In this document: one piece after another, positions 1 through 64,000 of the stretch
How the letters are laid out: every line of letters starts with the position of its first letter
Numbering within the stretch: the stretch's first letter is position 1
DNA from: Strigamia acuminata
Taxonomy: Eukaryota; Arthropoda; Chilopoda; Geophilomorpha; Linotaeniidae
Reading direction: 5' to 3'
NCBI GenBank assembly: GCA_949358305.1
Contig: OX442318.1
Span: 1,040,501 to 1,104,500 of the forward strand
Length of the DNA stretch: 64,000 nucleotides
Made by a program: the position numbers and the translations under genes
The notes under the pieces: generated by a model
What the model saw: only the letters and a program-made list of their open reading frames with translations
The model's database searches: none
Told to the model about the DNA's origin: nothing

Positions 1-154
1 TTTCATAGAAGCTGCTAAAAGATTTTTGGTTTTGTACAATTGACATTTTGTTAAAAATTATTTAAGAAGAAAAAAAAAGATTTGTTTGTAAAATAGTTGT
101 GGGTATTTGAAAAGCTGAAATATTTTTACAATTTTGCCAAAATTATAAACTTAC

Positions 155-904
155 GTAATAAGTTGTACATTTGTATGGCAATTTTAGTTTGATTACCATC
201 TTGTAATACGAATTTCCATATGGAAGTTGCAACTCTGAGCAAAAATGAATGACAGGAAAATAGTTGAATGTGCTTTTCTCCATTTGTTGACTTACCATTT
301 GAAACTTGAGCAGTGGGCTGCATGACCGAATCATATTTTTTAATCGTAAGATCCATGCGTGATTTTCCCTAGAAAGGTTTTATTTATATTGGCAAAAAAT
401 ATAAAATATAAAGAAAATGAGATTTACCGTTGTAAAGTAAGCATCAGTTATGTAATTGAAATTATTCAAGGATTTCATACCATCGGCAAAGTTATAAACA
501 CCTTTGCTCGGCACGATTAGCTTGAACAACGAATCACATTTTATGACACAGCCCCATTTTCGACAGGTTTTGTTAGAATCTTTTGTTTCCATTGGAAAAA
601 TATAAACATACGGAAAAGGACCGTGCGTTGTTTCAAGTAAGTACGCATCTACTGCTGTTGGTTCATCCATGTAATGCGATATTCTATCTGCAGTTTGGTA
701 AACGCACACTGCCAAATTGATAGCGAATAACGTGTAAAACAGAACACGCGTAATTCTTTTGTGTTTGGAAATGTCGTTGAAAGATGTGATGAATGCAGGC
801 ATCTCCATTTTGGCTGCAATAACAGTTCCAACAATGCGCTGCAATCTTATTTTTCTCAGCCGTTGTATCCGACCAATAGATGGCACCGAATCGCTTTCAT
901 CCAT
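155..904 (-). CDS. DEG/ENaC-type channel, copy 1 (5' three exons; runs off window)
   Basis: Start of an epithelial sodium channel/degenerin family gene. Exon 1 (904-428, ATG at 904, 159 codons) gives a basic cytoplasmic N-terminus, TM1 (about residues 51-70, ITRVLFYTLFAINLAVCVYQ) and the start of the extracellular domain. Exon 2 is 368-296 (73 nt) and exon 3 is 234-155 (80 nt). All have AG/GT borders and phases 0/1/0, the same lengths as the complete paralogue at 10000-15482. The next exon would lie beyond position 1. The His-Gly gating motif usual before TM1 is not seen; the site reads SKHKR. Exon 1 is nearly identical to the copy at 6286-6762, so the duplication is recent. Family assignment comes from paralogy with the complete copy, which shows TM2 and the cysteine motifs. 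Whether this copy makes a functional protein cannot be told from the fragment. Confidence 0.75.
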
Positions 905-940
905 TGTGTATAGATGTAGCTAATTACGTAAAAAGGACTA

Positions 941-947
941 TTTTATA
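941..947 (-). promoter_or_regulatory. TATA box of channel copy 1
   Basis: On the minus strand TATAAAA lies 37 bp upstream of the ATG at 904. In copy 2 (6799-6805) the same position reads TATCAAA inside otherwise near-identical sequence, so the motif is broken there. Promoter function is inferred. Confidence 0.4.
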
Positions 948-1764
948 ACATATTGCTATTGAATAATAAATAATTTGGATAATGTGGAATGTAGAGCATA
1001 AGAAATATCGACTTTTTACAAACCGTACAAGTCATCGATCGAATTAAAGCAAAACAACGTAAAAAAAATTAAATTTTATAAAAATTGTAATAAAACACCT
1101 GAAAACAACACGAAATGATAACAAAACACGTTATTTAAAGAAAACTCCTCCTTAGGTGTTGCTTCATCGCATCCTTTTAAAACCGCTAGTATTAACAACG
1201 AGCAAATATCTAAATCTTTGCTGTTTCTATAAGCTTAAGTAACAAATTAGTTTTCATACTGAAAGACAACCTTACCTGGATTGTACTGTGCAAATAATGA
1301 AAATCCGTTACTTTCACTTTTCTTCAAAACTAAAGAATACTTTTTCCACAAAAATCAATTAGTCGTCAGTTTTAAGTTGTATTTTCACCAGCTACTTCTA
1401 TCTACCTTAGCACTCTCTTTTTCGTCTGTGGTTTGTCTTTGAAATGTAAGAGAGTTGTGACCATACGTGGTTGCATATTCGATATTTCTACTACGAGTAC
1501 TTACTTCCTGTTAAACATATAAATCATTTTTGTGTGAAAGTTGCTCGCTTTTAGTGGTCAATTTTTAGAGTTTTGAGTGTTTTACGATGTACAAAATGTT
1601 GGTTTCTTTACACAGTAAAAATCAATAATTCCTTATCAATTTTTTACGGTGTATTATTTTACATGAATGGAGTGCTGCGACAAGTCTTTTTTTCTATATA
1701 AAAGATAAGAGTGTGCGTTCTAGACTAGTTCATTTCGTCAGCAGGAAATAACATCAATCTCGAT

Positions 1765-2066
1765 CAGCGTTTCCCAAACTGTCAGGCGCGAGCTGATTTT
1801 TGGTGGTGCGCAAGGCACAATTGTAACAATCTAACTAACTTGTAGACATGACTCTCCCCCTCCTAGAATAGTGCACTACAATTATTTTTTGCAAAATTAT
1901 GTAAAATCTTATGTTAAATTTTATACAAATTGTATTTTTTTTTATTTTTTTTTTCTTGCTAGTTGTTCATTTTTGAAAAATTTAATGCACCGGTAGATGA
2001 AGTGGAGCGCGGAAAATAGCCTTGCTTAAAAATGGGTCGCAATGCTAAAAAGTTTGGGAACCTCTG
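1765..2066. mobile_element. hAT-like MITE, same family as 11158-11467
   Basis: It begins CAGCGTTTCCCAAACTG and ends TTTGGGAACCTCTG, imperfect inverted repeats. The interior is AT-rich and matches 11158-11467, including GATGAAGTGG and CTTGCTTAAAAA. The duplicated block at 8450-8490 lacks it. No transposase, so non-autonomous. Confidence 0.6.
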
Positions 2067-2300
2067 ATATAGATGGTGGTCTGGCCTAGAAACTATTAAT
2101 CAAAAATGTATCGACTTTTAGATCAAACAGTCGTCTTTTTGTGACGTTGTTATGGCTTTGCTTTCTTTGCACAACATAAATGTCAACATTTATTTTTTCT
2201 CGAGAATTTATGGTTTCGAGTTTACTCAACTGGTAAGACTGTGGAAACTGGCATTTTCAGATGTAATAGAAATAGAAGGAACAAAGAACTAATAAGTGTT

Positions 2301-3449
2301 GGCAACATATTATTTCACCCCCATTTTGACTAGTTTTCCCCCCCATAAGGGGGTTTATTTCCCCCCCATCCCAGATCCCCCAAGTAAACTAAATGACCCC
2401 CCTAACTATAATATCTCTTATTATTGTATTTCCCCCCCAACCAATTAACCCCCATTTATTTGTGAACAAACACCCAAGATTAATTATACCACCCCCCACG
2501 TTTCGTGAACGTTACCCATTGTAACGTCTTGTCTACGGTAGTGCCAAAACGCTGTTGCTGTATTGTTGTAGCTCCGACGAAGTTGAGGTCCACCACACTA
2601 CTGCTGCACACACACACGACTCGAGACCTGCAAGGGGCATTCCAGAAGATGTGCGTAAGAAGATTTTGGAATTGCACACAAACGGCGTTACGAAGCCAAA
2701 GTTGATTCTCCGTAAACTGACCGAATGCGGACTAACCGAGCCACCAGCGGAGCAATTGGCAAACTACCTACGAGTCATTCGTTTCACGACCCGTGAGCCA
2801 ATCCTGTCGTTAGGCCAGCTGCAAAAGAAGATAAAAGCCGACTGTACGCGACCACAAGGTGACGATGACGCATTTGTAATTCGTCAAGAGTTTCAGTTTA
2901 GTGACGACGACGAAGACTGCTCCTTTCGTTTTTGCTACACTACCAACCGGTTGATGGAGTTGCGGTTTAAGAGCAAAATGTTGCACACCGATGCAACGTA
3001 TAAGTTGAACTGGAATGGTTTTCTGGTTTTAATTGCTGGATGTTCCGATGCGGACCGGGTTTTCCACCCTATTTGTGTCGCTGTCTGCATATACGAGTCG
3101 TTTACATTTGCAAACACAATGTTGGAATAGCTATTATCGAGAATTTGCTAGTTGTGCCACCGGAGGCCAAAACCATTCCCCTTGGCCAAAAAAGGAAGTG
3201 CGGGCGGTCAGCTAAAGCGAAGAGGGCCTTGTGCACACAGTGAGAAGACAACGTTTTGACATTGTGATTACGTGGGGGTGCCTTAGTAATTATTGGGGGT
3301 AAAATTGGTTGGGGGACAAATACATTAATAGGGGGAAGTAAAGTTTGGGGCGGTTATTTAGTTTTCAGGGGGGGTTTTGGTTGTGGGAAATTTTTATTCC
3401 ACTTAGGGGGCAAAACTTAGTCAAAATGGGGGGAGTTTAAATCACATCC
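2301..3449 (+). mobile_element. Mutator-like (MULE) element, internally deleted
   Basis: The element is flanked by a perfect 9-bp target duplication ATAAGTGTT (2292-2300 and 3450-3458). The paralogous block at 8800-8820 has a single AAGTGTT there, so it is the empty site. The long terminal inverted repeats (about 190 bp, imperfect) are rich in C-runs on the left and G-runs on the right and share CCCCCATTTTGACTA. Between them lies a broken MULE transposase frame. A 9-bp duplication with long TIRs is typical of MULEs. Confidence 0.8.
2555..3243 (+). pseudogene. MULE transposase remnant
   Basis: The first frame (2555-3130) contains GIPEDVRKKILELHTNGVTK and DATYKLNWNGFLVLIAGCSD. The latter resembles the conserved start of the MULE DDE core, with the first catalytic Asp probably in the DATYK motif. 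This frame stops at 3130. A second frame (3040-3243) then carries VPPEAKTIPLGQKRKCGRSA and KAKRALCTQ, which looks like a MULE C-terminal tail. The central DDE core and SWIM zinc finger are missing, so the copy is dead through internal deletion plus frameshift. Confidence 0.7.
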
Positions 3450-4032
3450 ATAAGTGTTTTGATGGCCAGTTGAGCGAAATTGAAATTTGATCAATCGGTG
3501 ATCGATTTGTGGTGAATTTGAATATTAGCTCGTAGAAAACAGTTGATGTATTATTTAATTTAGTTGAAAATTGTGGAACCTGGAGTTTCTGAAGAACGCG
3601 ACATCTAGGGGGGGATTGGAGGTGGCAAAATGTTTGGCCACCAGAGAGTCACTTCGGTGACCCACACTGTATTGGGATGTTTTATTTTGAGTATTGAGGG
3701 TGGGGAATAGAAAATGACCTGTTTCCTGTATAGAATAAAATAGTCACTGTTTCAATGTAAACCAAAAACCACGCATGTGTTTTTCTGTAATCCAACAAAA
3801 TCAAGCCTTTCCATAACCATGAAAGCGAAAGAATCGTTTATTCTTATTCTCAACATAATTGGAGTTGATACATTCGCCAAAAATGTATTTTATTAGGAAA
3901 GTAATAACGTATAGGAATTGGTGTGATAATTTTTTCTGTCGTTTATATTGTTCTTACAACTGTAAACACAGAAAATGGTGAAACTAACATATGAAGCTAA
4001 ATCACATTTTCATTACTGTGGTAAATTTGAGT

Positions 4033-4313
4033 GGGTTACAATAACTGGCGCGAAATGATTTCAGTTCCAAATTTTGTCCCAATTCCGCGCTTATTCAGTC
4101 TGAATTACTTCCCAATTTCGCGCTTATTCAGTCTGAATTATTTTTCAATTCCGCGCTTATTCAATTAACAATGATTACATTTCGCACTTATTCAATAATT
4201 GACTTGAAAATTCCGCGCTTATTCATTCCGCGCCAGTTCAATTTACTGAAATACGGGTCTGTAAAAAAAAATTAATTCCGCGGCAATTCATTTCGCGCCA
4301 GTTATGAATCCCC
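4033..4313. mobile_element. MITE with TAACTGGCGCGAAATGA inverted repeats
   Basis: The terminal repeats are GGGTTACAATAACTGGCGCG and, on the other strand, GGGGATTCATAACTGGCGCG. Target duplication ATTTGAGT (8 bp) is perfect at 4025-4032 and 4314-4321. Block B has one uninterrupted ATTTGAGT near 9078, the empty site. The interior is several divergent copies of a repeat built on CGCGCTTATTCA. No coding potential. Confidence 0.8.
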
Positions 4314-4719
4314 ATTTGAGTTTAGTAGCAAGTGCTAAAAAGGTATAATTAAGTGCTTTTATATTTTTTCCCAAATAAAAATTCAGAGTAAATATCTTTT
4401 TTCAATATTAAAGGGGTGGTATGATTTATGTTGGATATTACAGTGTACTCTGTCCGGACTTAGGAGGGGTCGCAGAGATTTCTGGTTTAAGCAATATCTA
4501 GTCTGGACAAATCTGACGGGCGAACATTTTAGCATCCATTAAAAGACACGGCTTTCATCAGGTGGTGCTCCGGTTTGCTTACATTTTGCAGTAAATCAGC
4601 ATTTTAATTTTTTTTATAATGTTTGGAATGACCTGATTTTTGAGAAATTACACAAACTGGAAGTTGAACCACACAAACAAATGTTCAAGTCAAATTTAAT
4701 CAAAGCCTTTAAAGAGTAC

Positions 4720-4808
4720 CTGCAAGTAATACTTTTTATGAGGCAAGGATACAAACAGCTGTGTAAATTGCTATCACAAGGATTTCTCTTCGTGTTGAGG
4801 AAGGAATA
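4720..4808 (-). pseudogene. Detached DEG/ENaC exon 5 copy
   Basis: An 89-nt open exon with a TTTCAG acceptor and CAG/GTAC donor, equal in length and phase to exon 5 of the complete gene (14200-14112). It encodes NPCDSNLHSCLYPC, the post-thumb cysteine segment typical of the family. Homology extends about 200 bp on the minus-strand upstream side. No neighbouring exon 4 or exon 6 is found. It probably belongs to the decayed copy whose exon 1 is at 6286-6762. Confidence 0.6.
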
Positions 4809-5044
4809 CTGAAAGACAATTTATGGAAGTTTCAGGAATACTATTTCGTATGATAATGATTTTAAGAGAAATCTGGAACAAGGTGTGTATTTTGGATAAC
4901 CAAAGTTACAAAATTTGTGTTGAAATTATGTGCATGTATGTGTGCTAAGAGTCCCAAAATGTAGAGAAAAAAACGTGGCACATGTGAAATTGGATTACAT
5001 CAATCAGGAATTCAAAAATACAATATATTTTGTAAAAATCACTT

Positions 5045-5158
5045 AGCTGCATTCAAAAAGTCGTATTATGAGTGTTATAGATGTTTGTGTTTTTGGATGT
5101 TAAAAGATTCAAAAATTAACACAAACATCAAAAACAATACTTTTTGTTAAATGCAGCT
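5045..5158. mobile_element. Short MITE, AGCTGCATTCAAAAA family
   Basis: 114 bp with inverted ends AGCTGCATTCAAAAAGT and ACTTTTTGTTAAATGCAGCT. The same termini bound the larger element at 7258-8129. No ORF. Confidence 0.55.
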
Positions 5159-5260
5159 ACTAAAACAAAATTTAAAAAGACAAATTTTTATTTACACAAT
5201 GCAATGTGAATGCGAATGCGATATGAATGCAAATTGCGAATGCAAATTGCGAATGCGAAT

Positions 5261-6150
5261 GATCTTCCAACGACCTTCCAACAACCTTCAAACGACCTTT
5301 AAACAACCTTCAAACGACCTTCCAACAACCTTCAAACGACCTTCAAAAAACCTTTAAACGACTTTCAAACAATCTTCAAATGACCTTCAAACAACCTTCA
5401 AACGACCTTCAAACGACCTTCTAACAACCTTCAAACGACCTTCAAACAACCTTTAAACGACCTTCAAACAACCTTCCAATGACCTTCAAACAACTTTTCA
5501 ATCATCAATCAACGACCTTCCAACAACCTTCCAACAACCTTCAAATGACCTTCCAACAACCTTCAAATAACCTTCCAACAACCTTCAAACGACCTTTAAA
5601 CAACCTTCACCTGACCTTCAAACAACCTTCAAATGACCTTCAAACAACCTCCAAACGACCTTCAAACAATTTTTTAATGACCTTCCAACGACCTTCAAAC
5701 GGCCTTCAAACGACCTTCAATCAAACTTCAAACGACCTTTAAACAATCTTCAAATGACCTTCCAATGACCTTCAAAAAACCTTCAAACAACCTTCCAACA
5801 ACCTTTAAACAACCTTCAAACAACCTTTAAACAATCTTTACATGACCTTCAAACAACCTTCAAATGACCTTCAAATGACCTTCAATCAATTTTCAAACGA
5901 CCTTTAAACAACCTTCAAATGACCTTCCAACAACCTTCAAACGACCTTTCAACAACCTTCCAACGTCCTTCAAACAACCTTCACGCGACCTTCAAACAAC
6001 CTTTACATGACCTTCAAACAACCTTCAAATGACCTTCAAACAACCTTCAAACGACCTTCAATCAACCTTCAAACAACCTTTAAACAACCTTCCAACAATC
6101 TTCTAACAACCTTCAAACAACCCTTCAATGACTTTCCAACAAGCTTCAAT
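5261..6150. repeat. 11-bp minisatellite, unit ACCTTCAAACA
   Basis: About 80 degenerate copies of an 11-bp unit (ACCTTCAAACA, ACCTTCAAACG, ACCTTCCAACA). It is preceded at 5200-5260 by a different short repeat of GCGAATGCAAATT type. The array sits between exon 1 and exon 5 of channel copy 2, where exons 2-4 would be expected. Confidence 0.9.
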
Positions 6151-6285
6151 CGATTAGCGATTGGTGTATAGGTAGCTGCCGGTCCTGACTGGAAAGTGTA
6201 ATTGCTTTGAGAATTATCCTGTGTTGCTGCCATGAATACCATCACTGCCATATAAAAATATAAAATATAAAATAATAAGATTTAC

Positions 6286-6762
6286 CGTTGTAAAGTAAGC
6301 ATCAGTTATGTAATTGAAATTATTCAAGGATTTCATACCATCGGCAAAGTTATAAACACCTTTGCGCGGCACGATTAGCTTGAACAACGAATCACATTTT
6401 ACGACACAGCCCCATTTTTGACAGGTTTTGTTAGAATCTTTTGTTTCCATTGGAAAAATATAAACATACGGAAAAGGACCGTGCGTTGTTTCAAGTAAGT
6501 ACGCATCTACTGCTGTTGGTTCATCCATGTAATGCGATATTCTATCTGCAGTTTGGTAAACGCACACTGCCAAATTGATAGCGAATAACGTGTAAAACAG
6601 AACACGAGTAATTCTTTTGTGTTTGGAAATGTCGTTGAAAGATGTGATGAATGCAGGCATCTCCATTTTGGCTGCAATAACAGTTCCAACAATGCGCTGC
6701 ATTCTTATTTTTTTCAGCCGTTGTATCCGACCAATAGATGGCACCGATTCGCCCTCATCCAT
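6286..6762 (-). pseudogene. DEG/ENaC-type channel, copy 2, exon 1 only
   Basis: ATG at 6762, 159 codons, donor ACG/GTAAAT at 6286. The product is nearly identical to exon 1 of copy 1: basic N-terminus, TM1, and the extracellular motif ETTHGPFPYVYIFP. Exons 2-4 are absent, and the sequence passes within about 60 bp into unrelated DNA and the 11-bp minisatellite. Only an exon-5 copy lies further on (4808-4720). The upstream TATA box is altered. A fragment is the simplest reading, although exon 1 itself is intact and its recent origin leaves transcription possible. Confidence 0.6.
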
Positions 6763-9240
6763 AGTGTATAGATGTAGTTAATTACGTAAAAAGGACTATT
6801 TGATAACAAATTGTTATTGAATAATAAATAATTTTGATAATGTGGAATGTAGAGCATAAGAAATATCGACTTTTTACAAACCGTACAAGTCAAATTAATC
6901 GAATTGAAGTAAAACAACATAAAAAAAAACACTTGAATTTAGCAAAAATTGTAATAAAACACCTGAAAACAACACGAAATGATAACAAAACACTTGAAAA
7001 CTTGAAGAAAACTCCTCCTTAGGTGTTGCTTCACCGCACTAAAAATACCTAAATCCTTGCTGTTTCAACAAGTATAAGCTTAAGCAACAAATTAATTTTT
7101 ATATTGAAAGACAACCCTAACTGGATTGTGCTGTTCAAATAATGAAAATCCGTTACTTTCACTATTCTTCAAAACTAAAGAATACTTTTTCCACAAAAAT
7201 CAAATCAGTCTGTTTTAAGTTGTATTTTCACAAGCTACTTACATGTCCCTTAGCACTAGCTGCATTCAAAAATTAAAATGTTTGTGTTTTAACAATTTTA
7301 GTTTAAGTGTATTTTAAGTTTTTATTTTGAGTGTGAGAATTTTAACTCTATTTTATAAAATTGACAACATGTGATAACTTTTACATGACATCAATGATCA
7401 CCTGATGTGTAATCAATACCAAAATGTAGCATATAATACTCTTCAAGTGATTAGAAAGAAGTATGAATTGTTGGAATGTTATTATTTTTAGTGGGATTTA
7501 AAATTTTTATGCCTTGTTGGTAGAAGGGAGGTAGAAATTTTAAAAGAGTATGACCAACTGGCACCAGAGGTCATTGATAGCATCAATTCAAAGATGAAGT
7601 TATTGGATATGACATGCAGAAAGAAAGAAGAAATTAATTAATAAAGCATGTAAGTAATATTTATTATCAATCTTAGTTAGAAAAATATTAAACTTTATGG
7701 TTTGAATAAGAACGGTATAAAATTAAAGATACATGGTCACATGTCAGTTTCCTATTTTCATGAAAATTCTTCAGAAATTAAAATTCAAAATTTTTGTATT
7801 TATGTTTTATGTGTGTGTTGCACAAAAATTTAAAAGAAAACAGGAAGTGATGTCTTAAGTGGTGAAGTGATGTCATGTAAATACAGATACTCCGTAACAT
7901 TTTAATTTTTGAGTGCTTGGATTTTAACTTCATTTTGCTTCAATTTTAACAAAACTTTGTATACAAATATAATGCATAACTGCAGTTAAAATTGAAGTAA
8001 AATAGAGTTTAGTAAAATTGTATTTTAGTTTGTATTTTTACCAATTTTAGTTTTATAGACAGGAAATGATGTCATTTTTGTTTTAAAATTAAACTAAAAC
8101 ACAAAGTGTTTTAATTTTTGAATGCAGCTAGTGTCTTTTTTGTCTGTAGTTTGTCTTTGAAATGTAAGGGAGTTGTGACCATACGTGGTTGCATATTCGA
8201 TATTTCTACTACGAGTTAAACATATAAATCATTTTTGTGTGAAAGTTTAGTGGTCAATTTTTAGAGTTTTGAGTGTTTTACGATGTACAAAATGTTGTTT
8301 TCTTTACACAGTAAAAATCGATAATTCCTTCTCAATTTTTTACGCTATATTATTTTACATGAATGGAGTGCAGCGACAAGTCTTTTTTTATATATAAAAG
8401 ATAAGAGTGTGCATTCAAGACTAGTTTATTACGTCAGCAGGAAATAACATCTATCTCGATGCGCATTTTCTTAGTGAATTTAATGATATAGAAGATGGTG
8501 GTCTGGCCTAGAAACTATTAATCAAAAGTACACCCACTTTTAGATCAAACAGTCGTCTTTTTGTGACATTGTTATGGCTTTGCTTAGTCATTAGATGGTA
8601 TTGAACACACATACCGTACATTTATGAACTCCGTGGCTAGAGTTTTAAGGTTTTTATTATTTTATTACTTATTGCTTTCTTTGCACAACATAAATGTTAA
8701 CATTTATTTTTCCTCGAGAATTTATGGTTTCGAGTTTACACAACTGGCAAGACTGTGGAAACTGGTATTTCCAGAGGTAATAGAAATAGAAGGAACAAAG
8801 AACCAACAAGTGTTTTGATGGCCAGTTGAGTGGAAATTGAAATTTGATCAATCGGTGATCGATTTGTGGTGAATTTGAAGATTAGCCCGTAGGAAACATT
8901 TGGTGTATTATTTACTTCTGTTGAAGATGTATTTTATTAGGAAAGTAATGACTCAACAACGTATAGGAATTGGGGTGATATTGTTTTCTGTCGTTTATTT
9001 TGTTCTTACAAAACTGTAAACACAGAAAATGGTGAAACTAACATATGAAGCAAAATCACATTTTCATTACTGTGGTAAATTTGAGTTTAATAGAAAATAC
9101 AAATTGAGAGTAAATATCTACTTTGAATATTAAAGGGATAGTATGACTTATATTGGATTACAGTTTACTCTGTGTAGCTCGGACCTAGGACGGGTCGCAG
9201 AGACTTGTCCGGTCTAAGCAATGTCCCGTCCGGATAAATC
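6763..9240. repeat. Duplicated block B (partner of 905-4520)
   Basis: Upstream flank of channel copy 2, homologous to block A with small differences and different insertions. Block B carries about 85 bp near 8587-8670 that block A lacks. No gene is recognised; the short frames are not conserved between the blocks. Confidence 0.7.
7258..8129. mobile_element. MITE-like insertion, AGCTGCATTCAAAAA family, 872 bp
   Basis: The ends are AGCTGCATTCAAAAATTAAA and TTTAATTTTTGAATGCAGCT, inverted repeats. Block A lacks the element at the matching point (about 1410). The interior is AT-rich with no substantial ORF. The target duplication is not clear. Confidence 0.6.
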
Positions 9241-9999
9241 CCATGTGTCCGGACAAGAGAGAGTTAAAAAAAATTGTGCATCTTTATATTCATTTTTTTT
9301 TTCATTTATTTAGAAGAAAAGCAATTTAAAAATATTTAATGATAACATTTGTCAATTTAAACCTGCTTCTTTCCTTCATTTCACTAATCTTGTAATCTAC
9401 AATTATTCTGCAGTTTAGTGAATGTGCTCCATGATCCATTATCCACGTACATTTTAACTTCGTCTAGATTATAAATCTAATTTTAACATTTTAAACTAAT
9501 TTTTTCCACAATTTGCATCAAAAATGGACAGATCTGCACATTTTGGTCGTCGTGCACATAACTTGAGAAACACACCGACGACGAGTTGAAAGAAAAATTT
9601 AATTACGTGCACATATTTAAATATTATATTAAAACAATTTTTATCAGTACATAGAAGAGCAAAATAGAAGAGCACACGCAACTTGTCTGTGTCAGCGGTT
9701 GCTGTTCTTTTTACTGGACTCTACACCCCTAGGAATGACAAAGACAAATTCACATGCAGGCATGAATTTAAGAAAAAAGTCCCATAACCGTGAATTACTT
9801 AAAAATTGTGTTAATAAATGAAGAAAACATTATGACATTCGTAATTTATAACAACTCATGTGCATTTTATACTTTAACTATATAGAGCTTTAACGAACGT
9901 CCAGATCGGTGTTGACGATTTGGACGTTCGAAGATTAGGACCAAGAAATGGGTTGAGAGAGTGAAAAATAAGTTTCAGTTTTACACATTGTTTTGTAAG
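9241..9999. other. Intergenic, 3' flank of the tandem channel gene
   Basis: AT-rich with no supported gene. The one visible structure is a small hairpin near 9895-9932, with CGAACGTCCA pairing to TGGACGTTCG. Confidence 0.4.
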
Positions 10000-12900
10000 T
10001 TAAATGAAATATTCAACGAGTGCAAATGTAAAGAGACCCGTAAAAATCCCAACGATTGATCCAATTTGACAAAGCAATTTTACAATGTCAAGTTTTTCTT
10101 CTTCTGCAATTTTTTCTCGAATGTTGTTGCCAATAATAAATTTGTAAAAGACCAATCTACTATAATATGATACTTGTATTACTGAAGATAGGAACATTGT
10201 TTCTTCACAGGGTGATGGGCAGTCACAGTGTTTGCGAGGATCTGTCTTCAGTTGAGTCTCCAAATACATTTTAAAAGTCTTTTCGGCCGTTTCTTTGGTC
10301 AGGCAGAAAGGTAGATCACTCGTTTCCATAAATGGTAATCTAATAGTAGGACAAATTTTATATAAATATATACAGGAGTAAAATCTTGTTTGAAAATCAT
10401 TTTGGGCAAATTTTTATTTAAGAAAAATTGTTTTTTCATAATCTGTGCTTGATTAGACAGTCTAGTTTCTAATGGTTTCTAATTGGATTTTGTTTTTCTC
10501 GCCTCTCTTCGTTCTGTTTTCCATTATCATGATCTTGGGATATATATTTATATAAATTCCACATAATACAATTGTGGAATTTTTTCCCCAATCTAGAGCT
10601 TTCATGCTGACCTTTTTGTTTTAATGTGGGGTTTTAAACTTGTTTATTTGGGGGGGGGGGTTGTTTAAGTAAACTTATATTATTTGAACATGAGTTTCTT
10701 TTTTGCTATATTTTGTATTAATAATTAGATGTATTTCGTGGTGGCCATCCAGGTCCGGGACCTACGACTACAATCAAATGTGGGAATAAAAATTTATAAA
10801 TAAATAAATCCAAGAGGTTGGGTTACCAAAAAAGTTGTCCCATAGATCGCAACCAAGGAAATTTCTTAAATTTGTAATAGCTATTAGAAAAATAAATATT
10901 TCTACGGAACCAGACTTTATTACAATCCTGTATTTGCCATGTATACAGACTCCTTAGAGTTGTGAGTACCAGGTTAACTTTGTGATACTTGTGTACTGAA
11001 AATACATACTTGCAATTGAATGGTTGAAGGTCTAGCTTGGCTCTATAGCACCTTTCTTCACATTCTGAAACTGCATCATTTGCCGCACAAGGGTTTTTTG
11101 GAGTGTTTATTCGAACCAACTGAAAGGAATAAACTTACAAATACCATACCATAGATACAGGGTTTCCCAAACGGTGAGGCGGGCCTCACTAGTGGGGCGC
11201 GAGCTCATTATTGGTGGGGCACACCCATCATACATGCCTAAATAAAACAAGCTTATTTTGCAAACTTTCATACATTTTTAACCAAAATTATATAAAATTA
11301 TATAAAAAATTATACACAGTTTTATGCAAATTTATATTAAAATTTCTTTTTTTTCTTTTTAGTAGTATATTTTTTAAAAATATAATGCACTGTTAGATGA
11401 AGTGGGGCGCAGAAGATCGCCTTGCTTAAAAAGTGGGGCGCGATGCTAAAAAGTTTGGGAACCCCTGCCATAGAAGATAGTTTTACTACAGGTGTTACCG
11501 TTTTACGAGCAATGTAAATGTTAAAAGAACCCACATTGGGCATGTAAACTATGTATTTCGGATGTAGAAATTGGTTCTGTGGTAGAATGAAGCTCTGGAA
11601 TGAATGAAATAAACAAAATAAGCAACCGAATAAGAATTAAAACCATCACAAGATCTCACTGCTTCATTCACATTCCATTTGTATTTGATTGGTTTTTGAT
11701 AATGATCAAAATATAAAAAGTTTTTTCTCAATACATACTTCAGATCAACTGTAAAGATTGAAAAGTGAGAAGAAAATAGTGTTTTGTATTTATTTTTACT
11801 TTTCTTAAATTCAGTGCAGATTCCGAATACAGTTGACACAGCCGACACATTGGCGGAAAATATGTCAAATATCTCTTTTTTTTCCTTAAGGTATCTCTAT
11901 AAAAACAACTATTTGTAATTGAAAGTAAAGTGCTGGGCTTGGGTGCCATCAGGATTGTTTGAAAGGAGGTACACACTGCCTAACATAAACTAAAATTATC
12001 TTACGCTAGGTTTACTTTTCACGCAAGTGCTGGCACCCAACATTTGTCACCGAATATGAAATTTAATTAATAATTTTGTTACTTCGTGGTCTTCCTTATG
12101 AAGTTCAAAATTCGAAGAGGCGTTCCATAATTTCAGAGGATTATTGGCAAATTCAGTTGACGGATAAAAAAGCTTGTAATGACGAACATCCTCGTGTAGT
12201 TGTTCAGCTAATTTTTCCTTGGCTGTTACTATTTTTTGAGATTCACGGCAATGGACAATGAGTGGAAAATGAATAATTTTGTCTCGTTTCAGTTCAACTG
12301 TTTTGACGATTGGACAATCAAAATAAGTATCGATCGAAGTGTAAACTAGGTAAATGGAGATGAAAGATAGGAGAAGTAATACGACGTTTTTCAGTTTATT
12401 TTTTTCTTGTGTCTTTTGCTCATTTTCTTGGATTACTCGAATTATTTCTTGCAACCTGTTCTTGGCTTTCCTTCTTTTTTTGAATTTGATGAACGGTAAT
12501 TTGCAGCAGTGAACAAATATTTCGACGAGTGTCAAACAAGACATTCCGAAGTAGAGTCCGATGTTTCCGCCAATGTCGCACAGCAAAGAGATTATGTCGT
12601 AAGAAAATTGTTCTTGCAATGTCCGAACGTAATTATTCACAACAGCAACATCGAGGATATTTTCAGAATAGGGTATTATTTCAAAAGATGTGCTGAGTTG
12701 TGTCACATCGCATAAATTAGGACATTCGCACAGCTCTATTGCGTCGTTGTGGTAAAGTGGTTGCATCCACTTCAGGTGTTGATCTCTTAAAACCTCTTCC
12801 TTGCATTCTGGTAGTTTCCTTGCATCGTAAAATGGATATCTAAGATTTAGAATGAAAAGAAAATTTAAGCAGTGCACAAACTTGAGCCAGTTATGCTAAA

Positions 12901-15482
12901 TGGGCTATATTTATTGGCGCACTATTTATTCTTCCTTTTTTACTAAAAATAATTTAATTCTACACTACTTTTTTGTGCACTGTTTACTCTTTTTTCCACA
13001 CTTAGAATTACGTAGGGATCGTCCATAAATTACGTAACGCAGAATTTTCGATTTTTAGACCCGTTCACCCCCTCTGTAACATAGTCATAACAAATTCTCA
13101 AACCCTCACCCCCTAATTACGTAACAAAACTGAAATCGCTTCCCCCCAAATTTTCAAAACTCATAAAAAATGCTTATATTTTTGTTATTAAATTTGAAAC
13201 TTCCCTCTACCAAAGTAATGACCCGTAACATAATTTGAAACCCTTCCCCCCCCCCCCCTTGGTGCATTACATAACTTATGGACGGCCCCTTAATTCCATA
13301 CTAATTTTTTTCCGACTAGTTTAATTTTTTTACACTACAAATTACCTATTTCTGCACTAATTGTGCCAACTGTGCCTTTTTGATTTTAGATGGCCTACCT
13401 CGTTTTCTTTTCTACGCGAGAGGAATGTTTTTGCCTTCTCAGCGCACTACAAACAGACACTCAGTAATGGCTATGACCATGATGTGCTTACTCCACCATA
13501 ACTCTCCATTTCTTGACGAATAAGACTTTGGCTACATCGAATTTCTCATCTGAGTGTGCAAGTTGCAAAGTGACAATATCCGAATGCACCTCAGTCTGAA
13601 TTTTTTTATTCCCAATCAGCTTTAGTTTTTTGTCAACAGTGCAAATCACGTAGGCCCAGCTATAAATTCTAATTGTTTTAGGTTTGAAGACGTCATGACA
13701 AGCGTCGATGATGGCAAAAAAAACTCTCACTGTCACTATTGCCGTCTGCATGAATTGCAAATCTTCCCTAAGAAATCCGTCCTGTTGTCCAAGCCCAATG
13801 ATTGGCTCACCATCTTCTTCAGCACGAATTGTATTTAGATAGATGGCATTTTTATATGTAAATGGTGCAGAAAACGTTCATAAAACGTCACCACTACCAA
13901 TCAAACGTCACCCGGACGGTTTTTTAATTAATGTGGAATTAAGTTGTCTTACATGTGAAAAAAAGAATAAATAGTGGGGGGGGAGGTAGTGCGGAATTAA
14001 ATTATTTTTAGTGAAAACTGAAGAATTAATATTGTATAACTAATTTGTAGAGATGTTAAATAAGTGATAAATCATAGACAAAAAAAATTTGAATGACTAC
14101 AGATAATGTACCTGCAAGTAATTTTTTTTAGGAGGCAAGGATACAAACAACCGTGTAAATTGTTATCGCAAGGATTTCTCTTCGTGTTGAGGAAGTGATA
14201 CTGAAAGACAATTTATGGAAGTTTCAAGAATACTATTTTGTGTGATAATGATTTCAAGAGAAGTCTGGAACAAGTTGCGTATTTTGGATACCCAAAGTTA
14301 CAATATTTGTATTGAAATTTAGTGCAAATGTGTGCTAGGAGCCTCAAAATGTTGAAAAAAAACTGGCACATGTCAATTTGGAATGAATCAATTCGGCGCA
14401 TTCACATTTTACAGGAATGACAAAAATATTCTATTCTTTTTTTTTAATATTTTCTGTTTTTTTTATTTATTTAAAAAAAAATTTCACCGTTTACTTACTT
14501 TCTCCAAACTGGTTTTAGCAGTATGTCTTGTTGCTGTCAAATTTCCTAGATGTCTGTCAATACGGTTTGCTTTCAGTAGCAAAGATGTCCCGTCACCGAG
14601 GCTGTAAGCATGATGCTTCAATGGTGAAGGATCTATTAGTACCTGAAAAATGTAAAAAAAAAAAAAAAGAGTCTAACAGTTTGTACAGGTCACAAATTTT
14701 ATAACTTTAGCAACATTTAAAAACTTACCTTAACAACATGGCATCCTATGGGGAATTTTAGTCTGATCACCATCTTGAAATTAAAATTTCCATATGGGAG
14801 CCGCAATGCTAAACAAAATTGAATTCAGAAATAATGAATATATGTTTGGTAAATTTTTGTTTTTACTTACGACTTGAAACTTGAGCAGTAGGTTGCATAA
14901 TGTTCTCGTAATTTTGAATTGTCAGATTAATGCGTGATTTTCCCTGAAAAGAATTGCTCATGTATTTTTAAAAAGAAGGAAAGGGGAATGGAGCTTTACC
15001 ATTGCAAAGTGCGCATCAGTTATGTAGCTAGGTATACTTAGATATTTTAAAATGTCAGTTAATTTAGATTTTCCAATATTTTTCAACAAAGTGTTTGAAT
15101 AATAATCAGGACATGGTTCATTCTTGCTTTTCTTTTCAAACACTTTTGCAGCATAATCAATAAGTTCCTGTGTTGTCTTTGGGAAAATGTAAATGTATGG
15201 GAAAATACCATGCGTTGTTTCAATGAAGTGCGCATTGACTATTGTCGGTTCATCCACGTAATGTGATATCCGATCTGCGATTTGGTAAACACACAATGCC
15301 AAATTGACAACGAGTAATGTGAAAGAAAGATAACGAGTTCTTTTTTTCTTTTTTGAAATGTTTTTCAGTGATTTGACGAATGCTGGTACCTCCGATTGCT
15401 CAGCCATGACAGTGCCAACAGTGTGTTGCAGTCTTCTTCTTCTTAGTCGCTGAATTAGACGATGTGGTTGGATCCAAGGCAT
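10000..15482 (-). CDS. Tandem two-unit DEG/ENaC channel (complete, 785 aa)
   Basis: Eleven exons keep one frame: 15482-15000, 14943-14871, 14808-14729, 14642-14499, 14200-14112, 12839-12083, 11896-11800, 11748-11660, 11594-11499, 11119-11010, 10339-10000 (2358 nt with stop). All borders are AG/GT. Unit 1: TM1 at about 51-69, cysteine exon RNPCDNNLHGCLYPC, the CECPNLCD motif, and TM2 with GGNIGLYFGMSCLTLVEIF, whose GMS fits the G-x-S selectivity filter. A linker of about 45 basic residues follows, then unit 2: TM1 at about 441-460 (NVVLLLLSFISIYLVYTSI), FGICTEF, KNPCAANDAVSECEERC, HCDCPSPCEE, and TM2 GSIVGIFTGLFTFALVEYFI, which ends the protein. The 757-nt exon 6 carries TM2 of unit 1 and TM1 of unit 2 without interruption, so the fusion is not an exon-joining artefact. 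Unit 2 has GLF where G-x-S is expected. Family members form trimeric Na+ channels; the ligand here is unknown. Confidence 0.85.
11158..11467. mobile_element. hAT-like MITE in channel intron 9
   Basis: 310 bp beginning CAGGGTTTCCCAAACGGTGA and ending AAGTTTGGGAACCCCTG. Flanks CATAGATA and CCATAGAA suggest a decayed 8-bp duplication. It accounts for nearly all of the extra length of this intron. A second copy is at 1765-2066. Confidence 0.65.
13015..13289. mobile_element. MITE with GTCCATAA inverted repeats
   Basis: The ends are GGGATCGTCCATAAATTACG and, reversed, GGGGCCGTCCATAAGTTATG. The interior is AT-rich with C-runs and has no ORF. It lies in the intron between exons 5 and 6 of the tandem channel gene. 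Confidence 0.6.
13488..13877 (-). other. Unidentified open frame inside channel intron 5
   Basis: An open frame of about 130 codons on the same strand as the host gene, ending KKWRVMVE at a stop at 13488. It contains EEDGEPIIGLGQQDGFLRED and FFAIIDACHDVFKP. The composition looks protein-like (mixed hydrophobic and charged, not low-complexity), but no family is recognised, no good splice acceptor is seen, and its first in-frame ATG is internal. It could be a retrocopy fragment, a relic exon or chance. It is outside the phase-consistent channel model. Confidence 0.3.
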
Positions 15483-17081
15483 ATTTTACTTTTCCGTATT
15501 TGTTGTTTACAGAAACACGTAAAACTGAGTTAATATAAACTTTGAACGTACCTAGTGGTGGGTGTTACCAAGAACGTAATTTATGATCAGTTTCTTTTAA
15601 TTTATCGCTGCCTAGAAAAGAAACCATAAAATTCAATTTTTGTTTCACTAAGCAGAGTCAGGTTATTAAATGACTGACTATAAATGCCAACCTGCACCAA
15701 GTGCAATAAATTTCATTAGAAATGAAATAAAATTTCAGCAATTTAATGTCTTTAATTTCAATCGATATCTCTACTTCTTGCTTTCTGCTAAACGTATAAA
15801 TCTTTTTTAAGTGAAAGTCAACATATAGAGTTTTAGTTCTTTTATATGATGTCAAGTAGCTTCATGTTTGCACCGTAAAAACCAATATTTATTCCCAGGC
15901 TCGCATGGTTTCATTTTACTCAAAATGATGTGCAACATGACTTTTTTTTAAACAAAATTAACAGTATGCACAAATTACCAGTTGATTAAGTTAACATACA
16001 AAACATCTAGCGAATTGCAATTTACCACTTTTGTTTCAGCGAATTGCTATTAAACAGAGAATAATTTTCAAGCGTGTGGAAATAGAAAATATTTCATCGA
16101 CTGTGGACACAAGCTGTGGACATAGACAAAACTTCACCGGATGGGGACACAGAAAATATTTCACCAACTTCATCAAAATTCACCGTCCATCACTTCCAAG
16201 AAATTAAGGAAATTGAAAATGATGAATGGTGAATTTTTTCAATAATTTAAAAGACATTAAACAACATTAACACGTGTGATTTATTATGCAGACGAAATTG
16301 AACGAGTTAAGGCTATTTTACAATGCTGCAAAACGACCAGTGAAGTGAATTTGGAATTGAAAATTTTCTATTCACTTTCTAAATAATCTACGATTTTCTG
16401 GGTACAACAATTTGCAGCATTGTAAACTATAACCTTTAGGCTGAAATGTGACTTACCAAATTAGGGAATTGTAATATTTTCCGAGGTGTGGGTTTTGCGT
16501 GCTGCTTCGAGAAGAGTACAGATGACGTCTGGTGCAGTTTATGTTTGAAATTTACATTTAGAACGTTTCATTTCAGTGTTTTTAAATTTTCTCACCAGGT
16601 GTTTGCAAAATTTTTAAGATTCTGTAATATCAGCATTTGGGTGTTTGTTTCTGGATATAGGGTTCAAGGTTAGAGATGTGTGGGCCAAATTGTTAAGAGA
16701 CTACGTACCTAAGGTGGTTAAATGTTAACCCAGTAAACAAACGTTAAAAGAATAAAAAGCAATAAATAAATAAGAGAAGTTTACTTCTCTCTTTGCAGGT
16801 TCCAAATCAATATTTAGAATACAAAAATAAAACGGTTTGCATTTTGATTACATCAAAGAAACATTTATTCATGAATTTCATTGAATTTTATTTTGATATA
16901 GTCAATATGTAAGCACAACTGCAAGACAGGGACAGACACGTGGAAAAATAGGTCAAAAGGACAAATGTTGAAGCACCTTGCGTGAAATAATGAATGACTT
17001 GTGGCCTTCTGGTGATAGATGGGAAGTTGTTATGAGTATCTCAGTTTTGTGGGTAATAAAACCTAAAATAACACTTTATAG
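15483..17081. other. 5' flank of the tandem channel gene
   Basis: Sequence at about 15490-15850 and 16800-16900 is shared with the flank of copy 4 (19560-19970), so the promoter region was duplicated with the gene. On the minus strand TTTATATTAACTCAG lies about 50-60 bp upstream of the ATG, a possible TATA/initiator. Inverted repeats GGCTATTTTACAATGCTGCA and TGCAGCATTGTAAACTATAA bound a likely small MITE at 16307-16438. No gene is supported. Confidence 0.45.
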
Positions 17082-17804
17082 TGTGAGATTAGACCATGTG
17101 ATATTGCAAAGTATTTAGTTCCACCACTAGATGCATTGTATGTACGGCGACACCTGGCGCACGGCGTTGTCTTAAGCTTATGTAACACCTGAATAAAGTT
17201 CACTTTGTTACAGTGTTGCACACATAACACTTGTTCTCTTATTTATGGAACTCGCTACACGACAGACGGACGCCATTAGGGCATGGAAATGCCTAAACAG
17301 CGCCGAACACAAGAGACTGTATTAATGGTTTATGGCCTTTATTCAGTGTCTAGGGGTCAGAATCTCATGCCTCTCCTATTGCTACCGCTGCATTGCTGCA
17401 GCAGACCTGCGACCACACGCGGCACATGTGGTTAGGGTTAACCAGTTGTGCAGCATGGTCGGATAGCTGTTCGTTCAGCCCATGAATTCCTCACGGTACA
17501 GGGACTGACAGACCGGTCAAGACCCTGAGCCATAGTGACTATGGTGATCAAGTGTGGAACAGCAAGGTGTTAACCAGAGCGGCTCCCAAGTAACTCTGGG
17601 CTACTTGTGGTAACAGAATGTTTTCATACCGCAACTCTGAGATGTTGGCCCTTTTATAGTCCACTCTTGCACCATGGGTACGAGAGTAATTTCTCACATT
17701 GGTGGTGGGATTAGTGACAGGATATGACGTCATCCGGGTCACTACTCCTCAACCGTCAATGCCACCTTGCGAGGTAGGGTTGCAGTGGCTGTGTATCGGT
17801 CACA
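17082..17804 (-). mobile_element. Solo LTR of a Gypsy/BEL-type retrotransposon
   Basis: 723 bp beginning TGTGAGATTAG and ending CGGTCACA (TG...CA, inverted TGTGA/TCACA). It has a perfect 4-bp duplication ATAG at 17078-17081 and 17805-17808. On the minus strand CTATAAAAGGGCC followed by a TCAG initiator lies near 17660, and AATAAA near 17340, fitting U3-R-U5 order on that strand. No internal region or second LTR is present. Confidence 0.65.
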
Positions 17805-18170
17805 ATAGTTGAGATTTTCTTATTTGTGTACAAGCCCCAATACTGATTTAATAATCTGGAACAAAATATAACAGATGGAGTTCTAGATAATTGAATAGAA
17901 CAACTTCTTTGATGCTTTTACTGAGTAACCTTTCATTGTGAAAAGTTTGCTCGTCTTTGCTGGAGGTGTGTTCGTAATTACTAGAGGTATTAAATTGGTT
18001 TTTATCCATTTATTTGCTGTTTTTGGCAATACAGCTTTAAAATAACAGTAACTTTTCAGTATTAATTTCATTAATTTTTATTAATCAAACATTTTTATTT
18101 TATTCATTCGCCACACATTAGGTTATGACCCTGTTTCAGTTTTCAATTTCTGTCACTAAGAAAATCAAAA

Positions 18171-18382
18171 ATGGCGGAATCTGCGTACCACAAAATACGA
18201 AATACTAGACGGAAAGCAACATCATTTACGAGCGAAGGGCTGTCGGTGTAAAGAAATAAACCATTTAAAAACAATGCACGATATTTGAACCTTCTTACCA
18301 ATTTCAGGAGATTGACATGGAGCCGAGCAACTGTGAACTGAAAATTGACGAAAGCGTTGATTTGCCCGCCGACCGACGTTAA
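18171..18382 (+). CDS. Possible small two-exon ORF (49 aa)
   Basis: ATG at 18171 opens MAESAYHKIRNTRRK. A TCG/GTGTAA donor at 18245 and TTTCAG acceptor at 18307 would remove 62 nt and continue EIDMEPSNCELKIDESVDLP to a stop at 18382. Both exons are 75 nt and phase 0. After the stop the frame stays open to an AAG/GTAATA donor near 18423, so it could instead be a decayed exon of a longer gene. No family is recognised. Confidence 0.2.
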
Positions 18383-18598
18383 CAAATCGGCCAGACAGAG
18401 GTTGAAAATGTATTTCGGAGAAAGGTAATAACTAACAACATTTAGCAATTCTTACGACATTGATATTGTGATTTATTTCGTTTTTTCAATGATGCTTAAG
18501 GATCTGGGGTCATGAAAACGATAACATGTGGGAACTTTGCAGTCATATGAAATATTCAACGAATCAGGTTATTTGATGACTGACTGTAAATGCCAACC

Positions 18599-19539
18599 TG
18601 CAATATGTTTGGTTGCTTTCAAATGTATTCCATCTTTTTGCGTAGTTTTAAGAAGTGTAGCTTTCAGCAGCAACATCACCCCTTCAGATAAAGCAAAAAC
18701 ATGATACTTTACTGGTGAAGGATCTATTAATGCCTGAAATTTTTAAGAACAAGTCTCAGTTTCGTAACTTTAGCAAAATTACAAACATACAAGAACTATC
18801 ATGTATTCTTCGGGGAATTTTAGTTTGATCACCATCTTGTGATCAGCATTTCAATACGGGAGCCGTAATGCTAATTAACAATAAAGGATTTAGAAATCAT
18901 AATTGTGCATTTATTTCTGTTGGTTTTGCTACTTACGACTTGAAGCTTGAGCAATAGGCTTGATAATGCTGTCGTAACTTTTAATTGTGAGATTAATGCG
19001 TGATTTTCCCTGAAAAGAAATTTCTCAGTTATTGGTAAAAGGAAGGAAAGAGAAATGGAGCCTTACCATTTCAAAGTGCGCGTCAGTTATGTAACTTGGA
19101 ATACTCAAATATTTTGATACATCAAGTAAATTATAAGTTAGATAACTGAAATGTGTTGTACCTGTGCACGCTCTGAGGTAGTCATTTGTGCCACGGATTT
19201 TTGCATCGAAATCAATAAATTCCTGTGTTGTTTGTGGGAAAATATATTAACATATGAGAAAATACCATGCGTTGTTTCAATGAAGTACGCATCGACCGTT
19301 GTCGATTCATCCATGTAATGCCGTATTCGATCTGCAGTTTGGTAAAAACACACTGCCAAATTGACAACAAGTAAGATGAAAAACAGATGGCGAGTAATTC
19401 TTTTTCTTTTGGAAATGTTTTTCAATAATTTGACGAATGCTGGCATCGCCGAATGCTTCGTCATGACAGTATCAACAATGTGCTGTACTCTTATTCTTCT
19501 TAGTCGTTGAATTTGACCAAATGGTTGAAAGACGGGCAT
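18599..19539 (-). pseudogene. DEG/ENaC-type channel, copy 4, decayed
   Basis: Four exons align with the tandem gene: 19539-19067, 19009-18937 (73 nt), 18870-18791 (80 nt) and 18733 to about 18600. Exon 1 holds TM1 but has two extra bases near 19245-19255, shifting the frame; beyond them the expected frame resumes to a normal donor. Exon 3 has an in-frame TGA where the other copies have Gly. Exon 4 breaks off near 18600, about six codons early, and joins sequence matching the flank at 15660-15700. Splice sites are otherwise kept. Frameshift, stop and truncation together indicate a pseudogene. Upstream flank 19560-19970 is shared with the intact gene. Confidence 0.8.
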
Positions 19540-20391
19540 ATTTTTTCCTTCGGTTTGTCCTGTTTAAAGAAATGAACAAAAGTCAATCGATATAAACTAG
19601 CATGTGGTGGGTGTTACCCAGAATGTCATTTACGATCAGTTTGTTTTAATTGATCGCTTTCTTGCAAACAAACCATAAAATGTATTTTTACTTTCAGTGA
19701 GTTGAGTCAGTCTTTTTGTTATTGATTGACAATAAGCGCACAACAACCTTGACCTCGTGCAATGAAGTGTTAAGAAAAAGAAAACAAAATTTCAGAAATT
19801 TAATTTTAATATTTCGTATATATTTATCAAGCTCATTACCATTAGTGGCAATGCAAATTACAACAGAGTATAAACCCCAAATCAATATTTTGAATACAAA
19901 AATAAAACGTTTTGCATTTAGAATGCTTGCAACAAGTAATAGTTTATTCATGAATTTCATTGCATCTTCCCCACCTCTCTCCAAGTCATCCCATGCCCTC
20001 AAAGTCATACTAAGCGCTCCCAAGCCTTTCCAAAACCTCCCACGCCTTTTCACAGCCTCTCGTGCCGTTCAAAGTCATCCCACTACTTGAAACAAACATT
20101 TTTGTATCTTTTTAGCAGCGCCACCTGATGGCAATGACTTGAACTAAAAAATTATTTTTTTGATTTTGTCTTTATATTAGCATCATATGATGGCTATGGG
20201 AGGTCTTGAGATGGCATGAACGAAAGTAGGATGGCTTAGACGGAAGTAGGAAGTCTTGGGAAAAGCGCGGAAGGGTTTGGGACGGCTTAATTGAAGGACA
20301 AAGGGGGGCTTGGTGCCCACATTTTACCACATATTTTACTAAGTTTTTGCACACATTTTCCCAAGTTGGCACCACATTCGCATTCACATTT
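19540..20391. other. Intergenic, flank of copy 4
   Basis: 19560-19970 is duplicated from 15490-16900. From 19970 to 20290 the sequence has imperfect repeats with CCAAGCCTTTCC and CAAAGTCATCCCA themes, then enters the GC-rich satellite at 20392. No gene is seen. Confidence 0.4.
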
Positions 20392-21396
20392 GGGGAGCAT
20401 CCGGGGAGCGTCCGGGGAGAGTCTGGGGAGAGTCCGGGGGGCGTCCGGGGAGAGTCCGGGGAGCCTCCGGGGAGCTTCCGGGGAGCCCCCGGAGAGCGTC
20501 CGGAGAGCCACCGGGGAGCGTCCGGGGAGCGTCCGAGAAGCCTCCGTGGAGCGTCATGGGGAACCTCCGGAGAGCGTCCGGGGAGCCACCGGGGAGCGTC
20601 CGAGAAGCCTCCGTGGAGCGTCCGGGGAGCCTCCGGAGAGCGTCCGGGGAGCTACCGGGGAGTGTCCGGGGAGCGTCCGAGAAGCCTCCGAGGAGCGTCC
20701 GGGGAGAGTCCGGGGAGCCTCCGGGGAGCCTCCGGAGAGCCACCGGGGAGCATCCGGGGAGCGTCCGAGAAGCCTCCGTGGAGCGTCTGGGGAACCTCCG
20801 GAGAGCGTCCGGGGAGCGTCCGGGGAGCCACCGGGGAGCGTCCGGGGAGCGTCCGAGAAGCCTCCGTGGAGCGTCCGGGGAGCCTCCGGAGAGCGTCCGG
20901 GGAGCTACCGGGGAGTGTCCGGGGAGCGTCCGAGAAGCCTCCGGGGAGAGTCCGGGGAGCCTCCGGGGAGCTTCCGGGGAGCCTCCGGAGAGCGTCCGGG
21001 GAGCGTCCGAGAAGCCTCCGTGGAGCGTCTGGGGAACCTCCGGAGAGCGTCCGGGGAGACACCGGGGAGCGTCCGAGAAGCCTCCGTGGAGCGTCCGGGG
21101 AGCCTCCGGGGAGCTAACGGGGAGTGTCCGAGAAGCCTCCGGGGAGCGTCTGGGGAGCCTCCGGAGAGCGTCCGGGGAGCCACCGGGGAGCGTCCGAGAA
21201 GCCTCCGGGGAGCGTCTGGGGAGCCTCCGGAGAGTGTCCGGGGAGCGTCCGAGAAGCCTCCGTGGAGCGTCCGGGGAGCCTCTGGAGAGCGTCCGGGGAG
21301 CGTCGGGGAGCCACCGGGGAGCGTCCGAGAAGCCTCCGGGGAGCGTCTGGGGAGCCTCCGGAGAGCATCCGGGGAGCGTCTGGGGAGCCTCCGGAG
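20392..21396. repeat. GC-rich 11-bp satellite, left block
   Basis: Units of exactly 11 bp: GGGGAGCGTCC, GGGGAGCCTCC, GGAGAGCGTCC, GGGGAGCCACC and GAGAAGCCTCC, alternating irregularly. Because 11 is not a multiple of 3 and the units lack stops, all frames on both strands stay open for long stretches. Base composition contrasts sharply with the AT-rich surroundings. It continues at 27273 after the Copia insertion. Confidence 0.95.
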
Positions 21397-21701
21397 TGTT
21401 GAAATTGCTTGTATACTTGTGTTAATTGCATAGTTCTGCAGCAATGGTGTGGAAAAAGTCCAAAGTAAAAACACAGGTGTTTACAGGTATGAAATCAAAC
21501 ATAGAGTGAGTTTTATTTCTCAAGTCACATGACATGCCCACAGGTATACAACGCCACCTTATGGGAACAAAAGCAAACACACTTGTAAATAGAGCAGCGG
21601 CTATTTGTTTAGCCAAATGCAAAAGATAACAAAAGGTCACGATAAACATACAAAGTGTCACAGCTTGACAATACGATACATTAGCACATAATATCTCAAC
21701 A
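21397..21701 (-). repeat. Copia 3' LTR
   Basis: 305 bp, plus-strand reading TGTTGAAATT...TATCTCAACA, with TG/CA ends and TGTTGA/TCAACA inverted termini. It appears identical to 26968-27272. Confidence 0.95.
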
Positions 21702-21716
21702 ATCGGCCCCCTCGTA
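21702..21716 (-). promoter_or_regulatory. Polypurine tract
   Basis: On the minus strand CGAGGGGGCCGAT immediately precedes the 3' LTR, the place where plus-strand DNA synthesis is primed in LTR elements. Confidence 0.75.
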
Positions 21717-21719
21717 TTA

Positions 21720-24700
21720 TCAAGCGCTCAATACATTCATATCAACCAGAAAACGATTACAGAAATACACCAAATCGGTTTTATCCACGGATTTTGTGAA
21801 AATATCCGCAAAGTTGCACTTAGTGCCCACGTGTGTAATCTGAAGGTTATCTCTTCTTACTAGCTCCCGAATGAAGTGATATCGCACGTCGATATGTTTT
21901 GTTTTGCGATTCTCGACGTTGGACTTTGTAAAATCTACTGCCGAAATGTTATCGCATAACACATGATGATTAAATCTATCCGCCAATTCGGGAACAATTT
22001 CGTAAAGCACTCTCAGAATCCATATGTAGTCTTTTACTGTCTCAGTAAGAGCTACATACTCTGCCTCCATGGTCGATAACGTGACGTTTCGTTGTTTGAA
22101 CGTTCTCCAATATACGGGTGAATTTCCTAGCAATATAATGGTTCCTCCAACGGAAATTCTGTCGTCTCTGTTGTTTGCATAGTCGGAATCACTGTAGCCA
22201 ACGACCTCGACACGATCATTCGGGAAGAGCATCAATCCAAGGCTCTTTGTTGTCCTGAGGTAACTTAGCAAATCCAGCAATGCGATCCAATGGTCCCATC
22301 CTGGATTGGACTGAAATTGGCTAAGGATGTTGATGGCATACGTTAAGTCGGGTCTGGTTCTTGATCCAATAAATGCCAGACATCCCAATAGGTTCCGGTA
22401 GGGGATCTTTTCCATAATCCTAAAGTCTTCAATCGTGCTCGGACATTGTTGCTTGGTGAGAATGGTAGATTTTACCATAGGCTGTGATCGAATCTTCACT
22501 AGCTTCAAGTGGTCGTCGAATCTCAACAAGACTTTATTGATGTAGGTCTTTTGATGTAACACCATCTGCTCTCTATATGAGGTAAATTCGACGCCTAACA
22601 ATTTTTTTGTCTGTCCAAGAATGACCAAATCGAATTGTGTTTTGACCATATTTAACACATGCATGGCATCTTCATACTGCTTTCCAAAAACTACAATGTC
22701 GTCCACGTAGACTATTAGATATGCGATGTTTCCATATTTATATACGCAGTTGCACCAATTTACGTGTTGCAGTCCGAGTCCAAGCAAGGTGTCCTCCAAT
22801 TCAATTCCCCATTCACGTCCTGACTGGTGCAAGCCGTAAATTGCTCGGAGAAGTTTACAGACATAGTTTTCCTTGCCTTGGCAAACAAAACCCTTTGGCT
22901 GGCGCATGTAAACAGTTTTGTGCAACTTAGCGTAGAGGTAAGCACACTTCACGTCGGCTTGGATGTAACTCCACTTCAACATGCAGACAAGCAACGTGAA
23001 CATAAATCGAACGATAGAGAAGTCGACTACTGGTGAAAATGTTTCTTCATACGACTCGCCGTAGACTTGCGAGAAGCCTTGCGCGACAAGTCTCGCTTTG
23101 TAGCGCGCGATTTTTCCCTCATCGTTCTGCTTGGTGGTGTATATCCATTTGCAGCCAATTATCTTGGTGTCTGGCGGCGGTGGGACCAATTCCCACACCT
23201 CACGCTCGTGCATCGTATCAATCTCGTCGCACATCGCTTGATCCCACTGTTGTTTTTCAGGTGCATTGGCGACTTGTTCAAAGCGCGTTGGGATAAACAC
23301 TTCGAGATGATTCGCTTCCAAGTCAACGTCAATGTCATCCGCTGTTACATTCGATTCGGAAGGCTTCTTTTTCCTTTTGTCGTCAAAAAGGTGCTCCGGA
23401 ATGCGAAGATTGTGCTCCACACAATAGCGTTTGACCTCCGGAATTGAACGCAGTCTTGGTTTGTCGTATCCTTCAATTGTATATTCAATGTCCTTCTGCC
23501 CTGTTGGTCTTGCCTTCTCGGTCTTTTTCCATACGAGAGCTGGTATGGTCGGAATTGGGTTTGGAAAAACCTGTCCAGGTTGTTGCAAAACGTTTGGTTG
23601 CTGCACTGCTGGCAAGTTGTGTTGCAATGCATCGTCCGGCAGTCTAAACTTCAACCTGACTGGAGGTAAATCTTCTTCCTCTTTCTTCTTGATAGGTTGT
23701 GGCGGGGGTAGCGGTGGCCTCACATCCTCGTCAGAGTAGTATTGACGGTCATTGTCGTTGTCCAGATTATCATTGAGATTGTCAATGTATGTCGTATATC
23801 TCTCCGGTAGGCCCAGCACGCCTTCAACACCGCGCCTGCTCTCAACGAATTTTACGTCGCTGGTCTCAATAACTTTTGAAAAATCGGGTAACCAGACTCT
23901 GTACCCCTTTGTAATTCTGGAATATCCTAACATGATTCCATGGAGTCCTTTGTTGTCGATTTTTCCATCACGTACTCGCTTTTGAACAAAACAGAGACTT
24001 CCAAATTTTCGTAAATGTCGAAGTGATGGTTTGCGGCCATAATATAACTCCATTAGTGTTTTATCTGAGTTTAACTTTGCAATCCTGTTCCTAAGGTAGT
24101 TGAAAGTTAAAATTGCCTTGCCCCAAAAGCGATGTTCCAGTTGTGCGTCGTAAATGAGCGCTCGCATCCCATTTGCTAATGTCTGGTTTAATCTTTCAGA
24201 CACACCGTTTTGGGCTGGTGTGTACGCATTTGTCCTTTCGTGAGCGATCCCTTGTTGGTCAAGATACTCTCCAAACTTATTGGAACAAAACTCCATCCCA
24301 TTGTCCGTGCGGATGGCCAAGATTGACTTTCCAAGTAATCTTTCAATCCGTTTTGCGTGTTTTTGGAAAATGCCGAACACTTCATCCTTCTGTTTCATCA
24401 AATAAACCGTGGAATAACGGGAAAAATCATCCGTAATAGTCAGGAAATATCTATTTCCTGAAAGTGTTGGCGTTGAAAAAGCCCCGCATACATCCATGTG
24501 CAAAAGTTCCAACGGTTGCTTCGATCTAATTCCTGGTAAAGATTTATGAGAGATGGCCTTTTTCTTCGCCAGCGTGCAGACGTCACACTGCGTGATTGGC
24601 ACGTCCAAAATCGGTAGTCCAACTACTGCATCACGCTTGCTCATTTCTTGCACGCTTGGGAAGTGGATGTGTCCAAGTCTCTCATGCCATAATCTCGCTT

Positions 24701-26183
24701 CTTCTGGATTGGAGGCCTTTTTGGTTGAGCTAGTCGGTTCTTGCATTTGTTGTGTTTGTTGCTCGCCAGTACTCGCCTTGTTGCTTTCTTTCAACTTCAA
24801 TTTTTCAATGTCTAGTTTTGAATCACTTGTTTTGACATAATAAAGTCTGTCCTTTTTAATTGCCTCCATTAATTGTCTCTTCCATTGTGGATCGTAGATT
24901 TTCACTACTCCCGAGCCAATTGCCACTTTGCATCTGGCTTCGTCGATGCAAGGTCCCGACAATAGATTTCTCCTTAAATCTGGCGCGTAATACACTTTCT
25001 TCAATGTGATTGGGATTGTGTCAGTTCCCACCACACACATCACGCACACGTCTCCTACTCCTTGGATTTGTATTAGCGTCTTCTTGTCCGCTTGGCTTAT
25101 AGTGCCTTTCATTTCTTGGAAATTTACGAATTGGTTCCTATCCTTACAGAAATGCCCAGTGGCCCCGGTATCATAGATCCAACAACTGCTGGTTGCGCCA
25201 CACTGCAGCATCTCCTCTTCACTCAATTCGGTAAGGAAACCAACATTCATCATATCCGTGTCCAATTCTTCGACAGTATTCGTGTTTTGGTTACTAGCTG
25301 GTGTGAGTTGGACTGTGCAATCCCTCGCCCAGTGCCCTGGCTGATTGCATCGGAAACACGGCCCCCGTGGTGATGATCCGGTGGTGTTTCCTCGAAAATT
25401 CCTTGTGTTCTTGTTTCCACGATAATTCGATCGTCCACCTCTTTGTCCTCCTCCAAATCCACGATTATTCTGGCTACTGTTCCCTTGTTGCTGTTGTTGC
25501 TGGAGCTTTGGTGTGTTATCGTTATTCTTCGTGTTGGAGTTGTTTGGCCCCGTGCTGAAGGCATCGATAACTGACCCCTGGCCAGAATCCCGCCTCTGTT
25601 GCGCAAGTCTGCCTTCTTCGGCCACTAACTCCACTTCCACCTTTTCCAGTGTAAAGTCTTTGTCATCCCATCTGTATATGCTCTGCACAATCGATTGAAA
25701 CTCCTGTGGCAAATAACGGATCAATTGAAAGGCTTTATACAGATTGTCCAACTCGTGTTTAACGTCCGCTAATTTCTTCGCGGCATTCCTAATTTTAGCG
25801 GCAAAAATCCCAATTGTTTCTGTGGCTGGGTCATATTTGAGACTGAAAAATTCGTCCAGTAAACGTATTATACGTGCCCTCGATACCGGCTCGAAATTTG
25901 TCTTTAGTGTGTCCCATGCGGTTTTGGCGTCTTCAATCCCGTTGAGCAACTCGTGGTATTGCTCCTCGATTGAATAATAGATTAGGCTGAAAGCCCTTCC
26001 CTTCCGCAACTGGTAGTCGGATCGATCTCGCCATGACGCTCCAGGTGCTAGTGCTTCCTCTGTTCCATCTGTGAACGCCCAACAGCCATGGTGCATCAAC
26101 AGAACCTTTATCTGTTGCTTCCAACCATCATAATTTGTCCGATTCAATAGTGTAACTTTCCTGTCCAACTTGTCCGATTCCAT
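21720..26183 (-). CDS. Copia gag-pol polyprotein (1487 aa)
   Basis: A single frame from ATG at 26183 (MESDKLDRKVTLL); the frame is open for 25 more codons upstream, but this ATG matches usual Copia gag starts. Order along the protein: gag; zinc knuckle CFRCNQPGHWARDC (about 275); aspartic protease DTGA (about 338); integrase HHCC (about 500-540) and catalytic core with HMDVCGAF, RTDNGMEF and SERLNQTL; reverse transcriptase with YVDD; RNase H with YSDSDYANNRDD, MEAEY and ADIFTKS. This protease-integrase-RT-RNase H order defines Ty1/Copia. All signature residues are present and there is no frameshift or stop. Similarity to the TNT 1-94/Copia group is from memory of motif wording, not from a search. 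Confidence 0.95.
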   Translation of the reverse strand: MESDKLDRKVTLLNRTNYDGWKQQIKVLLMHHGCWAFTDGTEEALAPGASWRDRSDYQLRKGRAFSLIYYSIEEQYHELLNGIEDAKTAWDTLKTNFEPVSRARIIRLLDEFFSLKYDPATETIGIFAAKIRNAAKKLADVKHELDNLYKAFQLIRYLPQEFQSIVQSIYRWDDKDFTLEKVEVELVAEEGRLAQQRRDSGQGSVIDAFSTGPNNSNTKNNDNTPKLQQQQQQGNSSQNNRGFGGGQRGGRSNYRGNKNTRNFRGNTTGSSPRGPCFRCNQPGHWARDCTVQLTPASNQNTNTVEELDTDMMNVGFLTELSEEEMLQCGATSSCWIYDTGATGHFCKDRNQFVNFQEMKGTISQADKKTLIQIQGVGDVCVMCVVGTDTIPITLKKVYYAPDLRRNLLSGPCIDEARCKVAIGSGVVKIYDPQWKRQLMEAIKKDRLYYVKTSDSKLDIEKLKLKESNKASTGEQQTQQMQEPTSSTKKASNPEEARLWHERLGHIHFPSVQEMSKRDAVVGLPILDVPITQCDVCTLAKKKAISHKSLPGIRSKQPLELLHMDVCGAFSTPTLSGNRYFLTITDDFSRYSTVYLMKQKDEVFGIFQKHAKRIERLLGKSILAIRTDNGMEFCSNKFGEYLDQQGIAHERTNAYTPAQNGVSERLNQTLANGMRALIYDAQLEHRFWGKAILTFNYLRNRIAKLNSDKTLMELYYGRKPSLRHLRKFGSLCFVQKRVRDGKIDNKGLHGIMLGYSRITKGYRVWLPDFSKVIETSDVKFVESRRGVEGVLGLPERYTTYIDNLNDNLDNDNDRQYYSDEDVRPPLPPPQPIKKKEEEDLPPVRLKFRLPDDALQHNLPAVQQPNVLQQPGQVFPNPIPTIPALVWKKTEKARPTGQKDIEYTIEGYDKPRLRSIPEVKRYCVEHNLRIPEHLFDDKRKKKPSESNVTADDIDVDLEANHLEVFIPTRFEQVANAPEKQQWDQAMCDEIDTMHEREVWELVPPPPDTKIIGCKWIYTTKQNDEGKIARYKARLVAQGFSQVYGESYEETFSPVVDFSIVRFMFTLLVCMLKWSYIQADVKCAYLYAKLHKTVYMRQPKGFVCQGKENYVCKLLRAIYGLHQSGREWGIELEDTLLGLGLQHVNWCNCVYKYGNIAYLIVYVDDIVVFGKQYEDAMHVLNMVKTQFDLVILGQTKKLLGVEFTSYREQMVLHQKTYINKVLLRFDDHLKLVKIRSQPMVKSTILTKQQCPSTIEDFRIMEKIPYRNLLGCLAFIGSRTRPDLTYAINILSQFQSNPGWDHWIALLDLLSYLRTTKSLGLMLFPNDRVEVVGYSDSDYANNRDDRISVGGTIILLGNSPVYWRTFKQRNVTLSTMEAEYVALTETVKDYIWILRVLYEIVPELADRFNHHVLCDNISAVDFTKSNVENRKTKHIDVRYHFIRELVRRDNLQITHVGTKCNFADIFTKSVDKTDLVYFCNRFLVDMNVLSA

Positions 26184-26967
26184 CGTAATTTGCGCTTGTA
26201 AAATGCTCAAACTCGGTTTCAGACACGGCACGAACACTTGTTTCCCCCAAAAAAACACTTTCTGTACTGGTAAATCGCAACTAGGTGCAGTGTTGCGAGG
26301 TTAGTTCGCTCTTAAACTAAGTTAGTAAATCCTGTTACAACACTAAGCTAACAATATATTGAAAATTTGACAAATATTCAGTAAAATGTTCGAAAATGGT
26401 GTTTTCCTGACGTTGTTTAGCTGTAGTTCTAGTTGAATTACACTTCCCGTGTATTTTCCAGCTCCAAATTGTCTTTTCTCGTTGATTCTCTCGTCTTGTG
26501 TCGATTCCGCAAATTGTTCATTTAATTCCAGGTCGTTCTCGTGAAAATCCTTTTCCTCCGCTCGTATTATCCTGGATTCCCGTTCACACTTCGCGTGTGG
26601 TTGCTGGGAATTTGCGCCGTCGTACAACCCACGTCGAGACGTTATTTTCATCCAAAAATAACGACACGTCGTCGTTACGTATCGGCGCTTTCCGATCCCG
26701 AAATAAATTCCCGAAAACAGGAATAAACAAAAGAAAGAATTAATAATTGTGTATAGTTCGAACCAATTATTGTTCCTGTGCTCCGTGGCGTCTAGTTGTC
26801 GCCTCCAAAGTCGTGGAATCCAGGCACAAACACAAATTGATGACATCCATCATGGGCGCCGCCATTTTGGATGAAAATGAGGAAATTTTCACTGCTGACC
26901 TCAAATGACTCAAACTGCTTCAAAATCACACTGGACACTTTTCCTGCTTTATATTGGCCCATAACCT
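26184..26967 (-). other. Copia leader and primer binding site
   Basis: 784 bp between the 5' LTR and gag. Directly inside the LTR the minus strand reads AGGTTATGGGCCAATATAA, which resembles the copia-type site that pairs with an internal half of initiator tRNA-Met. A 167-codon frame at 26846-26343 has no recognisable domain and is treated as non-coding. Confidence 0.6.
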
Positions 26968-27272
26968 TGTTGAAATTGCTTGTATACTTGTGTTAATTGC
27001 ATAGTTCTGCAGCAATGGTGTGGAAAAAGTCCAAAGTAAAAACACAGGTGTTTACAGGTATGAAATCAAACATAGAGTGAGTTTTATTTCTCAAGTCACA
27101 TGACATGCCCACAGGTATACAACGCCACCTTATGGGAACAAAAGCAAACACACTTGTAAATAGAGCAGCGGCTATTTGTTTAGCCAAATGCAAAAGATAA
27201 CAAAAGGTCACGATAAACATACAAAGTGTCACAGCTTGACAATACGATACATTAGCACATAATATCTCAACA
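26968..27272 (-). repeat. Copia 5' LTR
   Basis: 305 bp, apparently identical to the LTR at 21397-21701. The element promoter would lie here. Confidence 0.95.
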
Positions 27273-28496
27273 CGGAGAGCATCCGGGGAGCCACCGGGGA
27301 GCGTCCGAGAAGCCTTCGGGGAGTGTCCGGGGAGCCTCTGGAGAGCGTCCGGGGAGCGTCGGGGAGCCACCGGGGAGCGTCCGAGAAGCCTCCGGGGAGC
27401 GTCTGGGGAGCCTCCGGAGAGCATCCGGGGAGCCACCGGGGAGCGTCCGAGAAGCCTCCGTGGAGCGTCCGGGGAGCCTCCGGGGAGCTACCGGGGAGTG
27501 TCCGGGGAGCGTCCGAGAAGCCTCCGGGGAGCGTCTGGGGAGCCTCCGGAGAGCGTCCGGGGAGCCACCGGGGAGCGTCCGAGAAGCCTCCGGGGAGCGT
27601 CTGGGGAGCCTCCAGAGAGTGTCCGGGGAGCGTCCAAGAAGCCTCCGTGGAGCGTCCGGGGAGCCTCTGGAGAGCGTCCGGGGAGCGTCGGGGAGCCACC
27701 GGGGAGCGTCCGAGAAGCCTCCGGGGAGCGTCCGGGGAGCCACCGGGGAGCGTCCGGGGAGCGTCCGAGAAGCCTCCGTGGAGCGTCCGGGGAGCCTCCG
27801 GAGAGCGTCCGGGGAGCTACCGGGGAGTGTCCGGGGAGCGTCTGAGAAGCCTCCGGGGAGAGTCCGGGGAGCCTCCGGGGAGCTTCCGGGGAGCCTCCGG
27901 AGAGCGTCCGGGGAGCGTCCGGGGAGCGTCCGAGAAGCCTCCGTGGAGCGTCTGGGGAACCTCCGGAGAGCGTCCGGGGAGCGTCCGGGGAGCCACCGGG
28001 GAGCGTCCGAGAAGCCTCCGTGGAGCGTCCGGGGAGCCTCCGGGGAGCTACCGGGGAGTGTCCGGGGAGCGTCCGAGAAGCCTCCGGGGAGCGTCTGGGG
28101 AGCCTCCGGAGAGCGTCCGGGGAGCCACCGGGGAGCGTCCGAGAAGCCTCCGGGGAGCGTCCGAGAAGCCTCCGGGGAGCGTCTGGGGAGCCTCCGGAGA
28201 GTGTCCGGGGAGCGTCCGGGGAGCCTCTGGAGAGCGTCCGGGGAGCGTCGGGGAGCCACCGGGGAGCGTCCGAGAAGCCTCCGGGGAGCGTCTGGGGAGC
28301 CTCCGGAGAGCATCCGGGGAGCGTCTGGGGAGCCTCCGGAGAGCATCCGGGGAGCCACCGGGGAGCGTCCGAGAAGCCTTCGGGGAGCCTCCGGAGAGCG
28401 TCCGGGGAGCATCCGGGGAGCCATCGGGGAGCGTCCGGGGAGCCTCCATGGAGCGTCCGGGGAGCCTCCGGAGAGCGTCTGGGGAGCCTCCGGGGA
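27273..28496. repeat. GC-rich 11-bp satellite, right block
   Basis: Same 11-bp unit family as 20392-21396. Across the insertion, the unit broken at CGGAG resumes as GGAGAGCATCC, so the two blocks were one array of about 2.2 kb. It is followed at 28497-28590 by an AT-rich repeat of GACCATTTTT/TTTGATCATA. Confidence 0.95.
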
Positions 28497-28972
28497 TTTG
28501 ACCATTTTTGACCATTTTTGACCATTTTGATCATATTTGATCATATTTGATCATATTTGACCATATTTGATCATATTTGACAAAATTTGATCAAATTGGG
28601 GGACCCTTGGGGTTTGAAGTTGTGGCAACAGATTCGGAAATTTGTTCCAAAAATTTTTAAAAAAGGACTGATCTGAATGTTTAAACAAAGTTTCATTTTT
28701 AGATTTTGTCGCTGAAAACGATGGTGCTAATAACTTTTCGATCGGACTAACGGTTGACTTTTAATTTGAAAAAAAACGATTCTATTTGTGTAAATTTATC
28801 AAACAGAATGGATAAAGTTGTAGTGGTCGGGATACAGCAGGGATACAGCATAAAAGCCTTTTTTCAAAAACGTAGTTTTTAAGGCTTTTATTAAACGCTT
28901 TTATTTAACTTGACATGAATGTTTGTCTGTGTGTTTCAACTTTCGGTTTGTGTAATGTCCAAAATGAATTAA
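28497..28972. other. Intergenic
   Basis: A short tandem repeat (28497-28590, 10-11-bp units around TTTGATCATA), then unremarkable AT-rich DNA. No gene. Confidence 0.4.
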
Positions 28973-29260
28973 AGGTCAAGTGCACTGAGTGGGATTTTTA
29001 CATTTTCTGAAAGCCCATATTAAAAAACTAATAATCATCGTGTAAAAAATTAAATTGTTTTAGTAATTATTTTATAATAACAATCCAAAAACGTAGTTAA
29101 CAAAAAGCAATGCATGATGGTTGCAGACGTCTTGCCCTGCGTTTTTGGATTATTATTATAAAATAATTACCGCAACAATTTAATTTTTTTTATGATGATT
29201 ATTGGTTTTTTAGTACGGGCTTTCAGAAAATGTAAAAATCCCACTCAGTGCACTTGACCT
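28973..29260. mobile_element. TTAA-flanked MITE with long inverted repeats
   Basis: 288 bp bounded by TTAA at 28969-28972 and 29261-29264. The arms start AGGTCAAGTGCACTGAGTGG, stay nearly complementary for about 130 bp, and leave a short loop. TTAA targets suggest a piggyBac-mobilised element, but the arm ends are not diagnostic. Confidence 0.65.
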
Positions 29261-30026
29261 TTAAAAAAGTAATCATAAGATTTGAAAGTAGACTTTTCTG
29301 GTGCAGTTATTGGTCTACTATGCTTTAATATCTGTTACTGTTGCAGAGATATTGTCGAAAAACGGAAGTATAAGTTTAAAGCAAAATAGTGTATGACAAC
29401 TATCACATGTTGTGGCGACGGTTTGGACTGGATTAATTAATGGTTTCGCATCTACGTTGAAAATCATTTATTTTTAATTGCAATTTTTTAAATTTTTTAA
29501 TTTTAAAATCTCTTTTTGAAATCGTCTGGCATAGTCCGGATTCGAACCCGGACACATTTCCGTCGTGATGTCTCAAAATACTCGACATCTAACCTCGAAG
29601 CTTCCGCTTCTTGTTATCACTCTTGTGTCGAATTCCCTTACTTATAGAGTTAAGAGAGAAAGTTAAAGTAAAGTGCATTTTGGCAAGATATGAGAGGACA
29701 GGTGCGGTGTTGCAAGGGCTTTCATGTGTCAAACAACTTGTAATAAAACACGCCGTACATTACATACTGTTCAAAATAGATCTTTAAAGAGTAAAGTCAG
29801 TTATTAAAACATCTCAATCAACAAGATTGTACATTTCATTCGGTAATTACTACTTACATGATCGAATAATATTAATAAATATGACAAAAATAATTCTCTA
29901 AACATTTCATCGCTCAATTCATGTAGAAAACAATGTCCCAACTCGTGACAACCAATCAACGATGCGTCCTTCGCTTTAAAACAATAAAAAAACAAAAACA
30001 AAAACGCGTTAATCTCCTTCAAATCA
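29261..30026. other. Intergenic with tRNA-like B-box
   Basis: On the minus strand near 29530-29600 the stem-loop GTCCGGGTTCGAATCCGGAC resembles a TPsiC arm/B box, preceded by a hairpin GATGTC...GACATC. No complementary acceptor stem is found, so it is not a working tRNA gene; a SINE relic is possible. The 3' UTR of RIC1 probably occupies part of 29800-30026. Confidence 0.35.
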
Positions 30027-33000
30027 CTACGAAATCGCACATTCCATGCGAGAGGAAGTCGACGGGGGCGTCGAGGGACACGCCGACTGCGAGTAGTCGT
30101 CGTGGTCGAGCCGTGTTCGGTCGCTTTGTTCGGCGGCGTCGTCGTCGTCGTCGTCGTCGTCGCGCTCGTCGGGCGTCTCGGCGCGATTCGCGGGCGACGC
30201 AGCTCTGGCGGACGACGCTTCATCCTCGATCGGCGGCCCGATGGAGTTGGCGCTGTCCACGGAAGACGCGCTGCTCCGCGGTTTGTTCCAGATTATTTTG
30301 TTGAGAACGGTCAGTTGGCCGCGGATTGTCTGCATGAACGCTTTGTAACCAAAACTGCGAAAGGAAGAGTTTTAAACGAGTTTTCAGTGTTTATATTTGT
30401 TGTTTAGTCACCATTGTTTGTTCGTCCACTGTTCGATGGACAGAATGGCTTCTCGTAGCCGCACGGGCACGTCCTGCTCCTGATCTATCACGCGAGACGC
30501 GTTCACGGTCCTCATGACGGCCATGGCGTCTCTTAAAACGATCGAAATGAGCAGGGAATAGTCCAGACAACCCGCTTCCATCATCAGTTGCAGCAAATAT
30601 CTAAAAAGAAATGAAAAAATTCATTAATTTGTTGTAACTAAAGAAAAAATCGATAGAAAACTTAAGAAAACTTATAAATTTCAACAAAAATCGATAGAAA
30701 ACTTAAGAAAACTTATAAATTTCAACAAAAATCGATAGAAAACTTATAAATTTCAACAATAATCGATAGAAAACTTATAAATTTCAACAAAAATCGATAG
30801 AAAACTTATAATTTTCAACAAAAAATCGATAGAAAACTTATAAATTTCAACAGAAATCGACAGAAAACTTATAAATTTCGACAAAAATCGACAGAAAACT
30901 TATAAATTTCGACAAAAATCGATAGAAAACTTAAAAAAACACACAAATGTCAACAAAAAATTCATACAATCGATTAAAACCAATCAAAAGCCGATAAACA
31001 TCAATGACAATAAATCAGTTCCAAACAAAGACTTAAAACTATGAATTCACCTGAGCTGCACTTCCGAGTGGTGCGGTCCCTTATTGGCCACCTGCTGCGA
31101 CAAATGCTCCAAATTGCAATTCAACTGCAGCCCGTTCCAAGTGCCCTCGTCCAAAAAGGTCAAATCGCCGTCGCCGCCCCACAGCGAGCTCTCCTCGGAC
31201 AACTCGACCGTGTGCAGACTCCCCTCGTCGTCGCTCACCATCCGCGGTCTCAGCTGCGCCTCCATCGGCTGATTTCCGTTCAATATCTGATCCAACGACG
31301 CGTGATTCACGCTCAAACGTCGTGCGGGTCCGTTGTTGCTCAGGTACCCGCTGTCGCCGATCAACGTCGAGTGATGCGACGCCGGTTTCGCCTCGCACTC
31401 GCCCACCGCATCGTCCAGCGACAAACAATCTGAAATTTCATCCACTTTATTCCATTATATTCCATTTTAAATCGATTTTTTTTGTTATAATTTTTAAATC
31501 GATTTTTCTTATCGATTTTAAATCGATTTTTTGTTATCGATTTTAAATCGATTTTTGTTATCAATTTTAAATCGATTTTTTTGTTATCGATTTAAAATCG
31601 ATTTTTTTTGTTATCGATTTAAAATCGATTTTTATTATCGATTTAAAATCGATTTTTTTTTTTGTTATCGATTTTTTGTTATCAATTTTAAATCGATTTT
31701 TTTGTTATCGATTTTAAATCGATTTTTTTTCTTGCCTAATTGTTTCCTGGTTTGGGTGAACTGCGGGATCGGGTACGGCCATTGGAAGTCTTGGTGGATT
31801 TTCTTGAGGGTTAGGACGAAATCTTCGATTTTGGCCGCTCGGCTTCTGCAAAAACGTCGCGGGAATGTTGAGAGAATGTTCGGAGCTTCATTTCCTCGTT
31901 TTACCGTTCTTTTTTCAGCCAGGTGACCAAGTGGATGTCGAGATAAGCGGCAAAGCTGCCCAGGTCGCGCAGCCGACACGAACTGAGCAGTTTACGCGTG
32001 TGCCGATGGAGGATGACGTCGATGAAAAATTCTTCCGCCGTTCCGTCTTTACTCATCGATTTCCTAAACACACATTCCTTATAAATACCAATACCAACTA
32101 GGCCTGTGCGAATTTGCGATTAATCACAATGCGATTTTTTATTTTGTGAATATCGCAACTACTTAAGTCGCTAGCTCTCGTTTGCGATATATCGCGATTA
32201 TTATGATTATTGCGATTACTGCGATTACTGCGAAATTGCAATTATTCACGATTTTTACGATTTTTTTGGCAATTTTTCACGATTTTTACGATTTTTTTGG
32301 CAATTTTTCACAATTTTTACGAATTTTTTGGCCTTTTTTCACGATTTTTACAAAGTTTGAATTAAAAATTGAGATAATAAATTGATTAGAGGTGTTACCG
32401 GCTGATATTTGTTGTTGGCATTGCGATATTGCGATATCTTGCGATATTGGGATATCTTGCGATATTGGGATATCTTGCGATATTGCCGATATCTTGCGAT
32501 ATCTTGCGATTATTTGCGATATTGCGATTATTGCGATTATATCGCAATCCAATATCGCAATCGCATTCGCAACAATCCAATATCGCACAGGCCTAATACC
32601 AACTAATGATTGAAAATAAAAAATATCAACAGACAGATGTACAGAGTAGGCCTAGCACACTGTAATTCAAAAAACATTGATCAAATCAACAAATAATTAA
32701 AATAAATTGAAAAGTGAATAAAATCATGATTTTTATCATAGAAAAAATAAAAAAAAGTCAAGAAAATGGATGAAAACATCAACAAAAGTCAAGAAAATGG
32801 ATGAAAACATCAACAAAAGTCAAGAAAATGGATGAAAACATCAAGAAAGTCAAGAAAATGGATGAAAACATCAAGCAAACAAAACCCAAATGAAATGCAA
32901 TAAAAATGAACAGAGCACCCACCTCTTAATCGGAATAGGTTTCGTACTCGACATCTGCACGGACGACGACTCCGACCCGGAGACCTTGGCCGTACTAGTC

Positions 33001-36000
33001 ACACTCGTGCTCCGGATCCTCGCCACCTGCGAGCCCAAAACAAACGACAAATCGTCGTCCGACGGAATCAACGGCGACTGCGCGTGGCACAGCGAATATT
33101 TACTCGCCGAATTAATCGAGCGCGGCAACGACTCCACATCGCTCGGATCTAAAAACAAAAACAAATTCAAAACCAAAACCAAACCACAAAAACAAAAAAA
33201 GCACCGACCAATGGCGCGCAGAAAGCGCACCAAATCTTTGGCTAGTTCCCACTTGCCCCGCTCGAGGGCGGCGTCCAACAAAATGGTGGCGTGCTGGCGA
33301 CTGACAAGCGCCGTCTCCATGTTCTGCAGAATGATGAGGTAGGAGGCGGCCGTGGTAAGCTGCTGCTTGTTCATGCACTCCTGGAAAAGGTTCTTGGGGT
33401 CGCCGACGGTGGTGAAGAGGTGTCGCCAGAGCGCGATCTCCGTCTTGCGCGCGCACTGCACGACGGTCTGCAGGTAGACGGGGAACTCGCGGATGAACTC
33501 GATGACTCGCGGGAGGAGGGCGTCGGGGATGGGGTCCTTGGACGTGGCCTCTTCTTCGAGCACCTCATGCAGGAGGAGCTCGAGCGAGTGCGGGAAGTAG
33601 GGAAGGTTTGCGCAGGTGCGAGCGATTTCCCACGCGTGGAAGCCCAGGCTGAAAAACAACAACAAAGAAATTTGATGAAATTTGATGAAAAACGGAAATA
33701 TCGCGAGAACGAAAGCTCGGATGATCAAAAACTAAACAGCAAATGAAAGAGTGGATAAAACTCAACATATTTAATTGGGTCCCATTTAAAACCCCACTAA
33801 AGTTCCTTGGATTTCCACTAAAAAGAAACTAAATCTCACACTGACTGATTTTTCCACTATCGGTAATTTTTTGTCCCACTAATTTAGCTAAGGCAAAAAA
33901 AAACTATTTTTTTACACTAAAATTAAATTGGCAAGAAAAAACTGATTTTACCACTACTATTACTACTTTGGTAAGATAGTTTTGCGAACGTTTTGCAAAC
34001 GTTTTGCGAACGTTTTGCGAACGTTTTGCACCTCAAGTCCGTTTCAGCGGGCAAAGAGGATGACCAATCATCCCCCCGCATGGTCTACGAGCCCCCCCAA
34101 CAGTCGCCCGCTCCCGCAAGCGAGTCCCCGCCAAGGCCCCAGTCCTAGTCACGTGTCGGGACCCAACAAGACCTGGATGCCCCTCGCAACCGAGTCCCCG
34201 CCCAGTCCCAACAAGACCTCGATGCCGCTCGCAACCGAGTCCCCGCTAAGGCCCCAGTCCTAGTCCCAACAAGACCTCGGACTCCCCGTCGAGATGCCGG
34301 GCCTTCATTTCATAATAGGGGAAATAGTGGATGTAATAAGTTTTTATAGTAGAAAAATAAGTTGGGTTTAAATAAATATTTTTAGTGAAAAAAATAGTTT
34401 TTTTGGCTTAGTTAAATTAGTGGGACAAAAAATTACCGATAGTGGAAAAACCAGTCAGTGTAAGATTTAGTTTTTTTTTAGTGGAAATCCAAGCCACTTT
34501 AGTGGGATTTTAATTTATGCCCGATTTAATTTAATTTGTTGTTTCTACTCACTTTCTTCTCAGGAGTTGGCGCAGGATGTGATGGAGATAGACTTGACTC
34601 TGCAAATGCATATTTAGTCAGTTATTTATTGATTTTGGTTTTTTGGTGAGGGATAAATTGAGTTATGCATCGAAAATTCCAAGTTTTAAATAGAAAATTG
34701 CTTAAAAATTCATTTTTTCCATTAATACTATCAGTTTAATGCATCAAAAAAGCATTCCTGTGGTTAAAAATGAATTTTCTGCTCTAAAACACATATTTTT
34801 GGCCAAAAACAGCGTTTTTATTTTTTTACCGTTCGTTCGACGACACTAAACGGTAACGCCGAACGAGGATTGCTCGGATCCGAGTTGAACAACACGGTGT
34901 CGTTCTCCGCTCCCAGAATGACGGCGTTTTCAAACAGAACGGCTAAAAACAACAAAACGAACATCAAAAAAATTAAATTAAGCAAAATCAACAAAATGGC
35001 GAACCCAAAGGATAAATTTGTACGTGAAACGGCAGCATGATGCGCCGCGACATGAAATTATGCATGCGGTCGCGATCGCTCTCCCTCGGCAGCAGCGGCA
35101 GCCAAACTTTGAGTCCGTGAGCGCCGCAACCCAGCCACAGCGCGTCCACCAGGTGTTGTTTCTCGCGGCTCGAAACGGACGACACCCACACGTTTTCCAC
35201 GCACGACGCCAGGACGGTCGGAGTGCAGAAACGAGACTGGAAAACGATTGTAATTTTAGATTTTTCAAATTTTGTTTATTTATTTTTTCATTTTGGTTGC
35301 ACCATGTAGTTGTCGACGGTGTCTTCGTTGTGGTTCATGTCACGCTGAATGAGGATGAGTTTTCCACACGCGTTCAGGAGAATGCTCTCGGCCACTTTGT
35401 TGTTCGAATGTCGCACTGTCAAAATGCAGGAAAAATATATCAATTTTTTGTGCTAAAAATTCAATTAATCTGTAAAAATTGTTAAAAATTGAATTTCTCT
35501 GCCAACAAATTGCTAAAAAATGAATTTCTCTGCTAAAAATTGCTAAAAATTGAATTTCTATGCAAAAAAATGCTAAAAATTGAATTTCTGTGCAAAAAAT
35601 TGATAAAAATTAAATTTCTATGCTAAAAATTGCTAAAAATTGAATTTCTCTGCTAAAAATTGTAAAAATTGAATTTCTCTGCTAAAAATTGTAAAAATTG
35701 AATTTCTCTGCTAAAAATCGCTAAAAATTGAATTTCTCTGCTAAAAATTAAATTTCTCTGCTAAAAATTAAATTTCTCTGCTAAAAATTGAATTTCTCTG
35801 CCAAAAAATTGCTAAAAATTGAATTTCTCTGCTAAAAATTGAATTTCTCTGCAGAAAATTGCTAAAAACTTAATTTCTCTGCTAAAAATTACTAAAAACT
35901 GAATTTCTCTGCTAAAAATCGCTAAAAATTGAATTTCTCTGCTAAAAATTGAATTTCTCTGCTAAAAATTAAATTTCTCTGCTAAAAATTGAATTTCTCT

Positions 36001-39000
36001 GCTAAAAATTGAATTTCTCTGCTAAAAATTGAATTTCTCTGCTAAAAATTGAATTTCTCTGCTAAAAATTGAATTTCTCTGCTAAAAATTGAATTTCTCT
36101 GCTAAAAATTAAATTTCTCTGCTAAAAATTGAATTTCTCTGCTAAAAATTGAATTTCTCTGCTAAAAATTAAATTTCTGTGCAAAAAATTGCTATACTCT
36201 TTCCACACTCAAGGTTGACCCTGGAAGCTGGGCTCCCATTGGCCTACTTAGAAATGCAATGCTATATAGTTACATTGCAGTTCTAAGTAGGCCAATGGGA
36301 GCCCAGCTTCCAGGGTCAACCTTGAGTGTGGAAAGAGTATAAAAACTTAATTTATTGTTAAAAATTGTTAAAAATTGAATTTCTCTGCAAAATATTGCTA
36401 AAAACTGAATTTCTCTGCATTTACCCGTCTCCGTTCTCAGTGAAGTAAGTGCAATGGACGCCACACACGCCGGATGAACCCCCAAATTCGATATATCGAT
36501 ATCCTGTAACCGCATGATATCCACCAAATCTATAAAAAAAAAAAAAAAAATTTCAAACAAAACAAAAAAAAACCGAAAAACGTCTCATGTTTACTTATTT
36601 CCTTTTGCGTCAATCCGAAAATAGAAATCCGATTATTGGCACAAAAAACGATCAGTTTATCCCGGAACTGATTCGACGCCAAAACCTGCCCCGACACCCC
36701 CACCACGCATGCGTGAGTGTTGTCCAGTTTGCTCTCCCGCGGATAAATCCGAATCTAAACCAAAAACAAATAAAAAAACCGCGCGCAACAAATCAAACGC
36801 AACAACAAACTTCGTCTTTATCGCCCATGAAATTATAACAGCCCATGATGAGATAGCGGCGCCACCAGAGCAGACCCCCGGTCACTACGAAATCCTTTTC
36901 CTGCGTCTCGTTGCCGAACAATTTCCACTTTCGGCACATCATATCGTAATGCGCCACGCCCGTCTTGCCCGCGATTGCGATGAATTGTCCTCCGGAATCG
37001 ATGGCCGAATACTAAAACGCAAACAAATTCCATTTAAAGCCATTCAAATCACAAAAATCTTGTCTCGTTTACCCGCAGCGGCCAGTTACTTCCGGTATAT
37101 GTGTAGGGAATCTGCAAATAATACAAAATACAATTTAAAACAATATGCAAATAAATTTTTTGTGCAAAAATGGAGTTTTAATATATAAACATGCATTTTT
37201 AAATGCAAAACTACATTTTTTGGATGCAATAATGCATCTTTTGTTACAAAAAATGCATCTTTTTGTTACAAAAATGTATCTTTTGGTCACAAAAATGCAT
37301 TCTGTAGCCTCAAAATGCATTATTTTGTGCAAAATGCATCCTTAATGAGGAAAACTGCATTTTTTGGTTGCAAAAATGCATTTTATAGCCAAACTAATTT
37401 TTTTTAGTCCCTAAATGCATTATTTAGTTCAAAATGCATCTTTAACGAGTAAAACTGCATTTTTTGGGTTGCAAAAATGCATTTTTATGGGTTGCAAAAA
37501 TGCATTTTCTAGCCAAAATAAATTTTTTTAGCCCCAAAATGCATCGTTAATCGAGCAAAACTGCATTTCTTGGTTGCAAAAATGCATTTTCCAGCCAAAA
37601 TAAATTTTTTTAAACCCCAAACTGCATTATTTTGTGCAAAAATCTGCATTTGACGAGCAAAAACATGCATAAAAATGAATTTTTTCTATTTTTTGTATAA
37701 ATCCAAGTGCAACTAACAGGAATGACGATCCATTGTTTGTTGCCGATGAGTCGACTCGATGTGTGAACAAAGCTGCCAATTTCTCCCACTAGCGCTTCGT
37801 CTTCCAGTTCGCTCGTCGGCTCTTGATGGCGGAACACTTTGATGACGGCATCGCCGGCGTTTACGTACAACCGATCCTCGCCTTGCAGGAACACATTTTC
37901 CTGGTTGCTCTGAACGATTAATCCTTCCATTAGCTTCAATCACTGTAGTAGCAAAATGCCCTTACCATGCAAGGGTTGACGGTGAGCGCGCTTTTCACGA
38001 ATTGGAGCTGCACCAGATTGCTGTTCGCTTCGTTCGATTCCACGTGGTGCCACACATCTCGCGTTCCGATCCACAAGTGGTAGCCTTCGCTGCCCCATTC
38101 CATCGTTTCGATGCAGCAACTCGTGTTCAGGTGTCGATTTATCCTGCGAGAAGAAAATTAATACGAAAAGTGATTGGCCCCGCGAATTTATCAATGTAGA
38201 AATTAGAATTAGAAGATTTTTTTGGAAAATGTATTTTGGAAATTTTCTTTTGGAAAAAAAATTCATTTTTCATCAAAAATCAATCGTTTTTCACAAGAAA
38301 TCGATCATTATCATCAAAAACCGATCAATTTTCATTATAAACTGATCAATTTTCATTATAAACTGATCAATTTTCATTATAAACTGATTAATTTTCATCA
38401 TAAACCGATAATTTTCATCATAAACCGATAATTTTCATCATAAACCGATATTTTCATCAAAAATCGATATTTTCATCATAAACCGATAATTTTCATCATA
38501 AACCGATAATTTTCATCATAAACCGATATTTTCCTCAAAAATCGATATTTTCATCAAAAATCGATATTTTCATATAAATCGATATTTTTATATAAATCGA
38601 TATTTTCATCAAAAATCGATATTTTCATCAAAAATCGATATTTTCATCAAAAATCGATATTTTTATATAAATCGATATTTTCATCAAAAATCGATATTTT
38701 TATCAAAAATCGATATTTTTATCAAAAATTGATATTTTTATCAAAAATCGATATTTTTATCAAAAATCGATATTTTCATCTAAATCGATATTTTCATCAA
38801 AATCGATATTTTCATCAAAAATCGATATTTTCATCAAAAATCGATATTTTTATCAAAAATCGATATTTTTATCAAAAATTGATATTTTTATCAAAAATCG
38901 ATATTTTTATCAAAAATCGATATTTTCATCTAAATCGATATTTTCATCAAAATCGATATTTTCATCAAAAATCGATATTTTCATCAAAAATCGATAATTT

Positions 39001-41977
39001 TCCGTCCAAAATGATTTAACCAACCAATTTCCTTCAAAAATCCCAAATTCTTCCTTAAAAACCCTTAAAATTCCTACCCAAAATCCCATCCGAGTGAGCA
39101 GACGAGCAGCGCGCCAAAAACGCTCCACACGGACAATCCTCCGTGATCCCACGCAACCGCCAACGCACAACTGTCCGGCGTCCATTTCATAACCCTCACA
39201 GCCCCCGTCGCCTCGCAAGCATCTAAAAAACAAACCAAAAAACAACAACAATCAAACTCCACCCAAACAACTTCCAATTCTCCTCACCAGGGAAATCCTT
39301 CGTCGACAATTCCAACCGTTGAGCTATTTGTAATTCCCCCGTCAACTCGTCCGTGCAATAAACAACAACTTGAGCACTAAAACGAACCAAACCAAATCAA
39401 ACCAAATCAATCAATAAAACGTCAATCACTTTTTTCGTCCGTAAGCAATGAGTTTATATTTATGATTCGTCGCCGTGCAAGTGGCATCGTGAACCTCCTG
39501 CGCCCAAATCCCCTGAAATTGCTACAAAACGACAATTAACGCAATTACGGACGCAACCGGCGTCTAATTCGCTCACATCCGGCTCTAAACTGAGGAACGC
39601 GGCCCTTCCGTCGGATAAAACGATGGAAAAACCGCCCAGGATCGGACAGAACTCGATGTCTGACACGTAGACGCCGATTTCGTCGATGGCGGACGCTGAA
39701 AATCAATTTTTTCGTCATTTTTCGTCATTTTTCGTCATTTTTCGTTTCACCTCGCGAGTGTTGTTGGTCGGTCGAGAAGGGGATCGCGGAAAGCAGAAAA
39801 CTGTAGTTGAAGTTGAGCGTTCCGTCCCAGTTGAGGCTCTCGAGGCAGCCGTCGCGAGTGGTCACTACGAGTTCGTCGCGGACTAAAGTTAAGCGCGAGA
39901 TTCCGCCGCTGATGCTCACGTTGAGGGCTTCGTTCAGCGACAGGGGGCGGATCGATTCGCGGGTGAAGAGTTCCGCTGTTTCGCGCTTCAAACTCGCCAC
40001 TCTGAGCAATTCAAAGAAAAATTAAATTAAATTAATTTTTTCGTTGACGGGTCAGTGCGGTGGCCGGACAAATTAATTTGTCGATTTTTTCATCATTAAA
40101 AATAAAATCGTGCATTTTGTGCAGAAAAATCCACTTTTCTTACATACAAAATGCATTTTTCGACCAAATTCATGCAATTTTGCACAAAAAAATAAATTTT
40201 GTGCATAAAAAAGTAGATTTTTCACCAAAAAATTGTATTTTGTGCAAGAAAAATTTTTTTTTTTGCATAAACTGATTTTTGTGTTGAAAAGTGTATTTTG
40301 TGCACAAAAAGTGTATTTTGCACATAAATCCAAGCAATTTCATGCAATTTTGAACTAAAAATTCAATTTTGGGCATAAAAAGGTACATTTTTCACCAAAA
40401 AATTGTATTTTGTGCATGAAAAATATTTTTTTCAATAAAAAGTGATTTTTGTGCATAAAAAGTGATTTTTCTGCATAAAAAGTGATTTTTCTGCATAAAA
40501 AGTGATTTTTCTGCATAAAAAGTGATTTTTCTGCATAAAAAGTGATTTTTCTGCATAAAAAGTGATTTTTCTGCATAAAAAGTGATAAAAAGTGATTTTT
40601 CTGCATAAAAAGTGATTTTTCTGCATAAAAAGTGATTTTTGTACATAAAAGTGTATTTTGTGCACAAAAAGTGTATTTTGTGCACAAAAAGTGTATTTTG
40701 CACCATAAATCCATGCAATTTCAAGCAATTTTGAACAAAAAATTCAATTTTGTGCATAAAAATTAAAAAGGTACATTTTTCACCAAAAAATTGTATTTTG
40801 TGCATGAAAAATATTTTTTTTTAATAAAAAGTGATTTTTGTGCATAAAGTGATTTTTGTGCATAAAGTGATTTTTGTGCATAAAAAGTGATTTTTGTGCA
40901 TAAAAAGTGATTTTTGTGCATAAAAAGTGATTTTTGTGCATAAAAAGTGATTTTTGTGCATAAAAAGTGATTTTTGTGCATAAAAAGTGATTTTTGTGCA
41001 TAAAAAGTGATTTTTGTGCATAAAAAGTGATTTTTGTGCATAAAAAGTGATTTTTGTGCATAAAAAGTGATTTTTGTGCATAAAAAGTGATTTTTGTGCA
41101 TAAAAAGTGATTTTTGTGCATAAAAAGTGATTTTTGTGCATAAAAAGTGATTTTTGTGCATAAAAAGTGATTTTTGTGCATAAAAAGTGATTTTTGTGCA
41201 TAAAAAGTGATTTTTGTGCATAAAAAGTGATTTTTGTGCATAAAAAGTGATTTTTGTGAATAAAAGTGTATTTTGTGCTCAAAAACTGCACAAAAAGTGT
41301 ATTTTGCACATAAATCCATGCAACTTTGCACCAAATAATTATATTTTCTGCACAAAATCCATCTCCAGCCCCAAAAACCAGCGCACTGTCCTGCTTAACA
41401 CCAAACATACTTGCTATCTCGCTGCTCGTACAGAAACTTCGACCGCGACAAATCCACATCCAAATGATAAAATATAATATTGTCTTTCTCAGTCTAAAAA
41501 AACAACAAAAAAATTAAAAAAAAACCAAAAAAAACCAAAAAAAATCCTCCTTACCACTGTAGCCAAAGCCGAACAGTCCGGTTTCCACTCGGCCGAGCAA
41601 TTGACCCCAAACAACTCGATCGAGTCCAGCGAGCGCCGATAACTCAAAATCTGGACACACGGCTGCGAAAAAAAGAAAACAAACATGAATCCAAGATGGC
41701 CGCCGCGAAAACAAAACAAGCGATGAATAAATTCGAGATTCGGGTCAATGACAGCGAAATATCGGTCTTTGTCCATCCGGGTCGAACGGGGTCGATTCTA
41801 GCTAGCTTTGGGACGATTTTTAGGAAAAATACCAACTTTTGAGAACCAAATGGCGACGGAATCTTCGGTGATGACAGCGAAGATGATTTTATCGCGGTGA
41901 CAGGCGATGTGTTTAATTTTAGTCTGTCTGTCCTGCGGAATGGTCAGGTACTTGGGCCATCCGATTGGAAAATACAT
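30027..41977 (-). CDS. RIC1: RIC1, RAB6 GEF complex subunit (25 exons, 1412 aa)
   Basis: RIC1 with RGP1 forms the Golgi exchange factor for RAB6. Exons, all phase-consistent: 41977-41837, 41662-41555, 41493-41411, 40001-39751, 39695-39577, 39521-39430, 39376-39288, 39222-39078, 38143-37966, 37909-37718, 37111-37073, 37011-36811, 36754-36595, 36529-36425, 35415-35303, 35236-35005, 34942-34830, 34599-34553, 33648-33209, 33148-32923, 32063-31905, 31845-31736, 31429-31051, 30600-30412, 30354-30027. It starts [11 protein letters not shown] as RIC1 orthologues do; the open frame upstream has only a GTG. Family landmarks: [31 protein letters not shown] (across exons 9-10), [61 protein letters not shown] and the Ser/Asp-rich tail. 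Length is close to the human protein (about 1420 aa). The intron after 31736 has a GC donor. No break is seen; expected to be functional. Confidence 0.95.
30622..30950. repeat. Intronic minisatellite, AAAATCGATAGAAAACTTA
   Basis: Repeat of about 27-40 bp (variable) built on AAAATCGATAGAAAACTTAT and AAATTTCAAC, in the RIC1 intron between 31051 and 30600. Confidence 0.85.
31455..31735. repeat. Intronic repeat, AAATCGATTT palindromic units
   Basis: Repeated ATCGATTTTAAATCGATTT with T-runs, each unit self-complementary. It directly abuts the GC splice donor at 31735. Confidence 0.85.
32099..32597. mobile_element. TA-flanked MITE filled with GATATC repeats
   Basis: The ends GGCCTGTGCGAAT and ATATCGCACAGGCC are inverted and flanked by TA on both sides, as in Tc1/mariner-type elements. 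The interior is tandem TTGCGATATC and TTTTTGGCAATTTTTCACGA. RIC1 intron. Confidence 0.6.
32740..32880. repeat. Intronic tandem repeat, about 30 bp
   Basis: About four copies of AAAGTCAAGAAAATGGATGA plus AAACATCAAC, in the same RIC1 intron. Confidence 0.85.
33771..34529. mobile_element. Foldback element with GC-rich cargo
   Basis: Arms of about 180-200 bp (33771-33965 and 34320-34529) are near-complementary, sharing TCCACTATCGGTAATTTTTT, GTCCCACTAATTTA and TTGGATTTCCACTAAAAA. Between them lie GAACGTTTTGC repeats and a GC-rich segment (34030-34300) with repeated AACAAGACCT and GAGTCCCCGC. The interior composition is unlike both arms and intron. RIC1 intron between 34553 and 33648. Confidence 0.7.
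35470..36190. repeat. Intronic minisatellite, 20-bp unit CTGCTAAAAATTGAATTTCT
   Basis: More than 25 copies, very regular at 35930-36180, in the RIC1 intron between 36425 and 35415. A few copies continue at 36345-36420 beyond a palindromic insertion. Confidence 0.95.
36193..36341. mobile_element. Near-perfect palindrome (foldback MITE)
   Basis: 149 bp with arms of about 68 bp, starting TATACTCTTTCCACACTCAA and ending with its complement, around a loop of about 11 bp (TATATAGTT). It is inserted within the 20-bp minisatellite, whose units resume on the far side. Confidence 0.85.
37140..37680. repeat. Intronic repeat, AAAATGCATTTTTTGG
   Basis: Degenerate units with the palindromic core AAAATGCATTTT at irregular 20-45-bp spacing, in the RIC1 intron between 37718 and 37111. 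Confidence 0.8.
38240..39005. repeat. Intronic minisatellite, AAAAATCGATATTTTCATC
   Basis: About 19-bp units. A segment of about 130 bp (38720-38850) is repeated at 38850-38980, indicating higher-order duplication. RIC1 intron between 39078 and 38143. Confidence 0.9.
40090..41330. repeat. Intronic minisatellite, TAAAAAGTGATTTTTGTGCA
   Basis: An exact 20-bp unit with about 20 near-perfect copies at 40850-41260, and a CTGCA variant array at 40440-40640. Flanking blocks at 40110-40400 and 40640-40800 are also duplicated. RIC1 intron between 41411 and 40001. Confidence 0.95.
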
Positions 41978-42313
41978 TTTCCGCTTGGAATCGAGGCCAG
42001 TTTGATTAGTCGAGGCGAAATCGGCCGAATTCACATTCTTCTCGGCCTCCACGTCTCGACCGTCGACTCCATTTTGAAAACTGGCGAGTTTCGTGTAAAC
42101 ACTTTTTTGATTGGTCGGCGCGGGAAGCGAGCGGCCAATAGGGAGCCTTCACGCTTGCTCAGCTGAGGAAATCGCTGTTATGACGTAGTGATCGCGAATA
42201 AGTTCCGAGGTCAAAGTCGAAGATGGTAATTTTGTTGTTTTGTGTTTGTTTTATTAAATTCTTTACAAAATTTGGGTTAAAAATGTATAAATTGGAATGA
42301 TTTTTGTCTTCAA

Positions 42314-44817
42314 CTATCTGACGGCGACGGACCACGTGATCGAATTACAAGATCCGGGTTCTTTTTCGGACGGGATCTGTTTCTGTTCCGGCTTTTTATG
42401 TAAACTGTAAACAAACAAATGAATAAATAATACAAATATGCAAATTTATCATTTTTTTACCAATATTTGTACGTGATGATGGACGCCACGAGCCACAGAG
42501 CGGCAATGGAGAACCCGACGACGCTAAACGGGAACCAAAAGCACTGAGGATCGTAAATGAGGCAATTCCCAACCGCTTGTTGCGCGACCGGTTGAATCGC
42601 GCCTAAAAATCACACGAGATTGAAATGACGTCATAAAATCTCAATTCCAACTTACTAGTGCTCGCTGCCGCTGTTTCCAATGAAAAACTTGAGAAATTGT
42701 TCTGAAATCAATAAAAATTAACGCAAAAAAATTCAATTCGTCTCGATTTCGTACCTGTCCGTCATAAGCAACGACCCGTAATCGAAATCGGTACGATTTT
42801 TCCGACGTCAACGGCGCATTCCAATACCCCGAATACTTGCGATCATCACCCACGTACACGAGCAATCCGTATGACGTCATTCGCGATCCATCCACCTGCA
42901 GAGCTACGTAGTAATCCGCGTCAATTTCGTAGTCACTCAATCGCGCCTCATCAAACGAGATCTCCTTGTCGCCATCTTCGACTATCACTTGATAAAACCT
43001 GAAATGAAAAAAAAAAAAAAAATTTCAATTTCTTTGACGTTTTTCATTCAATTTAAAATTTTTTTAATACGTCAAGAGATCGGGTGGCAAATTTAACGCC
43101 GAAATGTGCACGGGAATGGTCGTATCGGTCGCACTGTCGGGAAAACATTGCAACGAAAATGGCGGCGGAATTCCTGGATAAAATCACGTTTTATAAAATC
43201 TAATCCTTTTTACTATTTTTGTTTTACTGAACCGGTTGTGAATATTTTGGTCGCGTGATGGCCTTTGAATTTGACGTTTGACGCGCGTATTTCGACTGTG
43301 TATTTGGTTAAAGGCTGCAAATGAGTTATTAGAAATTGATTGGTGCTTTCGTCGATGGGGAATGACTGAGCGCTGAGTTGCGAAACGATGAGCGATGAGT
43401 TGAGGGATGAGCGGGGATTGCACGTTAATTCGTAACCGGTCACTTTGCCGTGGGATTTGGATGGTCGCGTCCATTTCACGTGCAAACTCGTAGCGTTGGC
43501 GGATATTAAGTGTAGTGACGCCGGCGCTTCGGGTACTGGAGAAAGAAAGAAATTATCAATAAAAAGTTAACATTTTAATCAAATTCCATCAAATTTCATC
43601 AAATTTCCAATAAATTCCATTAAATATAAACAAATTTCATCAAATTTCATCAAATTTCCAATAAATTCCATTAAATATCAACAAATTTCATCAAATTTCC
43701 AATAAATTCTAATAAATTTCAACTAATTTCATCAAATTTCATCAAATTTCATCAAATTTCATCAAATTTTAATGAATTTTAAGCCAACTAGAAGAATTAT
43801 TGATTACCGCCTTCATCCGTCCACGTTTCGAAGGACTCGCTCCAATTGCCCCAGCCGACACTCGTAGCTGCTTGAACGTTTATCTGGTACCAAGAAGCGG
43901 GAACTAAATCCTTCACCGTATAATTCAAATCCCCCGCTCCAGACGGCACAGGAATAACGGGAATAACCGGTGTCACACCGGAACTCCGACTTCCCGCCAC
44001 CCTGATCTTATACATCAGAACGATCCCATTCGCCACGACCGGTCGATGCAAAACCAACACAAGATGGTTGCTATCGGTCTGCAAAAGCGACACGGAAGGC
44101 GCCGAAGGATCTAAAAACCAAAAGAAAACCTAGAATGCAAAGAAATCCTAAAACGCAGAAAAACGCAAGAAAAACGCAAAACGATGCTAGAAAAACGCAA
44201 AACAATGCTAGAAAAACGCAAGAAAAAAGCTAGAAAATGCTAAAAACGCAAGAAAAACGCAAAAAACGCAAGAAAAACGCAAGAAAAACGCAAAACAATG
44301 CTAGAAAAACGCAAGAAAAACAATGCTAGAAAAAAGGCAAAAAAACGCAAAAAATTGCTTAAAAAACCCAAAACAATGCTAGAAAAACGCAAGAAAATGC
44401 AAGAAAACGCAAGAAAATGCAAGAAGAAAGTAATAAAACGCAAGAAAAAAGTAACAAAACTCAATATAACGTTTAAAAACACAATACTTACACGTTTCGT
44501 CCGTAACCACGGACAAAACCAAACTCCAGTTGCCCCACCCGGCCTCAACAGCCATTTTGGCTCGCACGAAATACGGCGTAAACGGCTTCAGCCTGTGAAA
44601 AGTATAATTATGGACTGCGAAATCACGATTGGCGTCCAAATCCACTTCCGTTTCCACCGGAGACTCCACGGAAAAGGCCCACAAACGCAATTTGATCCGC
44701 CGAACAAGTTCCGCCGGCACATCCATCGACGCCACACCCACCGACAGTGTATGCGCGCTCTTCTCCACCAACATCAACCGCGGTGGCGGAACCGCTAAAA
44801 ATATACAAACAAACAAA

Positions 44818-44848
<31 letters not shown>

Positions 44849-47800
44849 ATTTAATTAATCAATTAACTGGAATATTCCGTCATGAAAACAATTCCGTTGG
44901 ACCAGGGTCCGCCGCCGACGGAGTTGCGTGCCCGCGTTCTGAACGCGTAATGGTGATACGCAGCGAGTCCGTCGATGTGAATTCGCGTCGTCGAGGTGTT
45001 TGTTCGCGTTGGAACAATTTTGGAATTTTCTAGGAGCGTCCAGGCGGGTCCCCGGGCGTCTTTCAGTTCTTCGTGGCCCCGAATGGAGTCGGGGAGGAGC
45101 CAAATCTCCGTTTCGTACGCTTCGATGGCGCCTTCCGCTTGCGCGCAATCGACCGGTGACCAGCTGAGTTCGGCCGCGGTTGAGCCGACCGAGTCGAGTG
45201 TCAAATTGGTCGGGTATCCGACGGGGGAAGACGGATCGGTGACGAAAGCGCCGCCGGTAGATTTGCTCGTCCCCAATGTCGAGTTCGCGGTGATGTAGAA
45301 TTCGTAATTCGAGAATGGTTCGAGATTTTCGAGCAAAACCTGAAAAGTAATCGAAAAACAAAATGATTTATGTCGTGTTTCCGAGCACTTAATCACGAAA
45401 AGCATTTTTTTGACGTCATTTGTTTCGGCCAATCAGAAAAATCATTTCTAATGACGACATTTGAATCAACCAATTAAAAAAATCATTTCTTCTGACGTCA
45501 TTTGAGTCAACCACTCAGAAAAAAATCATTTTTTTGACGTCATTTGAGTCAACCAATCAGAAAAATCATTTTTTTTTACGTCATTTGAGTCAACCAATCA
45601 GAAAAATCATTTCTTTAAGCCAAACAGATCGCAACACTTATTTAACTTACTTGTAACTCCGATGTAGTTTTGAATTGCCACGTCAATCGAGTGGGTTTGT
45701 TCTGACACGATTGTTTGCCCACGAATCGATATTCGATCGTGTACGATGTAGCGAACGACGGATGTGTCCGCGCCCAACTCACGCGCACTTTGTTCGGCGA
45801 GGGGGTCTTGAACAACTTGAGTTGTTGCACCGATTCCAACTGCGGCACTTGACAGCTGCTGCCCTGCCATCCTTCGCGGCATCCATTAGCACAAGCACCC
45901 GTCGTCACATCGCACGCCTCTTCGTTGCTGCACTTGCACATTTGTAAACAATTCGCCCCGAAACGACCCGGGGGACATTCTTGAAAAAAGTAAATCGTAA
46001 ACAAACAAACATAAACGGAGCAAAAGAGAATTTACTTTGGGTGCAATCGGAGCCCATGAAACCGGACGCACAGGTGCAAGAGAAAGGATCCGGTAAACAG
46101 ACGAGAAACCGCGAGCATCCGTCGTTAACGTCGTTAGGGTTGCACTTCCACGAACAAGTCGGACCCAACTTATTGGGACCGCAAGCTGAAATTAATTTAC
46201 TTCGTCAAACTTCGTCACAACGAACCGCGATATAACAAATCTTTTGCTACTGATTGATACCAGTAGCTACTTGTTGCCGCCTGGTACTGGTAAGCTAGGT
46301 TCACACTTGGGTTCACACTCGACGCAATGCAAGAAAACTGGCGCAACGCAAGCTGCTTGCGTCCAAAAATTCTTGACGTTGACGTTGACGTTGACGTTGA
46401 AGTAAGCAACGCAATGCAGCGAAAGGTCTTGCGGCCAACCAATCACGATCGACTCCAACTCTCGTCGATTCACGTCTGGTTGGCGAGACTTTGCCACATG
46501 CAACCAGGCCGTCGTTTTCAGATTCTGGAACTAGTTCTAGAACTAGATCCAATTCCAGGTTTCATTGAAACCGTCTGATTGGCCAGACGAAACATCAATT
46601 GTTTCAGCTATGTTCACACGTGCCTTCAGTGTGAACAGACTCTGCGTTGCGTTTGACTAACTTTTCCTTGCGTTGCGTCTAGTGTAAACACAAGTGTGAA
46701 CCTAGCTGTAGTATCCACTGCATTTCTTACCATGTTGACAATTGTCGCCGCCGAATCCTGGTGGACACAGACACTGACCACTTATCTCGTGACAAATTCC
46801 TCCGTTGAGACACAACGGACAAACCAAATGGCACTTTGCTCCGTATCGATTAGCCGGACACTCTGAGTAAAATCAATCGAAACCATCAGTAATCGCCAAC
46901 GACAAGACCAAAGTGGACTTAACGCACGGGTAACGACCAATCGGGCGACGGCGTGACGTCCCAACTTCCTCCTGCCTTCGTAGAACAGTTCGTAGATGCC
47001 GGCATCTTTTGGTGTAACGGGAAAAATGTCCAAACTCAAACTGTCTGCTCCACGGCTCACCTTAACGCCTTTGTGTCGCCAAACAAGCCGGCCATTGACG
47101 ACCTCATTCGCCGTCTTTGCCACGTGCAGCGATATGTTCTGCCCGATGTGCGCGCGCACATAAATGGCGAGCGGAACCAGCTCAGCTGCAACAATATTGA
47201 TGGAACAAATATGAATTTTTAAACCGCCTTAAGTAATCACATTTGTCTCCGCCTTGCAATGAACGTGTGAACAACCACGCGTCGAGCAATGCGTGTTGCG
47301 CCTGCGCATTAACCCTCGGAGGCATAAGGATAAAATGTACCTGTTTTGGTATAAGCTTAAGTACACATAAGACTTTCAGACTCTGAATATTCAGAGTCTG
47401 AATTTTCAGGTTGTCATGCCGCAAACGAAATGATTCCAATTGTGTGTCTTTCCATGCGCGGAAACTGTTTGGTACACACAATCCGTGCACGTGTTGTAAT
47501 TACAAATGGCGACCACTTTTACAAAATATTGTAGTTTGATTGTGCAAAATTAATGGATTACAGTATTTTTAAATTAATAATTAATAATAAACTATAAAAT
47601 AAATTAATCAAACATTTTTTGTATTATCTGTCTTTGTATTCAGTATCCACCTCCGTCACAATTAATCGCATTATTACAAAGCATTCTGGGTACTCAGAAT
47701 TTGTTCGTGCACGGAAACAATTGAATTTTTCCGTGGACCCACACAGCCGGAAAGAATAGAATTCCGGAAAGTTTCTGTGTTTGGTAAGCGGAACTATGTG

Positions 47801-49728
47801 TACCATGTTGACCAAAACTTCTGGCCACTCACGGAAAGTGACCATTCCGTGCACGGAATCAGGTCCTGTGTACTCAGCTTTAGAGACAATTTTCAGGTCA
47901 ACTGGTTAAATCACCAGTTCGCAACTACTTTTGTAGAGGGTGCAATAGGTAAACAATAAAATTAACAAGTTTGAACCATCTGGTGGTGGTTTTAAACACT
48001 ACTGATAAAAGCCAAAAGCTGTTGACTGAGGCGCTCTTTACTAATGCAGCAAAGCCAACTTAAAAGTTTTGTTGGAGCTTTAAGGGCTCGAAAATTTCAA
48101 TTCAGAATAATTAATTAAATAAGTAACCAATGACTATAAATTTCACGCGAGTTAAAGTCTATTATCAACAAACATAGTCAGAAAATAGGAAAAATAAAGA
48201 AAAAAAATTCCTATTCACGAAAGTGGTTGTCCCTAAACCAGGGATCGGCAACCTGCAGCTCTTTCGATGTCAAGACACCTATATACCTAATCCTAATCCT
48301 AATCCTAAATTGTAACTTTTGGCTCTTCCGTCTCAAAAGGTTGCCGACCCCTGCCCTAAACGCATATAGCCTTATGCCTTTTTTGCGCATGTGCAGTGAT
48401 CCGCCACCGCGTATAAATAAAGATTACAATACCGTTTTGTGGCGATGGCTGCTTCAGCGTTATCACTTGAGTCGGAGCGTCCTGGGCCGAAACTTGACAC
48501 AAAAAAGCTCCGAACTGCTGATCCTTGACCGGGTCAACTGATGGGGGGATGTGTAACTCTTTATCCACATCATCCACTTGGATTTTCATGTTGACTGGAA
48601 GATGAGCATCCTTCATTTTTTTTTTTTTTTTTTTTAAATATAAACACACAAAAAAAATTTTATTCAAACAAACGACGCCCTTGTTCGTGGACCCTTTATT
48701 TATTTTTTTTCCAAATTTATTACTTTTAATTTAAAAAAAAATTAGAAAATTTTAGTTCCAAAAACTCTCACCTGGCCCGTGTTGAGCACGCGCGCAAACT
48801 CGATCTTCTCCGGCAGATGCTGCGCACTTAAACATCTCAAACTACTCACTCCAGCCGGTTCCTCCAACTGTCCCCATTGACTAATCAACGTCAAAGTCGG
48901 ATCCCAGAACCCTGAAACAATAAAATTGATAAAAATCAACACTTTTTTCAACCTTTCCCCATTCCCTCCACCACAAACAAAAAACGCCATTATTTTTAGC
49001 CGCAAACCGGAAACGTCATCCCAGCCCCGAAAGCCTTTTTTTCCACCCCCATCTGATTTATCCACAAGGTCAAAAAGGTCACAATAAATATACACAAGAA
49101 ATAATTAATGAAAAACAGGTGAAGGAGTGACTCATCTGTCCTTCACTTCCCCTTCCAAACACTCCAGTTTGTTTACAAAAGACAAGTGTCAAAAGCCCCA
49201 ACTAAAAAAACAACCAAAACCAAGTGACAAAATCCCAAACTAATTAAACAAACCAAGTGACAAAATCCCAAACTAATTAAACAAAATCCCCAACAAAAAA
49301 TTTAAAAATGACAAAAAATCCATAACCAAATATTAACTAACAACTCCAAGTGACAAAATCGCAAACTAGAAATTTAAAACCAACCGAAAATTAACTAAAC
49401 CAAACCAAGTGTCAAAATCGCCAACTAACAATTAAAACCAAGTGACAGAATTGCAAACTAAACAACAATAGACCCACTGATAAAACCCCGAGCTAAAAAA
49501 CGAAGCACAAAGTCTCGATTTCATCCATTTTTTATCAATTCTTCAAAGCCCCCTATCAAATTTCCTGTGAGGAAGTTTAAAACGAGCAACCTGACTTCAC
49601 TTCCAGGATGAATCAACCTCTTTAGTCTTTACTCCCCCCTTTGCTAAATTTATATTCAAAATTAAAAATAACAACTTTTTACCTCGCACTCGGTGAATCA
49701 AAGCGACGCACACAACCGTCCAAAACAT
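42314..49728 (-). CDS. Tie-like Ig/EGF/FN3 receptor without kinase (16 exons, 1079 aa)
   Basis: Exons: 49728-49683, 48911-48772, 48610-48433, 47185-46928, 46862-46731, 46185-46036, 45979-45651, 45339-44868, 44794-44492, 44110-43808, 43535-43233, 43173-43071, 42998-42755, 42701-42656, 42602-42461, 42404-42314. Domains: signal peptide (MFWTVVCVALIHRVR); an N-terminal region of weak Ig character (16-121); Ig domain with DAGIYELFYEG (122-207); three EGF-like modules with CPANRYGAKC, CGPNKLGPTC and CPPGRFGANC (208-347); about five FN3 domains (348-871); a juxtamembrane segment with YVALQVDG and VGDDRKYSGYWNAPL, like the membrane-proximal region of receptor tyrosine phosphatases (872-987); a TM helix (about 1023-1047); a 30-residue tail. 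Ig-3xEGF-FN3 order recalls Tie receptors, but there is no kinase or phosphatase domain before the TAG at 42314. AATAAA follows at 42255-42250. The exon 3 acceptor (A-rich) is the weakest border. Ligand unknown. Confidence 0.8.
43565..43790. repeat. Intronic repeat, TTTCATCAAATTTCCAATAA
   Basis: Tandem ATTTCATCAA/ATTTCCAATAAATTCCATTA units in a receptor-gene intron. Confidence 0.85.
44120..44480. repeat. Intronic repeat, GCAAGAAAAAC
   Basis: Degenerate GCAAGAAAAAC and AATGCTAGAAAAAC units. The short frames read from it are repeat artefacts. Confidence 0.85.
44808..44852. repeat. (AAAT)n microsatellite
   Basis: About ten AAAT units in an intron of the receptor gene. Confidence 0.9.
45415..45620. 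repeat. Intronic repeat with TGACGTCA, about 40 bp
   Basis: Four to five copies of a unit reading TGACGTCATTTGAGTCAACC then AATCAGAAAAATCATTT. Each unit carries TGACGTCA (CRE consensus) and TGAGTCA (AP-1 consensus). Confidence 0.85.
46293..46707. mobile_element. MITE with AGCTAGGTTCACACTTG ends
   Basis: Ends AGCTAGGTTCACACTTGG and CAAGTGTGAACCTAGCT, flanked by GTA on both sides. A related, 3'-shortened copy is at 61679-62005. Intron of the receptor gene. Confidence 0.7.
47375..47402. repeat. 28-bp perfect palindrome
   Basis: TTCAGACTCTGAAT followed directly by its complement, with no loop. Receptor-gene intron. Confidence 0.85.
48239..48353. mobile_element. hAT MITE, CAGGGRTCGGCAAC family
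   Basis: 115 bp from CAGGGATCGGCAACCTGCAG to GTTGCCGACCCCTG, with a perfect 8-bp duplication CCCTAAAC on both sides. It contains (AATCCT)n. Same family as 56382-56617. Confidence 0.85.
49200..49500. repeat. Intronic repeat, AAGTGACAAAATCCCAAACTA
   Basis: Degenerate copies of CCAAGTGACAAAATCCCAAA in receptor intron 1. Confidence 0.8.
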
Positions 49729-50004
49729 TCTCAAAACCGCCGACCAACCTTCGCGAACCCTCGAAAAAAGCTTCCACTGACAAGTGCAGGGCCACGTGCT
49801 GGTCTGTTCCGCTCACTGATGGAATGAGGACGCGGGGGGAGCTCGAAAAGGATGCTGAAACAGATGCCAACGTCCCGGATGTCAAAATGGCGGCATTTCA
49901 AAACCGTCGCCAGAGCCGGAAATCTCCCGAAAACAAACAAAAACCCCCCGAAAATCGCACCAAAACGTAAAAATAAACAAAAACGAACATTTTAAAACCT
50001 TTAT

Positions 50005-53000
50005 TCACAATTTACAATTCAAAGCGAACGCAATATCGTCCGTGCTGACGTTCAATCGAATTTTCTGCTGCTTGTCTTTGCGGCCATCTTGCGCGATGAC
50101 GAGTCGACACGAAGCCAACTGGAAACACGCCGCGCACGCCTGGCTCTCGTTCGGGCTCGAAATTCCTACCAAAACGAACAAAATCAAACCTTTTCCCACC
50201 TTTTCCACCACAAAACTCACCTTCCAATTCGCACAGAGCGAGCAAACCGGGGAAAACGTCGCCCCATGCGCACTCCTCGACTCCGCTGCGCTCGAACTGC
50301 GCAGCGATGGCGCGCAGCAACATTTGCTCGTGCAGCGACGCGTTTTCGATCGCCACGAATTTGGGCGACGAAAACATCTCGTTGAGCGCTTTGTCCACGT
50401 GTTTGACGCCCACGGGACCGTCGGCGAGCTCCGTGGCGCGCCGGCAGATGTCGAGCGCGCGCCGGGCGTCGCCGGAGACGGCTCCGACTTTGCGGGCCAC
50501 GAGTTTGACGGCGTCGGGCACGAATGCGGCGAGTTGGGCGACCCGGGCGTTGATGATTCGTTCCAGTTGGGTGAAGGTGTAGGGCTGGAAGGTGATGCGG
50601 GCCATGCCGACGCGGCTGGTCACGCGGTTGGTCATGATGCGCTCGGGGAGGTTCATCGTGTTGGCGACGGCGACGACGATGAGGTGCGCTTTGGGCCGGG
50701 TGGGCCACTCGAAGAGGTTGTAGAGCACTTCTTGGCGTTTGGTGTAGAGGAGGTCGAGTTCGTCGACGAGGAGGACGATTTGTTCGCGGCGCCATTTGCC
50801 GAAGTTTTTCGTTAGGTGGTCGATGGCGTAGCGGGCAGACATTTTTTGATCGGTTAGTTCCTGCGATTGGAGAGTTCGGTGGATAAATTTTACATTTTTT
50901 AACCAAAAATTTCATTAATTTTCCATTTTTCCACGAAAATTTTTAAAATTTTCCATTTTTCCAAGAAAATTTTTACTAATTTTCCATTTTTCCAAGAAAA
51001 TTTTTAAAAATTTTCCATTTTTCCAAGAAAATTTTTAAAAATTTTCCATTTTTCCAAGAAAATTTTTACAAATTTTCCATTTTTCCAAGAAAATTTTTAC
51101 AAATTTTCCATTTTTCCAGAAAAAAATTCACTAATTTTCCATTTTTGCAGATAATATTTCATAATTTTTCGATTTTTTCTGAAAAAAATTTTACAATTTG
51201 TCCTTTTTTCCAGAAAAAATGTCATACATTTATCCATTTTCAAAGAAAATTTCATTCATTTTCATTCATTTCCAATTTTTCCATCAAAAATTTCACAAAT
51301 TTTTCAATTTTCAGAGAAAAATTTTACCAAATTTTTGTTTTTCCAAGAAAAATGTCATTATCCTCCTGCTGTTAAAAATGTATTTTTTTAAATTACTTTG
51401 ACCATTTGGACGTAAATCTGGTGCGGATCCGTCAACTTCATCCCATTCAACGCAATGAATTTAAAATTGCACAAATCGCCCTTATCTCGCTCCTCCGTCA
51501 AATTCTTCATCACCTCCATCACTGTGGCCGTCTTCCCACTTCCAGGAACCCCTGATATATAAACACACCTACAAAAACAACACTAAATCAACAACAATCT
51601 TATAAAATCAACTAAAACTCATAAAAATCAACAAAAAGTTTATAAAAAATCAACAAAATTCAAAACTAAAATCAACAAAATTGAAAAATTCAACAAATAA
51701 TTTTAAAAATCAACAAAAAATTGAAAAAAATCAACAAAAATTTTTTAAAAATTAAAAAAACAACGAAAAATCAACAAAAATCAACGAAAAAATAAACAAA
51801 AAATTGAAAAAATAAACAAAAAATTGAAAAATTCAACAAAAAATTGAAAAATCAACGAAAAAATCAACAAAAAATTGAAAAAATAAACAAAAAATTGAAA
51901 AAATAAACAAAAAATTGAAAAAACAACGAAAAATCAACGGAAAAATCAACAACAACTCACCAAAAACTAACGAAAACCAACAAAACCCAACAAAAAAATC
52001 AACTAATTCAATACCCGTTGCCGCCGACTTGTAATTTCCCCTTCACGAACGAATAAATCTCTTCATATTCACTTTCCCGACACGGCAAATGCGTCGGCAA
52101 CGTCGCAACGTGAAGACTCCTCCGCGCCTCCTCAAACCTATCTCCATTTTCCTCAAACTTCATCTCCTAAAAAAACACCAAAAACCCAAATAAACAACAA
52201 AATCCCAATAAAAAAAAATCCTCCCAACGCACAATTTTCTTTTTCGTCTTCGTCTTCACTTTCGTCAATTCCTTTTTCGACTTTTTCGGCGCCTCGTCCT
52301 CGCTAAACAACTTCCGTTTCCTCAAATCCCGCTCGCTATTCGTCACCGCGACCGAATTTCCTTTCTTCCCGGACGAATAAAACGACTTAAACGGACTTTT
52401 CGTCTCCTTTTCCTCCTTAACTGGGCTACCGCCACTAAATAAACACCTCCTGGCGGCATTTACGTTCAAATTGCTCGCACTTTCCACCCGATCGCTCGTT
52501 GTCGCGTCCAATTTAGCTCCGTCGTACGAAAATCGCGTGTAAAATAAAAGTTCGCCGTTGTCCACGTATATTTCCGGCACTCTTTCGTCCGCGGACACGG
52601 AAATAACCTGGAAAAATATCGAAAAAAACATTAATTAATTGATAAAAACGTTGGAAATTAAATTACTGACTCGACAAACGCTGAAAATCGATTCGGCATC
52701 GATGTCGACGTCCCACATTTTCTTCCCGGTGTATCGAAACACTTCATTTTTCGCGTTAAAACTCGTCAAATCCTTAGAAAATCCTTTTTTTCGCTTTAAA
52801 TCGCTCGGTCTGAGGTACCACTCGACGACTGCTCGATGCCGACTGTCACTGCCGGATCCTAGACACAAAAAACGGGGAAAAATCGATAAAAAATCGATAA
52901 ATATCGACAAAAATCGACAAAAAAATGACGAAAATCGTCATTTTTTAGCGGAAATTTCACCGTCGTCGTATAATTCCACAACTCTGGCTACGTAACATTG

Positions 53001-53207
53001 TTCGGTGGTGTCGGATAAGTCGTTGGCGTCTTCGTTACTGATGGCTACGTGGTCGAATTTTCGGATGATTAAACAGCCGTTGGTGAAGGATCTGGAGTTT
53101 GCATAAAGAAAAATCGATTAATTCAAATTAATTCGGTTTTTTTTTAATTTTTTGACTCACTCGTGTTGTGTTTTCGTGTTTCGTCTCTTTCCGTTCTCGC
53201 TGCCCAT
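50005..53207 (-). CDS. ORC1: ORC1, origin recognition complex subunit 1 (8 exons, 621 aa)
   Basis: Largest ORC subunit, an AAA+ ATPase that marks replication origins. Exons: 53207-53161, 53091-52961, 52858-52671, 52607-52233, 52166-52015, 51568-51397, 50860-50221, 50165-50005; all phases agree. A BAH domain occupies about residues 16-160 (CYVARVVELYDDG, HRAVVEWYLRP). A basic, Ser/Lys-rich linker follows to about 240. AAA+ core: LPCRESEYEEIYSFVKGKL, Walker A GVPGSGKTATV (about 302-312), Walker B VDELDLLYT (about 386), sensor region VVAVANTMNLPERI with NRVTSRVG, then the winged-helix part. At 621 aa it is shorter than human or fly ORC1 (over 850 aa), mainly through a short linker; no core motif is lost. 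An AATAAA overlaps the TGA stop (TGAATAAA). Confidence 0.95.
50905..51360. repeat. Intronic repeat, ATTTTCCATTTTTCCAAGAA
   Basis: Units of about 31 bp of TTTTCCATTTTTCCAAGAAA plus ATTTTTA, in the ORC1 intron between 51397 and 50860. It becomes degenerate toward 51360. Confidence 0.85.
51570..51990. repeat. Intronic repeat, ATCAACAAAAAATTGAAAAA
   Basis: Low-complexity tandem A-rich units in the ORC1 intron between 52015 and 51568. Confidence 0.8.
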
Positions 53208-53857
53208 TCCTAGCAACTTGAATTCGTGTTTATTAGAGCCCGATATCATTCGGTTTAGAAATTCGCAACAAGTTACAAGCGGCGCCAAAAGTGCGTGTGC
53301 GGTAAATGCAGACTGGTGCCCACCCGATGAAAAAGTAAAAGATAAAATTAATTAGGTTGTGTTCTAATTAATTTTAATTTAAAAATCGATTGATTAGTAA
53401 AGTAAGTAAATTAATTAATAAAATAATATGGTGTGTGGTTAATTTTATTCTACGATTTCATTTATCTGGGCATTTCGCATCGTCCTGCGCTTAGTTTCGA
53501 CCTTCGCCTCGCCAGCTAGTGTCGGATTCGAGCATTAATGAATCACAACAACTTCACTTGTTTTAAGCTTTTAATCAAACAAAAATCCAATAAATTAATA
53601 AAATAAACCAAAATCAGACGAACAAAATGAGATAATAATACAAATTGAGTGTCCAACAAACATTATTTATTGAATTTTCAAAAAAAAATAAAAAAAAATA
53701 TAGTAAACAAAACGTTATTTTTGCTCTGTTTACATGTATCCATTGGTTACAAAAAACCGTTAAAACCACTAAAACAACCCTCCCATTTCACAACGAGATT
53801 AGTTAACACAGACATGACATATTACACCAACCAACCATCAAAAACCCACAAATTTCG
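53208..53857. promoter_or_regulatory. Head-to-head intergenic region, ORC1 and lectin gene
   Basis: 650 bp between two divergent start codons, so it must contain both promoters. 53270-53330 carries GC-richer sequence near the ORC1 side; the rest is AT-rich. No clear TATA box or initiator could be fixed. Confidence 0.4.
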
Positions 53858-56800
53858 ATGATTATCGCCCTCAAATGCGTGTTGTTAATCCACGCATCGA
53901 TTCTCCTCCAAATTGCTCATCCGAAAGGTAAAAATAATTTCCATCACAACAAAAATCCTTTTATTAATAAAATTATTTAATTTTTCAAGAAACCGGACCG
54001 GGGATATGTAATTCAAAATTGGGGTTGGAGTTCGGCAGTTCGGCGCTGCCGAATCTCAGTTTCGATTCGTCAGTATCGAATTCGGCGTCGGCTGCGGGAC
54101 GACTGAATAACCCGGATGCGGCCTGGTGTTTCGGCGAAGGAAGTTTGGACGCGGGCGAAGTTTATTTCTCGGTCGATTTGGGTCGGACGGTGTTGGTTAC
54201 GGGATTCATGACTCAGGGTCCGCCTTCGTCGCTGGTCAAAACGTATACGCATCATATTCCGTTTGTCATCAAGTACGCGCACGAGGAAAATCAATGGAAT
54301 CAATTGTCGGAGAATAGTGTGGAGGTTGGCTTTGTTTGAATACAATGCATGAAATTGCACAATTGGAAAAGTGTTGAGAGTTGTTGCCAGGTTGCAGATT
54401 TTGTTGTAAAAATAAATAAGAAATAATTGGAGGGAGGAGGGGATGGTTTTCTGAGAATTTTTAATGGATTTCTTGACGTTTTATTGGGTTTTTGGAAAAA
54501 TGTTTTATTTTTGTTGAAAAATATAAATTTTTTTTGGAATTTTTATTGAAACATATAATTTTTTTTTGGAATTTTTATTGAAAAATATAAATTTTTTTTG
54601 GAATTTTTATTGAAACATATAAATTTTTGTTTGAATTTTTGGCAAAATACTGTTAATGCTCTTGTAGAAGACCCGCGCAGTATTGGCACTCTAGATTCCC
54701 TCAAGTACGAAATGATTAGGCGATAATTAAAATAGTTTTTTCATCTCAAAAAGTCGATTTTTGGTCAAATTTGAGAAAAATTTGAGAAAAATTTGAGAAA
54801 AATTTGAGAAAGATTTGAGAAAAATTTGAGAAAAATTTGAGAAAAATTTGAGAAAAATTTGAGAAAAATTTGAGAAAAATTTGAGAAAAATTTGAGAAAA
54901 ATTTGAGAAAAATTTGAGAAAATTTCTCATAATGATTAATGATTTTTTATGCCCAAATTGAAATTTTTCAGCTCGTTTGTTCTAACGAACCGATTTCTCG
55001 GGTCCTTTGCGATTCGTTATTACGAGCTTCGAGCGTAAAATCATTCCAATAGGCTATTTTGGGCAACAAAGTGGCAATGTTTGCAGTGGCAGATCTAGCA
55101 CCCGGCTATCGGGGCTTGAGCCCCGGGCCCCCAAATTCTAGGGGGCCCCCGAGACTCTGGGCCATGTACTAAAAAAAAAAAAAAAAAGGTTGCTAAAAAA
55201 AAGAAAAAGGTCGCGAAAAAATTTTGAGAAAGGGACCCCGAAAAAACCTCAAACCCCGGGCCCCCGAAAAGCTAGATCCGCCCCTGAATGTTTGTGCTTT
55301 TGGACCAAAAATTCAAACTTCAGACTAAAAAATCGAACCCTAACGACTGATTTCAGCTGAATTCTTACGCCGATTCCAAAGAAGCGGACAAAATAGAGCG
55401 CCATATCTGGAACAAAGCAGTTTTGGCGCGCTACGTCCGCCTAGGTGTGGACAAAGACAACACCATTATTATCTCTAAGCAAGGCTGTCTCCGATTCGAA
55501 CTAATAGGCTGCAGCACAGGTATCCATCCACAAGCAACAATAACAAAACCCAATTTGTATTAATTATTCATTATCCATGCACACAGAACTGACACCGAAC
55601 ACAACGCTTCGTACTAAGGGGTCCGCCGAGGGCAAAGTGGTGGTCAGCTGGGACCATCCGACCGTGTGGACAGGAAAAGTTTGGGCTCCGCTTCATCCAG
55701 ACACGCAATTCGTGCTGTCTTACAACGATGTGGCGGGGAAAACGGTGGTTGTCAATGCGGAAAAGAAGTGGCAAGCTGTTGTTTCCACGCCGGTGTTCGG
55801 CGCTTCGTATACGTTTCAACTGGAATGTTTGGTTCCAGGAATGCAGCTCGATTGCCACAACTTTACCACAGCTTTATGCAAGTTTTTAATAAACAATTTA
55901 CACTTTTTGGTTGAGCTTAACTCTTTCCGTTTATATAAATGTAATGCGAACACAGCTAGCTTATCCTAAGCTAGTTTATCAGTTTTGAAACTAGATGTAG
56001 TTATCCAGTTTTGGGAACTTGATAAGCTAGTTATAGGCTAGCTTTACTAGCTTATGATGGCATGCTACCCATAATACATTACCATTGCTAGTCGAAACAA
56101 CATGGCTACCATGTCAGTAGACAACCAGATTGTAGTAGTTGTAACAATCTAGTCCGATTTGAAATTATTAACGTCCCAACAATGCACTGCTTTTGAAAAT
56201 GTGTGGACAACAACATTGTGACTTGTTTGTTCGCCATTTTTTTTGCATTAACTATTCCTGGATTTATTGCTAAGTAGTGTCTGGAATAGCCTCAAAATCA
56301 GTGCTAGCGCGAAAATCTGACTCAAAAACTTAAGCTAGGCTAGTTTATATTGAGCTAGGTTAGCACAAGTTCCATCTAGCCCAGGGGTCGGCAACTTGCG
56401 GCTCTTTCGATGTCAAGATGCAGCTCTCCAGTTTTCGGGAATGTACTTCACTTTAGCGACGCCCGTTTTAGCGACGCCGTTTTTTAACCTAATTAAACCT
56501 AACCTGACCTGACTAAAGTAATATACATATATACGATGTTAGTGGCTCTTTAAAAACTGGGAAATTATTTAAATTTTAACTTTTGGCTCTTCCGTCTTAA
56601 AACATTGCCGACCCCTGATCTAGCCTGTATAGTGCGGGCAGGGTATAACATTTTATTTGAGTTTGAGGTAACCGCGGCGAAATGCCGAAATACTTGTACA
56701 TTTCCTCTTCCACAGTGAAAGCCGTTGGATCTGGCATAAAAATAAGCAGAAAGCTCTATTAGCCTGGATATTCCGAAAGCCGAAAACCCTCCGGTCCTGA

Positions 56801-59693
56801 CTTTGCTGGATAAAACAGTTTTTATACGTATTGTTGAACATTTTTCTGTAGATCCATCGTGTCCCTCAAATTGGATCCAGAGCCAACATTTATGTTTCCA
56901 TTCGGACGGATTGCAGGACAAGTGGCCGGAAGCCCAGAAAAAATGTTCCGAACGTTTACAAAATCCATTCAGAGTTGAATCCTCTTCGTCCATCCAAAAC
57001 AGCTCGTCCGTCTGGTTGTGGACTGACAATTGCCTCGAAAGTGAGCAAAACTGCTGCGTCAATGGTTTCAACCTGGGAAACGTCAATTTCAAAAAAGAAA
57101 AATGTCCGCCCGAAGAAACCAAGCAACAAGTTTGTCTGATCGATAAAAAAGGTCAAAAACTCCATTTTGTCGCGTAATTTTTTTTATAACTATTTTTTTT
57201 ATTATTAATTTGCTTTTAAAGTTCGATTTTGCAAAATCAATAAAATTGTTGTTCGTGAAACGTCGCAGTCGTCGGTCGATATAACGTGGACGGACGACGA
57301 TCCGGGTTGGCATTCGATCGCCAGGAGCTTCTACGTCACGAAAGGGCGCCAACAAGATTGGATGACGTCGAAGGAAGGGCAAGTTGAGTACGAGTGGATG
57401 ACGTCATCGCGGGTATTGAGTGTGCCCGATTTGGAATTAAATTCCCTTTATTCGGTGCTTATTGTGCCGGAACCACAAGCTGGACACACGTGGTTGAATG
57501 CACACACCAATGAATTCCATCTACGTGAGTTATTTCATTAAAATAAACAAATTGACAACTCTGGTTTTAATTTTAATTTATCTGTTTTTTTAGTTGCAAC
57601 AGGAGGTAATGTATCCGAAACTCGTAGTTTAAGTTAGGTTAGATTTTACACACAAAAACGTGTGCCTAAAAAATGCATTTTTGTGCTTATACAGGCATTG
57701 TTGCGCCTGTACAAGCATTGTTGCACCTAAAAAGTGCATGCCTGTACAAGCATTGTTGCACCTAAAAAGTGCATTGTTGTGCCTAAAAAATGCATTGTTG
57801 TTCCTATACAGGCATTGTTGCGCCTGTACAAGCATTGTTGTGCCTAAAAAATGCATTGTTGTTCCTATACAGGCATTGTTGCGCCTGTACAAGCATTGTT
57901 GCGCCTGTACAAGCATTGTTGCGCCTGTACAAGCATTGTTGTGCCTAAAAAGTGCTTTGTTGTGCCTAAAAAGTGCATTGTTGTGCCTAAAAAATGCATT
58001 GTTGTTCCTATACAGGCATTGTTGCGCCTGTACAAGCATTGTTGCGCCTGTACAAGCATTGTTGCGCCTGTACAAGCATTGTTGTGCCTAAAAAGTGCTT
58101 TGTTGTGCCTAAAAAGTGCATTGTTGTGCCTAAAAAATGCATTGTTGTTCATATACAGGCATTGTTGCGCCTGTACAAGCATTGTTGCGCCTGTACAAGC
58201 ATTGTTGCGCCTGTACAAGCATTGTTGTGCCTAAAAAGTGCTTTGTTGTGCCTAAAAAGTGCATTGTTGTGCCTAAAAAGTGCATTGTTGTGCCTAAAAA
58301 AGTGCATTGTTGTGCCTATATGAGCATTGCTGTGCCAAAAAGTGCATTGTTGTGCCTAAAAAAGTGCATTGTTGTGCCTATACAAGCATTTTTGTGCCAA
58401 AAAGTGCATTGTTATGCCTATAAAGTGCATTGTTGTGCTTATACAGGCATTGTTGTGCCTAAAAAGTGCATTTTATGCCTATACAGGCATTGTCGTGCCT
58501 GTACAAGCATTGTTGTGCCTATAAAGTGCATTTTTGTGCCTAAAAAGTGAATTGTTGTGCCTAAAAAGTGAATTGTTGTGCCTAAAAATGCATTTTTGCG
58601 CCTGTGCAAGCATTGTTGCGCCTAAAAAGTGCTTTGTTGTGCCTAAAAAGTGCATTGTTGTGCCTAAAAAGTGCATTGTTGTGCCTATAAAGTGCTTTGT
58701 TGTGCCTAAAAAGTGCATTGTTGTGCCAAAAAAGTACATTGTTGTGCCTATAAAGTGCATTGTTGTGCCTATAAAATGCATTGTTGTGCATATAAAGTAC
58801 ATTGTTGTGCATTAAAAAGTACAAAAGTTTATACGGTCAACTTTTTGTAGATTATATTCATGCTGTTTTTTCACACTATTACATACACGTATGAGCACAC
58901 CGGGCATTTGTCTATGGGCCCCATAAATTGTTGCCACCGTCAAGAGCCCCTCCGAGCACCATAATGAAACACTGACGTTGAATTTGACTAATGAATAATT
59001 AATTTCAGGCGTAGTCTCAGTCAACTTGGACATTTTGATCCAATGGCAAGGAGTGATCGAAGTACAATGGGAAGAGGCGAAATCAGTGGCGAATGACAAT
59101 AAAACCGTTGCAGCAGCAGGATACACCTTACATTATTCGAAAACGCTCGAATCCGAACTTGGAAACAGCACTTTACAAACCGAAACTAAATTCGACATGC
59201 AATTCCCACAGTTCGGCGACGAATACCACTTGGTCTTGTTTTGCCACTTCGAGCCCCAAGTTGTCATCGAATGTGGTCACGGTGAATTAAATTCAGGTAC
59301 TGTAGAAGATAGAGGCAAAAACTTCCGAGTAGATTAAACATTTTTGTCTTCAGCCTTAGTTAAGTACAAACATGTCCGGAAAGAATCTTCATGGATCGTA
59401 TACATCTACAACCCGGCCGCAAAGTCGTGGCAAGCTGCTGAAAAGTCGTGTATCGACCAAGGCGGACACTTGACCAGCATTTTAGATGCCGACGAATATC
59501 AACTCATCAAAGACTTGGCCACGGATAAGAAGCCATTTTGGATCGGGGGCAACAACTGCGGTGGAAAAGGTAAAAAGAGCGGAGAAGTTCTTGCACGTAG
59601 GTCTTGCGTAAGAAGAAAGTAGGGTTGGAACAGCTGACCAATGAGGGTAAAGGTGGAAACACAAGGAAACGAGTAAAAGTAGATAGGGACAGT

Positions 59694-59741
<48 letters not shown>

Positions 59742-62700
59742 TATTTAAAGGCTTGCTTTTACTTGAAAAAGCGGCTAAAAACTCGCTCGCTTGAGCAAAC
59801 ACGAGCTTGCGTTTTTATTCATTCTTTGTTTTGAAGCGAGCTTGTACTCACCCGCTCCGATCAAACCGAGTTTGATTTACCAGCTTCAAGCTTGCTGGTG
59901 TTTTGGTCATGTGACTTTGACGGCCAATCAGAATCGTGAGGAAATTCTTGGAGGAGATTTTGGCGGGAATTTCTAGCTAGCTACTCAGCTAGCTTGAGTT
60001 TGCAGTTAAGCTGGTAAGCCAAAAGCGGGTCAAGTGAGCTTGTAAATGACTCCCTCTTTAGGAACGTATTGTTACGTGGATTCCAGGCCTGATCAGGTTT
60101 CCACGCAACGTTATTTTATTTGGGGTTTAGTGAGTGTGAAAGGAAGGAATGAGATTTGTTTTATGTTTAAATTCAATTCAGTTTTATTTGACCGGACAAA
60201 CGAAGTTTGTTCGATCCCTTTTAAATTCAGATACATTTATTCTCAAAACAGTTTGGCATGTTGTTGGATAAATTGTCACTTTTACATTTATCAAATGTAC
60301 AACCTTTATTAATTGGGTTATAAAACAACTGTGTGATAACTCTAATTATGTTTAATTGTTGCAGTTTATAGTCGGCAGCCGCTCTCTTTATTGAGGCGAC
60401 ATTGGACTCTCTAGTTCCTGAAAAGCAAAAGTGATTAGAGACCTGTCTTAGTGCGGGCTCCTTATTTATAGCAAATCTGCCATAAACCCCATTATTGAAT
60501 TGATCGGTCCATCACATGGCGATGACGGATTCCAGCCGTCAGCGCCATCTGTGGCCGAAATTTAGCAACATTTAACTAATAATAATTCGAATTACGTGTT
60601 ACGAATCGCGCATTAAATGGCACGGTTCGTACACGTGACAGTATGTTCGAAGTATGATCGTAGTGTGAACGGTAACTTTCTTGCATTGTCCATATCAGTT
60701 TATAGAGGTGAAATTTTTTCTTCTTTTAGCGTTAAAGACATGGGTGGATGGTGTTCGGTGGCAGTTTGCCGCACGGATGACATCATTTAAGGACGACAAT
60801 TGTTGTTTGCGGGTCGCTCACATTGCAGGCACGGGATTTGTATGGGAGGGCAGAATATGCCACGATCAATTGGCCTATGTCTGCAAGTTCCAAGTCCAGT
60901 CTTTCACCGCTCCAGTCACTGATCTGCAAACAACAATAACCTCGCCATCCGCTGTTCTTATTACATGGAAGCGCCCAACTAATCAGTGGAAGCCGTCGCA
61001 TTACACGGTGGAAAAATGCACCAAAGATGGCTCCTGCGACCTCGTTACTCGTGTTTCGATCCTTTCGAGTGCGTTGGCCACGGGATTACTATCAGGAACG
61101 ACTTATACCTTTCGGGTTGCTACTGTTCTCGATCAGATAGGTGCCAACAACACGGCTACGATTGAAGCAACAACTGGCAAGTTATAGTCGATGATAGACT
61201 TTGACCGACATGCAAATTTTGAAATATTGCCGTACTGATTATAGGCAACCATATGACCAGTTTCAGTCAAAGTCTTGTCTCTAGATGTGTTTTATATACA
61301 GTGAATGGGTTTTAATTGTGCAATTCTTGCAGATGAAAGAAAAGTTGCGTTCAAACTGACAAAGGAAGGGGTTGCAACTATTGAGTGGACAGCTAAAACC
61401 AAGGATGGAAAGGGGAACGAAGAGATTAAAGTCAAATTTCATCCGATCGACGAACCTAAACTTGAAGTTACAGTTGAAGGCAAAGCACAAGAAACTGTCA
61501 TCACAGGGTTTAGATTTAACCGCACCTACAAATTGACAATCACACCAAAGAATGGGGCTGGTGAAGAAGTGCTTCAAGTGTCTTCGCGTAAGAGCATTAT
61601 ATTAGAATACAAGCAGTGTGGTCCGGATGGAGATCAGGTCCCACTAAAAAAGGTTTACCTGCACCAAAGTGGCATGTCGCTAGGTTCACACTTGTGTTCA
61701 CACTAGACGCAACGCAAGCTGCTTGCGTCCAAAAACTTTTGACGTTGACGCCAATTCTTGCTTCAACGGAGAGGTCTTGCGGCCAACCAATCATGATCGA
61801 CTCCAACTCTCGTCGATTCACGTCTGGTTGGTGAGACTTTACCACATGCAAACAGGCCACCATTTTCGGATTCTAGAAGTAGTTCTAGAACTAGATCCAA
61901 TTCCAGGTTTCATTGAAATCATCTGATTGGCCAGACTCAACATCAATTGTTTCAGCTCTGTTCACACGTGCCCTACAAGTGTGAACAGTGTGAACACAAG
62001 TGTGTCCCTGCACCATCATTGCCGGAAAGAATAAAAATCCGCTTGCCTGCATGCTTTTAGGCTTGCTGAACATAGATGTGTGTACTAGGCCAGTGGTTTC
62101 CAAACTTTTTAGGTTCACGACACCCTGTAGGCGGTCGTAGTGCCCCTGTAGGTCAGTCACGACTAGGCAGTGGCTTTCTCCGTTTTCCAGTTTAGTTGCA
62201 GCAGTTCTGTCCAGGCCACACAGCTTCTGTATCTTTCCAAACACAAAGCAATTTAATTGAATTCCTTTTTGAAGTTCCTCAATGTGATGGTGGGGCATTT
62301 CTGAACGGGGAGTGTTACAAAGTGAGCTCCGAAGCCGTCTCTTGGCAAGAGAACGAAGATTATTGTCAGAAAAAGGGTGAAAAACTTTTAGACGGAACAA
62401 AACTCGAATCACAATTGTCGATTTCAACCGTCAGCTCAAGAGAAAACAAGGAATTCTGGTACAAAAGTGGTCTCGAAGACGGAACCACGTGTTACAAAGC
62501 CGTACCACACACCCAAGACCCCATCCAGACAAATTGCTCCGAAAAACTAAGCGCTATCTGTCCAAAGATGGTAGTCGAACCGCTTCTACTTTCGGTGCAG
62601 AACTTAAGGGCGTCGCAAGCTACTTCAAACACATTCACCATCATGTGGGATCCTCCAAAATCATGGTTGGTGGACGACTACAGCGTGACACGACGCGAAA

Positions 62701-63328
62701 ACAACCTCCAAGTAAACCAGAAGACAACGGAGTTCGTTGCAGGGGATTTGCAACCGAAGACTACCTACACCGTAGTTGTCATCCCTATGGCCAAAACGAC
62801 AAACAGACAAATGAAAGGGCCTCCGCAAGAAGTGCAATTCACTCTAACGGGTAAAGTAACATACGGTCGAGCCTCAGTATAACGAATCGCTAGGGAGCCG
62901 AGAAATCTTTGTTACACCATGTTCACACTTGAGCCACTTTTCTACAAAACCCGCCCACTTTTAGAAAGTTTTGTGTTCACACTTGTTCTAGTTTTCTACA
63001 ACTCAGAACAAAATGGCGACACGTCTACAACTTTAAGTTTTTTTTAACATGGTGTTCTATGGACAAGCAACCAACCAAGCCATTTTTAAGTATCCCTTAT
63101 AACTAAAAATTCGTTATAATGAGGTTCAGCTGTATTTAAGTTGACGAAAAACAAATTAATGTTGAATGAATTTGTTTTGAATTAAAAGAGGAAACTGAAA
63201 CCACAACACAAAAACTTGTAAAGAAGCCTCGTGGTCTCCCAGATACAAAGGAATCGAAGGAAGATGAAACCAATCAAGTATTTAGCTTCCAAAATAAAGA
63301 GCTTGTTTACATTGTGGGGGATAAATAA
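53858..63328 (+). CDS. Secreted discoidin/FN3/C-type lectin mosaic protein (13 exons, 1131 aa)
   Basis: Exons: 53858-53927, 53990-54324, 55357-55519, 55587-55877, 56852-57151, 57222-57524, 57594-57605, 59009-59296, 59354-59569, 60730-61176, 61333-61587, 62275-62850, 63189-63328. All internal borders are phase 1 except the one inside the discoidin domain. Layout: signal peptide (1-23); F5/8C discoidin (24-189; AAWCFGEG, YFSVDLGRTVLVTGF, ARYVRLGV); FN3 (190-286); C-type lectin-like (287-386; CPSNWIQSQHLCF); two FN3 (387-587); lectin-like (588-715; SWQAAEKSCIDQGGHLTSI, FWIGGNN, LAYVCKF); two FN3 (716-893); lectin-like (894-985; GECYKVSSEAVSWQENEDYC); FN3 (986-1085); charged tail. No TM segment, so probably secreted. 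The usual Ca2+/sugar triplets (EPN, QPD, WND) were not found. Introns after 55877 and 61176 begin GCAAGT. Role inferred: extracellular adhesion or recognition. Confidence 0.85.
54480..54925. repeat. Intronic repeats incl. 11-bp AGAAAAATTTG array
   Basis: 54480-54640 has ATATAAATTTTTTTTGGAAT units of about 34 bp; 54765-54925 has about 14 copies of the 11-bp AGAAAAATTTG. Intron of the lectin gene. Confidence 0.9.
55084..55286. mobile_element. hAT MITE with perfect AATGTTTG duplication
   Basis: Ends CAGTGGCAGATCTAGC and GCTAGATCCGCCCCTG. The 8-bp AATGTTTG is perfect at 55076-55083 and 55287-55294. The interior has GGGCCCCC tracts. Lectin-gene intron. Confidence 0.85.
56382..56617. mobile_element. 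hAT MITE, CAGGGGTCGGCAAC family
   Basis: Begins CAGGGGTCGGCAACTTGCGG and ends TTGCCGACCCCTG, with a perfect 8-bp ATCTAGCC duplication on both sides. Same family as 48239-48353. It sits inside an AGCTAG-rich repeat region (55950-56380). Confidence 0.85.
57594..57605 (+). other. 12-nt microexon of the lectin gene
   Basis: TTGCAACAGGAG between a T-rich TTTTTTTAG acceptor and a GTAATG donor. It is phase 1 on both sides and adds Leu-Ala-Thr-Gly at the end of an FN3 domain, as the other FN3 exons do. Skipping it would keep the frame. Confidence 0.5.
57640..58820. repeat. Intronic minisatellite, GTGCCTAAAAAGTGCATTGTT
   Basis: Two alternating unit types, 21-bp GTGCCTAAAAAGTGCATTGTT and 20-bp GCGCCTGTACAAGCATTGTT, with a higher-order block of about 143 bp repeated at 57850-58280. 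Lectin-gene intron between the microexon and 59009. Confidence 0.95.
59594..59605 (+). other. Note on intron 59570-60729
   Basis: This intron of the lectin gene carries, besides the solo LTR, a repeat-like stretch at 59740-60050 with several GCTTG/AGCTAG motifs and partial inverted symmetry. No coding exon is supported in it. Confidence 0.25.
60070..60640 (-). mobile_element. Solo LTR in lectin-gene intron
   Basis: 571 bp, TGTTACGTGG...ACACGTGACA, with a perfect 4-bp duplication GTAT (60066-60069 and 60641-60644). On the minus strand TATAAATA lies near 60470 and AATAAA near 60393, so it is in the opposite orientation to the host gene. Different family from 17082-17804. Confidence 0.75.
61679..62180. 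mobile_element. MITE remnants in lectin intron 11
   Basis: 61679-62005 matches the 46293-46707 family (GCTAGGTTCACACTTG start, shortened 3' end). 62091-62170 begins CAGTGGTTTCCAAACTTTTT, a hAT-like terminus without a matching right end. Confidence 0.55.
62851..63188. other. Last intron of the lectin gene
   Basis: Contains TTCACACTTG repeats in direct and inverted order (62927-62990), like the ends of the MITE family at 46293. No exon is seen. Confidence 0.35.
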
Positions 63329-63796
63329 GGATGTATAAGAATGTATTCTCTCCGTGACCTCGCAAGCGAATCCTACTTTGGCTAACCCTGGCTTGAGTTT
63401 CCGCTTGAAATTCGGCCTCGGAAAACATCTCTTCGATCGTCAAAGTGCACGATCCGCCGTGATACAAATAATCGCCATTTGCAATGGGCGGAGCTAACAA
63501 TATAGTGTTCTGAATTCTGATTGGCTGCGCTATGGTACTTAAATAGTGTATCGTGGAGCAAAATAAGAGAAAAATGCATCCCTCAAACTTAAATTAAATT
63601 GGCGGCGAATGAGGTCGTTGCTAATCCAAATTTAAAGGCTCTGTGACGTAAATAGTGGAAAACTACCGGATTGGCTGCGCTATATTTTATTTTAGTGTTC
63701 AAAACGATACACTAAAGGTTGTTTGCTCCACGATACGCTATTTAAATAGTGTATCGTGGAGCAAAATAAGGGAAAAATGCATCCCGCAAACTACAG
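63329..63796. other. Intergenic 3' of lectin gene
   Basis: Contains copies of TTTAAATAGTGTATCGTGGA/GCAAAATAAG at 63537-63575 and 63736-63770, and an inverted copy near 63700-63740, likely a small foldback family. No gene is supported. Confidence 0.4.
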
Positions 63797-63981
63797 GCGA
63801 CTAAGGACAGCATTCCTGTTGCTCTCCCATTGGCCGAGATATCCGATTGTTGTAGGCACACCCTAGTGGCTGTGTTGGCCCAAATACAATTATTACATTA
63901 TTACATTTTCTTTTTACTCTAACCTAACCTAACCTAACCTTAACCAATGGGAGAGCGACAGGAATGCTGTCCTTAGTCGCT
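63797..63981. mobile_element. Foldback MITE with CCTAA run in its loop
   Basis: Arms GCGACTAAGGACAGCATTCC and GGAATGCTGTCCTTAGTCGC, about 37 bp each with one or two mismatches. The loop contains about four CCTAA units (63920-63940), the arthropod-type telomere motif. Confidence 0.7.
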
Positions 63982-64000
63982 TCTTCCATACTCTCTATTA

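What the first reader, a model, noticed from the sequence alone, without database searches (positions are those of the whole stretch)
10000..15482. One gene encodes two DEG/ENaC channel units in tandem
Seen: eleven exons with consistent phases give 785 codons containing TM1-ectodomain-TM2 twice, and a single 757-nt exon carries TM2 of unit 1, a basic linker and TM1 of unit 2. Known: DEG/ENaC subunits have two TM helices and assemble as trimers. Inference: a covalent dimer would force unusual stoichiometry, such as one fused protein plus a single subunit, or two fused proteins with one unit outside the pore. I do not recall a described member of this kind.
Basis: partly seen in the sequence, partly recalled or inferred. 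Interest (0 to 1): 0.92.

Follow-up and report, generated by a model that had tools for sequence, protein, structure and literature searches.

The report
Double-unit sodium-channel genes in a centipede
A centipede gene joins two complete sodium-channel-type subunits into one protein, and the same fused design recurs in a very large family across its genome, which is puzzling because channels of this kind are normally built from three separate subunits.

Summary
On the minus strand at 10000-15482, eleven exons give 781 residues with TM1-ectodomain-TM2 twice; one 757-nt exon carries TM2 of unit 1, a basic linker and TM1 of unit 2. Both halves match Pfam ASC. It is not a one-off. The assembly is that of the centipede Strigamia acuminata. 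Two more searches bring the union to 173. Twelve of 13 relatives gave eleven-exon models, two of them doubtful. Each unit keeps ten conserved cysteines and a GxS-type filter. Linkers vary from 35 to 43 residues with the frame kept; pooled dN/dS is 0.53. In 25 of 25 presumed single-unit genes the TM2 exon starts at the same phase-2 intron, so exon 6 looks like a last exon joined to a first. I conclude: a real four-TM DEG/ENaC family. Transcripts, assembly and function are untested. My literature searches found none in print.

The parts
15000..15482 (-). Exon 1 (483 nt): start codon, cytosolic N-terminus, TM1 of unit 1, first part of ectodomain 1
   Evidence: 150 places listed in the genome, this one included, (capped)
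14871..14943 (-). Exon 2 (73 nt, phase 0 to 1), ectodomain 1
14729..14808 (-). Exon 3 (80 nt, phase 1 to 0), ectodomain 1
14499..14642 (-). Exon 4 (144 nt, phase 0 to 0), ectodomain 1
14112..14200 (-). Exon 5 (89 nt, phase 0 to 2), cysteine-rich part of ectodomain 1
   Evidence: 89 nt in all 12 relatives modelled
12083..12839 (-). Exon 6 (757 nt): end of ectodomain 1, TM2 of unit 1 (GMS filter), basic linker, TM1 of unit 2 and start of ectodomain 2 in one frame
11800..11896 (-). Exon 7 (97 nt, phase 0 to 1), ectodomain 2
11672..11748 (-). Exon 8 (77 nt, phase 1 to 0), ectodomain 2
11499..11594 (-). Exon 9 (96 nt, phase 0 to 0), ectodomain 2
11010..11119 (-). Exon 10 (110 nt, phase 0 to 2), cysteine-rich part of ectodomain 2
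10000..10339 (-). Exon 11 (340 nt): end of ectodomain 2, TM2 of unit 2 (filter GLF here, GLS or GFS in the 12 modelled relatives), stop right after TM2

Best explanation
The locus is a real gene for a single-chain, four-TM double DEG/ENaC protein, one member of a large centipede family. Two single-unit DEG/ENaC genes in tandem were most likely joined once, by loss of the stop, intergenic DNA and start between them, so that the last (TM2) exon of one and the first (TM1) exon of the next became one exon; the fused gene then multiplied in arrays. Most likely each chain lies in the plasma membrane with the basic linker and N-terminus inside and both cysteine-rich ectodomains outside, and supplies two subunits to a trimeric cation channel whose third place is taken by a single-unit DEG/ENaC or by one unit of a second fused chain. 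Shown: gene anatomy, both units complete in sequence, the family, the shared intron before the TM2 exon. Inferred: topology, once-only fusion, cation conduction. Open: which third subunit (my guess is a single-unit partner, about 0.4); a sensory, receptor-like role is a guess from family size and tandem arrays. The confidence below is for the single-chain double-unit gene family, not for the assembly scheme.
For: Eleven-exon model with consistent phases. ASC hits in both halves. 150 of 150 listed exon-6 places (this one included) span both units' TM helices, 147 without stop. On contig C6, 43 of 67 listed E6 places have an E1 upstream and an E11 downstream on the same strand within 15 kb, 4 E1 only, 18 E11 only, 2 neither, with capped lists. 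12 of 13 relatives fitted as eleven exons, two of the 12 doubtful. The 30 best-scoring exon-6 copies (this one included) are all open; linkers of 35-43 residues, net charge +7 to +16; pooled dN/dS 0.53 over 12 non-independent pairs. Ten cysteines in each ectodomain kept in at least 10 of 11 genes compared. The units align as profiles over 140 columns on the TM2 side, probability 98.4, E 7e-15. 25 of 25 presumed single-unit genes in which the motif could be placed (28 looked at) share the phase-2 intron before the TM2 exon. Units 1 and 2 each form one clade, support 100/99 each, in a tree with 27 single-unit rows. Best PDB match of both units is centipede BRTNaC1.
Against: No transcript or protein evidence. 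dN/dS is rather high (single pairs 0.22 to 1.36), and highest at the linker (0.66 pooled). The splice models of relatives were fitted with this gene as template and its phases imposed, so phase agreement is not independent. Sister relation of the two units has weak support (90/54) with a long-branch warning; the TM1-side halves of the two units gave no profile alignment. The family also holds broken copies: three exon-6 places with stops, a close copy in which exons 6-9 were not detected, fragments in the window. The HG motif of the DEG/ENaC N-terminus is absent from unit 1 in 13 of 13 genes. Assembly and conduction were not tested, and no other species could be compared.
Confidence: 0.87

Rival explanations
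1. Two separate genes lie in tandem and are read as one only because a stop or splice signal was overlooked.
For: ASC-type genes lie close together in this genome and gene-model fusion is a well-known error (recalled).
Against: TM2 of unit 1 and TM1 of unit 2 lie in one uninterrupted exon; this holds in 150 of 150 listed places, with 147 free of stops, and linker indels keep the frame in the 30 copies aligned.
Confidence: 0.04
2. Fused chains assemble three at a time, giving six units and two complete trimeric pores side by side.
For: Both units stay complete: ten conserved cysteines each and a GxS-type filter each in the relatives; no partner gene is needed.
Against: A linker of 35-43 residues would have to span two trimers for all three chains; no structural test was made. 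The S to F change in the unit 2 filter of this gene and two close copies would place three Phe in one pore.
Confidence: 0.2
3. Two fused chains build one trimer and leave one unit outside the pore.
Against: A unit that is always spare would be expected to decay, yet both ectodomains are conserved alike (pairwise identity 0.50 and 0.49 in 11 genes).
Confidence: 0.2
4. The family is decaying or non-conducting, with the fused proteins serving as membrane receptors or not at all.
For: Relaxed dN/dS, broken copies, missing HG motif in unit 1.
Against: TM2 of unit 1 is 87% identical between genes on average, the highest of all regions (11 genes), and 147 of 150 listed exon-6 places are open.
Confidence: 0.15

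Closest known systems
BRTNaC1 (broad-range thermal receptor 1) of the centipede Scolopendra, PDB 8ymr-8ymx
   Same: Best solved match to both units (E 2.3e-8 for unit 1, 8.6e-8 for unit 2), mainly in the TM2-side half of the ectodomain and TM2
   Different: Single unit of 431 residues, three chains per entry; no tandem fusion
PDPNaC1 of Scolopendra antenna, PDB 9jf7
   Same: Centipede DEG/ENaC found in antennal neurons (PMC12714832, abstract and passages); matches unit 1 (E 1.8e-7)
   Different: 421 residues, nine exons, single unit with two TM helices, homotrimer
Acid-sensing ion channel 1 (ASIC1), e.g. PDB 9e4a
   Same: Matches the region around TM2 of unit 1 (E 2.4e-6); no match listed for unit 2
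   Different: Single unit; carries the HG motif (recalled) that unit 1 lacks
Two-pore-domain potassium channels (K2P), recalled
   Same: Two two-TM channel units in one chain; works like it in layout only
   Different: Unrelated family; tetrameric symmetry divides by two, trimeric symmetry does not

Membership tests
DEG/ENaC (Pfam ASC PF00858) | Match to the ASC profile above the curated cut-off | tested here: met
   55.3 and 36 bits for the two halves, cut-off 23.6
DEG/ENaC (Pfam ASC PF00858) | TM1, large cysteine-rich ectodomain, TM2 | tested here: met
   Present twice: hydropathy peaks, ten cysteines per ectodomain kept in at least 10 of 11 genes
DEG/ENaC (Pfam ASC PF00858) | Two TM helices per polypeptide | tested here: not met
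   Four TM helices in one frame; this is the novelty, each unit taken alone meets it
DEG/ENaC (Pfam ASC PF00858) | G-x-S selectivity filter in TM2 | tested here: met
   Unit 1: GMS 26, GVS 1, GIS 1, GLS 1, EMS 1 of 30, the window gene GMS. Unit 2: GLS 11, GFS 1 of 13, GLF in the window gene itself, which thus departs in unit 2
DEG/ENaC (Pfam ASC PF00858) | His-Gly motif in the cytosolic N-terminus (role recalled) | tested here: not met
   Absent from the first 60 residues of unit 1 in 13 of 13 genes; in the linker present in 1 of 30 exon-6 copies, L044
DEG/ENaC (Pfam ASC PF00858) | Trimeric assembly | not testable with these tools
   No assembly data; spliced proteins were not sent to the structure tool because of its rule
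DEG/ENaC (Pfam ASC PF00858) | Na+ or cation conduction | not testable with these tools
   Needs electrophysiology
Centipede BRTNaC1/PDPNaC1 type channels | Closest by sequence among solved structures | tested here: met
   BRTNaC1 tops both lists; PDPNaC1 is listed for unit 1 only; similarity is weak and mostly in the TM2-side half

The most novel reading that the evidence does not exclude
Geophilomorph centipedes have evolved a receptor superfamily of natural DEG/ENaC concatemers, about 170 genes in this species, in which covalent linking of two units fixes the order of subunits in a trimeric pore and reserves the third place for a shared single-unit partner, in the way a co-receptor serves many tuning receptors.
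Probability: 0.35. Interest if true: 0.93.

Novelty: new variant of a known kind. Interest (0 to 1): 0.87.

Why it matters
Internal duplication has repeatedly joined subunits in channels of even symmetry (recalled: K2P, two-pore and four-repeat cation channels). In a trimeric family two does not divide three, so a natural, conserved and hugely expanded two-unit chain poses a direct question about how such channels assemble. It also gives a natural concatemer with which subunit order and stoichiometry in DEG/ENaC channels could be tested, and points to a receptor-like gene family, unstudied as far as my searches show, in a blind soil centipede (blindness of the order Geophilomorpha: passage in PMC4244043). 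The genome paper of the related species S. maritima lists sodium transport among functions enriched in lineage-specific duplicates (PMC4244043, passage), which fits but does not show that the fused genes are there.

Tried and rejected
A protein search of the 781-residue model in the large protein collection found nothing at E up to 1e-3, so no relatives from other species could be compared; the collection may hold few animal proteins. The single-sequence structure model of exon 6 has no confidence (mean pLDDT 33.6, all 252 residues under 50) and is not used; no fold search was made. The cytochrome oxidase search of the own genome to name the organism did not complete; the organism was named instead from assembly span and chromosome lengths in a paper. 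One relative, L074, could not be modelled (failed at exon 5). Two other models are doubtful: L070, whose exon 6 holds an in-frame stop that the fitting avoided by an unusual short exon, and L064, whose exons 7, 8 and 10 score poorly and whose protein runs 16 residues past the usual end; both were left out of the region table, L064 also from the unit 2 rows. One search was a first tree in which my pattern dropped all single-unit rows; one search repeats it with 27 of 30 single-unit rows (L014, L026, L030 left out), 15 of 30 unit 1 rows and 12 of 13 unit 2 rows. A count of filter residues failed through a bad pattern and was redone. A polymer of more than two units was considered: the E1-E6-E11 order in the capped C6 lists shows none.
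Full report
What was checked. The locus reads on the minus strand. Starting from the long open frames I placed splice sites and obtained eleven exons from 15482 to 10000, 781 residues plus stop, with phases 0>1, 1>0, 0>0, 0>2 in exons 2-5 of unit 1 and again in exons 7-10 of unit 2. It holds the end of ectodomain 1, the TM2 'LCDIGGNIGLYFGMSCLTLVEIFVHC', a linker of 39 residues with 14 K/R against 4 D/E, TM1 of unit 2 and the start of ectodomain 2. Pfam ASC is hit by each half above its cut-off. The two halves of this protein align by BLASTP over 146 columns at 29% identity on the TM2 side, E 9e-18 in a two-sequence comparison without composition correction.

Where it is. The window lies at C6:1040501-1104500 of a 237,517,015-base assembly in 157 contigs. 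A paper on Strigamia acuminata gives 237.5 Mb and chromosome lengths of 66.99, 37.79, 19.35, 16.99, 16.15, 14.72, 12.25 and 9.84 Mb among others (PMC10556566, abstract start and Table 2 passage). Contigs C1, C3, C4, C5, C6, C8, C9 and C11 have 66.99, 37.79, 19.34, 16.99, 16.15, 14.71, 12.25 and 9.84 Mb. I take the species as established.

A large family. Exon 6 was searched in the whole genome: 150 matches are listed, this one included (the tool scored 150 of 1473 candidates), 47-100% identical. All 150 reach from query residue 39 or earlier to 240 or later, so all span TM2 of unit 1, the linker and TM1 of unit 2. Three are flagged with an in-frame stop. Two further searches with divergent members add 23 places, 173 in all by a scripted count, of which 7 lie on small contigs and 164 on C6 (78), C1 (63) and C8 (23). 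A few of the added places are partial, one of them starting after TM2 of unit 1 (C1:52253689). Some of those on small contigs may be second haplotype copies: the exon-6 copies on C68 and C6:944504 give the same sequence (L051, L052). None of the 53 of 93 ASC-profile places that I compared coincides with the 173. Exon 11 and exon 1 each also fill the 150-row list. On C6 the listed places follow the order E1-E6-E11 in arrays: of 67 E6 places 43 have both neighbours on the right side and strand within 15 kb, 4 only E1, 18 only E11, 2 neither; the lists are capped, so misses are expected.

Full genes. I fetched 13 relatives as whole genes, chosen for short span. Fitting with this gene as template gave stop-free eleven-exon models of 752-793 residues in 12 of 13. 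Phases were imposed by the template and stops forbidden, but lengths were free within 45 nt or more, and several exons keep one length: exon 5 is 89 nt in all 12, exon 9 is 96 nt in 11 of 12, exon 10 is 110 nt in 11 of 12. Models L064 and L070 are doubtful (see Tried and rejected). In 11 genes (10 relatives and the window gene) TM2 of unit 1 is the most conserved region (pairwise identity 0.87), then TM2 of unit 2 (0.74), with ectodomains at 0.50 and 0.49 and the linker lowest at 0.40; each ectodomain has ten cysteines kept in at least 10 of the 11, with similar spacing. The filter of unit 1 is GMS in 26 of 30 exon-6 copies, with GVS, GIS, GLS and EMS once each. Unit 2 has GLS (11) or GFS (1) in the 12 relatives and GLF in the window gene; the two closest copies by exon 11 share GLF. 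In 11 of 13 models the protein ends at the same place right after TM2 of unit 2, in one two residues later and in L064 16 later, so there is next to no cytosolic C-tail.

Selection. The 30 best-scoring exon-6 copies, this one included, are all open, begin at a phase-2 acceptor, and their linkers vary from 35 to 43 residues without loss of frame; net linker charge is +7 to +16, which fits a cytosolic place. Over 12 close pairs, which are not independent, pooled dN/dS is 0.55 for the unit 1 part, 0.66 for the linker, 0.48 for the unit 2 part and 0.53 overall; single pairs run from 0.22 to 1.36. So the frame is kept under purifying selection, but not a tight one.

Origin. In a tree of TM2 exons with 27 presumed single-unit rows of the same genome, unit 1 (15 rows) and unit 2 (12 rows) each form one clade (100/99 each), so the fusion most likely predates the spread. 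The two units fall together, but with support 90/54 and a long-branch warning, so their sister relation is not shown. The single-unit genes were judged single by a TM2 exon that runs to a stop; their full genes were not modelled. In 25 of 25 of them where the motif could be placed (28 looked at, 3 not placed), the TM2 exon begins with the same phase-2 acceptor as exons 6 and 11. The simplest reading is that a last exon and a first exon of tandem genes became one exon. As profiles the two units align over 140 columns on the TM2 side only.

Kin. By sequence the nearest solved structures for both units are BRTNaC1 of Scolopendra, then PDPNaC1 and ASIC1 for unit 1. PDPNaC1 is a homotrimer from antennal neurons (PMC12714832, abstract and passages). 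Unit 1 lacks the His-Gly motif in 13 of 13 genes, and in the linker it occurs in 1 of 30 copies.

In print. Searches for four-TM or tandem DEG/ENaC proteins, two ASC domains, Strigamia with ENaC, centipede pickpocket, myriapod with ENaC, and concatemers listed no paper whose title or abstract start describes such a protein; some searches listed only part of the papers found (20 of 747, 20 of 53, 12 of 21). The S. maritima genome paper names sodium transport among functions enriched in lineage-specific duplicates (passage), and its main text holds no mention of ENaC, degenerin, pickpocket or sodium channel; its supplements could not be read. Subscription papers and databases of predicted proteins were out of reach, so double-ASC predictions may exist there.

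How it works. Two complete units in one chain, both with a filter, most likely both take part in a pore. For the third place I favour a single-unit partner (about 0.4), because the genome holds many single-unit type genes (93 exon-level ASC matches) and both fused units are kept; two fused chains with one spare unit, and three fused chains making two pores, remain open. None of this was tested. The structure model of exon 6 alone had no confidence.

Noticed in passing
window 155-880, minus strand: Exons 1-3 of a neighbouring fused-family gene whose remainder probably lies left of the window (E6 place C6:1038592-1039335).
   Followed up: partly
window 4722-6732, minus strand: Only an exon 1 and an exon 5 of the same family were detected between 4722 and 6732, so this looks like a broken copy.
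   Followed up: partly
window 18584-19539, minus strand: Exons 1 (partial) to 4 of a family copy 85-88% identical to L065, without later exons detected: it looks like a truncated copy.
   Followed up: partly
L075 (C6:1171000-1178950): Closest relative by exon 1 (86%) has exon 3 split by about 4.8 kb and no detected exons 6-9: it looks like a broken copy, which still shares the GLF filter in exon 11.
   Followed up: partly
L044 / L064 linker: One of 30 linkers carries a His-Gly pair about 15 residues before TM1 of unit 2, near the spacing I recall for the HG motif of ASICs; remnant or chance.
   Followed up: no
G000:C5:5192954-5193253: An ASC TM1-side match sits in an open frame of 540 residues, unusually long for a first exon.
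   Followed up: no
G000, whole genome: Besides the fused family there are 93 listed exon-level matches to Pfam ASC (93 of 2092 candidates scored), several close together, so single-unit DEG/ENaC genes seem expanded too.
   Followed up: partly
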